From Gonatopus flavifemur (taxonomy: Eukaryota; Arthropoda; Insecta; Hymenoptera; Dryinidae): a stretch of DNA of 64,000 nt. Shown here piece by piece: positions 1-64,000 of the stretch (the first letter of the stretch is position 1; the number at the start of each line of letters is the position of its first letter). The position numbers and the translations under genes were made by a program. The stretch is from the NCBI GenBank assembly GCA_018340375.1, contig JAFFJZ010000046.1, forward strand, positions 372,001-436,000, given 5' to 3'. Below the pieces are notes generated by a model. That model made no database searches. It was given only the letters and a program-made list of their open reading frames with translations, and had not been told where the DNA came from.

Positions 1-944
1 GTTGAGCGAATAATCGTTCTTGAGACTTTATTACAGTCCAGCTCTCTAATTCCTCCTTTGCCATTTTCCCCGGATTCATTGTGGTTAATAGAGAATGCAA
101 GAATTGATAATACGAGGAATAATGAAATTTGAATTTGATTAATTTTTCACACGTTGAAGTAATTCCCCGACGTGCGAGAATAACCGGGAATGAACGACGA
201 TATACTAAACCTAGTTTGAGACTATATACACTATAATACAGAATAGAATTCGAAAGGAATTGAAAATTTTCTCAAACGGTAATTCACTCGCGAGACTAAT
301 AATGTGATGAGAATAAAATTATTATTGTTGAGAGATTTCAACAAAGGGCTACGCGGCATACGAATCTGACCGCATAGCCAGTTGACAGGGTAATTGAAAT
401 GCGTTGAAATCACTGGAGTTTTGCTAACTTCTCAATCGCGTATTAGTTTTCCCGTGAATTATAATTCGATTATCAAATCCATCATTGAGTTCTCACAAAA
501 GCTTATAACGCGAAAAATAATACAGCACAATACGATGATTCGATATGTATAAATTCACTTGAACTAATAACTCACTGGAACTCCCGTGAATCGCGTTTTG
601 GACATTGAATGTCGATATTTGTTCCAATACGGGATATATTTCGCACGTGAAAATGATTGATAGTCACATATATTAATGCTAGAAAGGGATATATACAATT
701 TTTCTCGATGAGGTTTCTGAATATAGAATTCTCAGGGTTATGTCGTTATCAATCCATACAACTCTGTTGTTGCTCATCGTGCTACACAGGATTCATCATA
801 AACTGGATTGGAACTGCGATGTTTTATCCAAACAGGACCCGTTATTCTGGAACACATGACGGTGCTTTTTCCTCTTCCAAGGGTCACATATATATTTCGA
901 TAATTCACATTGATCGATCACGAGAATGTGTCATTCAAACACTG
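1..944. other. non-coding, nothing recognised
   Basis: AT-rich sequence without a recognisable gene, RNA or repeat. The short open frames here have no motif and no splice context that I can support. Confidence 0.5.
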
Positions 945-1351
945 CCCGGGAAGGAAAATTCCATATATGGACCCATATATGGATTCATATATGCATTCAT
1001 ATATGAGCATATATGGATTTTGGCCATATATGTTCATATATGGTCATATATGAAAGTGGGGAATCTATGAGCATTGATCTCACTTCTCTCTCCTTTGGTT
1101 TTTCATCACATTCCATGTAAAATTGTGATATTTTTTTGTCTATATATGGATGTATATGATAATGTATGATTGAATATGATCACATATGGCCATATACAGT
1201 CTCATTCATACATGACCATACATGGCCAAAATCCATATATGCTCATATATGTTTATATATGTTCATATGTATTTCATATATGTTCATATATGATTCATAT
1301 ATGATTCATATACGCTCATATACGCCCATATATGAATTATTTTTTCCTGGG
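945..1351. mobile_element. small palindrome-rich MITE-like element
   Basis: The ends form an imperfect inverted repeat: the left end starts CCCGGGAAGGAAAATTCCAT and the right end, reverse-complemented, starts CCCAGGAAAAAATAATTCAT. The interior is packed with CATATATG and close variants, each self-complementary, in two clusters (960-1060 and 1140-1340). A TG dinucleotide flanks both ends (943-944 and 1352-1353), which fits a 2-base target duplication but is weak evidence alone. No coding capacity is visible; the open frame across it is only the repeat read as protein. A similar CATATATG-rich element lies at 48233-48603. Confidence 0.6.
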
Positions 1352-3475
1352 TGGTGACTATGAAAATTGTTTATGAGACAAATGCAATTCATCTACCAAG
1401 CAGAAAGTGTTCTAGGGTGCGCAGTTTTGTGTCTTGCGGACTCAATGCGTAATTGCTGAACGCGTATTGCGCCACAAATCAATATTACTCTAATCCTTCT
1501 TACAGAGGCTCCGTCAATATAGAAAATGATTTTCATGGGAAGCCGAACGCTAAAAACGATGGCGTAACTTTTCAGTATCTACGATTAGGTAATCGTCAGT
1601 GAATCCGTTTCAAAAATTTCAATTGTGCATAACTATACGAATTCGCGAGTTCTTGTGACTGGTACCTGTTCATGGGTGAATTTTGTTTCATTACCCTTGA
1701 GTTAGAGCGGAAATCAAGTCTCAACGATGAATAGACCCCGGCTTATCGTTTGAAAATTGGTTCAATTGAGAGACGGCTGAAATTCCGAATTCGTGTATTT
1801 CTGTGAGTGGTGGAAATGGGGGAAAATCCTGATACACATGATATCTTATTTTGAGTATAGAACCTATGGAAAAAATCCCAGATAAATACAAGGGGGGTCG
1901 TCTGAAATGTGTTCGATTTGTGGAAGGATGCCCCACATTCGTTTATTGAACCCAAGAATTCAAATGTCCAATACATACATGAATGCATAGTGAAGTTAGG
2001 ATTAAACACACAGTAAAAAATTCCTTCGTAGATTCACAAAATGACAATTCTTCCCACAAACATTTCATCCAGGGGATTTTCGAACAAAATTCGGCGAAAA
2101 TATCAAGTTTTAGCCAACAAACAAAAATGTTTGATTTCCTCCAAATTTCGTTTGAAAATCCTCTCAGAGAAATGTTTGTTTGGAAAACTCAGATTTTTTG
2201 TGAATCCACAAAGAAATTTTTCACAGTTCAAAGTTATTGGATTGAACATAACAATGTTCATTAAATTCACGAATATAGCTAACGATGAGTGTGAACTTGT
2301 TCTCAATATCTGTTCCCATTATCCGATCAACACGCAATTCCTACCACAGTTATGTGTGACGCTGATAGTAGCCCAATATGAATTTCAACCTGATTTTTCC
2401 AAAAAATTGGGAGAATGAGGAAGAATGTTATAAAAAATAGTAACTCCGCGACCGTGCATCTACCCACTTCTCATGATCCCATTGCAATAAGACTGATACC
2501 ACGTTCCAGTTATGATCCGATAGTAGTCCCCTATGAGTCTCATCCCAAACGGTTGAGGGCGGTGAAAGTTCTCTCCCACAACTCGCGCGATTTGACAGTA
2601 TGTTGAAAGCATGCCTTCCTCATAGCTGTGGCGGTGGCAGAACTAAATATTCCTATCAAATTGATCTTGACACATCAATACGGCGTACTTAAAAATATTC
2701 TCATAAAATTGATTCCGGTCCATAAATACGCCATACTCAAAGATATCCCACGAAAAATATTTCCAACAAATCAATCCTTGGATGTGGAGTTGGGGAAAGG
2801 GAGCGGGAGGAAGAGTCATTCCTCAATTGGTTGTATTTTTGCGTTTGAGTGAATGTCAGGTTGAGCAGATTTTTCGGGGGACTGTGTATGCACTATCAAT
2901 CCCGTAGAAGGCACGAAAGTTTTCGCTCAATAAATTTCATGATTCATGATTCCGGGTATACAAGAGTTCGATCAAGAACAATCGATCGAAACAATATGCG
3001 GTCGAAGAAGTGGCTTTTTGTCAGCAGGCGCAACCAGTTGACGACAACGTGACATAGTAGTTGGAGAGGAGATGCAGGGGCCTAGGGGGAAGTCACTGAC
3101 CAAGGGGGGTTGGGGAGCCCCCCCTCCCCCCAACTCTCAAAATATAATGATCAATGTTCACTTTCACAACTGTATACAGTTTTGGACATTCTTCCCACAT
3201 GGGTGTTTTTGTATTGGGATCAATTTGGTAGGGATATTCTGTCAGATATTTTCCCAGGGACATTTAGTATGTAGCCGCCCGTACCATCCGAATGCTATGG
3301 AACTTTGAGCATATTCACTTCACGAGGTGTTATTTCTACGGTATGAAATCCACTCAAATCGGGATCGAGTAAAGAGAAGGAGAAGCACTGAGTAAATTTG
3401 AGAATTGCGTGAATGAGGATATACGAAGAAAAAAGGATTCCGAATTTGTTTTAATCGAATGAGATTGCTTAACTA
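1352..3475. other. non-coding, minor tandem repeat
   Basis: No gene recognised. Around 2655-2760 there are two diverged copies of a ~53-base unit (AATACGSCRTACTYAAA core). A C/G-rich stretch lies at 3085-3135. The rest is unique AT-rich sequence. Confidence 0.4.
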
Positions 3476-4300
3476 CACAGGTCAACATTTGATCCACGCT
3501 GGAACCCCAGAACAGAAGTGGGTACCTATGAGTTTTGGGGATCGGAGATAACGATTCCTGGATCCATATGACCTCATCACGTCAGGACCAAGGTCAAACA
3601 TCTCAAATCAGGAAATATAATTTTTTTGGCCCCGGATTCCGAAGCAGCGGGGAATTTCACATCCGAATACACTCCTACAATGAGATAAAAGTGGTATTTG
3701 CAGGTCATATTGAGGTCATATGTAGGTAAGATCCTTTTTTTAAAATCTTTCCTCTGATATGAGGCTAAACAGGCTCTTGGATTGGTTGACTTCAACGTTT
3801 TTGGGATCGCAGAGTGAGATTCCTAGGCCTATATGACCCCATCACGTCAGGATTGAGGTCACATCAAGGTCAAACATCTCAAATCGAAAGATATAATTCT
3901 TTTGACCCCGGATTCCGAACCAGCGGGGAGTGTTACATCCAAATACATTTTTACATCCACATAAAAGTTATATCTGCAGGTCATATGGGGGTCATATGTA
4001 GGTAAAATCTTTTTTTTGAATGTCTTCTCTGATATTGGCTAGGCAGAGTGTGGATTAGTTGACTTCCATGTTTTTGCGGTCGGTAATCACAATTTCGGGG
4101 ACTATATGCCCCCATTACGTCAGAATCGAGGTCAAATGAGGGACAAACATCTTTACATCAAAGGATATCATTTTTTTTTCTCCCGCATCCTGAACGGCCG
4201 GGAAATTTTGAATCTTGATAAATTCTTATAATCCAATCAAGCTGTTATCTGCAGGTCATATAGAGGTCATCTGCAGGTCAAATATTTGTTTTCGAATTCT
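3476..4300 (+). repeat. left long inverted end, three ~270-base units
   Basis: Three diverged tandem units begin near 3530, 3795 and 4076. Each contains a GACCYCATCACGTCAGGA-type box, then GGTCAAACATCTC, a YCCCCGGATTCCGAA box, and a closing GCAGGTCATAT..GGTCATATGTAGGT pair. The same units occur in inverted orientation at 12690-13190. The repeated AGGTCA half-sites are striking, but nothing shows that they bind a factor. Confidence 0.75.
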
Positions 4301-5254
4301 CTGTCTTTCGAAATCTGTCCAACCTCAATATAAACGATTTACTCTTGCTCATCATGAGAGTCAGCTTTAAAGGACAAGACTAAGGTGATCCCTCCAAAAA
4401 CGCCAGTTTTCAAGATTTTTGTTTGTGAATAATTAGAAAGGTGCCATTCAAATTGGAATGCAGGCAGGTGTTATGCTACTATTGAAGTTCGGAATAACAT
4501 ATTTGTTCAATTTTTTCTGCAGATATGGTGGCCTGACAGGCGATTGATCGGTGCGCTGCGGAAATTCATGGTCGTTTGGTGGGAGGAATAACCCAGTCCA
4601 AGATTGAACCAAAACAATGCACCAAAAATAACTCGTTTTTGTTACCCAAAATGTAGTGAAATACGTATCGCTTTTGAAAAATATGCTTTTTTACGAAATG
4701 GCATCGATTTGAAGAAAAACGTAGGATTTTCACCCCAAGATTCGTGACTCAAGAGAAACGTAAATATTAATATTTCGTCACCCCTGTATGTATTTCATTG
4801 GATGACCATATCACGAATACAATTAGAAGAAAAACCGAGGCAATTCATTGAAAGTGGGCAGAGCTAACGTGCCCACCGATTTTCAAGATACAGTTCTCAA
4901 ATAAACGTTTAAAGTTTCCATAACGGTTTGTTGTGAATCAAGATGACTTGGATAGAAATCACCTCTAATTTCCTTTACTGGGCCCATATTGCATCTCTTC
5001 TACATCTATGTGATCGATATTCACTCCCTTCTGACAGGTTAAAATAGGCAGGTGATGAGCCAGAGATTTGGTTTCCGAAAGTCACCATGCTAGAACGTCA
5101 ACGCACTTGTGCACGCCTCTATTTCCACGTTTCAAAAATTGTCTTCCCACTTCAGATCTCGATTTGTAGGTCATGGCCTATCATTTCCAAATCTATAAAA
5201 AGTATTCCAAGCCAAGGAAAATTTATTCAATTCTTTTAAAAGTACAATGTGGTG
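4301..5254. other. non-coding, 3' flank of the GERMHQD gene
   Basis: No reading frame or repeat recognised. By position it is the 3' flank of the minus-strand pseudogene and the interior of the inferred inverted-end element. Confidence 0.35.
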
Positions 5255-6611
5255 TCACCGCTTGAAATGCTTACGTTCACTTTCTAAAAATGATCTCTTA
5301 AAACCTTTCCTTCTATGTGACACGGTTGTGTCTCTTTTTAAAAACCAGCAATAGTCTGCCAACATATGCTTCCTCCAAATCCCTTGATATCTTTTCTCAA
5401 ACTCACTTAAGTCTTGATGCATTCTTTCACCGTGTTCTTCACTAAATGCTTCAAGATTTTCTAGGAAGAAGTCGAGAGAATCAAGAGAGTGAAGCTTGAG
5501 ATTCATCAAACATCCTACTTCTCTGTAATCATTCACCATTTTCGCCACAACATTTTTATACTCGGGGTCTTTATTGTTCCCTGAAAATTTTCCTGTGACC
5601 TTCCCAACGCTGCACCATGCTGCTTTTTCTTTATCATTCATTCGCTTCTTGAATTCCTCATTTTTTAAGAGTGTCCTTATTTAGGGTCCTGTGAATACGT
5701 CCTCTCCTATTTTCGCTTCAAAGAGATGAGGTAATACTTGAAAAATGTCCATAAAAGCAGCACTTTCATTTTTTCTCATTACTTTGACAAATTGCTTTGC
5801 TGGCCCTAATTTAATGTGTAACGGTGGTAACAGAACTCCTTCTCTTAATATCAGACTCAGACTTTTGATATTTCTTTCACCAGGAATCGATTTTGCTCTT
5901 AACGGCCAATTTTTCCGAACATAATGTTCATCTCTAGCCCGACTATTCCATTCATGGATGAAGCATGGATATGATGTGAATCCTGATTGTTGCCCAAGCA
6001 AAATTGTGAATATCTTCAAGTCTCCACAAACTCGCCAGTTATGAATCTCATACTTTAGTTTACGCAATAATAATTCCAAGTTATGGTATTCTTCATCTAG
6101 TATGACAGAATGAGCAACTGGTAAAGGGGCGTAGACATTTCGGTTGTGAAGCAAGATAGCTTTTGAGCTTTTTTTTGGAGAATCTATGAACAGACGCCAA
6201 TCCCTAGCTGTATACTCTATGCCGTATTCTGTGACCAAACATTCGATATTATTGCAATAAACTGAATTTGGCAACTTCGAGAAAAACTTTCTAAAGGGCC
6301 GTTCTCTTGGACGATAGTGTGTTACACGCGTTCCTAGAGTCAAAAATTGTTTCTCTTCCAGTCTGGATGCTAATAGTTCAGAATCATCTTTTGAGAGTTC
6401 CAAGTCTCGGCACAAGTCCCTGAGTTCATCTTTTCTCGATTCAATTCATTGTCCTCAATGTCTGATTCTTTCTCACTAAAACCATGACTTTCTTCATTTC
6501 CTGAAGTATTCAAACTTTGATCTGGCGTCTCTGCATCGATAGTGATATTATCTGAGGGAATTTCATCAATGTTGGCTTCATCATCCACATCTCTACTGTC
6601 GTTCCTATCGA
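5255..6611 (-). pseudogene. C-terminal part of CYFCLT/GERMHQD family protein (broken)
   Basis: I recognise a multicopy arthropod/cnidarian protein family, usually annotated as uncharacterised. Diagnostic blocks, in order on the minus strand, are an acidic spacer, LELSKDDSELLASRL, PCFIHEWNSRARDEHY, LLPPLHIKLGPAKQFVK, FTGP/IRTLLKNEEFK, HSLDSLDFFLENL, EEHGERMHQDLSEFEKRYQG and MLADYCWFLKRD. Two lesions are visible. A TAA at 5681-5683 sits where the family has Gln between FTGP and IR, so it is a single-base nonsense with the same frame on both sides. There is also a one-base loss in an A-run near 6428-6432, between the acidic spacer and DELRDLCRD. The upstream part of the gene is displaced to 12005-12460 by LINE-A. 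Biochemical function is unknown to me; a role in transposition is inference from the flanking inverted repeats. Confidence 0.8.
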
Positions 6612-7760
6612 TTTTTCTTATTTTATTTTATTTTTTTTATTGCAATACACGGGTTAGCACCCTTTGATATGAAAAGTAAATACATAGTCAATACAAGACA
6701 GCGTTCAAAGACGCATAAAATACAATTACAATATGGTCATGCATTAACCGACAGTTGAAACCGATTCAAGGAAACACCAAACAATTCCATCGACCGATCG
6801 AAATTATTTGCTCATCCACAAATGCGAGAAATCGGATCATAATTTCCAAATCTAGATTTAAATTGTACAGGTCTAAATAAGAGCGCTCTCCTAACTGGTC
6901 TACCGGGGATGTTACAATTAACTTTACTCAGCAATGACTCGCAATCAAGAAAACCATTAATCAATTTAAAAAGAAATAGGAGATCATTCATTTGTCTTCG
7001 CTCTTCGAGGGTAGTTAAATTCATTCTGTGAAGAATTCTGGAGTAATCATGGTCAGAATATCTCATAGGGCAGCCTATTCTAAAAGCAGCAAAGCGTAAA
7101 AACTTGTGTTGCACACTCTCAATCATTCTAATATTCTTCTTCAAGTACGGAGACCAAATAGAGGACGCATATTCAAGATGGGGTTTAATTGAAGAGGAAT
7201 ATAGTACTTTTAATGACCTAAAATCTTTGAAATCACTAGAGAATGTTTTGACGAAGCCGAGATTCCTCAGCGCAGTACCACAAGCTTTCACAGAATGCTC
7301 AGAAAAATCCGATTCATCATTTATAGTTCCAAGATCAACATAAGATTTAACAGTATTCAATGTAACATTTGCAATCTTGTAGGAGTATATGAGAGGATTC
7401 CTTGACCGCGAGATTCTCATTACACAGCATTTTTCTAAGTTCAGATGCAGAGAATTACGGGTGCACCAAGAATCTGATCTTGATAATACTGACTGTAAGT
7501 GATGAACATCCGCAAGACATTTTATGTTTTTGAAGATTTTTAGATCATCAGCAAATACCAGGAAAGCACAATCATTGAGAACCTGCCCAATGTCATTTAT
7601 GAATAGCAAAAATAAAAGTGGACCAAGGTGGGATCCCTGGGGCACTCCCGAAGAAGGTATAATCGGTTCAGAAAAACAGTTCAGAACTTTTACCATCTGC
7701 ACCCGATCAGTTAAGTAACTCTGGAACCAAAGTTTCAGATTACCAGATATTCCAAAGCTA

Positions 7761-9028
7761 CAGTCTGTTCAACAAGAAAGTGACCGCTATAATTTTGAAA
7801 AAATAAAAACTTTAATTAAAATACTCCTCTCTACATTGAAGTACATAGTATTAGCTATTGCGCAATAACTCAATATTTTGTCCAATCACCCCCATTACTA
7901 ATTATGGCTGTGCATCTCCTTTCCATACTTTCGACGAGGTCTTCTGCGTATTCGTTAGGTAAAGTTCGCCTTATCTTCTTGATTTGAAAACACAGTTGCT
8001 TAACTGTATACACTGGCTTTCCTCTGAGTTTCATCTTCATGTGAGACCACACATTTTCAATGGGATTAGCATCTGAAGACATTGCCGGCCACTCCATTGT
8101 AGTAATGTTATTTTTTTGTTTCCACGCAGTACACAATTTACTGCGATGTTTGGGATCATTGTCCTCTTGCAGCACCCAATTTGTTCTGTCAGACCCAAAA
8201 AACTTCTCAGCAGACTTCAGTAAACATTTCTGGCAGATGGTACACATTTTGATAGCATTCAAATTGTCCGTAAACAGATAGAGGCTACCAAAACCACGCT
8301 TACAAAAACATCCCCAAACATGGACTCTTACAGGGTGTTTTACTGTGCGCTGAAGAAGTTTATTGTCAATTGTCGACCATGCTTTCGATAAGGGAGACCA
8401 TGCCCAGAAGGAAGATTCATCCGTGAAGATAACATTAGCTCAATCTCGATTCAAATTTTTCTTTACCCACGTTAGTCGGGTTCCCACGTACTTCTCTGAT
8501 AATAAAGGTTTCCACAAAGTTGATCGAAAAGACACGTTTCTCTCACGCAAACGATTTCTAATTGTATTCAAAGAAACGTGAATCCCTTTTTTGCGAAGTT
8601 TTACTTGGGCACAGCGCAATGAAAGGGCTGGCTTGTTTTGAAAAAGTTGTGAGATTGCTTTATCTTCTTTACTTGTTGTCACGCGATTAAGTCCCCTCTC
8701 CGGCAGATCGTCTACATTCCCAACCTCTATGTACCGCTTTACCCACTTCTCAATAAATGCTTCTGACTTCCGAATACATTTCGCAGCCGCCTTATAAGTC
8801 AGTTTCGGGCCTCTTGCATGATGTACTAAAAAGACTGCCTCGTGTCGCTTGAAGTATTTGGCACTCATTGTGAAAACTCGAAATTCACTGATATGAGAAA
8901 CACTCTGTGCTGGGAAACTATATATTGTGCAAAACATTGAAGAATCAACTTTCAAACGAATTACGATAGATGGTGCTACGGTATGTTCTAAATAAATGAC
9001 GCCGGTTACGTTCTTGTTGAACAGACTG
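7761..9028 (-). mobile_element. Tc1-type transposon inside LINE-A
   Basis: The terminal inverted repeats begin CAGTCTGTTCAACAAGAA at both ends and then diverge after about 27 bases (AAGTGACCG versus CGTAACCG). TA duplications flank it at 7759-7760 and 9029-9030. It is 1268 bases long, encodes a minus-strand DD34E transposase and is nested in the reverse transcriptase frame of LINE-A. Confidence 0.93.
7870..8868 (-). pseudogene. Tc1/mariner-family DD34E transposase, one nonsense codon
   Basis: The frame runs from ATG at 8868 to the stop at 7870, about 332 residues, near the usual Tc1 length. The N-terminal half is paired helix-turn-helix DNA binding (KAAAKCIRKSEAFIEKWVKR, then a GLNRVTTSKEDKAI linker). 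Catalytic motifs are FTDESSFW (first Asp), QEDNDPKH (second Asp) and SSDANPIENVW (Glu), with 34 residues between the second Asp and the Glu. The only lesion I see is TGA at 8440-8442 in the NRD/ANVIFTDE block, where Tc1 relatives carry Trp (TGG to TGA). The rest of the frame is open across that codon, so inactivation looks recent. Confidence 0.9.
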
Positions 9029-10831
9029 TACTTAACTTGGATAGAAGAACGCTTTGAGATACAGTATCGAACGCTTTACTGAAATCAGTGTAAATAACAT
9101 CAACTTGTGGGTGATTCTCCAGCGCAATGGCGGTGTAATTACAGAAAGCAGCCAAATTCGTGGTAGTAGACCTCATTGACATGAAACCATGTTGTTCCGG
9201 GATGATAAGAGTAGACAACAAAGGAGTAATCTTGTCAACAACCACGCGCTCAAAAATCTTAGACATAACATTTAAAATACTTATAGGTCTATGATTCTTA
9301 GCATCCAGTTTATTACCATGCTTGTGAATAGGAGAGATCAGGCTCGTTTCCAATTCAGCAGGGAAACATCCGGAAGAAAGAGATTTATTAAAGATAATCC
9401 AAAGCGGTCGAGAAAGAATAAATTTGCAAGACTTGAACAGCAACGGCGGAAGGCCATCAAATCCTGGGCCCTTGCTCGTATCTAACGAATCAAGAACAGA
9501 GTAGATCTCTCCTATGGTAATATCCAAATCAGAAAGCATGTTAAATGACATATCATGTCTAGAATGGTTAACATTAACCGAGTTATGTGAAGCAAAAACC
9601 GATGAAAAGTGATCAGCAAAAAGGTTAGCCATTCCAGCTGCAGAGTCAGCAACTACATTATTTAACATGATAGTACTAGATAAGTCATTGAACGAACGCT
9701 TACTGTTAACAAAATCCCAATTAGTCTCAATTCGGCGAATGTAATTCGAATAACAAGCCCGAGCTCGTGATTCACATTGAGCACGCAAAGAAGAGAACGC
9801 TAAATAATCGCCGCGACTATAAGACGATTTGTAAATCATATGGGCAACTTTCTTTCTTCTAATTAATTTTCTGAGCTCAGGAGTAAACCGAAGAGGGTAA
9901 ATAGATCCTGTGATCAATGTTTTCGGAACGTACAACTCAATAGCCACAGGAAGTTGATCATACAAAAAACTAATAGCAGTATTTACATCCATGCATTCTA
10001 ACTCCAAATCCCAATCAATTTGATTCAAATGCTGCCGTATAGAAAAAAAATCAGCCAATTTATAATTGTACCGGTACGTGTCGGTACAAGACGAAGATCT
10101 CAATGAAAGAGAATACAATCTGATTCCAATAGGGGGATGATAAGCATCACAATGCAGGAGGTAATCAACCGGACTAATAGTTTCAACATACTCATCGGTG
10201 GTAAAAATCAGGACCAGCATACCATTGAAATCATTGAAAATATTGTTTTTTTGATGTAAACCAAAGTAGTTGAAATATTGAGTCAAAATCTCCACCGAAG
10301 ACCTTTCATTCAGTGTCATACCAGGACGAAACGATGCCGTTAGAGAAAAGTCGTCATTGCGCCAAACCACATGCGGAAGATTGTAGTCACCGAAGAGGAA
10401 AATTGAAGAATAATAATCCTGACACAGTACCTCGGCAAGAGAAACACAATGTTCAAGGTACAGAGATGATGATGAGGCAGGGGGGAAGTAACTTGCTCCA
10501 ATAAAAGCAGACTTCGAATTAAACTGCAACTTGACAAGAATATGTTCCACGCTAGTAGGCGGCAAATCAACCAATGCACTATTCAAATACTTCTTGACCG
10601 CAATCAGCACACCACCTCCTCAAGAAAAAACGCTGGTGCGCCTGCTCCTGTCCAACCGATACAAGACATAATCATTGAAGGACAATTCTTCATCAGATAT
10701 ATTATCCGTTAACCAGGTTTCAGAGAAGATAATGACATCATACGTAGAAGTAAGAGATGAAAGTGAAATTTGCAAATCTTGAAGTTTGGTACGAAGACCA
10801 CGAACATTCTGATAGTATATCAAAGGGTGAG

Positions 10832-11656
10832 TTATAGGTTTTTTCTCTGGGGCACAGTACGCGTGTCAACAATCGTTGGCAATCCATTTATGTACTCGAT
10901 TGTTTTGTTGGTATCACCACCATCGATCAGATTCTTGAGTTCCACCCGTAACGTGTTTGAATAATTTCTTTCTTGAACAGTTCGATCTTGATAAATTTTA
11001 AACGGTCCATTGTGATGAGATTTACGTTTCAAGATATTTATAACATCCTGAGATGATGGAAAAGAAACACAAATAGGTCTGTGTTTGTTCGCAACCTTTT
11101 TACCGATTCTATGCAGCCTAATATTATCATGAACGGAAGGATTATTATTTCGGAGTAGTGTTTTCACCTTCGCTGCATCATTTTGCTGTTGATTGTCCGG
11201 CGTCTCAGCAATACCAACAATAATAATATTGCGAGATCGCTTCTGTCGCTCGTTGACTTCATGAATAGTCGTTTCAAGATCACGAGAATCGCGGTCTTGT
11301 TTCGAAACGTCGAGTTCGTTCTCAACTCCAGTCAATCTCGCAGTGAGGGAAAGAATAGTTCGACTAAGAGAAACTATTTTGTCCTCGTAAACCCGAGCCA
11401 TTTCATCACGAAATTTCGAAAATTCTTCATGGATGAGCTCCTTTATATTTACCAGCAGAGACGAGTCTTCTGCCGAAGATGAATCAATTTGATGTGAAGA
11501 AGCATCTGAACAATCGATGAGTTTGTTCACACTCCACGGATGATTACATCTGTGCACACATCCTGGATGCGAATGAATATTACACGTATGACAGCTCACA
11601 GGATGAGAGACAGGTTTAGTACAACCTTTACAGATTTTCTTATCTTGTTGTGACAT
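10832..11656 (-). CDS. LINE-A ORF1: PHD-like finger plus RNA-binding protein
   Basis: A 274-residue frame with ATG at 11656. Residues 9-37 form a Cys/His cluster of PHD/RING-like spacing (C9, C12, C22, C25, H30, C33). A helical, probably coiled-coil stretch follows at about residues 75-140. Residues 145-240 resemble the RNA-binding region of LINE ORF1 proteins (NIIIVGIAET, RLHRIGKK, RPICVSF, ILKRK). The inferred role is retrotransposon RNA packaging and chaperoning in the ribonucleoprotein. It is intact, unlike the downstream ORF2. It ends 9 bases before the first candidate ORF2 start, and the ORF2 frame overlaps its end. 11657-12000 is the presumed 5' untranslated region or promoter. Confidence 0.8.
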   Translation of the reverse strand: MSQQDKKICKGCTKPVSHPVSCHTCNIHSHPGCVHRCNHPWSVNKLIDCSDASSHQIDSSSAEDSSLLVNIKELIHEEFSKFRDEMARVYEDKIVSLSRTILSLTARLTGVENELDVSKQDRDSRDLETTIHEVNERQKRSRNIIIVGIAETPDNQQQNDAAKVKTLLRNNNPSVHDNIRLHRIGKKVANKHRPICVSFPSSQDVINILKRKSHHNGPFKIYQDRTVQERNYSNTLRVELKNLIDGGDTNKTIEYINGLPTIVDTRTVPQRKNL

Positions 11657-12004
11657 TTTGAATATATGAAAGGATCAAAACGTAGAGCAGATGATAATCA
11701 CTGGTACTAGTAACACACAACACACATACACGAGTAATGGTCTGTTTATTGTTTTCGTTTCACACAAGGAAGCGGCAATGTACGTGACACTATGTATGTT
11801 AGGCTACTGTATCCGTGAGACGAAACTTTCCGACAAATGATGATTTCAAATCAGTGAAAACGTGGAAGATAAGGCACAAACCAGAAAGTGGAATACTACA
11901 CGAGATGCACAGTAAAAAACACTATACCGAGCAAACTGAATAGCAGTTAAATAGACACTATTAAAAGCAACGGATGAGAAAATTATCGGAGCAGCAAATG
12001 CACG

Positions 12005-12460
12005 TCAAACTCGCATGGCGTCTTGGTTGATTTTGGCGCTGATATACACAGGGGGAGTGACAGATGTCACGCACGCGAGGGTAATTGCGTGTTCATTGAC
12101 AGAATTGAAGCCTTTTACATTGGTCAAACAAAAATAACAATCAGAAGTATGATCTGTTGGTTTTCTCCATATCATTGGCCTCGGAAATATTCGTTCATCA
12201 GATTTATTAAGGGCACTGCGACATCTAGAACATATAGATTGAGGCGTCCAGATCTTGTCGAATGTGTAGCTATCGATATTGAAGCACTCGTCATATTTTT
12301 TTTCCATTAAATCCGAAAACATAAATTTCTTCGATTGGGGAATATACTCCCCACACACGACACAGAAATTGTCACCCTGTTCATGCAAGACGAGGATTGA
12401 CTCGTCGCATTCGACTCTACAAAGGCCAAGTTTCCCATCAATGTAGAGCTGCGGTCGCAT
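12005..12460 (-). pseudogene. N-terminal part of CYFCLT/GERMHQD family protein (split by LINE-A)
   Basis: A 151-residue frame with ATG at 12460. It shows the family's N-terminal Cys pairs CVVCGEY and ICSRCRSAL, then MIWRKPTDHTSDCYFCLT, a highly diagnostic block. These pairs probably bind zinc. The frame runs into the LINE-A 5' boundary and stops at 12005. The rest of the gene resumes at about 6611, on the far side of LINE-A. That the two parts are one gene follows from family order, shared strand and the position of LINE-A between them. Confidence 0.8.
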
Positions 12461-12665
12461 GACGACGACGCCTTCGGGCCCGCTTTCCCACCCTGACCAG
12501 CCGCCAGTTCTGGGTCTCCGAAACTCTGTCCCGTAACATTATCCCGTATGGTTCCCATAACGGCATGGAAGACGTAACCCAGAGACTCAGCCGGAACGCG
12601 GGACAACTCTGTTGCCCGCCGTCACCACGGGGAGGTGCCCTGGGCGCAATCACACGTGATAACCG
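12461..12665. other. GC-rich segment upstream of the GERMHQD gene
   Basis: About 200 bases much richer in G+C than their surroundings, ending directly at the ATG of the 12005-12460 frame. It may be the promoter or 5' untranslated region of that gene, or a fragment of another repeat. Overlapping short frames in several phases show no motif. Confidence 0.35.
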
Positions 12666-13774
12666 CTAAGATCGAACAAAAGGTTCGAGAAAAGGATTTT
12701 ACCTGCATATTACCTTCATATGACCTGCAGATATGACTTCAATCCGAATGTAAGAGTGTATTTGGATGTACAATTTCACGCTGGTTTGGAATCCAGGGTC
12801 AAAAGAATTATATCTTCCGATTTGAGATCTTTGACCTTGATTCGACCTAGATTTGACCTTGATTCTGACGTGATGAGGTCATATAGACCCCGGAATGGTG
12901 ATCTGCGACCCCAAAAACGTAAAAGTCAGCTAATTCAAGAGCCTGCCTAGCCTAATTATCAGAGAAAAGATTTGAGAAAAGGATTTCACCTACATATGAC
13001 CTTTATATGACCTGCAGATATCACTTCAATTCGAACGTAGAAGGGTATCTGGATGTAAAATTTTCCGCAGGTTTGAAACTCGGGGCAAAAAAATTATATC
13101 TTTCGATTTGAGATCTTTGACTTTGATTTGACCTTGATCCTGACGTGATGGGGTCATATGGATCCAGGAATCGTGATCTGCGACCTTTAACCCGTTGACT
13201 GCATCTGTCTACTACAGTGGACACGTAATTCATCATGCCACAAAAATTATCAATGATCTTTCAAATTAATCGGTGCGATGAAAATGTTTTAAACGACATC
13301 TGTAGAGTACGAAAATAACAGTGGTACGGGAATCGGTTTGTTATTATCTATATTTGAGGCCATTTTGTTGTGTCGAATCAACAAATTCAATACTCCATCA
13401 AATCTACATTCACAGAGCATAGTGTTGAAAATTGCCGTATTCATATTTTAAGGTGCCTCCTGTTCCTGCGATTGTTTGCAATCAATTCGAGGAGGGGAAC
13501 ATGATTTTTTCTCAGTATTTTCACTTGAGAACAATTTTCAAGTTACGCGGAAACCACTACATCGTCCACTGCAGTGAACAGTTCATTGCATCCTGTTATA
13601 ACGTTCCCTGATACCAATAGTTCGTTAAAATGTCTTAGAATTATGACTTTCCTTTAGTTTTATGTAGGAAAATTTTTTTGTAAAAGCAGCAAAAAAGATG
13701 CAATGAACGGGTTAAAACTTATAGGTACCCATCTCTGTTCTGGTGTTCCAGTGTAGATCAAATGTTGACCTGTG
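12666..13774 (-). repeat. right long inverted end, two units, interrupted by a TTAA element
   Basis: Two units (about 12690-12957 and 12958-13190) are reverse-complement relatives of the three units at 3530-4300. The outer part (13712-13774) matches 3476-3540 in inverted orientation, including the GGTACC box. A 521-base TTAA-flanked element separates the outer part from the units. Confidence 0.75.
13191..13711. mobile_element. piggyBac-like non-autonomous element
   Basis: Flanked by TTAA on both sides (13187-13190 and 13712-13715). The ends are inverted: the left starts CCCGTTGACTGCATCT and the right, reverse-complemented, starts CCCGTTCATTGCATCTTT. TTAA duplication with CCC-starting ends is characteristic of piggyBac elements. 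It is 521 bases with no transposase. Internal CACTGYAGTG/CCACTGTAGTAG palindromes lie near each end (about 13210 and 13570). It interrupts the right inverted end of the 3476-13774 element and is therefore younger. Confidence 0.8.
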
Positions 13775-14744
13775 ATCAAAAAATCTTATTTGACCCAAAG
13801 ATAGTTTTTTCATAATCAATGAACCTTCTTTGTGACTTTTCAGTGTATCTTTTGTTCTTATTATCCGAATTCGAAAAATTCTCACCACTGTTATATGTGC
13901 TGTTGATAAGTTTCGCTTTGATTCACTCAAAGGACCGGAATCAGCGAAGAGAAATGTGATGAAAAATTGTGATGTTAGCTCTCTGAATCTCGATCAGTAA
14001 AAAGTACTGAGAACACAGGCCAAGAAAATCTAATCAATTTTTCAGTAACAGGAACTATAGCATACTTTTCCGAAGCATTCCCGTGTGCTGAATCCGAATC
14101 TGATGCAAGAACTGCTCTATCACGTTGGATTCCTCGGATATTTTGGTCTAAAAATGTGAAAAACAGTGTTTTCCGATATATTTGAGGTCACGTAAAATCC
14201 GAAGGTCATTCTTCCTCACAAAACTTGTAGATGCAACTCGAACTATGAGTAATTTTTTTCAAATGCCGTTGATTTTCCTCAAGTATCTTCTTTTTTCAAT
14301 CAGATTCAACAATTTGAAATCTTGTGTTTTCACTTATTTCTTTGTGAGTAATATTCATATTACCTGATTCTATCTATTTCTGCAACAGCTGCTGTGGCTA
14401 TCTCGTTTTTTAATACTCTCCGTGCTTTTTTAGTCATTTTTTTTCCTGATTCACCGATTGCAGCTTCCATCTAATTGTGAAATTTTTTTCAATTTTTCAT
14501 AACATTGTATGGAATAGCTGTCCGTTCACCTGCAACAATGCGAAATTACAATTCGACACGTTCATAAATTTCATTCATACCATAATCAGTTTATAATGTA
14601 ATAATACGGCTGACGACACTACCAGCAGCATCTGAGAACGCAGAATTCTTCTCCAGTTGTTACAGGTACTATAGATATCTGAGTGATATATACAATTTCT
14701 TCGACAAGAGTGGTACGATATTTTGTTCATACGTAGAAAATTGG
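13775..14744. other. non-coding, nothing recognised
   Basis: AT-rich sequence with no supported gene. From about 14600 onward it may be decayed upstream sequence of the RTE-type element that becomes recognisable at 14745. Confidence 0.35.
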
Positions 14745-15139
14745 AGCACAGCATTAGATAGTTGCGAAACTTGGACAATTGGAAAAACGGACCGACGGAG
14801 AATTGAAGCTTTTGAAATGTGGTGTTATAGAAGGATGCTTAGAATAAAGTGGATAGAGGAAGTGAAAAATGCAGAAGTACTTGAGAATGTGAATGAAAGA
14901 AGAAGTCTTTTGAGACATGTCATGAAATAAAGAAGTATACTGATAGGACACACATTAGGCATGATAGCTTATTGAAAACAATATTGGAAGGAGAAATGAA
15001 TGGTAGAACTCGAAAAGGTAGACCTAGATTAAGTTATATGAAGCAAATCAAAGAAGATGAGGGTTGTCGTAGATATGTAAAAATCAAGCGTCTAGCGGAT
15101 AATAGAAAGAGTTGGAGGATTTCATCAAACCAATCATAA
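14745..15139 (+). pseudogene. RTE-type LINE, 3' end of ORF2 (broken)
   Basis: The C-terminal tail of an endonuclease-reverse transcriptase of the RTE-like class: CETWTIGKTDRRRIEAFEMW, CYRRMLRIKW, then GHTL/RHDSLLKTILEGEMNG, KGRPRLSYMKQI and NRKSWRISSNQS before the stop at 15137-15139. Lesions are TAA at 14928-14930 and a frame change near 14954, between IGHTL and RHDSLL. The catalytic domains are missing, so it is a 5'-truncated dead copy. A related copy lies on the minus strand at 50301-50590. Confidence 0.85.
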
Positions 15140-15152
15140 GACTGATTACTTC

Positions 15153-15215
<63 letters not shown>
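15153..15215 (+). repeat. (ATG)n microsatellite, RTE 3' tail
   Basis: Twenty-one uninterrupted ATG triplets, starting 13 bases after the RTE stop codon. RTE-class elements commonly end in a short tandem repeat, so this is probably the expanded tail of the element rather than an independent microsatellite. Confidence 0.9.
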
Positions 15216-16925
15216 TAGCAAATTGGAGTTCAAATATTTTTGGGAGTTCAATTGAAATAACAATCCAGACCCAATTCGTTGGATGCAACTATAGAATGTA
15301 TAGTAGGGTGATGGTTATGTAGAAGAAAAATTCTTTTCCCAATTCAATTCGGGCCACCCTCGGATTTTATTCTACATCTTAAAAAACATCAGCATTCTTT
15401 TCAAAATCTTCAGGGAATATTTAGTGGTCACTAACAATGTTTTGAATTTTAACGTTTCATGAAAGAACACTCAAAAAGAGATTTTAACCAATTTAGAATG
15501 TAGATGCAAAAAGCTGGTTACAAATGATTGACTGTTCCGAATTGATGATCAAAGTGATTCCAAATATGGTTCTATAACAATACATTAACTGAACGACACT
15601 CCAAAAACTCCCAAAGAGATTATAAAATCTTGTCTATTCATTGAAATTGAGATATTATCAAGAGAATAGTATTACTTATTCAAGTAAATAATACAAATAC
15701 AAATCTTTCACATCATCGAATAGATACATGTTGACACATTAATAACATGGAATTGAATGTACTGATTGATCAAACACACTATCAGAAATTTCTGCATCAA
15801 TTTGAATGTTTTGGGTGAAAGTGTTTTCCAGTATATATATGAATGCAATTTCATCCACATTTTGAATTAAATCGAATATAAACTATATCATGATCTATAG
15901 TTTTTTCATGTTATACACATTGAACGTCATGGAGAATATATATATGAACCTGAATTCCTGTACGTCATTTGAAAAGCTTCTAGATATTCCTGACAATGCA
16001 AATTTATCGGGAGAAAATGGAAACCACGATCCTGATGGATTCAAGTACACCGATTGAACAATATGGTTTCCTGGTGTATTTGTGCAATTTCACATCATCA
16101 TTCACAAAAAAACTGCTCCAGAAGTTATTCTATCCGTTCCACACCAAGAGATCACTCTAAATATTCCTAGTTGGAGTATAGTTATACCGAATTTAAGTTT
16201 AAAAAATTGGATATAAACTGAGAGAAGTGGAATGTCATGATTACCATGTACAAATAGTAATTGGGGGACAACTTCGCAAATTTGGTTTCGGATACTATAG
16301 AGAATCGTAGCAATGTTCATGCACATGGGGATGGTTACCATTTACATGAAGATGAATACCAAATAACCTGATTTTCTCATTCAACTACTTTTTTCGCATA
16401 ATTATGGTTACAGTTCACTTTTCTCAGTGTAACCATGTCTGAACTGGACATGATCTAGGCGGAAGTGGGCTCACAAAAACTATATATGCTGGAATGACTG
16501 AATGAGAGGAGAATCCATCAATCAGTCCTTTTAGCATACAGCAGAATCTCGATTGGGGCAATTGCATTGTCCTTCTTTCACTTCGTCAGCATCCTTTTGT
16601 TTTTAAGGAAATCACAAAGGACGGGCATCCTCAGTCAGGACTCTGATGTATATGGTTTTCATGAGCTCACTTCCACTCATGGATTACATTGATAGGAATG
16701 TCTGCAGTAATTTTGATGTTCTTGCTCAAAGTCGTTTTCTAGTAGGTGCATGAAATCAGTTCCATACATCGTGAGAAATTTCTATGGGAAACTTCGCATA
16801 AATGTTCGGATGCAATGAACACATACATGCGTTAAGAGTTTTCCGTATTTCACCGCAAATTTACTGAAAAATAACAGTAGTGATTCCATGAATTTGGAAT
16901 TTTCAGGTAAACTTATGGGGAACAG
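15216..16925. other. non-coding, nothing recognised
   Basis: AT-rich sequence with no gene, RNA or repeat that I can support. Confidence 0.4.
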
Positions 16926-17250
16926 GTTAGGCGGGCGCAAAGTCAGTTAATACTGCTAGGTAATAATGAAGCAGGCGGAAAGTACTTCTTCTCCCCTCCG
17001 GGCGGAAAATGGCAACTTTCTGCCCGCTGGCCGAAACGAAGTTGCCACTCTCTGGCCGGAGAGAAGAAAAATAGTATACACACTTCGGACAGTAAAGAAG
17101 AAAGGCTAAGATCACATGATCTTAGTCATTTCTTATTCCACTGCCCTAGGTGTGTAATATACTATTTTGTCATACTTGCATTGAAAGTTCATCTTTTTGT
17201 GCAGGTTAGATAGATAGGAAGATAGATATGTTCATTCATGTTCTAGGATG
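16926..17250 (+). repeat. dispersed repeat, copy 1
   Basis: It contains GCTAGGTAATAATGAAGC and later TACTATTTTGTCATACTTGC. Diverged direct copies of the same blocks occur at 20565-20830 (CTGCTAGGTAATATTGAAGC, then GTTATACTTGC), with a further partial at 20850-20900. The copies lie either side of LINE-B. An internal palindrome joins CTTCTTCTCCCCTCCGG to CTGGCCGGAGAGAAGAA. Confidence 0.5.
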
Positions 17251-17433
17251 AGATCCTGTGGAACAATTGAGAGAGAAGTATGAACAATAACAAAGATATC
17301 ATATACAAAAATACTTATATATATACGGCGTTAAACCCACAGCCCGAAAAGCAAAAAAAAGGCACAATGAATGAACTTAAAAATAAAGATGAAATGAGAA
17401 TGAGAGCGAGGATGAGATTACAAAGGTGTGAGA

Positions 17434-17565
17434 AATGAAAATACAGATATAAGATAAAGATACAATAGTTATAAATGCGCAGAATGAAGATGGAGGCAAA
17501 TGAAAATACAGAAATAAAATAGAGATACAATAGTTATAAATGCGCAGAATGAAGATGGAGGCAAG
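17434..17565 (-). repeat. 65-base tandem repeat in LINE-B 3' UTR
   Basis: The unit beginning TACAATAGTTATAAATGCGC at 17461 recurs at 17526. A half unit (AAAATACAGATATAAGATAA) precedes the first. Short tandem repeats in the 3' untranslated region are common in Jockey/R1-group LINEs. Confidence 0.85.
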
Positions 17566-17614
17566 AAAAACGTAAGATGAACCACGATGAACCTACTTGA
17601 AAAGGAGTATATGT

Positions 17615-20431
17615 CTATGAGTGAGAAAGGGTGGAGGTGAGCAAGAAGTCATAATAATACCTCTTTTTGAAGACGTTAGGGGAAGAGCTACATTTGATGT
17701 TATCTGGGATCGTGTTCCAGAGTTTACTACCTGTTATCAAAAAAGATTTTTGATATGTGGTAGTACGATGCAGTGGTATTTTAAGGAGCCCCCTATCCGA
17801 TCTAGTGCAACGAATTGCATCAGAGGTACCAAAATTGAAACGATCGTAAAGGAAAGGAGGATCCTTGAAAGCAAATAGTTGATGCAAGTACGACCCCAGG
17901 AAGAATTTCCATCGATCAGGAAGTTTGAGCCAGCCGAGGCGCGTGAAGAAAGGAGAGATGTGGACATCTATCCTGAGATTGAAGATAAACCGCACGCAGG
18001 CATTCAGTTTACGCTGCAGACGTATACTGTCTCCTTCGGAGAGATCAGTGAGAACTAAGCAACAATAATCAAAATAGGGTATAACTAGCGTTGAAATCAG
18101 TTTAGTTCTCATCTGGATAAGGAGTGCGTTGCCATCAAGTCGCAATTGGGAGAGTGCGCACGAGACTTTCCTGCAGACAGAAGTTACTTGCTCATTCCAA
18201 TTAAGAGAAGGAGTCAGAATAATCCCAAGCGATTCAAGCGAAGAGACAAGATTTATAGGGGTGCCCTGAAGTATGATGTCCGGTAAGGAGCGAAGAGAAA
18301 TATCGTTGACGTAACGTGGAGAACCAAGGATCATGCAATTGGTTTTTGAGGGGTTCAGAATTAGGTACTTGGTGGAGCACCAACTGGCAATTCTCTGTAT
18401 ATCATCATTCAATTTCGTGATACATTCGTCTATGAGAAAAGGTGAAGTATGCAGATGAATATAAAAGTCATCAGCGAATTTGAAGAGTTTACAATGGTGA
18501 ATAATCGAATTTATGTCGGTAACATACAGTGCGAATAAGAGAGGGCCCAGGCGAGAGCCTTGGGGAACACCTGAGGTAACTGGTGTCCATTCGGAGCAAC
18601 CTTTAGAGCTTCTAACTGCTTGCGTGCGACCAGATAGATAGGACTAAAACCACTTCAGCACGGGGGTAGATATATTGAAAGAAGCGAGTTTTTGTATGAG
18701 CAAAGAGTGGTTGACGGTATCAAAAGCTCTTGAGAAATCAAACCCCACCAAAAGAGTGATCATGCGCTCATCAATCGCTTCACGAACATCATCAGTCAAT
18801 TTTGAAAGAGCAGTTTGAGTGGAGCGGTGTTTGATGAATCCACACTGATATTGGTCGAGTAGAGAATTCTTGGTCAAAAAACCACACAAGTAGTGATGGA
18901 CGATCTTTTCAAGTATTTTAGATGACTCACAGAGAATGGAGATAGGGCGAAAATCACGTGGAGTTTGTGGAGATCTTGTTTTAGGTAAAGGTGTAATGGA
19001 GGAACGTTTCCACGCCATAGGAAAGAGAGATAGCATGAGAGAGGAGTTGAATAAGGTCAGTAGGAGTGGAAAAATGGACGGAGCGATCAGGTTAAGGAAT
19101 CGACCAGGAAGCCCATCTGGAGGAACAGTATTTGAGTTAAAAAAATGATAGAAATGTAGCAGATCATGAGGAGTCAAGTGAGGGAAAGAGAAAAGGTTAT
19201 CACTGTAGCCGAGACTTTGGACGAGAATGGGCGGTGGAGGACAGGCCGGATGAAAGCCAGCAGAGAAGTGTAAACTAAGCTCGTTCACACAAAATTCATC
19301 CGCGGGCGGATGATTACTATTAGATTTAATTATTCTCAGGGTACGAAGTTCTCTCCGAAGTGTGCGTGAGTCGGGAGTGCCCATCAATCTGTCGTTATAA
19401 TATTGACGCTTCGCATTCCTGAGAGAAGTAACAACGTTGTTCCTTAGTCGTGTGAAGAGTAGATGACATTCAGGATTTCTTGTGCGGAGATATGTCCTCC
19501 TCGCAGTGTTACGTTGACGGATGAGATTACGAATCTCCTGAGTTATCCAGGGAGAAGGAGGACGTCTGGGAGTGAACCTTCTGATCGGTACTTCACTATT
19601 GTACAGATCAGTGAGATAATCATGGAAAACCCTAACACACTCATCAATATTTGCAATACCCGAGTTCCCAATGTTCAGCAAAATCGATGGTATATCAATA
19701 TCTTGCCCATTGATGCGCGAGTAATCACGCACAGAGACGATCTGCTGTTGACTCATGGGTAGATTAAAAGAGTATTCAATTGAGATCATATCATGCCGAG
19801 ATAGGAAAGGCATTTCCTTTTGTTCATGGTCAATCACTTTGGAGAGATCGTCCACTACACATAAGTCAAGCAAGGTAGAAGAAATGGACGTGTGATGAGT
19901 GGGGCCGTAGGGGACAATGGCCAGATTCAGACTGGAGAGTATTTTACGGAGATAAGTACTATCAGGAGATGAACAGCACAAGTCGGTGTTCCAGTCACCC
20001 ATAATGATTTTGTCGTGATAGTCAGTACTCAGTGTGGAGATCACCGTTTCCAAATTAGCAAATCCTATTTTCGGAGGTCTGTAAACTACACCAATGAGTA
20101 CTTTGCGCATACACGTGCTGGAAACCTGGACGAATAGATATTCGGGTTGTGGACAAGTGGCATCGTACTCAGATTTCTGTATAATTTTGTATTGGAGATT
20201 CTGTTTGATATAGAGACAGACCCCTCCGCCAATACGACCCACCCTATCGCAACGAAAGACCACATATCCATCCAACGAGCAGAATGAGTCATCCATGTCA
20301 TTCCTAAACCAGGTCTCAGATACCGCAATAACATCGTACTTATTCGGATTCTTAGTGCAGAAAAAATCAGAGAATTCATCAAAATGAGCCATAAGTGATT
20401 GTGCATTAACATGACACATTTTTAACGAACG
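17615..20431 (-). pseudogene. LINE-B ORF2: endonuclease and reverse transcriptase, one nonsense codon
   Basis: About 938 codons. It is open from FRSLKMCHVNAQSL (first ATG at 20419) to the stop at 17615, except for TAG at 18644-18646. The endonuclease shows DVIAVSETWF, GGGVCLYIK, GDWNTD and SRHDMISIEY. The reverse transcriptase shows RDFRPISIL, QCGFIKHRSTQTAL, GFDFSRAFDTVNH, SGVPQGSRLGPLLF and the catalytic FADDFYIH, with the C-terminal tail ending STLSHS. The TAG falls in the WF/SYLSGR block, where relatives have Gln (CAG to TAG), and the frame continues on both sides. Jockey/R1/LOA-group affinity is likely; the exact clade is undetermined. Confidence 0.9.
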
Positions 20432-21084
20432 GAAAACTTGATCAGAGTGAGAGTTTGAGGGTCGAATCGGGAGTCATTTAAGTTGATCAAAGTCCCTGTT
20501 AGATGAGATGACAATAACATTTGAGGTATCGTAATAACATTTGAGGTATCGTGAGGTATAGATGGACGCGAAGTGAGTTATCACTGCTAGGTAATATTGA
20601 AGCGGATGAAATAGTATATTGTGTATCAAGAGAAGAAAGTCAGCGATTGTAGCGAGTGGGAGGTGCGGTGAAACCAAGGGGACCGAAGTGGCTCGAGGCG
20701 AGCTGGAAGCGAGCCGAGGGATTGCTCATGGCTTCCGAGGTTTTACCGTACCCCCACTCGCTTCAATCGTTTTCTGCCCGTGATACACACGATATTTTTT
20801 GTTATACTTGCATCGGAGAGTGCGCGTGTTTTAAGAGTGAGGAGGGTGCGAAGAGAGTTATCACTGGTGAGTAATTATAAAGCTCATAATTATGAAGCTG
20901 TGGATAGTGTATCCATTCAGTGCAAGATTTTTTCTGAAGATACAAAATTATTATTGATAAGGTTCTCGAAGAATAATGAAAACAAGTGATGTTTTGCTAA
21001 AGCTTCATTTTTCTTTTTCTTTCCGTTTTCTATGTCTTTGTTGATACATAAAAAATGTGTATCATCAGTTGAATTTGTGAATTG
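20432..21084. other. dispersed repeat copy 2 and unique sequence
   Basis: 20565-20830 is the second copy of the dispersed repeat seen at 16926-17250. A short inverted repeat (GGCTCGAGGCGAGCTGG / GCGAGCCGAGGG) lies near 20690. A duplicated ATAACATTTGAGGTATCGT block lies at 20515-20550. No gene recognised. Confidence 0.45.
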
Positions 21085-23040
21085 AGCGTCCGGATGCAAA
21101 AACCGGTCGCGAGCTCGAAAAGACGTAAAAGTATTGTCCAAGCTGTAACATTCAACGTCAAAATAAAAAATCCAAATTTCGAAAAACAAAAAATACTAGA
21201 CGATAGGTCTTGAGAAATCAACCCCAGTTTCCGTTAAAGATTTCTTTCTGTGACCAATGATTCCTCAGTAAAAAAATGAAAATTGCCAATATTTTTGGTC
21301 TGAGAATCGATGTTTTTCAATGTTGAACTTGCTCTAACTTTTGTATTTTTCAACATTTTGGAACGAATCTTATAAATTCTTGTCCGTGAGACCTGGTGAA
21401 AGACGATGATGTTGGAAAACTTCGTAGAAAATTATTGTAAATTATTAATTTTCCAATCCAAAGTGAAAATCATGTTTCAAGCTTCTTATTAAAAAAGTGA
21501 TGAACGAAGTTCAAGCAGGAGGAAACTTCCAGCAATAAAATTGTTCACTAGTGTATGGACTAACTTTATGGAAAATTTCAGATCGATTAAGCTATTGGTT
21601 TGGAAAATACAGCTATTTATTTATAAGCACGCAACTCATATTCTTCGTTATTTCTACATAGTTCTCGGGTTAAACGTAAGAGGCTGTGTGAAACATAAGT
21701 CCACTCAATTTCCCATTGTAGTTTTATGTTTTTTGTGTCAGAGAATCCAAATATCGAACTATTTTTGCAAGATTCATGATATTCCGACCGAACCAGTTAA
21801 TGGTGTATTCAACAAATCATCGAAAACAATAACTGATTCCACAATATGACTTTTCGGTTTTCCATTATAGTCATGAAACAACTCAATTTGTTTATTCGGG
21901 GAATATATCATTTTTACCGCATCCCTGAAGTGCAAATCTGTCGGTTTCTTAATTCCGTCTAACACAGTCTCGAAATCTTCAACCGTACACGTAGAATCTT
22001 TTATTATTTTGAATGGGGGGTTTCTCGCATTTTGAATTATTTCATAATATTCTTCGTCGGTTTTTATCGTCTGTTCCTTTTCTTTTCATGTCCATACATT
22101 CATTTGTCAATAATTCAAAATGCAAGAATTCTACGTGTACGGTTGAAGATTTCGAGACTGTGTTAGACGGAATTAAGAAACCGACAGATTTGCACTTCAG
22201 GGATGCGGTAAAAATGATATATTTCCCGAATAAACAAATTGAGTTGTTTCATGACTATAATGGAAAACCGAAAAGTCATATTGTGGAATCAGTTATTGTT
22301 TTCGATGATTTGTTGAATACACCATTAACTGATTCGGTCGGAATATCATGAATCTTGCAAAAATAGTTCGATATTTGGATTCTCTGACACAAAAAACATA
22401 AAACTACAATGGGAAATTGAGTGGACTTATGTTTCACACAGCCTCTTACGTTTAACCCGAGAACTATGTAGAAATAACGAAGAATATGAGTTGCGTGCTT
22501 ATAAATAAATAGCTGTATTTTCCAAACCAATAGCTTAATCGATCTGAAATTTTCCATAAAGTTAGTCCATACACTAGTGAACAATTTTATTGCTGGAAGT
22601 TTCCTCCTGCTTGAACTTCGTTCATCACTTTTTTAATAAGAAACTTGAAACATGATTTTCACTTTGGATTGAAAAATTAATAATTTACAATGATTTTCTA
22701 CAAAGTTTTCCAACATCATCGTCTTCCACCACGTCTCACGGACAAGAATTTATAAGATTCGTTCCAAAATGTTGAAAAATACAAAAGTTAGAGCAAGTTT
22801 AACATTGAAAAACATCGATTCTCAGACCAAAAATATTGGCAATTTTCATTTTTTTACTGAGGAATCATTGGTCACAGAAAGAAATCTTTAACGGAAACTA
22901 GGGTTGATTTCTCAAGACCTATCGTCTGGTATTTTTTGTTTTTCGAAATTCGGATTTTTCATTTTGACGTTGAATGTTACAGCTTAGACAATACTTTCAC
23001 GTCTTTCCGAGCGCGCGACCGGTTTTTGCATCCGGACGCT
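21085..23040. mobile_element. fold-back derivative of the GGQNKN-transposase element
   Basis: Two arms of about 910 bases (21085-21995 and 22125-23040) are near-identical inverted copies around a ~130-base loop. The ends start AGCGTCCGGATGC, related to the AGCGGCCGGATCT ends of the full element at 41781-47073, and the outer 600 bases of the arms are clearly similar to that element's ends. Each arm also carries the last ~70 codons of that element's transposase (DFETVLDGIKKPTDLHFRDA ... DDLLNTPL). The flanking hexamers (GAATTG and CAATCA) do not match, so no target duplication is preserved. Confidence 0.85.
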
Positions 23041-24387
23041 CAATCATGCAAAAGGAAATGAAATTTGATTAAAAACAATATTCTTGATTGCAGAATACTT
23101 TTTTCCAGAGGTGTGCGAATACTCGAAATTCTCGAGTATACTCGAGACGAGTCAAGTCGAGTACTCGTCGAATCACTCGAAATTTTTCGAGTAATTTGTA
23201 AATGTTTTCAGAATCATCATAAATCATCATTTCTAAGAAGTAGAACATTCTTAGAAAACACGAGGGTTCGTTATCCACCGTCATATACGGATCAAATTCG
23301 CGTTATCGAGGCAATAAGGTCGGTTCGAGTACTCGAAAATCTACCGGGTATTCGAAAAATTTTCGAGTACTCTGCTCGACTCGAAAAAACCACTACTCTC
23401 ACGCGCCTACTTTTTCCCACTAATTATAATAGACTGAATTCGAAGCCAAGTCAAACCAGTGCTCATCGCCCGCGGATAAATAAATTCATATTTTTCAAAC
23501 TAATTGCGAGCAGTGGAATTTTTTTGTCGAATCTTTAACACAAGTGTATAACACGTGTAACTGGAAGAAAATTTTTCCTTTATTTGAGGGAGAAGTCACT
23601 GAAATCCGTATTTGTTTACTAAAGAGTTGATTCACAATATGATAATATGAAAATAATTTCATGTTTCGAATTTTTCATCAAAATATGAATGGTTCACAAT
23701 AAATCCTGAAAATTTCATTGAAATATCTCAAACAGTTTTTTTGCAATCGATTTTTCAATTATAAGTCCTTAAAATGTTCATTATAACAAAAATTGTTGTT
23801 AAAATGGAAATGATGAAAAACTGTTCCACAGTTTGATTACTAATAGTGACCACTTCACACTGAATTATATAAACTCAGATTTCATGATCAAGTGAGGGTC
23901 CATTTGAGGTGATTTTGCTCTAATGTAAACAACTTATCGTACTCAATCCGATTCCGAATGGGATTTATTTTGAAATATCTGTCACCAAATTCTATTCTTC
24001 ATAGTAACCGTTGCCGTATACTTTAGTCCGTGTTTATTCGTCACATTTCAATCTACATTGTTACTCCTCTACGGAGGAAATTCCGTAAACTCCGATAGCA
24101 TTTCATAAAAGTAGCAAGAATACACCTCAAAATCTGATAAATTCCACAAAGCAGCCTGTCTGTCATTTTTCCGGTCACCATACATTAGGGCCATGCTTAG
24201 GATCGAAGTTTGAACCGAATAAGGGGCCATCCCTCAATACTGTGCTAAGACATTTTACATGCACTGTAGAATTTCATGGGAATTCTAAAATAATTTTTAG
24301 GGACCTCTACCGTGCTTTGAAATACAAATGAAGAGCCTCCGTCATTGCGGGGAAGAATAATCTGCTTATGTATTTCAGTACACGTTA
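23041..24387. other. non-coding; cluster of TCGAG palindromes at 23100-23400
   Basis: A CAGAGGTGTGCGAATACTCG start at 23107 resembles a hAT-type end, followed by many TCGAGTACTCGA-like self-complementary words to about 23400. I cannot find a matching right end. 23560-24387 is AT-rich with nothing recognised. Confidence 0.4.
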
Positions 24388-24972
24388 TACCGGGTGTTTC
24401 ATAATTCAATGGAAAAACTTCACAGGCGTTATTCTGCAATCAAAATGCAATAATTCCCCGCATTAAAAAATTCCTTTTGACCCTTAGTTTTCGAAATCTT
24501 GAAGCGTTTCAAGATTTTTCCTCGAATGAAAAACTCTTGGAAGTACTGAATGCTACGTACTTGAGACTGATACTGTTTGCTGAGTTACGTTTGCTGAGAA
24601 CGGCAGATCTCTGGAAAAAAAATTGGTGTCGCATCATTTCTCGATGCAAAGTTATGGCAATTTGAAATTTTTTGGGGGCCAGTCAATCAGAATCCAGCAA
24701 TTTCAAATCATTATAGCTCCTAAACAAAGAATACCGGGATAGTCCAATTTTTCTCCACAGATCTGTCACTCTCCAACTTGGCGAATAGCGTTGGGCTGAA
24801 GTATGGCACTACAAAATGTTTTTGAGTGATTTGGATTTGAAAAAAAATCTGAAAATACTCATAACTTAAAAACTGAGCCTCAAAAAAAATCTTTCAATAC
24901 AGAAAATCATTTCCTTTTGACTGCGAAATGACGTATGTGGAGTTCTTTCAACGAATTCTGAAACACCAGGTA
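24388..24972. mobile_element. TA-flanked MITE (Tc1/mariner-type ends)
   Basis: The ends are inverted repeats, TACCGGGTGTTTCATAATTC on the left and TACCTGGTGTTTCAGAATTC (reverse complement) on the right. TA lies on both sides (24386-24387 and 24973-24974). It is 585 bases with no coding capacity, and is probably mobilised by a related mariner-type transposase that is not in this window. Confidence 0.75.
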
Positions 24973-24974
24973 TA

Positions 24975-25879
24975 CGTTCATTCTTCAACATTATCGCAAT
25001 TGAAACCTTCAAGAATACAAAAATTATCATATTCTCATGATATTCATCCACGATGTGAAACAAGGAATGCGCTCTCTTGTGGAAAAATCTTCAGAACTGT
25101 ATACAATTGTATACGACTTGTATATAATTTGTGTACAATTATATCCATTTCTGGACATTCTTTCTACACAGGCTGTTACCTGCTAATTCCTCTCGAACAC
25201 TCAATCTGCCTCCCCATCTTGTTTAGTACATATTCTAAATTCAATGTTCCACCACAACCCTAGGAGCGTATTGTAATGATCTGAATTACTATCCCTAGAT
25301 AACTTGCCCTCACGGAACGACGCACATGGATTAAGTTTTGAGCGCAATGTGCTTGTACGCCCCAAACGCAGTGTAAGTGGATAAGCTTCTGCAGGAAGAT
25401 TGCGTGCGAACCTAGGGGATATTTTCCGTATGTCATCCTTGGGAAGGATGATAATTTGATCAATTCGGATCGAAAAGGTATGAACCCACTATAGTGGGTA
25501 TATATATGCGGATGGTGTATTTCCAATGAGATCCAAGTTGATGATATCACAATACAGAGAACAGGATCAATCAATATTTTCCCAATTGATGGTAAACCTG
25601 ACATATAAAATGGAATGCACTATGGGATACATTTTCCGAATCGGATTCATTGAGGAAACGGTTGATAAGATTGAATGAGATTGGACTGGTCATCCGACAA
25701 TGATTCGGTTTACTTGACGAAAGATATGGAGTCAATGTCTGTCGTTGCCAATCTGATTTCTTGGGTGATACGGAGTTGGGATTATTCAGATTCAATAAAC
25801 AATTGCCCGATGAACATGACTAAACGGTATTGCGGATTAGTTGGCTATACTGTTGGTTTCAATCATGCTGACTAAGGAA
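24975..25879. other. non-coding, nothing recognised
   Basis: AT-rich sequence without a supported gene or element. Confidence 0.4.
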
Positions 25880-26010
25880 CTCACCAATTGGGATCAATCG
25901 GAATCAATTCGATTGAATTCAATCCAAATGGATTCAATTGGATTCAATTGGATTGATTTGGATTGAGTTGGATTCGCTTGGATTCAATTGAATTGGATTT
26001 TATTGGTTTG
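25880..26010 (+). repeat. degenerate GGATTCAATT tandem repeat
   Basis: Roughly a dozen imperfect copies of the 10-base word GGATTCAATT and variants. Confidence 0.8.
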
Positions 26011-26084
26011 GGCATTGTTGATAGGGAGTATTGATTTCTACTCTATGAACTGTGATGAGGATATTCAAGATTTCAGAGCCATGA

Positions 26085-26415
26085 ACCTCAAAAAAACACT
26101 TGCGATAACTGATTCAATCGGATTGTATGGATGTACCCGATCAGTATGATTGTCAAGAATGTAAGAATTAATTAGGTATCTGCTGTCATTGTTTTTTGGA
26201 TTCCATGCATGGATTCTCAACGAATTCATTGGGATTCGTTCGGGCATTTACCGAATAAACGCACGCATGTAATATAGACTTCATTCGCACTCTTGAAGAC
26301 TGATTCAATCGGATTGTCTGAATGCTTTCTCGATCAATACCGTTGTCGAGAATGCAAAAATCGATAATGTATCTGTTGTCATTGTTGATCAGTGAAATCT
26401 TAAACATATCCGTCA
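26085..26415 (+). repeat. diverged direct duplication, ~190-base period
   Basis: The block ACTGATTCAATCGGATTGT with its following ~100 bases occurs at about 26108 and again at about 26300. It is followed both times by a TATCTG.TGTCATTGTT block. No coding meaning is apparent. Confidence 0.6.
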
Positions 26416-26622
26416 AAATTCAGGGTATTCTAACTTTTGTTTGATTTTATTCCCACTCTGATTGCTAATTTGTTTGAACGATTGATGTCACACTTTTGTT
26501 TGTACACTACAACTTTTAGATTTGAGGGGGGATGTTTTGATTTTTTGTGTCACCATAGTGATAGATGCGAGGTCATTTGTTGACAGCAGCAAGAGTGACT
26601 TTCAGTGTTGGAACGGAATACA

Positions 26623-27375
26623 CACTGTAAAAAAAATCGGTAAATTTACCGAACTTTTGTTCGGGAATCGTCCAATATTGGTTCGGTAAAAAGTTTTACC
26701 GAAGAAAATTCGGTAAAACTCAGGTATCATGATTTTACCGTTATTGTTCGGGAAAATTTTTTTTCATAATGTGCAGAACTAGAAAAAATTTTGAGGTGGA
26801 AAAAACTACTCGTAATGACAGGTTTCTTATCTATTACGGAAGATTTGGAATCAAATGGATCATATGAGGAAAACCTTTTTTTCATGTTTCCCTTTATTGT
26901 AAATCAGGACTTGGGGAAAATTTCGAGTTTTGAAAAAAAACGTTCTGGCAGGGAGAAGTTTCTAATCTCATTCAAAAGATTTGGGATCGGATGGTCTATA
27001 TGAGAAAAACACTGTTTTCATAATTTTTCCCTTCATTATGAATCGGGACTTAGAAAAAATTAAGTGAATTCTCTCCAAACAATGTCGGGAAATTTACCGA
27101 GATCTCGGTAAATTTACCGAAGTCTTTGGAAAAAGTTTTTGTGATCCGTGGGAGGACTTAGAAAAAATTTCTAATTTTGAAAAAAAGGTACTGGCAGAGA
27201 CAAGTTTTTTATCCGATTCAAAAACTTTGGAATCGAATGGTCCATATGAGAAAAACACTTTTTTTTCATTTTCCCTTTTATTTTGACGCGGGACTTGGAA
27301 AAAATTTCCGAGTGAATTTTCTCCAAACAATGTCGGTAAATTCACCGAGATCTCGGTAAATTTACCGAAGTTTTT
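26623..27375 (+). repeat. left subterminal repeats of the CMC element
   Basis: The self-complementary word TCGGTAAATTTACCGA and variants occur at 26638, 26690, 27087-27120 and 27330-27370. In the last two it is doubled (ACCGAGATCTCGGTAAATTT). They are embedded in about three diverged copies of a unit containing CTGGCAG..AAGTTT, TATGAGAAAAACAC and CTCCAAACAATGTCGG. Such arrays are the expected binding sites of the element's own DNA-binding protein. Confidence 0.8.
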
Positions 27376-29251
27376 GGAAAATGGTTTGGTATTCATAGCG
27401 CAGTCGAGTTTATTACATACCACCAATACCAATAATATATCTGAAATTGTTTCTCAATTCTGTAAATCAAAAATACATAAATATTCAAGACATTTTTAAC
27501 AATATCGATACGTATTAATGTACAGAAAATAATGTATTTATATTAATTAATATTCTATGCGTGTTGTCATTGTTGTTACTAAAAGATTCAGATTTAATGC
27601 ATCCGTGATTGGTGAATTTCAAAAACCGCGTCGGCGCAAATACAAATTGTCGTTTCAACGCAGTGTTTTGTTTCTAACAGTCTTGCCGGGCGCACTTTGG
27701 AAAAAACGTGTACGTACATGTGCTTTACAAAGCTGGATCGTCGAAAACTATAATTATTAATAGATCATCTCAGAGAAGGAGTACAAATCTGATTTGCTTC
27801 AATCGCAAATGTTATTGGTAAGTATAAAAATTATTGATGCATTATTTATCTTTGATATTCATAAGGCCGTATACAATCATAACCTCACATTTTTGTACAA
27901 CTTCCACTCATTACTGTGTTGTATTTCTATCGATTGATAATTCTTCCATTATTCAAGTAAATATAAGGTTTGATCAATAATACCTTCAAATATATGTTAT
28001 GTATGTTGATTTTGCAGTTTCCATGTTTCTCGAGTATTAGAGTACGTTATCACCAGATCCTGTATGCATAAGTTTTGTTTGACTGACTTGTTGTAAATTC
28101 TATTGATAACCGCATTTGATTTATGAGAAGGAAGCATCTGGTGTAGTTTGACGAGGAATTGATTGCGGACTACGTCGGTGAGTAGAGCATGGTGTACCAT
28201 TTTTCTTACAATTTTATACAACCAACTGAAGTGACTGTCACATCAGCGATTGGTGTGAAAATAGAATTTTTTTTCAAATTAGGAACAGGACCTGTCATTC
28301 CCACCAGCAGTCAGTGTAAGTGAACGAGCAATGCTCATGATGAAGCACTCTGTTTGTATTTTGGAAAAGATTTGTGTTCTCACATCAATCGCTGGTGTGA
28401 GAGTCGATGTGTGCATGTATCATTGTAATCTCACATTTCTGTAGAACTCATATTCAATATTGTGTTGGATTTGCATCAGTTGATAATTTCTTTATTAGTT
28501 TGTCAAATATACATTCCGATCAATAATGCTTCCAACATATTCATTTTTTGATTTTTGTGTTTCCAGATTATTGATGTACGGTGTCATCAGGACACATGTG
28601 TTTAATTACGTATAAGTGTGTTGTTTGACTGGCATGAAACTAATCCTAATAAGCGCTCTGTTTCATGAATAAAAAGGAATCATTTGATCCACTTTGATAC
28701 AGATCCGATTGCAAATAATTTGGTAAGTAGAAACATGACGTTACGATTTTTCTTCAAGTGTTAGGAAATCACAATTACATCACTTTGGATGGATTTTACG
28801 ATTTTCTTCTTCCCGTTCAGTATTTTTTTTCAAACTATTCCCTTTCAGTGAGTGACAGTAATTTTTTTCTACGGTATATACCATTATAACCTCAAAATTG
28901 TGTGATACTGATATTGAAAATAGTTGAATATTTGTGCATTAGTGAGAGTGACATTTGACAAATCCAAGTATCAAAAATTGTTCTTCGTATTATGAATAAA
29001 GCTGTAGAAGTTTTCATAAAATCGTTGAAAATCTCATGATCATTTGAAATTTCTATAGAATTTTTCACAATCACTCAAAAACAATCCTTTGACTCATTTA
29101 TTGATAAATTCATTCAATTTGAACACATTCAATTGAAAACTGAGTATATCGTAATTGTTTTTGACGTATTGATAATAAATCAACTACAACATATTATCAA
29201 TATATATTGTGTTCAGTCGGATTTAAAAGATGAGATGTGAAGCTATAGTTT

Positions 29252-29371
29252 CCCTACTGTAAATCCCCAGTTAGTTCACATGGGCGTCGCATGGGAATTC
29301 CAAAATTCGCATGGGAATTTGGTAATTCCCATGCGAAACCCATGAGAACTAACTGGGAATTTAGAGTAGGG
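29252..29371. mobile_element. 120-base palindromic MITE
   Basis: The left end CCCTACTGTAAATCCCCAGT and the right end (reverse complement CCCTACTCTAAATTCCCAGT) are inverted. The interior ATGGGAATT/AATTCCCAT words are also complementary, so almost the whole element folds on itself. Flanking TT could be a 2-base duplication. It lies in the non-coding part of the CMC element. Confidence 0.8.
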
Positions 29372-30364
29372 TTATTTCATTCAATTTCAAATGAACATTC
29401 ATCGTTTTTTAATGCAATCCTTTAAAATTCATTGTATTGAAAGAAATTCTATGAAATTTGCTGAAAAAAAAATTTAATTGCAAGTTCCAGATGTAAAAAT
29501 CTTATTTGCATTTCATTGAAATTTATAATGAATTTTCATGAAATCTTCATGCTGTCACACCCTTCCAAATTTTGTGGACGTTCCATAGTGTTTTCATCTA
29601 TTAATTCATTACACGTGAGAAACATTTTCCCAAGTATTTTGCTGAGTCACAACTGTTTTCGAAAGAATTCAATTGCAACACTTTCGAAGTGATTCTATAA
29701 AATGATTCAAACAGTCGATAAAACTGTATCCAGTAATGTCATATTTGATTGAGACTAATCATCAATTAGGTAAATCATTCATACATATAAGTTTTCAAAT
29801 CAAGCAAAATCTCTTAGTAGAATGTCTTCATCGTCTTCATGCTGAAAGCTTTATTTCTGCACTCTAAAAAAAGAATCAAGTAGTTCTAAGATTTCAAGTT
29901 TGTGAAAGATATCTATGTCAGTAAAAACGATACATTTCAAAATAAAAGCTTCAATTTTGATAATAATAGAATGGTTTTGTGGTGCTCAAGCTTAGAAAAT
30001 AACAATTGAACATTTATTTGCGAATGAAATTCTCCCTCCACTGGCTTTCATACTCTGAATTCACTTATCTGTCTACATTGTCATGTATTCAATGCATCAA
30101 TGTCCTCGAAATCAAAATTATTTTTTCGGACTTGTATACATTACTGGTGTCAAGATATAAAGCTTCTTACTCCGAGATGATTCCTTCAAGATCATGTTTT
30201 TCTAACGTAAAGCCCAAATCTTGAATTTATATCACTAGGGATAGGCTTTTTTGAAGGGTGATTTATGCTTCAATTATGCTATTAGTTTTCTGAAATTATG
30301 CTCATATTCACTCTGAAATTTTCGGTGTTCATAGTTTTTCATTTATAAATCCATGAATTCCTCT

Positions 30365-30720
30365 GAAATGTCTCTGAATCTTTTCATTTTTTGGAGAGAT
30401 TCAGAGTAATTCAAAGTACTTCAAAGAAAATTACATACTTGTTAATTTCATTTCTTTAGATTCCAAAGCTCTCTCCGAATTTGTCTGAGTGTCTTTGAAT
30501 CCATCTGAATTTCTCTGAAACTCTCTAAATCTGTCTGAATCCTTCGGAATTCCGTTCAATCAGATTTCAAAGCTCTCTTCAAATTTGCCTGAATCTCTCT
30601 GAATACCTGTAAGTTTCTGTGCATCATTCAAACTGAATTTCCAAGATTTTCCTGGGATTTCAATCAATCTTTTTGAATCTCTTTCCAGATATCAACTCAC
30701 AATTCTTTCCAATTCATTTA
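30365..30720 (+). repeat. degenerate TCTCTGAATY low-complexity repeat
   Basis: Repeated short words such as CTCTCTGAAT, GTCTGAATC and CTCCGAAT, with a period of about 12 bases. Weaker copies continue to about 31100. Confidence 0.7.
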
Positions 30721-31159
30721 TCTGTGAATTGCCTATACTGACTCACCCTGAACCCCTCTGACATTTCTGATAACAAAATATTTGCATTTGAGTCTCTCTG
30801 AAATTTTTTTTGTATCCCTCCATGTTTTGGCACTTTTCCTGGTAAAAATAAAGTGTCAACGATGCAACGAAGTATTACAGAAAGTGAATTCGGATGTACA
30901 CGAAGAGGAAATCCGCGCATTTTGGAGCGTAGAATAACATTCCCTTACGTGAACGTACATCATATTTTTACCAGGGTTATTCTGAGAAATTGAGAGTATC
31001 CAGAGAAAGTTAGGAGCTCGATGCATAGTCATGAATTTTGAATCTTTCTGACTTTCAATCAACTTTGTCAGAATTGTTCTGGATCCCTCAAAATTTTCCG
31101 AATCCCTCCCAATCAACGAAAAATTACAAATACAATTTTTTTTCCATAGTGCGTGGAAG

Positions 31160-34090
31160 ATGTATCATTGCCGGTTCTGCGATAATGTTGCTGATACTTT
31201 ATCAGGCCACTTGCAGCATCATAAATTCCATACCAGCATTAGTCGGAATTTCTATTGTGGGTTCAAGAATTGCAAGATGAGTTATCGCACCGAACAATCA
31301 TTGAGGATGCATCTGCTTCGAAGGCATCATGTGCAGACGGGTGTTAAAATCTATGAACATACATCTCATATGATTGTGGATGAACATTCTAAATTTACGT
31401 GCACTGTTGAGATTTGTCGAAAAAAGTTTGATAAATATGAAAATCTAATGAAGCACCTCAAAAATCATATTTTAAGTGGAACAAAAATTGATTGCCCGTT
31501 TTCCAAATGCAAAAAGAGTTACGATAGAATCAATTCATTCACTGGACATATATCCAAATGCCATTCTTCCACCCGATTGGTACATTCCGAAAATTTAGAA
31601 GGAAACCATAATGATGAACATCAAGCTTCAAGTACTGAACAACATGAGAATAATGATATGCTTCTGGATTGCTCAATAGACTGTACACCGAATGAATCTT
31701 CCGATGTTTTACCTGAAAATTTCCATGATCTATTTCTCATGAATGTAGCCCAGCTGTATCTTTCTTTGGAAGCTAAATTCTTAGTTCCCGTATCTACAAT
31801 CCAGTATTTAATCTCAGAATTGAAAAATATTCATCATCAAGAACTTGGAATGTTGAAACAGCAACTTTCGAAATGTCTTGAGAAACATGATGTTCCAAAT
31901 GATCAAATTGGTACAATTTTTGATGAAATAACCCAAACCGATCCAGTTATTAATTCCAATATCGCATTGGAAACGAATTATAAAAGGAAAAAATTTTATA
32001 AAACAAAATTCAATTACGTTGAGCCCCAAGCATTAAAATTGAACAATTATCATGACAAACCTCAACACTTTCATTACGTGCCAGTAAGTCAAACATTGAA
32101 AGCAATGTTCAAGGATAAGTCACTGAATTTTGATTTTCCACAATGTTTTGAAGAAAAAGATCCATCTATCTTCGAAGATTTCACCGATGGGAGTGTATTT
32201 AAATCCAATGAATTTTTTCAACAGAACCCTGAAGCATTGAAAATAATAATATACCAAGATGGTTTCGAAGTGGTTAATCCTATAGGACCTGCTAGAACAA
32301 GACATAAAATCATCGCTATTTATATGAGTTTAGGAAATTTACCTCATTATATAAGAACTCATATCAACACAATACAACTAGTGGCTTTATGTAAAGAAAA
32401 ACACTTCAATCATCAATTAGTGTATGGACCAATTGTCACAGATTTGATGAGAATTGAAAATACAGGCATAGAGTTGGAACCTGGGAAATTCGTCAAAGGG
32501 TCTGTTGTATATATTGCTGGAGATAACTTGGGCAGTCACGCTCTTGGTGGATTTGTTGAAAATTTCAGCAGGGCTCAGTACTTTTGCAGATATTGCCTGA
32601 TTACGAGGAGCGATTTTGAGAAGCAACATTTAAACTCTACAGAGAAAATACCAGATGAGGTATTTGATGAAAATCCACTTGAAAATTCAATAGAAGCTGG
32701 TACAAAATCATCTGATAGTGATAATGAAAGTATGGAAAAATGCGCAGAATTATCAGATGAACACACGAGTTCTGATACCTCATGTGATTCTGATCCTGAT
32801 TCAACCAGCAACTCTTCAGAAGCAAATTCATCTGATCTATCCGATATACAATGTTCGGAAGATTTTGAATGTTGTAGTGCCAATGATTATGTTCCTAAAT
32901 CGTATTGTTCTCGCGATGTTAATAGTTATCAGCAGGCTCTGCAATTTGCAACCCAGAAATGTAATTTCCAAGGCATTAAATTTGATTCTGAATTCAATCG
33001 CCTGCAATCCTATCACGTTTGCAAACCAGGGCTCCCATGTTGTTTTGCACACGACGTTTTAGAAGGATGGGTTGCTTTCGATTTGTACCTTCTCATTTCT
33101 GGATTTGTTGAAAAGGGATGGTTTTCATACGATCTTTTTAACCGCAGAATTGAAAATTTCAAATATAGCTCTCATGATCAACGAGATAAACCTTGTATGA
33201 TTCCAGTCCGTGGAAGTAGAATTCTTGGTGGAGCTTGGCAAATATTCACTTTGCTTAGGCTTTTTCCTTTGATAATTGGAGATATGATACAGGATACTTT
33301 TGATGAGATGTGGCTTTGCTTCCTTAGAATGTCAGAAATTGTGGAAATCATATCTGCACCGACAATTCATAAGTCTTATATACCTTATCTTGAAAAGATT
33401 ATCGATGAATATTTAGGTTTGAGGTGTAAGTTATTCCCGGAAGTTAGATTACGCCCCAAGCATCATTATCTCACACATTATCCTGAACTCATCATGCAAT
33501 TTGGGCCACTGATAAAGGTATCCACTTTACGCTTCGAAAGTAAACACACATTCTTCAAAAGATGCATGAGAGTCTTGAAGTGCTACAAGAATATAACCTT
33601 TTCTTTATCCGAGAAACATGAATTGCTACAATGTGTACTTCGGTCTGGAGCACAATCACGGAATGAAACTGAGATACTTCAGGAAAATGAATTCCAAATC
33701 CATCATTACTCATATGATATTCAACAAGCCATAAGCAATGCAAATTTGACTGGCGTTATTGTAGAGTGCTCAAGTGCAATATTCAGAGGTACTTCATATA
33801 AAAAAGGGTGTATTGTTCCTTTGAGACAAGGAGCATATCAATACAATGTACAAATGGCAAGAATTATTTTAATTATATATCACAATGAAACCGATTTACA
33901 TTTTGTAATGGAAGTATTGGAGACCACGTTTGAGCCACATCTTCGTCTTTATAAATTGGGAAAAATTATGCAGTATGAGTGCTTACAAATTAATAAATTA
34001 TTGGCATATGAACCTTTGGATATTCATGTACAAAACACCACATCATACGTCAAACTTCAACACGCATTGGTTTCAACCCCATTATGTTGA
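31160..34090 (+). CDS. CMC/EnSpm-like transposase with four C2H2 fingers
   Basis: A single uninterrupted 976-residue frame. Four C2H2 fingers occupy about residues 2-24, 33-57, 81-104 and 112-135 (for example YHCRFCDNV ... HLQHHKFH) and are probably the DNA-binding module. A low-complexity acidic/Ser stretch lies inside the catalytic region at about 500-565, following a Cys pair (FCRYCL, 476-479). Proposed RNase-H-fold catalytic residues are D367 in IIIYQDGFEVVNPIG, D455 in AGDNLGSHALGGF and E793 in STLRFESKHTFFKR, each in a block that I know to be conserved in animal EnSpm-like transposases. The start is the first ATG after a plausible splice acceptor at 31149. It lies 549 bases upstream of the CIDE-N gene on the same strand. 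Family assignment is from memory of motifs plus the CACTG ends. Confidence 0.85.
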   Translation: MYHCRFCDNVADTLSGHLQHHKFHTSISRNFYCGFKNCKMSYRTEQSLRMHLLRRHHVQTGVKIYEHTSHMIVDEHSKFTCTVEICRKKFDKYENLMKHLKNHILSGTKIDCPFSKCKKSYDRINSFTGHISKCHSSTRLVHSENLEGNHNDEHQASSTEQHENNDMLLDCSIDCTPNESSDVLPENFHDLFLMNVAQLYLSLEAKFLVPVSTIQYLISELKNIHHQELGMLKQQLSKCLEKHDVPNDQIGTIFDEITQTDPVINSNIALETNYKRKKFYKTKFNYVEPQALKLNNYHDKPQHFHYVPVSQTLKAMFKDKSLNFDFPQCFEEKDPSIFEDFTDGSVFKSNEFFQQNPEALKIIIYQDGFEVVNPIGPARTRHKIIAIYMSLGNLPHYIRTHINTIQLVALCKEKHFNHQLVYGPIVTDLMRIENTGIELEPGKFVKGSVVYIAGDNLGSHALGGFVENFSRAQYFCRYCLITRSDFEKQHLNSTEKIPDEVFDENPLENSIEAGTKSSDSDNESMEKCAELSDEHTSSDTSCDSDPDSTSNSSEANSSDLSDIQCSEDFECCSANDYVPKSYCSRDVNSYQQALQFATQKCNFQGIKFDSEFNRLQSYHVCKPGLPCCFAHDVLEGWVAFDLYLLISGFVEKGWFSYDLFNRRIENFKYSSHDQRDKPCMIPVRGSRILGGAWQIFTLLRLFPLIIGDMIQDTFDEMWLCFLRMSEIVEIISAPTIHKSYIPYLEKIIDEYLGLRCKLFPEVRLRPKHHYLTHYPELIMQFGPLIKVSTLRFESKHTFFKRCMRVLKCYKNITFSLSEKHELLQCVLRSGAQSRNETEILQENEFQIHHYSYDIQQAISNANLTGVIVECSSAIFRGTSYKKGCIVPLRQGAYQYNVQMARIILIIYHNETDLHFVMEVLETTFEPHLRLYKLGKIMQYECLQINKLLAYEPLDIHVQNTTSYVKLQHALVSTPLC

Positions 34091-34098
34091 AAAAAAAT

Positions 34099-34120
34099 AT
34101 ATATATATATATTTATGAAT
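34099..34120 (+). repeat. short TA microsatellite
   Basis: About ten TA dinucleotides just after the transposase stop codon. Confidence 0.7.
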
Positions 34121-34170
34121 ATATGGCGATATACGTATGTTAAAATAATTCCTCAATGGGTATGTAGTAT

Positions 34171-34371
34171 ATGACCCTGAAGACATCGGCCGAAATCTAT
34201 CAACCAACTGCTGTAACTTGTTATCCAACTTTATTGGAAGCATTCTCTGCCATAGAAACCGATTGAGAGGTTCCTAACTGTTCATTTTGCCCGTTAAATA
34301 TTCCATAAAAGTCTCATTTGAAAAGTTACAGCAGTTGGCCGATAGATTTCAGCCGATGTCTTCAGTGTCAT
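34171..34371. mobile_element. Mutator-like MITE with 9-base target duplication
   Basis: The ends are inverted over about 47 bases: both start ATGAC.CTGAAGACATCGG and continue to CCAACTGCTGTAAC. The 9-base word ATGTAGTAT flanks it on both sides (34162-34170 and 34372-34380). Duplications of 9-10 bases point to the MULE superfamily. It is 201 bases, non-coding, and sits between the two genes of the CMC element. Confidence 0.88.
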
Positions 34372-34638
34372 ATGTAGTATTTACGAATCGCATGATTGAA
34401 TACGAACCCATATACCATAATTATCCGAAAAGAGTTCTCCCAGAATTGTTTTGATCTTTTTCAGTATTCCATTATTCAATTACTAATTCATTTCAATGCA
34501 CGATTCAAACTTCAGGAACATGTGTTCCTATTAGTATATAAGTTATTCCCCTGAAAATTAATTACACTTGTATATTATATTAATATCCAAGTTATATTAT
34601 ACAATATCGTTCATTTTCAGATTGAAAAACAGTTCAAT

Positions 34639-37609
34639 ATGCCGGCTTTTAAAATCACTGCACTCGATAGATCGAGAAAAGTCCTCGTGTCAGAAGAAGA
34701 TAACTTAGAACAACTCATACAAGTTGCTCAATGCACATTGGGTCTTCCAGATGTTGGTGAATATAAGGTATTGGAATGTGTGGATGATTATATTCAGAGT
34801 ACTTAATGTGTGCACTAGAATGAAAATTGATTTATTGCAATGCTCATTGATTGCAGTTGGTTTCTTGTCGATCAAATGACTTGTGTGTCCTCATGTTTCA
34901 TTCTTCTACTTTTTCCCATCACATTCACAATGAACAAGCCTCTGAAATTTCGAAGTATTTGCAATAAACGAGTTTTTACTGCATTGCATTAATTCATATA
35001 TAGCGCATCTGACATATTCATACTGAAACGCAACTTTCAAATACGCTCCTCTATTTGCATTTTTTCCCATAATTCTTTTGTCAAAAACTTTGATGTGCGT
35101 AGTATCATTTGATAAAATCATACCTTCAAACCACCATTATGAACAATATGGAATGGGATACAGATCCATGTATAATCAGGTTATTTTACTGATTGTACGA
35201 AGGAAAAACAAATCCCAAAATGTACATTTGGGGTGCACCCCTAGTAAAAATTTTCATTTCGGTTCGCCAAACGGGCTTGGTGCGGACGTTTTGCGTCTTT
35301 TCATGGTATTGTTGCAGGCGTAGTGCGGGCGCATCACGTCTGCAACAATGCCGCACCAAGTCCGTTTGGCGAACCCAAAATAAAAATTTTTACTCGGGAC
35401 TCCACGTTAACCGTAAAGATTTAAAAAATATGATCCTTGTTCAGAATTATTTAGTATGCTTTTTTTCTTGCAGATTGTGCTTGAAGACGATGGCACAGAA
35501 ATTCCAGATTTTACTTGTTTAATTCAATTAACACAGCAGTGCCCAGGTACCATAATATGTTTGATGTTATTAGAGAAACATGAGATGTGGCAATCCCGTT
35601 CTACAGGGACAGAACCACAACACTCAGACCACCAATCCAATCGCGGTGAATATCATTCTTTCAAATACGTTCAAATATATGTCATATGATGAATTTCGAT
35701 AAATTTTCGCATCGTACTCATAATTACAGGAACTTCTTGTGGATCATCTGATTCAACTAATTCCGTGCGTAATGGAAATTTTACACAAGCGTCAACACAA
35801 GGCCATCCTATCAACTGGCTTGATATTATACCTACAGGATTTACGAATCGACCCGATAACGCATCTTCTCTTGAATTGCAACTGGTTAGAAATGCGGCGA
35901 AATATATAAACGACGTTTGGAAAGATCGTTCACTGGGTTCCGCAGAAATAATGGCTCAACAATTGATTGCGAAATTACCCAAACCTTTTGAACAAAGGAC
36001 TTGGAATGTAGGGAATGATGAGACGTGCATTGTACATTCTGGAGAACATGCTTTGAAAACTTGGATCTATGACTGTGCCAGATATATGGTCAGTCGAAGA
36101 CCCAGAACCGTAGTTGGCACTCAGGACTCCAGCAACTGTGATAGTGATCTTGATGCTCAAAACCGACTTTCAAAACATCAAGATAGTCACGGATGTGTGG
36201 CTTATGAACCAGCTCTACCAGATAAAGAAACACCACAGACACAGGAAAATCAGAAGGAACAGTTGAAGGTGGCGCTGAAGAAGGGTGAGACACAGGGAAA
36301 GCTTATACAATCTCTTTTGAACAACACTTACGCATCTCAACGTCATATTATAAACCACAGAGAGGAGCTTAAATTGACTTTAGCGGACATTCTTGAGAAT
36401 CACTGGCCACACTTGCGCATAACAGAACATTTTATGCTCCACGCTTCTACACTCCTGGGAAAGGATGTCTCTGAAGTATGGAATAAAAATATTAACATGA
36501 AAGTTGAACATTCAGTGAGTTACTTCAAATCAATATGTACTATACAAAATATGAAGAAAAAAAATTGCGCCCCGTATTTATCCCTCATTTGGAATGAATT
36601 TCAAAGTGCGAATACTGCAGCCAAAGAACTAGAAAGTCGGATTCCACAAACTTTGGTTATATTTCCAATTCTGGCGCATTATTTTTCTGAAGCCAACATA
36701 TTCACTGTTTTGGTGAGTAACGTTTCTCGTCGACATTTTTAATTAACATTCTAATTATTCAGTAAGTGTTTATATGAGTCTACTATTCAAGTGCACGACC
36801 AAACCCGGTTACTTTGATATGTGTTAATCCGCTTGTTAATACGAGTACTACTCGTATCGCTCGCATTACTTGAAGTAGACGATTGATATAAATTCTTACT
36901 CGGTTAATGCCGGATTGACGCAATAATACTCGAATGCTTGAGTATTCGAAAATCCAAATCTTCAAGTATCAATAAAATTTGTAAGATATATATGAATTTC
37001 TTCTCATATTGATCTGAATGACCATGAACCTCATTTTCAGGATCCATCGGCTACGCAATCTGATATTGAAGGTGTAGATTCGACGCATCCTGTGTTGATA
37101 TTGAAAGGTATTATTCTACTAAAATGAATAACGAAATATACGGTTTTTTACACTGAGGATTATTTCCAGGACGATCTTTATATGACGAAAATTGCTCGTG
37201 CTTTGTCATCATCGAAAAAAAAATAGTTTTGGAACCTGCCACTGTATTACAAGGAATATTGTGTTGCTTCTTAAGTTTTTTTGTATATGGATATAATTAT
37301 ATGTCCGATCAAACATTAACTATGGAATTTATTCAGCGGTGAGTGATATTTATGCGGGAGAGATCAATTTTATTTTTGACACACCGTTCCTCAATCAATG
37401 CTTCTTCCAACTACAACAATTCATATACAAGTTGGCCTATTGTATTTGTTTGATAATCATAATAATTTTATTCCCGCAGAATGTTTCTAAGTATCGATCC
37501 TGATCAAGGACATCGTAAAGGAAGAGTGACCAAGGCTTCTGAATTGAAAAAAGATACTCAAGTGAGGCGTCTTATCACAAGTATTGTGAAAAATTCATAC
37601 TTTGGGTGA
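34639..37609 (+). CDS. CIDE-N domain protein, second gene of the CMC element (six exons)
   Basis: Exons 34639-34767, 35474-35645, 35730-36712, 37041-37107, 37170-37338 and 37480-37609 join in phase through five GT-AG introns to give 549 residues with no stop. Residues 1-83, encoded by exons 1-2, match the CIDE-N fold found in DFF40, DFF45 and CIDE proteins: FKITALDRSRKVLV, LEQLIQVAQCTLGLP, then IVLEDDGTEIPDF and TIICLMLLEK. In those proteins CIDE-N mediates head-to-tail homo- and heterotypic assembly. Residues of about 130-440 (WLDIIPTGF, ALKTWIYDCARYMV, DILENHWPHLR, LPYLSLIWNEF-like blocks) vaguely recall second proteins beside similar transposases and SAMD3-like proteins, but I assign no function. 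The last three exons look like a conserved C-terminal domain. A polyadenylation-type AATAAA occurs near 38080. I infer an accessory factor for transposition or self-assembly; host-gene capture is an alternative. Confidence 0.82.
35238..35398. mobile_element. palindromic MITE in intron 1 of the CIDE-N gene
   Basis: A left arm (CCCCTAGTAAAAATTTTC, then GGTTCGCCAAACGGGCTTGG) and an inverted right arm (CCAAGTCCGTTTGGCGAACC ... AAAATTTTTACTCGGG) enclose a short GC-richer loop. It is about 161 bases. The insertion lies well inside the intron, 76 bases before exon 2, and does not touch either splice site. Its ends (CCYNAGTAAAAA) resemble those of 48233-48603. Confidence 0.8.
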
Positions 37610-38448
37610 AGAAGATTGATAACATTAAATCAGACTCTATTAAACGTTGAGGTACCAAAGAAATACCACAGGATATTTAGAAAATACACTTCCTGCTATG
37701 ATTTTTCATATTCCCATAAGTATTACGAAAGCAGTCATATTTTACTTTCGAATTATTTATTCTTATCAAATCGTTTCATTTATTCTAAATATTTATTAGC
37801 TATCAACATTCATGTTCAATTTATAAAGTTCATTTTATATTGAGATTCTGATATAAGACGTGTACTATGTTCCTACATTGTGTGAACTGACAAACCAATT
37901 TCATACAAGTTTCAAGTTTATTTCATAGGAATGTTATCAACATTTCATCGAGTATTATTGATGCGTAATATAAGACTGATCCATTTATGTATAATTCAGA
38001 ATTGATAAAGTATTGTGATTTTCATTTATCATTAATGAACACATAATTATAACTATATTCAATTAAAGTGTTTGGTGAAAATAAATATGTTTTCCTTGAC
38101 GAATTATTTTATTCGTAGGGGAAATAAGCAACATTCACATTTTCCACCAAAAATAATTGGTGGTTTTCTCAGTTTTTTGAAGAGAAAACAAACTTGGATA
38201 ATCCATAATTGATCGATGAAAATATCGAATTTTATTAGCGAATTAAAATTCAACAACTTGAAAATTTATTTATAAATATCCTGAAATTTTTTAGTGAAAT
38301 TCTGGAATTCAGGACGATTTACGATTCATCTGGAAAAACACCAATCCTTTCTGGTAAAATTCAAAAACTTCCGAATTCATCGGTTAAAATCCCGAACTTC
38401 TTCCGGCAAAAAATTGTGATTCAAAATTGCAGAAAATCAACGGATTTC
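37610..38448. other. 3' flank of the CIDE-N gene
   Basis: AT-rich 3' untranslated or flanking sequence inside the CMC element. It has a candidate AATAAA near 38080 and no reading frame of note. Confidence 0.4.
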
Positions 38449-38992
38449 GGCACTTTTACCATAAAATTTCAGTAATTTTACCATACGATTTCGGTAATTT
38501 TGAGCCATTGGATTCCATATCTTTCCCGAGAATAATTGGTAAAATTACCATACTATTCCGGTAATCTCAAGTTACTCAAATCCATATTATTTCCGAAAAT
38601 GATCGGTAAAATTACCATACTATTTCGGTAATCTCAAGTTACTCAAATCCATATTATTACCGAAAATGATCGGTAAAATTACCATACTATTTCGGTAATT
38701 TCAAGGTACTCAAGTTCATATTATTTCCGAAAATGATCGGTAAAATTACCATAGTATTTCGGTAATTTCAAGGTACTCAAGTTCATATTATTTCCGAAAA
38801 TGATCGGTAAAATTACCATACTATCTCGGTAATTTCAAGGTACTCAAGTTCATATTATTCCCGAAAATGATCGGTAAAATTACCGAATAGAGTCAAAATT
38901 ATTCCCGATATCAATTGGGAATTTTACCGAAACTTCGGGTTAATTGCTTCCCGAATATTTTCGGTAAATTTACCGAAATTTTTTTTACAGTG
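38449..38992 (-). repeat. right subterminal array of the CMC element, 67-base units
   Basis: Five complete 67-base units start at 38516, 38583, 38650, 38717 and 38784, with a partial at 38851 and a decayed unit before 38516. Each carries CCGAAAATGATCGGTAAAAT, TACCATACTATTTCGGTAAT and ACTCAA. The TCGGTAAA/TTTACC words match those in the left subterminal region, so the two ends share motifs although the unit lengths differ. It ends in the terminal repeat at 38955-38992. Confidence 0.92.
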
Positions 38993-39128
38993 CATATTAT
39001 CGCGTTCATCGTTTTTATAAAAGTGTATTGTGGCTCCTTATATTCTCAGATGAGTTTTTCGTGAATGCATATCGTTGATGATTTCCCGGGGTGAATTGAC
39101 GATTGGCGCTAGGATGGCGCAACCTTAA

Positions 39129-39718
39129 CCTTCCGGCGGGCGCGCTGGTGTACAAAGTACACAGAAATCACTTTCTCACTGAAAATTTATCTGAAACGAA
39201 ATACAACCGGCCTGAGAGTCAGATGTATTCCTCCGTTGTTGATCATTTCTTTGCCCGATGACATTCGAATATCCCTGAAAAAGTATGTTCCTATCAAGAA
39301 TGGGAAAGCTGAGAGAGAATCGAAAGCGCGGCAGATGCAAGCTTTGTGACAACACAAGGACTACACAAAAATGTATCCAGTGCCATAGATTCATATGTGA
39401 GAAACATTCTTTAACGTCCGTAACTTGTCAGGAATGCTTGATTGAAACATCAGGTAATGATGTGTGATATCACATATCCGATGTTCCCTGATTGATAACA
39501 TTTCATTTTGACATTCTTTCATTCCCCATAATGTATTTTATTTTACAATTTTTATACTCTATTTTTTTTATTACTGCAAATTCAATATTGTTGATGAAGT
39601 TTTATATGTACCCAGACAACCTCTGTGTATCAGTATTCTCCCATGAATGTTCTATTCGTGCCATATTTATATCAATATTACGTTGTGTACTTTGTACACC
39701 AGCGCGCCCGCCAGAAAA
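39129..39718. mobile_element. piggyBac-like element, internally deleted
   Basis: TTAA lies on both sides (39125-39128 and 39719-39722). The inverted ends share CGGGCGCGCTGGTGTACAAA, followed by GTACAC, over roughly 34 bases with a few mismatches at the tips. The interior retains a piggyBac transposase C-terminal Cys-rich domain. Confidence 0.88.
39285..39467 (+). pseudogene. piggyBac transposase C-terminal zinc-binding domain remnant
   Basis: About 45 residues with Cys spacing GRCKLCDN, TTQKCIQCHRFICEKH and TCQECL, the cross-brace Cys-rich tail found at the C-terminus of piggyBac transposases, where it helps bind the element ends. The catalytic core is absent, so this is a deletion remnant. 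It sits between TTAA-flanked inverted repeats, which supports the assignment. Confidence 0.82.
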
Positions 39719-39722
39719 TTAA

Positions 39723-41162
39723 CAAAGATTGACCTAGCCTTGGCAGTTAGCAAGGCGCAAGCTTGGAATGATAACATTGTTACAGGCTCCATTGATGTAT
39801 TTTACCAATGACGGACCAACATTGGTACGATTATCGCAGTCAAAACAAGCGATTCGTGTTGTTTCGTTATTCTTCCAGAAGAAGAAGGAGAATAAAACAA
39901 GAGAACAAAATTTCAGCTACACGACAGAGTCGTTTATGAGAAAGTACTTTAAAGTGCAGGATCATTCTTCGTGCACATTGATATTATATGTGAATAAATA
40001 GATTTAAATTGATTTGAACCCAACCAAACATGTTCCCCCACGCTTCGACATTCACACTTCACACTAATACTCCCAAATTGTACCACTCAGACTTTTCATA
40101 CAACACTACATTTAATCGACTTCCCATTCAATTTTCTGTACTTGACGAAAGAAGAAGAGTATGTTGTTCAAACAGAGTTTTCGTAGACACATTCGCACCG
40201 ACACTTTGTGACGACGCGTCAAAACCCCGCCAGACGGGAAGAACAGGCCCCGAAGTGGTGACACTGGCCGTGAGGCCGAGGGAAGTACGAGGGGGAGAGA
40301 AACCCTCTCGACCCCGGCGCGCGTAACGAACTTCGACACTCTGTCACGATACCCGATACGAAGAGGACGCGATCGCTCACGGCCTTACTGATCGACCAAC
40401 CCAAACCTCCCCGAGACACGCGTTCGGACCTGGCTCAAGCAGACCTAGTAAATCTTGATGAGGGAAGTGTCCCCTCGGTAGAACCATCTGGAGCACTGTG
40501 CCCGTGAAATCTTCTTCACTGGAACTGCACAAGGTGACCGCAAGTTCTCTCCTCGCGCCCCGGCGGAAGAAAATCGGACGACAACCCGACAAGAGGAAAC
40601 GAGTATACTTCAACACACACACACCTTAGCGGTAAGCTACCTATATTCTAAGACCACGATTATGATTTTGTTCTTTCATATATATATACATATTTTACCA
40701 ACTTATTCTTGGGTCAATCCACGTGGGACCGGCCAGAAAACGAAAAAAAAGTTGCTCGATATTTTTTAAATTTTTCAGAAATTGTCAGTTGATTTGCCAG
40801 TGTATTAGGAGTCAAAATGGATGGTTAAAAACTTTTTAAACTTCTGGTATTTTTGTTTACGCGCATTTCTTGAAGCCCTTGCGAGCATGTTCTAATCAAA
40901 ATGGTGCTTCACGAAAAACCTCATAACTTTTTCAGTTTTGAAGATATCAAAATGATTCCAAATCCATTTTATTCGGGAAAAAACGGAGTGAAATCCTGGT
41001 AGGAATAATTTCCTCCTAATCAGTAAAAAATTGTTCGGAATTGACTCCAAAAACTACACTTCATCCGACGGAAATTTCCATTTTTGACCTCAAAATTTCA
41101 GTAGAATGGAATAAGACTCAGATCTGTAATTCTTACCGTGGATAGATATCTTGTAGAACTAC
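39723..41162. other. non-coding, with a GC-rich island at 40180-40620
   Basis: 40180-40620 is distinctly richer in G+C and CpG than its surroundings, and a good donor-like GCG/GTAAGC follows at about 40630. It may be a promoter and first exon of a host gene, or part of an unknown repeat. No frame in it has a motif I know. The rest is AT-rich and unrecognised. Confidence 0.35.
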
Positions 41163-41510
41163 TTTCAGTCGCAGTACCAAATCTCAGAAGTTCGTCCTTT
41201 TTTTCATGCAGTCCACCAAACATGACAACTGAACGTAAAACTGCAAAATTTGAAGCTGAATAACTCAGAAGGGACTGAGTGAAAAATTACGGAATTTTCA
41301 CAGAATGATCCTCTCATAAGTAGGAACTTATGATATAAATTTGATTGATGATATCGGAACGGCTTTGAAGATACAGGGCCTCAAAATTGGCTGGAAAATC
41401 ACGTTTATCCACATGAATTTCCGCAATGAGAATCAGACTGTGTCGGAACATTTCATTCATCTTATTAGCCGAGAAATTCCGGAAATTGATCAACGTGAGC
41501 TGAGAAATAT
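41163..41510 (+). repeat. outer arm of the inverted repeat (left)
   Basis: Near-colinear inverted match to 51516-51623 plus 53114-53370. Shared blocks include GCAGTCCACCAAAC, GTAAAACTGCAAAATTTGAA, GCTGAATAACTCAGAAGGGA and CACGTTTATCCACA. Confidence 0.85.
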
Positions 41511-43116
41511 TGGGCCACAAATTTCGATATTTTCCTGACGTGAACTGCCCTTACATATGTGTGAAATAGTATGGGAGTATAGCTACTTAGATACACTGTC
41601 ACGAAAATTAGTAAGTTTTCTTTCAATCAGTTCAGAATTCAGTTTTGTATACATGCGCATGAAATTTAATGTACAAAAAGATGAAACCGGCAAGTATAGT
41701 TCGATGTGAATATTTGATTTGGTTGATAGATGATATTGATGAGGTATAATTTCATGTAAAATGTATATGAAACTCAATTCAGCGGCCGGATCTAACAACC
41801 AGCCGCGCGCTCCAAAAGACGTAAAAGTATTGTCCAAGCCGTGACGTCACACACCAAAATTGAAAATTGGAATTTCGAAAAACAAAAAATACCAGGTGAT
41901 AGGTCTTGGAAAATCAACCCAAGTCTCCGTTTGTGATTTTTTTCTGTAATCAGTAGTTTCTTCGTAAAAAAATAAAAACTGAAAATATTTGCGGTCTGAA
42001 AATCAATGTTTTTCAACATTAAACTCGCTGTAACTTTTTTATTTTCCAACGTATCGAGATGAATTTGATCAATTTTTATTCGTGAGACCTTCCCGAAGGC
42101 CATGATGTTGAAAAAACTCTCAAAAAATCATTGAAAATTATTAATTTTTTAATCCAAAGTGATTTTTTAATCCAATCATCTTTTTCAAGCTTCGTATTAA
42201 AAAAGTGATGAATAAAGTTTGAGCAGGAGGAAACTTCCAGCGACAAAGTTGTTCGTTAGTGCATCGACCAACTTTGTGGAAAATTTCAGATCGATTAAGC
42301 TATTAGTCTGAAAGATACAGCGATTTTTTATTCATCAGCGCGTAACCTATATTCTTTATGATTCCTAAATAGTTGCACGTTAACCGTAAGAGACTGTATG
42401 AAACACGAGTCCACTCGATTCCTCAATACAGGTTTATGTCTCTTGTGTCGAATAATTCGAATATCAAGCTTTTTTTACATGACGGATTCTTTATTATAAA
42501 CAAATAAACCAGTTGTTCAAAACAATGTTATGAACGAAAGCTTGATATTTGAGACAAATTGTGTAAACAAACAAGTTTCTTCTTCTTTTCGTTGAGGAAT
42601 GAATTATGTATGAACTCTGTTTCCAATACTACGATCATTTATTCATATCATCAATTATAATTATATCCAAAAAATGGAATTTTTTTTTAATAATGAATTG
42701 TATCGGTGTCTCAATACTTCAATTTTCTGATGAAGGAACATTGAGTAAAACATCATTCATACAAGATTTATTCTTTATTCTTCTAATATATCACTGAGGA
42801 TAACATGTCCCATCAATGAATAACGGTAAACATTTTGGAAAAAGTCATATACTCATTTCCAGGATTCAATGAATATCAGGTATTAAAATTTGTTCAACCA
42901 TTTCATTTCAAGGTAATTCATGAACTTTTTAATGAATAAAATATGAAATTTTATATAGCTTTCAAATGAAACAATAATTTAGAATACAAAAAGAGAATTA
43001 AAAATGAAAACAAAGAATGAAATAATTAAAAGAAAATTAGAATTCTCATTTTCTTCGTTGCTTTTTCGAACCATCTGTTTCTGATTTTTGGGTTTTACTA
43101 GTCTTGCTTATAGCTT

Positions 43117-45483
43117 CTATCGACGATTTGTTGAATAAACCATCAAAAAACTGCTGCTCAAATACTTCATTAACGCTGGGACATCATTCAATTTTTGTTG
43201 ACTTATTCCGACCGAATCAGCTAATGGTGTATTCAACAAATCATCAAAAACAATATTTGATTCCACAGTGTGACTTCTCGGTTTTCCACTATAATCATGA
43301 AACAACTCAATTTGTTTATTTGGAAAATATACCATTTTTACCGGATCTCTGATGTGCAAATCTGTCGGTTTTTTAATTCCATCTAATAAAGTTTCGAAAT
43401 TTTTAACCGTACACGCAGAATCTTCTATTATTTTGAATGGTGGTTTTCTCGCATTTTGAATTATGTCATAGTATTCTTCATCGGTTTCTATGGTCTCTAT
43501 TTTTCTCATTTTTCGTCCATACATCCCAAAATTGCGGTCACATGAACAACAAGAATGTCCACGTACAGGAAATAAATGTTGGATCTCAATCTGTGATTTT
43601 TCAGACAACAAAGACAAAAAATGCATGACCAAATAATTTTTATTTTGCCCTCCACAACCATCCGAAAATAGATAAATTTTATCGTAGTAAGAGATTTCCA
43701 ATTCGCGACAAATTGTATTATAGAGGAGATTGCACACCGTATTTGCTCCTTTTTTGTATTTGCCTTCGATAAAAAAATACATATAACTATATTTTTTTGA
43801 TCTCCGAAAGTATCAACATTGAAAACGTGCAACCATATGAGTCGTCGATAAAATTGATCTGAGACCGGAATTTTTGGAAGAGGCAAATTCTGGCCAAAAT
43901 CAAATTCCAAACATAAAACCTGATTTTCAGTGAGCATAGATTTTTTCAACAATTTGTGTTGATCTACAAGTTCTTTGTGTTCCATTAAATCTTCATCATT
44001 TGCATCATTTTTATATTCGAAACAGAAGTTACAAACGTCAGTACGTGGCTTTGAAAAGGTGAAATTCAAATTATGATTAAAATATTTGATATAAGTTGAC
44101 TCGCTTGAGGGAACATTCGAATCGCCCGCTCTACTGGTATAATACAGTCCGCTCTCTCAACAGTGCCACTCTGAATAGTGCCGATTCTCCTCATTCGTGC
44201 TCGAACACTACCCCCACCATCCATCACGCTATCGTGTGGCATCACATTTGAAACCGTTCCTCGCAATAGTGCCACCCGCAAATATGATCAAGAACTCTTC
44301 ATAACTGATGTTCAATTACTCTGATCCATGTTCCATCATGGCAAATGTGTCTAGATGAAGGATAGGAAATTGGTGTGATTACTTTGGAATTAATCAAGAA
44401 GGAATAACCGAAAAATGATACAAATAAATTCAAACATCAAGTATGTATACAGGAATGTGAACTCATGAATGTGATTTCATGAACTTTAATCATTTCTTTG
44501 GATACAAAAATATCTAATATCAAATGAAAAATAGGAAAAAACATTATACCTAATATCACCAGAAGACAGAAAAGAGTAATTTTGCATACAAAAGCGTGTC
44601 GCACTATTGCGAGAGTGGCTTACGAATGTTGAGAACATACGCGTACGCCAATGGTGGGGGTACATGAGTTCTAAGAAAAATACTCCCCTACTCTCCCATC
44701 ACCGGCACTGTTGAGAGAGCGGACTGTACTCGAGAAACAAACTGTACAATTTAGTTAACGTTGAATCAGGATTATCAAAATACTGCAATGAGGAATCTTC
44801 ACGCTTATAATGGGACTCCGAATGAGGTATAGACGAGCAATGTTCTAGAATAATTTTTTTCACGTCAGGAGTCAATCGAATCGGACTCTCCTTGCTTCCT
44901 TTACCTCGGTTATCTTCTAGAGACTTGTTATTTTTCATTTTATTCTGGATTATAGCGAGTCTAAACTTATCAATTTTCAGCAGAGAACATAAAAAGCTTC
45001 GACACACTGATAGATGGTTTGTTTGATGATGACAAAAATATTCCCACGAAGTAATTTTATTCATTCTTCCTTCCGATGAATTTGGAGTTTTCATCATCAT
45101 TCCACGCAATAAACAATTTTGAGCGGTATATTCGCCAGTTGATTTCCAGAAGACATGAAGCAACTCTTTTTGCTGCGAGATTCCAATTTTTTCTGTAACA
45201 TTCCTTCCTGCAGCAAGATTGAACGTTTTCAAACTCTTTTGCCACGACAGTCTTGTTGAAACGGGATACATACTCATTGCCCTAAGATTAAAAACAGATT
45301 TTCATTGCAAGAATTTCCAGGAAAAGAATATCAATGTTTTGAAACCATCAATCATCTAAGAAATCTTGTTTCTACATTCATATAACTTACCTTGTTTCTT
45401 GCTGTTTTTTTCTCATTTTGTTTCCAATTACTCTCATTTCTAGTTCGTTTTCTTGCATTGATTGAACTTTCCGCAACGGACAT
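43117..45483 (-). pseudogene. GGQNKN-type DDE transposase, two exons, broken
   Basis: Exon 1 is 45391-45483 (31 codons from ATG, basic, INARKRTRNESNWKQNEKK), ending at a GTAAGT donor. The 109-base intron ends TTTTAATCTTAG, and exon 2 starts at 45281 with GNEYVSRFNK in phase. Later blocks are CCRKECYRK (a Cys pair), SVCRSFLCSLLKI, HSESHYKRE, TDVCNFCFEYK, LEFDFGQNLPLPKIPVSDQF (probable first Asp), FSDGCGGQNKNYL (second Asp), LFPVRGHSCCSCDRNFG and a C-terminal LLDGIKKPTDLH region. This family is multicopy in arthropods and other animals. Lesions: one extra base in an A-run (45187-45192), the MITE at 44145-44726, and one missing base in the run at 43792-43798. Removing the MITE with one TA restores an open frame, so it hit a frame that was intact at that point. 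Confidence 0.87.
44145..44726. mobile_element. Tc1/pogo-type MITE inside the GGQNKN transposase gene
   Basis: A perfect 23-base terminal inverted repeat starts CAGTCCGCTCTCTCAACAG at both ends. TA lies on both sides (44143-44144 and 44727-44728). A second, inner inverted pair contains GCAATAGTGCC and GGCACTATT-like words. It is 582 bases with no coding capacity. CAGT-starting ends with TA duplication point to the Tc1/mariner/pogo group. Confidence 0.92.
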
Positions 45484-45529
45484 TTTTGAGGAATGAAAAC
45501 AAGAGGGTATTTATGTACGCTGTTAAATG

Positions 45530-45840
45530 AGTAGATAATTTTCAGATAATAATTATTTCAATATAGCGAACTTTCACTGAATCAAATTCAGAGGATATTT
45601 AAGCATAATCAGTCAACGTCACAACTTACACTCATCTGTAAACAAAAGGAAGCCGAAAAACAATACAACAACGAATGAACCATACAATATGCACACGTTC
45701 GGCTTTCTGTTGTTTACGAATGAGTGTAAGCTGCAATGTTGGCTAATTAGATAGAAATATTCCCTGAATTTGAATCAGTGAAATGTCACTATATTCAAAT
45801 AGTTGTCATCCGAAAATTATCTATTTAGAACATTGATGTT
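45530..45840. repeat. head-to-head duplicated promoter region of the GGQNKN gene
   Basis: Sequence upstream of the minus-strand ATG (45530-45680) is repeated in inverted orientation at 45690-45830: TAATTTTCAGATAATAATTA against its mirror, TTCACTGAATCAAATTCAG, TTACACTCAT.TGTAAACAA and GAAGCCGAA. The centre lies near 45685. Confidence 0.8.
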
Positions 45841-46138
45841 CTTTTCCTGGGAATTCTTACGATGGAAATCTGTTTGTAATCTCAGGGGAATGAATATGTA
45901 TCTCGTTTTAACAAGACAGTCGTTGCAAAAGAGTTTGAAAACGTCAAACCGTACTGCAATAGGAACTGTTATGAACAAATTGAAATCTCGCAACAAAAAC
46001 AGTTGTTTCACGTATCCTGGAATCAACTGGGGAATATACAGCTCTAAATTGTTTACTGCGTTGAATGATGTTGATGAAAACTTCAAAATCGTCGGGAGGA
46101 AAAATATTCCCGTCAATGTTCCTTTATCAGGGAATTGA
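45832..46138 (+). pseudogene. inverted duplicate of intron end and exon 2 start, GGQNKN gene
   Basis: The plus-strand copy reads an intron-like tail (TTGTAATCTCAG), then GNEYVSRFNKTVVAKEFENV, YCNRNCYEQIEISQQKQLF and a stop soon after. It lacks exon 1 and everything past the first ~60 codons of exon 2. Unlike the main copy, it lacks the extra base in the A-run, so it preserves the ancestral frame at that site. It lies just inside the right terminal inverted repeat. Confidence 0.82.
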
Positions 46139-47419
46139 AGTATTGAGACACCGATACAATTCATTAAAAAAAAAAAATTCCATCTTTTGGATATAATTAT
46201 AATTGATGATATGAATAAATAATCGTAGTATTGGAAACATAGTTCATACATAATTCATTCCTCAACGAAAAGAAAAAGAAACTTGTTTGTTTACACAATT
46301 TGTCTCAAATATCAAGCTTTCGTTCATAACATTGTTTTGAACAACTGGTTTATTTGTTTATAATGAAGAATCCATCATGTAAAAAAAGCTTGATATTCGA
46401 ATTATTCGACACAAGAAACATAAACCTGTATTGAGGAATCGAGTGGACTCGTGTTTCATACAGTCTCTTACGGTTAACCTGCAACTATTTAGGAATCGTA
46501 AAGAATATAGGTTACGCGCTGATGAATAAATCGCTGTGTCTTTCAAACTAATAGCTTAATCGATCTGAAATTTTCCACAAAGTTGGTTGATGCACTAACG
46601 AACAACTTTGTCGCTGGAAGTTTCCTCCTGCTTAAACTTTATTCATCACTTTTTTAATACGAAGCTTGAAAAAGATGATTGGATTAAAAAATCACTTTGG
46701 ATTAAAAAATTAATAATTTTCAATGATTTTTTGCGAGTTTTTTCAACATTATCGTCTTCGGGAAGGTCTCACGAATAAGAATTGATCAAGTTCATCTCGA
46801 TACGTTGGAAAATAAAGAAGTTGGAGCGAGTTTAATGTTGAAAAACATTGATTTTCAGACCGAAAATATTTTCAGTTTTTATTTCTTTACGAAGAAACTA
46901 CTGATTACAGAGAAAAATCACAAGCGGAGACTTGGGTTGATTTTCCAAGACCTATCACCTGGTATTCTTTGTTTTTCGAAATTCCAATTTTTAATTTTGG
47001 TGTGTGACGTCACGGCTTGGACAATACTTTTACGTCTTTTGGAGCGCGCGGCTCGTTGTTAGATCCGGCCGCTCAATTCATGTACATATTTGAAATCAAC
47101 TTCTGACATAAACATTACAATTCATGCAGAGAGTTTCAACAGTGTACTATTTTTGTTGCAATAGGAAGAATTTCAAGACCATTCAGCAAGACAAAGTCTT
47201 GAAAATCACTATTTCAGCAAGATTCCTCCTCTGCGACTGTGTGAGGGAATATCAGAGAATTTGGAAGACGGAACTTGTCCCCAAAGGAACAACCCTAGAA
47301 AACAACATTTTTTATGTTTTGAGAGGGTAATTTGATGTGCTAAATAGGGAAAAAGTGAGAAAAGAATGTTGGAGGCCTCACGTCCTCGAAAGATTGTGCA
47401 TTTGCTGGAAAAGATCCTC

Positions 47420-48085
47420 GGTGAGTCTGTCTGAAATTTCAATTTCAACAAAACTTTTTTCTCGCGTTCTAGAGAGGAAAATAATCGATACGAATTTCAT
47501 CATTTTGATCGGATACCTTCCATTTTCGAGATACGATTTTTTAAAGTTTTGGACTTGCAAAAAACGAACATTTTTCCATCCCTGATATTCAAAAAGCCTT
47601 TGGATTTGGAAAAAACTTTCGAATCACAAAAATTTGTATTTTGTGCGATCTTACGAACTAGATATATGGAATAATTTTTTTTTCTCATTTAACCCATTTA
47701 TTCTGCGAATGTTAGAAATCAATTCAAGTTCCAAAAAAAAACATGCTTGAAATTAATTTCTCCATAATGTAATTTTCCATCACTCCCCATAGAATGTCTC
47801 ATGAGAATCCCAAAGCGGACAACTCAATAGTTTTTGAGATATATGATTCATAACGTAGAACCATATCGACTTCAAGCGCGGGAAATTGCATCGTTCACGC
47901 TGAAGTGTTCGTTGCCGAGCGCGTGTCAACATGTTTATATGAATTTATTTCTAAACATCGACGAATCCCACACAGCACAGAAGTTGAAGGAGAACTCTTG
48001 AAAATTCATATTGGATTTTTCAAGTCCCAGTTGAATTCTTTAGGATCTCTTCCTGATTTGGTGTGCTGTATGGAATGTGAATGTA
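47420..48085 (+). repeat. inner arm of the inverted repeat (left)
   Basis: Matches 50640-51310 in inverted orientation. Shared blocks include ATCGGATACCTTCCATTTTC, CCCCATAGAATGTCTCATGA, GAGATATATGATTCATAA, CAACATGTTTATATGAATTT and CTTCCTGATTTGGTGTGCTG. Confidence 0.88.
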
Positions 48086-48232
48086 TAAATTTACATATTT
48101 CGTGCATTCTCTTACACAGTATGTTTGCTTATATGCGTTTGTGTAAGGATAACTCCATTCATTCCAAGTATAGACATAAGTACGGGTATGGTATAACAAT
48201 TCGAACCATAAAATATTTATACACCTCGGTAA

Positions 48233-48603
48233 CCCTAGTAAAAAACGAACATATATGACTCATGCATAAACCATACATAATGCATATAAAATTCATATAT
48301 GGAAACGCCTGGAATCATATACAATCCATATTTAATCCATATGTAATCCATATATCATCATATATGACTCATATATAATCCATATAAAATCCATATACGA
48401 AAAATATTTCGTATGTGACAAAATTTTTTTACATGTATGAAAAAATCCTGTATCGGAGGGTCACATATGGATTCTGTATGGGCCATATATGATCATGTAC
48501 GGATCAAATATGGATTTCGTATGGATGATATAGGGTCATATATGACCGTGTATGGTTTCTATATGATTCATGTATGTTCTCATATGATTCATTTTTACTA
48601 GGG
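48233..48603. mobile_element. MITE-like element rich in CATATATG-type palindromes
   Basis: The left end starts CCCTAGTAAAAAACGAACAT, and the right end (reverse complement) starts CCCTAGTAAAAATGAATCAT. The interior is dense in ATATGGATT, CATATATGA and ATCCATAT words. Flanking AA on both sides could be a 2-base duplication. It is similar in style to 945-1351. It sits between short inverted copies (48066-48137 and 48738-48815). Confidence 0.75.
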
Positions 48604-48793
48604 AAGGAAAAACAGTTCAACAAAAGTTTTGTTTTGTAATGAATTTATTATTCATTGCATCCTCAAACTCACAGACCCAATGATGTGTAAATGATGATAT
48701 AGTATATATATATTATTACTAGTATTCTTAGACGAACGCATAGAAGCAAACATACTGTGTAAGATAATGCACGAAATATGTGAATTTATAAAC

Positions 48794-49042
48794 TTACATT
48801 TCATACAGCAGGGCCAGTGCCAGAGAATCCGTCACTACGGGCGAGAGCAAGTCCTGCATAGGCTGCATGAGCGTAGAAACTACTTTCAATCCATTTCGAA
48901 GTTCTGCTGCACTGATATCACTCACCGAGTCCTTCGTCAAGATGTGGGAAAGTTTTTCGCATTTTGCTGTTAATGCCTCAGTTGACATTTCTTCAATAGT
49001 GCTCACATCATACAGGAAATCAAAATAATTACTATGATTCAA
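48794..49042 (-). pseudogene. hAT-type transposase fragment
   Basis: About 80 residues, DFLYDVSTIEEMSTEALTAK followed by CEKLSHILT and SDISAAELRNGLKVVSTLM, which match the helical insertion region upstream of the C-terminal dimerisation domain in hAT/ZMYM-like transposases. Neither end of a gene nor catalytic residues are present. The adjoining sequence (48738-48815) is an inverted relative of 48066-48137. Confidence 0.65.
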
Positions 49043-49049
49043 TAGTCAT

Positions 49050-50300
49050 CAAAGTAGTCGTGATATAAAAAAATGCTCGTAGTTTTCTTAAGAATATCAA
49101 AATTTGAAATTCACTCGTTAACTTTCCCCTTATGTGGCGGATAATCGCTCTGAAATAATGATTATAATTCTTGTGAAATTTAATTTGAACAGTTGGTGCT
49201 CATTGAAAATAATAAGGATGAAGACAATAAATTTCCCAGCCGCCCGAAGCATTTTTTTTTGAGAACTCGAATGGAATTGTCTCAACATTTTTTTGAACTA
49301 ATCAATTCACAAGGAGTTCTAAAAACGTTCTGTTTTGACCCTTGAACGGTAACTCTTCTCAAAATCACGTCAACCGTAAACCCCGGTCTAACAGTATGTG
49401 AGACCGATATTACTGTTTGAAGGTTAGAAGTTCGTAAATTGCTCTACTGAATATTTCTATTCTGAGGCTCAAAGCAGAGACCATTTCACTGCTTAGTTAC
49501 TGACATATTTATAGTTATATTTGGAATATATCATAGAAAAACATAAACCACACAATACCACAATTCAGAAAGAGTTTTCGATGCATTTATTTTCAATTCT
49601 CATAGTTCCAAATTCATTCATTATGAACTCTTTCTCAACTGAAGTGTTGTGTGGGATATCATGTTGAATGCAACTTCAAATATCTCGCAAACTAAGTAAT
49701 AAAATGTTTTCTGCCTTGAAGCTCAAACTGGAATAAGTTGAAAAAACATTGATGGAATTTTGAAATTTTTCTACTGAAATCCCAACTACAGGCTTAACTT
49801 GAACTGAACCATGATATGACATACACGTTGATGAGAATTGCCTACAATGAAGATCCAAGCGAAAATAATCATGCAAATGCCCCCTTGTAATTTGTATTAT
49901 GGAAAGAATCTTTAATAGAAAAATATTTTCTCTCATTTTATTCCAAATCACGTTTTATTGAGCCAGGGTGTCCAGCGTTCATGGAATTTTAACGGAATGG
50001 GTCAATTACGTGGTTTGTTTGAAAAGAAGAACCAATAAGACAAACGACAAAATTCCAGATTCAAACACCCTGATTGAACTAATAAACGGACAGGGATGGA
50101 CACTTTTGTACTCCTGGAATACTTTTACTGGGAGTACTTTTTTTTCTTGTGTAAAATGTCTTAATGCCTTCATATGAGGTCAAAAAAAGTACTCCCAGTA
50201 AAAGTATTCCGGGAGTACAAAAGTGCCCATCCCTGTAAAAGGGTTGAACTTTCCTTGCTTCTCCCTATGAATAATCATCACCATCATGAAGTAATCAGTC
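49050..50300. other. non-coding loop of the inverted repeat
   Basis: AT-rich. A short palindrome pairs CTGGAATACTTTTACTGGGA (about 50116) with TCCCAGTAAAAGTATTCCGG (about 50192) around 60 bases, with GGGATGG / CCATCCC at its tips. No gene supported. Confidence 0.45.
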
Positions 50301-50600
50301 TCATAACTGGTTTGATGAAATCCTCCAATCCTGTCTGTTACCCACCAAACATTTAATTCCTACATATATACGACAGCTCTTGTCTTGAATAATTTGTTTC
50401 ATATAACTTAATCTAGGTCTACCTTTACAAGTTTGACCATTCATTTCCCTTTCCAATATTGTTTCCAATAAACTATCATGTCGTAATGTATGTTCTATCA
50501 AATGAATAATGATCGACCTAGTGGAAATGGCTTGTGCTAAAAAGTGTGAGATCAATTCGAGATCAGGATAAAAAATCTGTCTGAGACTCTCCCACCTCGC
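50290..50600 (-). pseudogene. RTE-type LINE, 3' fragment
   Basis: Reads HTLRHDSLLETILEREMNG, KGRPRLSYMKQI and NRQDWRISSNQ on the minus strand, the same C-terminal tail as the copy at 14745-15139. A few GATGATG-like triplets lie just downstream (about 50275-50285), the remnant of the microsatellite tail. The sequence upstream of about 50600 is unrelated GC-richer DNA. Confidence 0.8.
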
Positions 50601-50639
50601 TAAGTTCACCGCCCCGGGCAGCCGCCCTGATCGCCCTGC

Positions 50640-51310
50640 CCTGACGCCGGCCCTGCCATACAGCACACCAAATCAGGAAGAGATCCTAAAGGATTCAACT
50701 GGGACTTGAAAAATTCAATAAGAATTCTCAAGAATTCTTTTTCAACTTCCGTGCTGTGTGGGATTCATAGATGCTTAGAAATAAATTCATATAAACATGT
50801 TGACACAGGCTCGGCAATGAACACTTTAGTGTGAACGATGCAATTCTCCGCGCTTAAAGCCGATGCGATGTGGTTCTACTTTATGAATCATATCTCAAAA
50901 ACTATTGAGCTGTCCACTTTGAAATTCCTATGAGACATTCTATGGGGAGTGATGAAGAATTACATTATGGAAAAATCAATTTCAAGCATGTTTTTTTTTG
51001 GAACTTGGATTTATTTCTAACATTCGCAAAATAAATGGGTTAAATAACAAAAAAAATTTATTTCATATATCTAGTTCGTGAGATCGCACAAAATACAAAT
51101 TCTTGTGATTCGAAAGTTTTTTCCAAATCGAAAGGCTTTTTGAATATCAGGGATGAAAAAAAGTTCGATTTCTTCAACTCCAAAACTTCAAAAAATCGTA
51201 TCTCGAAAATGGAAGGTATCCGATCAAAATGAAAAAATACGTATCGATTATTTTCCTTCCTAGAATGCGAGAAAAAAGTTTTGTTGGAATTAAAATTTTA
51301 GTTGTAAATC
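50640..51310 (-). repeat. inner arm of the inverted repeat (right)
   Basis: Inverted partner of 47420-48085. Confidence 0.88.
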
Positions 51311-51623
51311 TCATATGGAATGACCCTTATACATGTATCCCTGCGGAAAATGCCAAATGAATCCGGATGAAAACCAGCAGGTCCTGAGACAAAAACCGGA
51401 CAAGTACTTATACGACTCGGTCCAGTTATTGTATTAAGATCTGTTGCTCTCCATCTGGATTCGGCTGATATTGTGCAGGGTAGGCATGTTTATATTGAAG
51501 AAATGTTGAAATTCATTGTCATTGCATTTCTCAGCTCACATCGGCAAATTTCCAGGATTTTTGGCTGATAAGATGATTGAAATATGCCGACACAGTCTGA
51601 TTTTCATTGCGAAAATTCATGTG

Positions 51624-53113
51624 CACGGAAAAAAATGTATGGTTATGCTACACTGGAATTTGGTTTCTGCAACCAAATACGTTGGGCTATATTTGGCTCA
51701 GCCAAATGCTTGGTTGTGAGAACCAAATAGAATAGTATAGGCTCACTTAGTTCAAGATACAACTTTCGGTTGGTTGTGGAAACCAAACGCTTTTAGAAGC
51801 ATTCATTCACCCTCGAGCATTTGGTTGTGGTGACTAAACGAGTGGTGATGAGATTCCGCAGCAAAACCTCAATGTTTCGCTTTTTTTCATATATAAATGT
51901 TGGTGAATAATGAATCAGAAAAAAAATAAAGTGAAAATATTTATTCACGTTGAAATAGAAAAAATTTTTCAACGTGATTTCGGCTGATTATAGAAACTTC
52001 ACAGTGATCGAAGACACAATCGTGAAGTGTTAGTCAAATTGATCGTGTCGATACCGGGATTCGAACCTGCCTACACCTACCTAATTCTACCTATCTAGAG
52101 CCTAACACCCTAACCACGCGCCTATACTACCGTATATGATTGCTGTGCATAATATAATACATATTGCGCAACAAAATCAGAATCTCAAGTGATGATTTCG
52201 TTTCATTGAATATTACACTTCGTAATGCATAGTTTCTGGTGAAAAATAATTCTTTAAACTCCAACATTGAGACTTGGATTGTTTTTGTATAATTATTACG
52301 TTCAACAAAATGTGTCGAGTGAAGTTTAAATTAGGTTGAAACCGAAACCACAAACGGCACAAACAGTTGAGCCAATGAAACGTTTGTATCAAGGAATATT
52401 GCTTTGGAATAATCATGAACACGTTGATTTTCTATCTGCAATTACAAATCAAATTCATTCAGGTTCCTTAAAAGAACTCAGGGTATTAAAATACAAAGAC
52501 AGGTTTTCTTTCACATTTTCCATAAATTATATTCATGAATACAAATTTTCAATTCACAAAGAAGTATATTCCAGCTTTACTTTTCTCATGTGAGGTGATA
52601 ATGTTGGTTTAGAAATATTCCAATGATTGCAATCAGAACTACACTATAATTTAATTAGGTATGTAACTCACATACGAACTCAAGAAATACTCTCAGATCT
52701 TAACAAATATTCACAGATTTTAAGAAATACTCCCCAATTTTCTATTAAAGATCACTATATTCCTGAACTGCAGTTTTCTCCGTGTAGATTTTATCCCAGA
52801 AAAAGTCTAAGAACACGTCTAAGAAGTTTTTCCTACGGGATGTCTTCTTTATTTCTAATCAAATTTATAAAAACAGCTGAAAATCTCATAAATGAATCCA
52901 CATTGAGATGGCGAAATTAATTTGGTTACTATAACCAACCATTTGGTTATCATAACCGAACAAGTCTTACCATATTATATCAATACCATAACCAAATCTA
53001 TCGAGGTTCAGTGACCATACAAAAGTTGTCTCGCCTAAACGAATAGTTCTCACAACCAACCCGTCAATAGCCAATTGTTTTCAGTTATCCTAACTATATC
53101 ATTTTTTTCCGTG
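51624..53113. mobile_element. CACGG-ended non-autonomous CMC-like element
   Basis: Both ends start CACGGAAAAAAATG (the right end in reverse complement). TG lies on both sides (51622-51623 and 53114-53115). The uninterrupted target is visible in the other arm of the inverted repeat near 41420 (reverse complement AAATTCATGTGGATAAAC), which proves an insertion with a 2-base duplication. Subterminal palindromes of the type TTGGTTGTG.GAACCAAA on the left and GGTTACTATAACC / GGTTATCATAACC on the right parallel the arrays in the 26623-38992 element. No intact gene; two short frames (52336-52593 and 52627-52920) are unassigned. Confidence 0.85.
52041..52131 (-). ncRNA. tRNA-like sequence with A and B boxes
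   Basis: On the minus strand, GGCGCGTGGTTAGGGTGTTA resembles a tRNA D-arm/A box, and GGTTCGAATCCCGG (52054-52067) is a perfect B box. The T-stem is only partly paired and the acceptor ends do not pair, so this is a decayed tRNA gene or the head of a tRNA-derived SINE rather than a working tRNA. It lies inside the CACGG element. Confidence 0.6.
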
Positions 53114-53370
53114 TGGATAAACGTGATTTTCAAGCCAATTTTCAGGTCCTGTATCTTCAAAGCCGTTTCGATATAATCAATCAAATTTATACCATGAGTT
53201 CCTACTTATAAGAGGATTATTCTATGAAAATTTCGTAATTTTTCATTCAGTCCCTTCTGAGTTATTCAGCTTCAAATTTTGCAGTTTTACGTTCAGCTGT
53301 CGGGTTTGGTGGACTGCATGAGGAAAAGGACGACCTTTTGAGATTTGATACCGCGACTGAATTCATTGGT
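53114..53370 (-). repeat. outer arm of the inverted repeat (right, distal part)
   Basis: Inverted partner of 41163-41420. The proximal part of the arm is 51516-51623. Confidence 0.85.
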
Positions 53371-55429
53371 TGAATACTAACAATTTCGAACCACGTTCTG
53401 AATTATGAAAATTCATTTACTATTTCCGAAATTTTGACCATTTATTCTTCCATTGAAATCACTGAACCATGATTGATTTTCAATATAAATGAGCTGCTTT
53501 CCATTATGGAATGTTGAACATAGAATTGTTCACACCATACACCATCACTTTGAATCGGTTATAAATCATGTTCGTCCTTGAGGAAGAATTATTTGATACA
53601 CACATGCTAGGGGCACCTTGGGCGCTCGCGCTGCGTGAACACCACGCCCGTCTCTGCTTGACTGGTGGAACGCAGCTCTGATTGGTCAACTTTGTTGGCT
53701 CATAATTTCAAAACTGAGCCTCAGGTTGGAAAGTGGTAAAAGAAAAAGTTGTTTCTTTTTGGCTCAAGAACACGTCCGTAAAATCTAGTCAGTGAATTCT
53801 GAGAGACCCTGTATACTGTGATATGATGAAATCTCAATTATGATCACATGTGATCGTTATTTTCTTAGAGTACTTGGATGGAACCGGACCCATTGTCACG
53901 ATGACATGTGACGCACATTTGGAAATAGTAAACTCTCGCGAGTACTCGGGAGTAGATTTCACACTTCCAGCCTTGTGTTTACAAGCAAAATATGTGGTGG
54001 TAACAAGGGCCCCAACGCGGTCTGAAATCCTGGGATCTGTATGGATTGAATTTTTATTGTCATAATTTATAGAAATGGAGCAGAAATGATGGCTTCTCAC
54101 GTGGGAGATGAGTCTGTCAAGTGATTGAGGAGGAAACTTCTTTTGGTGGACGTTACGCATAATTGAAGGTTTTCAGTAACTCTTGGTCTGAAAAATCGTC
54201 ACTTCTGAATGGTGCAACCGATTTGAACGCTCGGGCAAATCAATTGGGGATAATACATCGACTCACATGCATTATTTTATGAAACCCGGACAAATTTTTT
54301 TCCATTGTTTACGAGTAATTTATTCATAAACAACTTGTCTCAGCCTCCGCTGTGCTGAAACTGGATGAATACAAAAGATTTTCGTCTCAAATTATCTTGG
54401 TATGAATTTGATGAGAAGATTGAAAGAGAGATAATAAATGAGTTGAATGCATTGAAACTACAGAGACAGGCAGAGGAGTGGACTGTATGGTTGAGGGATA
54501 AATTCCGTCTCGCCTTGATTATGAAAAATGAAGAAAGCGAAGTAGTTCCAACAATAACGTATAATCGACCAATTGAAGAAATAACGAAGGAATCAAGGAA
54601 ATATATTCCCTGATTGAGAAACATGATTCAAACAGTATAGATTTCCCTTTGACAAGATTGAAGAGAATAGAATCTGGCCAAGATTCTCACCCACGCTCAC
54701 ATACATACGTACATCCGGTACGGTGCACTGTTGCAGGAGATGATTCAGAGTCCTGGTCTAGGTGATATTTGAAGAAGATTGAAGTCGGTCGTGGTTGAAT
54801 AGTACACCGGGACTATGTGGATCCAGAAAATCGCTCGTGACTTATAGAGAGAATCAATTGTATTCACAAGGGGATACGAACAACGTGTTGAATCTGATGT
54901 TCAACGTGAACTCTACCGCTATATCTACAGAGCGAGAGCGACCACGTGAAAATATGGAGCAGAGAAGGAACGTGATGTCGTCTTGGAAGAATCGCCGCCA
55001 ACTGATGATAGGTTGTCGTCGATTTAAGGTGGTGGGAGGTGATGACCTGTCACCGTTCTATTGATGAGTTCATATGTCTCGTAGTAATTACGAGGCATAG
55101 TGTTTGGCAAAGTATAGTGGTTTGTCTCTTGCAGGCGTCGCGATCAAACACAACTGGTCTCCAACAATGTTCCACACCTGACAAAGGTTTGGAGGGAAGT
55201 GGGGAAAATATTGGACCCTGAAGAACCAAATTCCTTAGGGAAAAGGTGGACACGCTCCTTGCTCGACTGTAATTAGGATAATGATACAGTCACGCGGAGC
55301 TGTGTTCTTCGACTTGCACAGCGTGCTCCCCTCGAGGGCTCTTTCGGATATGAATATTATATTCCCGTCGATTTGGAGAATGAGAAATGCATGCAGTACG
55401 CATCTTCGGATAATCGTTCATGCATTCAT
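53371..55429. other. no gene recognised
   Basis: Mixed composition. A short frame at 54365-54613 has a helical, charged look but no motif, ATG context or neighbour to support it. No repeat structure noted. Confidence 0.35.
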
Positions 55430-56405
55430 CAATTCCATAACTGGGGAGTTTCAAATATATAATGCGTAGCATATTCCTGTACAGCATGAACCACCGATTC
55501 TCTATTGCATCTAGAACTTCAGTGAGGCGAAGGCAAAAGATTGGTGGAGGAATGAGACCCGTGTGAATGACGAAGAAACAACGGAGAGTCTCCGTTGATA
55601 CGACAAAGAAACGACGGAGGACAGTCCACCTGTTGTATGTTGCTCTACCAATGTTCCACCTTCATTCTACCCAACTCTTAGTCCGAGCATTAGTGGTTGT
55701 GCTATCGAGGTCATTGACTATTCTGGTTCTCTTTTTTATGTAGCCATGTTTTTCTCTCAATGATGAATCACGACAACGATGTAAAAGTGGCATTCAACGA
55801 TGGGTTGTTGGAAAACAAATTGAATGAATTCGACTGCAGAACTTCGGTGGAAGGAGGCGGAAGATTTGTGAAAAAATTGCAGCCGTATAGATATCGGGGG
55901 AACAAGGGAGACTTCCCGTTGACGCAACTGGAAGACGATGAAAAACAGTCTGCTTGCATCGTTTTTGATATGATTCATATCAGTGGATTGACATAACAAA
56001 ACGTGAATATCGATTCCGAATGAATGAATGGTTTTCGATGAGTTATCGTTGGAAACCACTTCCACACAGCTGTCTACGTTCATTGTTGAGGGGAAAACAT
56101 AGCTACATAAGAAACAAAACCAGAATAGTAGATGGCCTTGACAGCACAACCATTAATTCTCGACCTAGAAGTTGGGTGGAATGAAGGTGGAACATTGGTG
56201 GAGGAACATACAACAGGCGGACTGTCCTCCGTCGTCTCTTGGTTGTATCAACGGAGATTCTCCCTTATTTCTCCGTCATTCCCACGGCTCTCATTCCTCC
56301 ACCAATCTTCTGCCTCCGCTCCACTGGAGTTCTAGATGCAATAGAGCATAGGTCGTTAATGCTGTCCAGGAATAAGCTACGCATTATATGATTCAATCTT
56401 CCCAG
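55430..56405. mobile_element. fold-back element, ~340-base arms
   Basis: Arms 55430-55775 and 56080-56405 are inverted copies. Paired words include CCATAACTGGG / CCCAGTTATG, ATAATGCGTAGC / GCTACGCATTAT, TCTATTGCATCTAGAACT, AAAGATTGGTGGAGGAATGA and GTGGTTGTGCTATCGAGG. The loop (55776-56079) is unique and holds a short open frame with no motif. No target duplication identified. Confidence 0.8.
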
Positions 56406-59400
56406 TTATGAACATTGAATGTCACAAATGAATTGAGGATTATCTGAGGGAGAATGCGTATTTCCCGCACTTTTTATCTGCCCAATCAACTGGAATATAG
56501 TACTCACATCGAAAAGCCCCTACGAGGGTAGCGCGCCCTACCAGTCGGGAGATATGGGTTGTGACGTGCCCGTCAAAGTATTTCGTCTGGAAGAGATTAT
56601 GGAGGATTGATTATAACAGTCAATTTGAAAAGCATTGCAACGATAATCCTTATCTGCGTATCATTACAAATGCAATACTTTGGCTCCGTCTAGATCCGTC
56701 GTGGAACGTTGCCCTCCTCAGCGTCACTGTGAAACAGGAAGATTAGAAAGCACCCCGTAGAACTCAGTGAGTACGCCTGTGAATAATAGTCATAAAATCC
56801 ATTGTACCAGTAGGAAAGAGAGAAGGAACTACACATAACTTACGACTCGGATGTGTTGTCGAAGTGAATACCTGTAAAAGAATCATATGAGATTAGATGA
56901 TTGAATTGATTGATCAATAAACCTTCATGCATACTTGTCATAGACGAGATCAAAACCACGGTGAGTGTCACTCGTGATGAATCATATTCGACACAAACAA
57001 GGTTACACTCACACGAAAACACAACAATACACTTGTCACTAACTAAATTAACTGATTACCAATCGATTAAAACACGCGAAATCATAGTTAATTCACGCGA
57101 CACGCGAAATTTGACTGGAAGTGAACTAACACGTCCACCATATTGGTTTTGCCAAACGCACCGCGCATCGGCAACAATGACACGGGACAGAAGTGTATTA
57201 GAGAAGGATACACCCATGCTAACATATCTGTGATATGTAACCGATAGGCAGCGTATCGTTGCTCGCGCTGAGGATTAAACGTAGCGGGGATTTTACGAAG
57301 GTGCTGGCGTGAGGTTAGACACTCCTCTTCTCTATGGCTCACAGAAGCGTCCTGTCTTTCGGTAAGCATCTCAAGGATTAGAATCTGTCTGGCTGTGGTC
57401 ACGAACATCACACATGGACCGGATTCTGTGCATTGATACTCGCAGATAGTTTGATGGGTTGATTGGGGGAGGTGGGAGGAATGGTTATACTCTCCTCGAA
57501 GATGGAGATTGTTTAGGAAAAGGGGTTTTTCAGTGGCACTGCTCAGCCAATTAGAGGAAAGATTGGGAGAATGATCCTGGGGCCAACTTCTTACGGTTAC
57601 TTCTGTTAAGGCCAACCTTGTGAAGCCAATCAAAAGACTTGATCAAGACCACTGTGCTCTGAACTAATCAGAAGCTCGCTCCGAGGTTTAGACAACGCGT
57701 ACGCAAGTTGAAAGACCCAGTTAACTGAGACTGATTGGTCCGGTCTGAATCAATCAGATCACTCAGATCCGCGGAATCTAGAAGAATCATTTGAATCCTC
57801 ATTGTTCCCTTCGGCATGTTCTGAAACTCGTTCACAACGCACCTAGCTTGATCCGACACCCACTCCACATCTCTAACATGTAAAGCGTAGCATATCACGT
57901 GTGCACGCGTTAGGCGTATATGGTCCCAACCAATAAGATAACATTCCGTCAGATCTCAGTCGTATTTCTTGTATATTACATGTATCAAAGATATTTGTTC
58001 AGCTTCATGGTTTTGGTATCAATTTTAAGTATCATCTTGTGCAATGCAACAGACTACACGATTGGTTGAATTGATACAGTTCAATCGAACTTGTATTCAT
58101 CCTGAACTTCGGTCGAGGATCGTTTACAATAGATCATTGCTTAAACTTCAAACGGGTTGATTTTCTTGATTTGATAATATGTGACCCGCGTTCCTCAACT
58201 CAGATCAAAAGAATCTATTACTGGAAAAAATTGAATTTGTAAGATATTGTCAAGATTTCCGACTTTAGAGTCATTTTTGAGATACTTTCAAGTTGGAGAG
58301 GAAGAAAGCTGGGCTTTTTTCCTATAAGAATACGTAGGGAATAAGACTGGATGAGAATTGAGAGTGGGTGAATGAAACGCTTGAAGAACTCAGGGAACTC
58401 GGGTTGATCCAGCAAAGCCGGCACGCGAGGAAGCAAGCAGAATTAAGGGTTCAGAAATCTCACAAGACTATGTGATATAATTCATCACGTACATTCATCT
58501 TGTCAGCAACAACCGTGAACCAATAAAAGTGTCTTCAATTGCCAGTCACATTGACTTTCGAAATGACACGGCATGAGACAATAGTCGCCTCTCTGTATAG
58601 CTGGAATATGTTTGTAAATAAATCTAATGTCCTCATAATTGATGTGAACAAACGGAAAGGAGTTCAAAAGATGTGAACAACACAACATATTCAATAATTT
58701 GTCTTCTGTCACATATGACAGTATATTACAAAGTACACCGAATTGAATGTGTTATGGAAATAGCTTGATTTTAAATTCATGCCTGCATAAGGTATTTCGG
58801 TCACGCTCTCTGAGGTGTGAAGTGAGTATGTGTACGTTAATGTTCGTTAGCTGTAAGTACTGCTTGATCTGTTTCAAATTCGATCGATTTCGAATCAGTC
58901 GTTGCGAAGCGTTCTCTCGAGCCTCTTGATTTGTATGCGTTGCGTATCGGGCAGTGAGCTCTCTTTGTTTGCGCTTACGCGTGTGCTGGTGTGTTACAGT
59001 TTATGGTAAAATTGTCAACTCGCTTAAAATACAACTTTGTTGAGTTTGTTCGGAGTGCATGGCCCTATGCCTGTATGATTACGATTTGTGGAAAGGTGTA
59101 TGCGAGATTCGCGGCAACTCACTGCTCCGATTTGCTCGGTGTGAAGCAACGGCTCCGCGTTAATTATCTAAACGAGTTCATAATTTCCTACTCGGAAAGT
59201 GCGACCTTTTGTGCTTATATGCACTTTTGGACATCACTTTTTATAACAAAAAACCGAGTCAAGAGTCGGCATTTTTTTGATTCGGAATCGTTTTATTAAA
59301 GTTATTTGTTAATTTAACATTTCTTCTGATAAGCAATTTTTATACATTCCACCATCCAATTCCATTTCAGAATGTGTTGTTTTGTTCACATCTCTTGGAC

Positions 59401-60699
59401 TCCATATATTGTCATTTATGACAAAGTACACCGGATTCAACGTGCCATCTTGTTTATATTTTACGAACTTTCTCCCGGCAACGTGTTTGCACACATCAAC
59501 CCGAGAACTGTATACGTATTGTTTTCACCCCTCATACTGTATACATGGGTCCACGGGACCCGGCTGACGAAATGTGCTGTAATTAGTAACGATAGTGGAT
59601 GATTCCCGGCAATGGGTTGAAGATCGGAAGACCAAACTGTAAGCCACATACTCAGATGAATGAAAATAGAATCCAATCATGAGTACGTTTCTCTCCACCC
59701 ATTCTTGTAGTAGCGAATCACCGACGCACCGCAAGACGACATGGATTTGAAAAAACGCTCAGGGTCCACTAGACCCAGATATACACTTCTAGGGTAGATT
59801 TTGAGGGGTTGGTTTTGAGGGGTCGCTTTTATAGTTCAAAGGGTTGTTGCTGACAATTTGAATGTATGTAAATACATTGAGCATACAACTATTTGAATTC
59901 AAAGACATTATGAAAATAACCGATAATGAAATATTGGATTGCAGTAACAGATTAATTATCCTACCGAATTATTATCAAGTGTTGGGTGTTGGTTTTCACG
60001 GATCGTGCAGCCTAGATTCTACGAGAGCTGAGTATAGGAATGGTCTCTTTGTACTCTGGGAGATCTCTGGTGGCACATTTTCTCCCACGATAAGTACGTG
60101 AGGAAATGCGAGCAGCGACCATTGCTTGCATTGGGTGGGGCCTAATGATCCTGCTGACCCAGAGCTCTCTCATTAGAGGAATTCATCACCTTCGACACGC
60201 CTTCAGCCATCGGCAGAGTCAACGAAGTTGACGAATCAAATACGCGTGAAGGAGAACACACTCTCAATGACCGATTCAAGACGTGAATGACGCGAGGTTG
60301 TCGAAGTCCTGCGTTGTGATTGAGTCGGACCTTTCGGGAAGAAATTTCAACGTGGTTGATTGAGTATGAATAATTATTTCCTCGATCTGAAGGTGTTTCG
60401 ATAACGAACTAAAATTGTAAAAAACAACCGTGTGAAGAACTGTGGAAAGTGTGGAACCGTGATTTAAATAGTATAAACCATTCTGTACGAGATGTACGTG
60501 ATTTGAGAATGATTGAAGGAATACCTCCAAAACTTCCATCCTGTCGCGGGAAATACACGATAATATAAATATACATATAGGGCATTCTTTGTCAGATCAG
60601 CCAGCCCCCCTGCGCATTTCAATTCTTGAGATGAAGAATGTTTGATGGGCTTGAAATTTTCGTTGGAGTGTCTACTTTTCAATGCCGTATAGTACTTTC
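56406..60699. other. no gene recognised
   Basis: About 4.3 kb without a supported gene or clear repeat. A minus-strand frame at 57088-57633 has no recognisable domain. A CCATATTGG word near 57139 resembles the satellite's ATGG box but is isolated. Confidence 0.3.
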
Positions 60700-61730
60700 C
60701 GAACATGGCGACTATTCAACCAATATGGCGGCGGGAAGAGAGAGGGAACGTGATGATGATGATCAAAACCGGTCATAAAACTATGATACACGGGGGTTGG
60801 ATGATTCTGTGGATTGGCACATGCAATTCGAGCATCTCGGATTCATTGCATCCAGTTGGAATATTGGAATTGCAAATGGTGGATCCAATATGGCGGCCGG
60901 AATTTCAGAATGACTCCGAATTCTCTGAAATGTGGTGGAAAGGGGTTTTTGGGGTCGCTGATGGCGGACCCGAACTCAGATTTCTGGAATTACAAATGGC
61001 GAATCCAATATGGCGGTCAGAGAATTTCTAATTCACTTTGATTTGTGGAAACATTACCATCCTTAGGGTTCTTCGGTCGCTGATCACGAATCCGGACTCA
61101 GATTTTAGGAATTGCAAATCTCGAATCCAATATGGCGGCCGGAATTCCAGAATCATTCCGAATTCCCTGAAACATGGGTGCAAGGAGTTTTTCGGGTCGC
61201 TCATGATGAATCCGAACTCAGATTTCCGGAATTACGAATGGAGAATCCAATATGGAGGTTGGGCAAAATTTAATTCGCTTCAATTTATGGAAACATCAAC
61301 ATTCTGAGGGTTTTGTGGTTGCTGATCACGAATCCGGACTCAGATTCCCGGAATTGCAAATGGCCAATCTAATACAGCGGTCGGAAAAATTCTAAATCTC
61401 TTGAATTTGTCAGAACCTTGTCATACTGGGGTTTTTGGGTTCGCTGATCACAGATCTGGACTCAGATTTCCGGAATTGCGAATGAAGAATCCAATATGGC
61501 GATCGGAAAAATTCAAAGTCTCTTAAATTTGTGAAAGCATTGTCATACTGAGGTTTTTGAAGTCGCTGATCAAGAATTCGGACTCAGATTTCTGGAATTA
61601 CGGATAGTGGATGGCGTTAGGAGAAATTGAAAATAAGGGAAATTTGAGAGAGGAGTGTCGTACGGGAGTTTGAGGGATCGCCGATACACATTCGAACCCA
61701 GATTTCCGGAATTATGAATGGAAGATTCAA
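60700..61730 (+). repeat. ~120-base tandem satellite with AATATGGCGGC boxes
   Basis: Units anchored on the GGACTCAGATTTCCGGAATT word occur at about 60972, 61095, 61214, 61336, 61458, 61579 and 61695, a period of 115-127 bases, with weaker copies upstream. Each unit has AATTGCAAATGGCGAATCCA, then AATATGGCGG, and a GGGTCGCTGATCACGAAT block. AATATGGCGGC is exact at 60722, 60887 and 61129, and near-exact at 61007, 61249 and 61493. The open frames here are only the repeat read through. Confidence 0.9.
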
Positions 61731-62202
61731 TGTGAAAATTCATGACGGTCTGGATATGAGAAATCATCCGCCCTCTAAAGTATACCTTTGGTCTGAAAAA
61801 CGTCTGGTCGTCGATTACGAAATTGAGGTCACATTCCTAAAATCGGAATGGACGCACCACGTACAATTATCGACAAAGACATTCAATATGATGGAAACAA
61901 ATATCATACTCATTTCAGGAATTATTTGGGGACTGGTTGCACAAATCCGCGGACTTTCAATGGACTCCATTCCAATAAAACTCCTTGCAAATCTTCTCTG
62001 ACCCTAACGATGAATACTGCTGGTTTTCAGCTTGTGGATTTGTGTATTCAGGCTTCAAGCTGTCGGCATGAGCATAACCCAATGTGCACCACGAGGAGGT
62101 TGCGCGATCAGATTTTGCACATCGAATGGCCCTGAAAAAGGCCAGTTATTGTAACATCTCTATCAATCAGCAATTGTCCAACTCAGCGCACGTACCTCAT
62201 GG
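61731..62202. other. non-coding, nothing recognised
   Basis: Between the satellite and the transposase pseudogene; no supported feature. Confidence 0.35.
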
Positions 62203-63898
62203 TTATCCATTTGGCCACCACACTCTGTTCCTATCATCATTCGAGTACCTCTTGATGAGCACTCCATTATTGGATCCTATCACAAAACCGTGGTTCTTGA
62301 GAATCTCAGGTACAGGTTGGGCATTCTCGAATCGTTTGTTGAGTTTCCGTCTCATCTTCTCGTGATATGTTTTATCATAGTACATAATGCCTATGGTTTC
62401 AAAATTACTCTTTGCCCAACTGTAGAGTTTTTGAGGCGTCAATATGCCATTTTGAGGTTTGGCAGTCAGACTCGCTCTATATGCTTCTCTCTTGAATGTA
62501 GCACCAATCCCGTCACAAGCACCTTCATCATTCAGCGTCAATACTAGAATCTTCTTTGTGCTGAATCAAGTTCGCGATTTGAAATTTATTTTTGAAATGC
62601 TGCTTCGCTCCGTCACTGGTATAAATAATCTTGTTGACTTTTTTCACATTTCGTTGGATTTGAGGAATTCACAAAGTCTGAATAGCATAAACAGCGGAGG
62701 TGTCGTGTTTTAACCTTCCAGATAAGAAAATAAAACTCTTGTGCTCAACAACAGGTCCTTACTTATCATAATAAATGGCAGGGAATACGGTGCATTAATT
62801 GTTGTTGAAATGGAATGCTTGTGAAGCATCCTGGCAAACATACGCGTAGTTTTCAGAAAAATCAAACGTCACCAGTACTTCACCATCGCGGAGATTGTGT
62901 TTTCTTTCTTGGATGAAAAGATTTTGTTGCTTTGGGATGAATGAATGGAGTTCCAGAATTGTCAGTCTATTGCACAATTCGAGTATGAAATCATCAATTT
63001 TCATGATTTCTGTTCGTAGAGTTGAACGATCCGTTGCCGTCCAAACTGAACATTGAATGTCTGTGATGAATGAATTCTCTAGTAGATCATTTAATTTCTT
63101 CGAAAACTGTGAAACTCCTGGACAATCATCACATGCATCAAGATAGCAATCAGCCCCAGGTTTTTCACAAACAATTTCATTGAGGCAGTCTTTGTAGTTC
63201 GTTAGTGGCTTTTTTGTATCCAAGGTCAGCTTTTGAATATCAATTGCATCCAACATCAATTTTGCATTTTGATGTATTGTGCAAACACCAACTGAGTGTC
63301 TTCCACAAGCTCCAGGGAGTATGCAACTTTTTGGTCTGAGTCTAGCGAACGCGCTACAGCTGATATTATCTTCTGGGTGAGACTGTTGGAATACAGTGTG
63401 AAGTTCTTTCAAACCCACACGTAGAGACGTTTCTGTTTCAACGTTCGCTCTCCATTAATCCTCCCAGAAACGACATCTTTCTTTCCAGGCATTATCCTAC
63501 TGTTTATGTCACTGGTATAAAATCCATTTACTTTTTGTAAAATTGCTTGAGAGTTTTTTCCCCTCCCTTGCAATGCTATCAGGTAAAATGCCGGATTTGG
63601 ACTTCAATTTCTCCGATTTGTTGGCCAAGTATCGCGTTGTATCGAATTCTTGGGCGATTTTTCTCACACTCCAAGGTGATGGGGCGATAGTCAAAATTTG
63701 TAATCTCAATGGATTGTTGGATTCGAAGGTTGAAAATTTCCGCTTGAGTTCATCCAGCATTCCTTCCAGTTCAATTTCTCTGTTTGAGCGTGTATAATTA
63801 GAACCTTCGTATGTCTCATTCTCCACTGGGACATCCATTTCCATCGAACTCTCAATACCATCAATATTTTCACTGATATCATTGGATTCATCAACCAC
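62203..63898 (-). pseudogene. multicopy DDE-type transposase gene, heavily broken
   Basis: Minus-strand pieces follow the order of a family common in arthropods and cnidarians: an N-terminal helix-turn-helix-like part (63898-63509), MPGKKDVVSGR (about 63495), FARLRPKSCILPGACGRH and VCTIHQNAKLM (63418 onward), DRSTLRTE, DFSENYAYVCQDASQAFH, LKHDTSAVYAIQ, TSDGAKQHFKN (about 62600), then GACDGIGATFKREAYRASL (62541-62203). The acidic residues in DFSENY and TSDGA are probably catalytic. Lesions include frame changes between 63509 and 63418, TAA after FHFNNN near 62795 and again soon after, and loss of roughly ten codons before GACDG with a frame change. The element's ends are not identified; the C-terminus may be truncated at 62203. 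Confidence 0.8.
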
Positions 63899-64000
63899 TC
63901 GTCAACTTGTAATTTTTACGATGAACCCTTTGTCATACATGCATCACAAATTCTAGAATTCGCGGATAGGTGAGGAAATTTCTGTGACATAACCTGCGAT
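63899..64000. other. flank of the transposase pseudogene
   Basis: A hundred bases, no feature recognised. Confidence 0.3.

What the first reader, a model, noticed from the sequence alone, without database searches (positions are those of the whole stretch)
26623..38992. Intact two-gene CMC-like transposon pairing a zinc-finger transposase with a CIDE-N protein
CACTG ends, shared subterminal motifs and two uninterrupted same-strand genes define one 12.4 kb element. The second gene begins with an unmistakable CIDE-N domain, a self-assembly domain known from apoptotic nuclease regulators and lipid-droplet proteins. I know of no described role for CIDE-N in DNA transposition. Head-to-tail CIDE-N filaments could assemble transpososomes, bridge distant ends or interfere with host DFF signalling; these are hypotheses.
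Basis: partly seen in the sequence, partly recalled or inferred. Interest (0 to 1): 0.88.

Follow-up and report, generated by a model that had tools for sequence, protein, structure and literature searches.

The report
Transposon family carrying a CIDE-N gene
In what looks like an insect genome, a family of jumping genes carries, beside its cut-and-paste enzyme, a second gene that starts with a self-stacking domain known from cell-suicide and fat-droplet proteins, which hints at a new way for a transposon to build its machinery or deal with its host.

Summary
Window 26623-38992 is a complete transposon: CACTGTAAAAAAAAT ends, a 2-bp target duplication (CA/CA), an intact zinc-finger transposase (RAG1/Transib-type fold, DDE triad, CMC-clade motifs) and an intact six-exon gene whose 549-aa product begins with CIDE-N (Pfam 29.5 bits, cut-off 23.5). 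A second copy (99.73% over 12,372 bp) ends at exactly the same bases elsewhere, with TG/TG. In the same genome 18 of 22 CIDE-N loci lie just downstream, same strand, of a related transposase (16 of 20 if near-identical contigs are counted once). Three strongly diverged families have the same ends with TA duplications. Of the four exceptions, two read as host DFF/Drep-type genes, one probably is, one is unresolved. The pairing occurs on both sides of the deepest split of a midpoint-rooted transposase tree, so it is old or recurrent. What the CIDE-N protein does is inferred: most likely a self-assembling accessory protein of transposition; interference with host DFF proteins is the main rival. 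The paper searches made here showed no description of a CIDE-N protein in a transposon. Everything rests on one genome.

The parts
26623..38992 (+). whole transposon, 12,370 bp
   Evidence: identity with the C240 copy begins and ends exactly here; TIRs; 2-bp duplication CA/CA
26621..26622 (.). target-site duplication CA, left
38993..38994 (.). target-site duplication CA, right
26623..26637 (+). left terminal inverted repeat CACTGTAAAAAAAAT
38978..38992 (-). right terminal inverted repeat
26637..27381 (.). left subterminal region: palindromes TCGGTAAATTTACCGA and a 246-bp repeat (1.9 copies, 26906-27381)
38444..38985 (.). right subterminal region: 67-bp tandem array (38478-38884, 6.1 copies) with GGTAAAATTACC palindromes, and the terminal palindrome
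31160..34090 (+). gene 1: transposase, 976 aa from the first ATG (residue numbers in this report count from 31151, so the ATG is residue 4): four C2H2-like units, RAG1-type catalytic core with D370, D458, E796, C-terminal BAH-like domain (about 838-967)
34639..34767 (+). gene 2 exon 1: first half of CIDE-N
   Evidence: identical in the C240 copy
35474..35645 (+). gene 2 exon 2: second half of CIDE-N (VLEDDGTEI...)
35730..36712 (+). gene 2 exon 3: linker and conserved C-terminal domain
37041..37107 (+). gene 2 exon 4
37170..37338 (+). gene 2 exon 5
   Evidence: weak possible counterparts in families A and B (E about 0.1)
37480..37609 (+). gene 2 exon 6 with stop codon

Best explanation
This is an apparently autonomous, recently active cut-and-paste DNA transposon of the CMC/CMCT clade (CACTA-like) with two genes. 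Gene 1 is the catalytic transposase: C2H2-like fingers, a RAG1/Transib-type RNase H core with the DDE triad, and a C-terminal BAH-like module. Gene 2 encodes an accessory protein: an N-terminal CIDE-N domain followed by a conserved C-terminal domain. Shown: the anatomy, the ends, the duplications, repeated co-mobilisation of both genes, and conservation of CIDE-N across deeply diverged families. Inferred: CIDE-N makes the protein assemble head to tail through opposite charged faces, as CIDE domains of DFF/Drep proteins do. The assembled protein would cluster transposase and pair the far-apart ends; in the window family it may do so on the palindromic repeats at both ends. It would thus do the job of the second protein of other two-gene transposons (TNPA of plant CACTA elements, RAG2-like proteins; both recalled).
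Against: No biochemistry and no usable structure of the gene-2 protein: its exon-3 part folded alone reached mean pLDDT 41.5, and Pfam found nothing but CIDE-N in it. The end repeats are not general: in families A, B and C88 the best 9-mers shared by both ends occur only 2-4 times, so a repeat-coating role is not supported there. The L032 and L035 relatives lack the DGT motif and part of the basic stretch. In the window pairs pN is 0.48-0.57, so with saturated silent sites the sign of selection is weaker there. Database searches with gene 2 found no relative outside this genome.
Confidence: 0.5

Rival explanations
1. Gene 2 is a host-interference factor. Its CIDE-N binds the host's own DFF40/DFF45-type (Drep) proteins and damps the apoptotic nuclease or death response that follows the double-strand breaks of transposition.
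For: CIDE domains form hetero- and homo-oligomers through oppositely charged regions (PMC8647176, passages read). At least two host-type CIDE-N genes are present in this genome. The window's CIDE-N is 33% identical to the L005 host domain, within its range of 21-40% to the other transposon copies aligned, so sequence does not set it apart from host partners.
Against: Host domains score far higher against the Pfam model (101.2 and 59.4 bits) than the window's (29.5) or the other transposon copies (about 29-47). The conserved C-terminal domain is not explained. No interaction data.
Confidence: 0.23
2. Gene 2 is a regulator or anti-silencing factor. CIDE-N-driven assemblies titrate transposase or host chromatin factors and adjust transposition or expression rather than acting in the synaptic complex.
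For: Accessory genes proposed to counter silencing are known in CMC-type and other transposons: TET/JBP dioxygenases in fungi (PMC12730594, passages read). The transposase here carries a BAH-like, possibly chromatin-reading, C-terminal domain.
Against: No silencing-related domain was detected in gene 2.
Confidence: 0.17
3. Passenger: a host gene captured by chance and not needed by the element.
For: CIDE-N genes exist in the host; capture of host genes by transposons is common (general knowledge).
Against: The same two-gene order recurs in families whose transposases are only 33-36% identical to the window's, with CIDE-N and the C-terminal domain conserved and amino acids constrained.
Confidence: 0.04
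4. Chance neighbourhood: a host CIDE-N gene family next to old transposase copies.
For: None found.
Against: Both genes lie between matching ends with equal 2-bp flanks in eight insertions; 18 of 22 loci are paired in the same order and strand.
Confidence: 0.01

Closest known systems
CACTA/EnSpm (CMC) DNA transposons
   Same: Ends beginning CACT, subterminal repeats (window family), DDE transposase with C(2)C and H(3-4)H; of 40 transposases scanned, 7 match Pfam DUF4218 and 6 Transposase_21 at E<=0.1; a second protein beside the transposase (TNPA in plants; recalled).
   Different: 2-bp instead of 3-bp duplications; N-terminal C2H2-like fingers and a BAH-like C-terminus; the second protein has CIDE-N.
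ESTA (EnSpm-like transposons with TA duplications, fungi; PMC12730594)
   Same: CMCT-type transposase; 2-bp duplications, TA in families A, B and C88.
Transib / ProtoRAG (RAG1-RAG2)
   Same: RAG1-type catalytic fold and, for ProtoRAG, a second accessory protein.
   Different: 5-bp duplications and no CIDE-N in those (recalled); only about 10% identity in the structural alignment.
CIDE-N domain proteins (DFF40/CAD, DFF45/ICAD, CIDEA-C, Drep1-4)
   Same: N-terminal CIDE-N with an LExDGTxV/I motif and a basic stretch.
   Different: Host genes for apoptosis, lipid droplets or synapse; this one is multicopy, lies in a transposon and shows no other Pfam domain behind CIDE-N.
Fungal transposons with TET/JBP genes (PMC12730594)
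   Same: An extra host-like gene carried by many transposon families.
   Different: An enzyme thought to act on DNA methylation, not a self-assembly domain.

Membership tests
CMC/CMCT clade of DNA transposons | DDE/D triad in an RNase H-like core | tested here: met
   D370 and D458 in 40 of 40 rows, E796 in 37 of 40 (3 gaps, no other residue); RAG1/Transib fold
CMC/CMCT clade of DNA transposons | C(2)C and H(3-4)H motifs between second D and last E | tested here: met
   C479-x2-C482 in 40 of 40; H772-x3-H776 in 39 of 40 (1 gap); criterion from PMC12730594
CMC/CMCT clade of DNA transposons | CA..TG termini (in most cases) and 2-5 bp duplications | tested here: met
   CACTG..CAGTG and 2 bp in 8 of 8 independent insertions with both ends
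CACTA/EnSpm proper | 3-bp target duplications | tested here: not met
   2 bp in 8 of 8
CACTA/EnSpm proper | Pfam Transposase_21 / DUF4218 | tested here: inconclusive
   not in the window protein; 6 of 40 and 7 of 40 transposases match at E<=0.1
Transib | 5-bp duplications (recalled) | tested here: not met
   2 bp
ESTA | groups with fungal ESTA transposases in a tree | not testable with these tools
   no ESTA sequences at hand
CIDE-N domain | score over the curated Pfam cut-off | tested here: met
   29.5 bits against 23.5, residues 4-83 of 549; the other four gene-2 proteins score 41.8-46.9 bits
CIDE-N domain | ubiquitin-like fold and head-to-tail filament | not testable with these tools
   as I read its rule, the structure tool does not take the spliced protein or own-genome proteins; filaments need experiment
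DFF40 / DFF45 / CIDE proteins (orthology) | the family's C-terminal domain behind CIDE-N | tested here: not met
   only CIDE-N found by Pfam at E<=1
Mobile DNA transposon | copies at different sites with identical borders and target duplications | tested here: met
   window and C240; family A at three sites
Autonomous transposon | encodes all it needs to move | not testable with these tools
   both genes are open in the window copy, but activity was not assayed

The most novel reading that the evidence does not exclude
CIDE-N is the ancestral second-protein module of a whole animal lineage of CMC-type transposons, because it occurs on both sides of the deepest split of the midpoint-rooted transposase tree. 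It polymerises to assemble long-range synapsis of the ends, and through the same charged faces it also plugs into the host DFF/Drep death-nuclease system, so that transposition and the cell's DNA-break death response are physically coupled.
Probability: 0.25. Interest if true: 0.92.

Novelty: new variant of a known kind. Interest (0 to 1): 0.76.

Why it matters
Filament-forming CIDE domains are known from death and lipid-droplet proteins; a conserved copy inside a DNA transposon would be a new kind of transposon accessory protein. It offers a testable idea for how elements 7-15 kb long pair their ends, or for how a transposon handles the host's DNA-break death pathway. It also warns that expansions of CIDE-N in genome surveys may be transposons: Hydra is reported with 10 and 7 CIDE-N genes against 1-3 in five other cnidarians, in genomes where CMC is among the largest DNA-transposon groups (PMC7642931, passages read; a lead, not a test).

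Tried and rejected
Gene 2 against about 5.8 billion proteins, as one sequence and as a five-family alignment: no match at the E-values asked (0.001 and 0.01). That tool needs shared 5-residue words, so this is weak evidence of absence. Relatives in viral contigs (transposase, gene 2) and prokaryote genome contigs (transposase): none; those answers warn that records near the window's genome may be left out. Fold of the gene-2 exon-3 part alone: mean pLDDT 41.5, discarded. A right-end census was asked for many times and never answered, nor was a gene-2 census with the C88 protein; so the lengths of the derivative elements are unknown. In family A a shorter end pair (6,365 bp) also exists because a 397-bp element with the same ends is nested inside; the outer pair (7,212-7,214 bp) is taken because identity between the three copies runs to it. 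CIDE-N locus C78:2000825 has no listed transposase within 70 kb and could not be read. Common 9-mers at both ends of families A, B and C88: no repeat array like the window's. Searches for print on CIDE-N or CIDE domain with transposons: 4 papers; one, on Hydra, read in passages, the others by listing only; 4,823 papers held two of the terms; the 15 listed hold no 'CIDE-N', so uninformative; 0 papers; 1 paper, on CIDEA, listing only; 0 papers. None seen describes such a gene.
Full report
WHAT WAS CLAIMED AND WHAT IS THERE. The sequence shows a 15-bp terminal inverted repeat, CACTGTAAAAAAAAT. Its first 13 bases occur without mismatch in the window only at these two ends. The palindrome GGTAAAWTTACC occurs 10 times in the window, all near the ends of the element: three within 745 bp of the left end, seven within 455 bp of the right end. 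The right end carries a 67-bp tandem array of 6.1 copies and the left end a 246-bp repeat of 1.9 copies.

PROOF THAT IT MOVES AS A UNIT. A second copy at C240 is 99.73% identical over 12,372 aligned bases, with 27 mismatches and 5 gap openings. The match starts at window 26623 and ends at 38992, and the flanks I compared (about 0.5-1 kb) do not match. Each copy has its own 2-bp duplication: CA/CA in the window, TG/TG at C240. So the element moved recently and its borders are exact.

GENE 2. It has six exons with GT-AG borders and 549 aa without a stop. CIDE-N covers residues 4-83 at 29.5 bits, over the cut-off of 23.5. By sequence alone, the nearest solved structure is fly DREP2 at a non-significant E of 0.18. 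The C240 copy keeps the splice sites but has a frameshift in exon 3; the window copy is open throughout.

THE PAIRING IS A RULE. A CIDE-N scan of the genome gave 24 matches. Merging neighbours within 15 kb leaves 22 loci. Eighteen of the 22 have a transposase match 279-2,546 bp upstream on the same strand, against an expectation of about 0.0006 per locus. The transposase places come, whose lists were capped (47 of 1,096 and 51 of 998 candidates scored). Three of the 18 (C12, C37, C52) are near-identical contigs; counted once, it is 16 of 20. The window's own CIDE-N is not among the 24, because an intron splits it. The four exceptions: C1:11045225 and C111:3080440, whose frames read as host Drep/DFF-type CIDE-N (naming by eye); a locus on C110 whose two matches cover the two halves of the domain 13 kb apart, which I take for an intron-split host gene but did not read; and C78:2000825, unresolved. 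With the exon-3 domain as query, 26 of 48 loci have a transposase upstream within 10 kb; 22 have none in the capped list.

FOUR FAMILIES WITH DEFINED ENDS. I fetched about 20 kb around ten CIDE-N loci. Nine carry a transposase match beside the CIDE-N gene; the tenth is the host-type locus C111:3080440, which has no such match and no such ends. Eight of the ten are bounded by CACTGTAAAA...TTTTACAGTG with TA on both sides: family A (three sites, 7,212-7,214 bp, over 99.3% identical), family B (C12, C37 and C52, counted as one insertion, and C323; 11.5-12.5 kb) and C88 (14,571 bp, one site, so its borders rest on the end motifs alone). The ninth (C111:561858) shows the left end only. With the window and C240 this makes eight independent insertions, all with equal 2-bp flanks. 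The family A transposase is 33-36% identical to the window's over the stretches matched.

CONSERVATION. Gene-2 proteins of the window, A, B, C88 and C111 align over most of their length, with VLExDGTxI and C-terminal motifs shared, although identity to the window is only 21-23%. All five score over the CIDE-N cut-off. In the 10 family pairs pS is 0.67-0.93 and pN 0.29-0.57 over the CIDE-N columns: amino acids are constrained while silent sites are saturated, less clearly so in the pairs with the window (pN 0.48-0.57). Eight transposase relatives of the window were at hand with 1.5-kb flanks (L031-L038). Six show a frame like exon 1 of gene 2 downstream (L031, L032, L033, L034, L035, L038), L036 only its first part, and L037 at most a fragment (by eye except L034). 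Two of them could be spliced across an intron at the same place and score 23.3 bits (L032, just under the cut-off) and 25.0 bits (L035) against CIDE-N.

AGE. In a tree of 44 transposases, families A and B, with two unnamed proteins, lie across the midpoint root from the window and two more own-genome relatives. A group with the sea cucumber and zebrafish proteins branches between them, and thrips, ant and wasp proteins fall in the window's larger clade. Unless CIDE-N was gained twice or swapped between elements, it was there before that split, and the intervening elements should carry it or have lost it. The root is only a midpoint. Gene-2 distances run parallel: A, B, C88 and C111 are closer to each other (42-50% over CIDE-N) than to the window (28-35%). 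That fits common descent. The window's CIDE-N alone does not decide it, being 33% identical to a host domain and 21-40% to the other transposon copies.

HOW IT PROBABLY WORKS. Shown: a moving two-gene unit, a CMCT transposase and a constrained CIDE-N protein. Established elsewhere: CIDE domains stack head to tail through opposite charged faces (PMC8647176, passages read). In the five aligned proteins a basic R-x2-K stretch and the LExDGTxI stretch are kept; I did not map them onto the known faces. Inferred: the second protein assembles near the ends and helps the transposase bring ends 7-15 kb apart together. Against this stand the lack of a usable structure for its C-terminal half, the absence of comparable end repeats in families A, B and C88, and the missing DGT in L032 and L035. 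The main rival is interference with the host DFF/Drep proteins.

DERIVATIVES. The left 148 bp finds 38 places at 90-92% identity besides the two full copies, with 40 of 165 candidates scored, so the count is a lower bound. These are probably shorter relatives that use the same kind of ends; their lengths and right ends could not be checked.

LIMITS. One genome; no RNA data; no other species; gene-2 searches outside found nothing. The literature search was of open-licence PMC only, so an entry in a repeat database or a subscription paper could exist.

Noticed in passing
[not shown]
   Followed up: partly
34169-34373: Between the two genes lies a 205-bp inverted repeat (51-nt arms, 92% complementary), perhaps a small nested element; other inverted repeats at 29252-29371 and 35246-35390.
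   Followed up: no
G000:C251:544514-544910 (positions 13315-13711 of the fetched stretch): A 397-bp element with the same CACTGTAAAA ends sits inside all three family A copies, so it was probably there before they spread.
   Followed up: no
G000, 38 places listed besides the two full copies: Left-end sequences about 91% identical to the window's are spread over many contigs: probably non-autonomous derivatives of this family.
   Followed up: partly
G000:C78:2000825-2001034: A CIDE-N match with no listed transposase within 70 kb: a fragment, a lone gene 2, a domesticated copy or a host gene.
   Followed up: no
G000:C12, C37, C52 (L017-L022): Three small contigs share about 20 kb at over 99% identity including flanks: segmental duplication or redundant assembly.
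   Followed up: no
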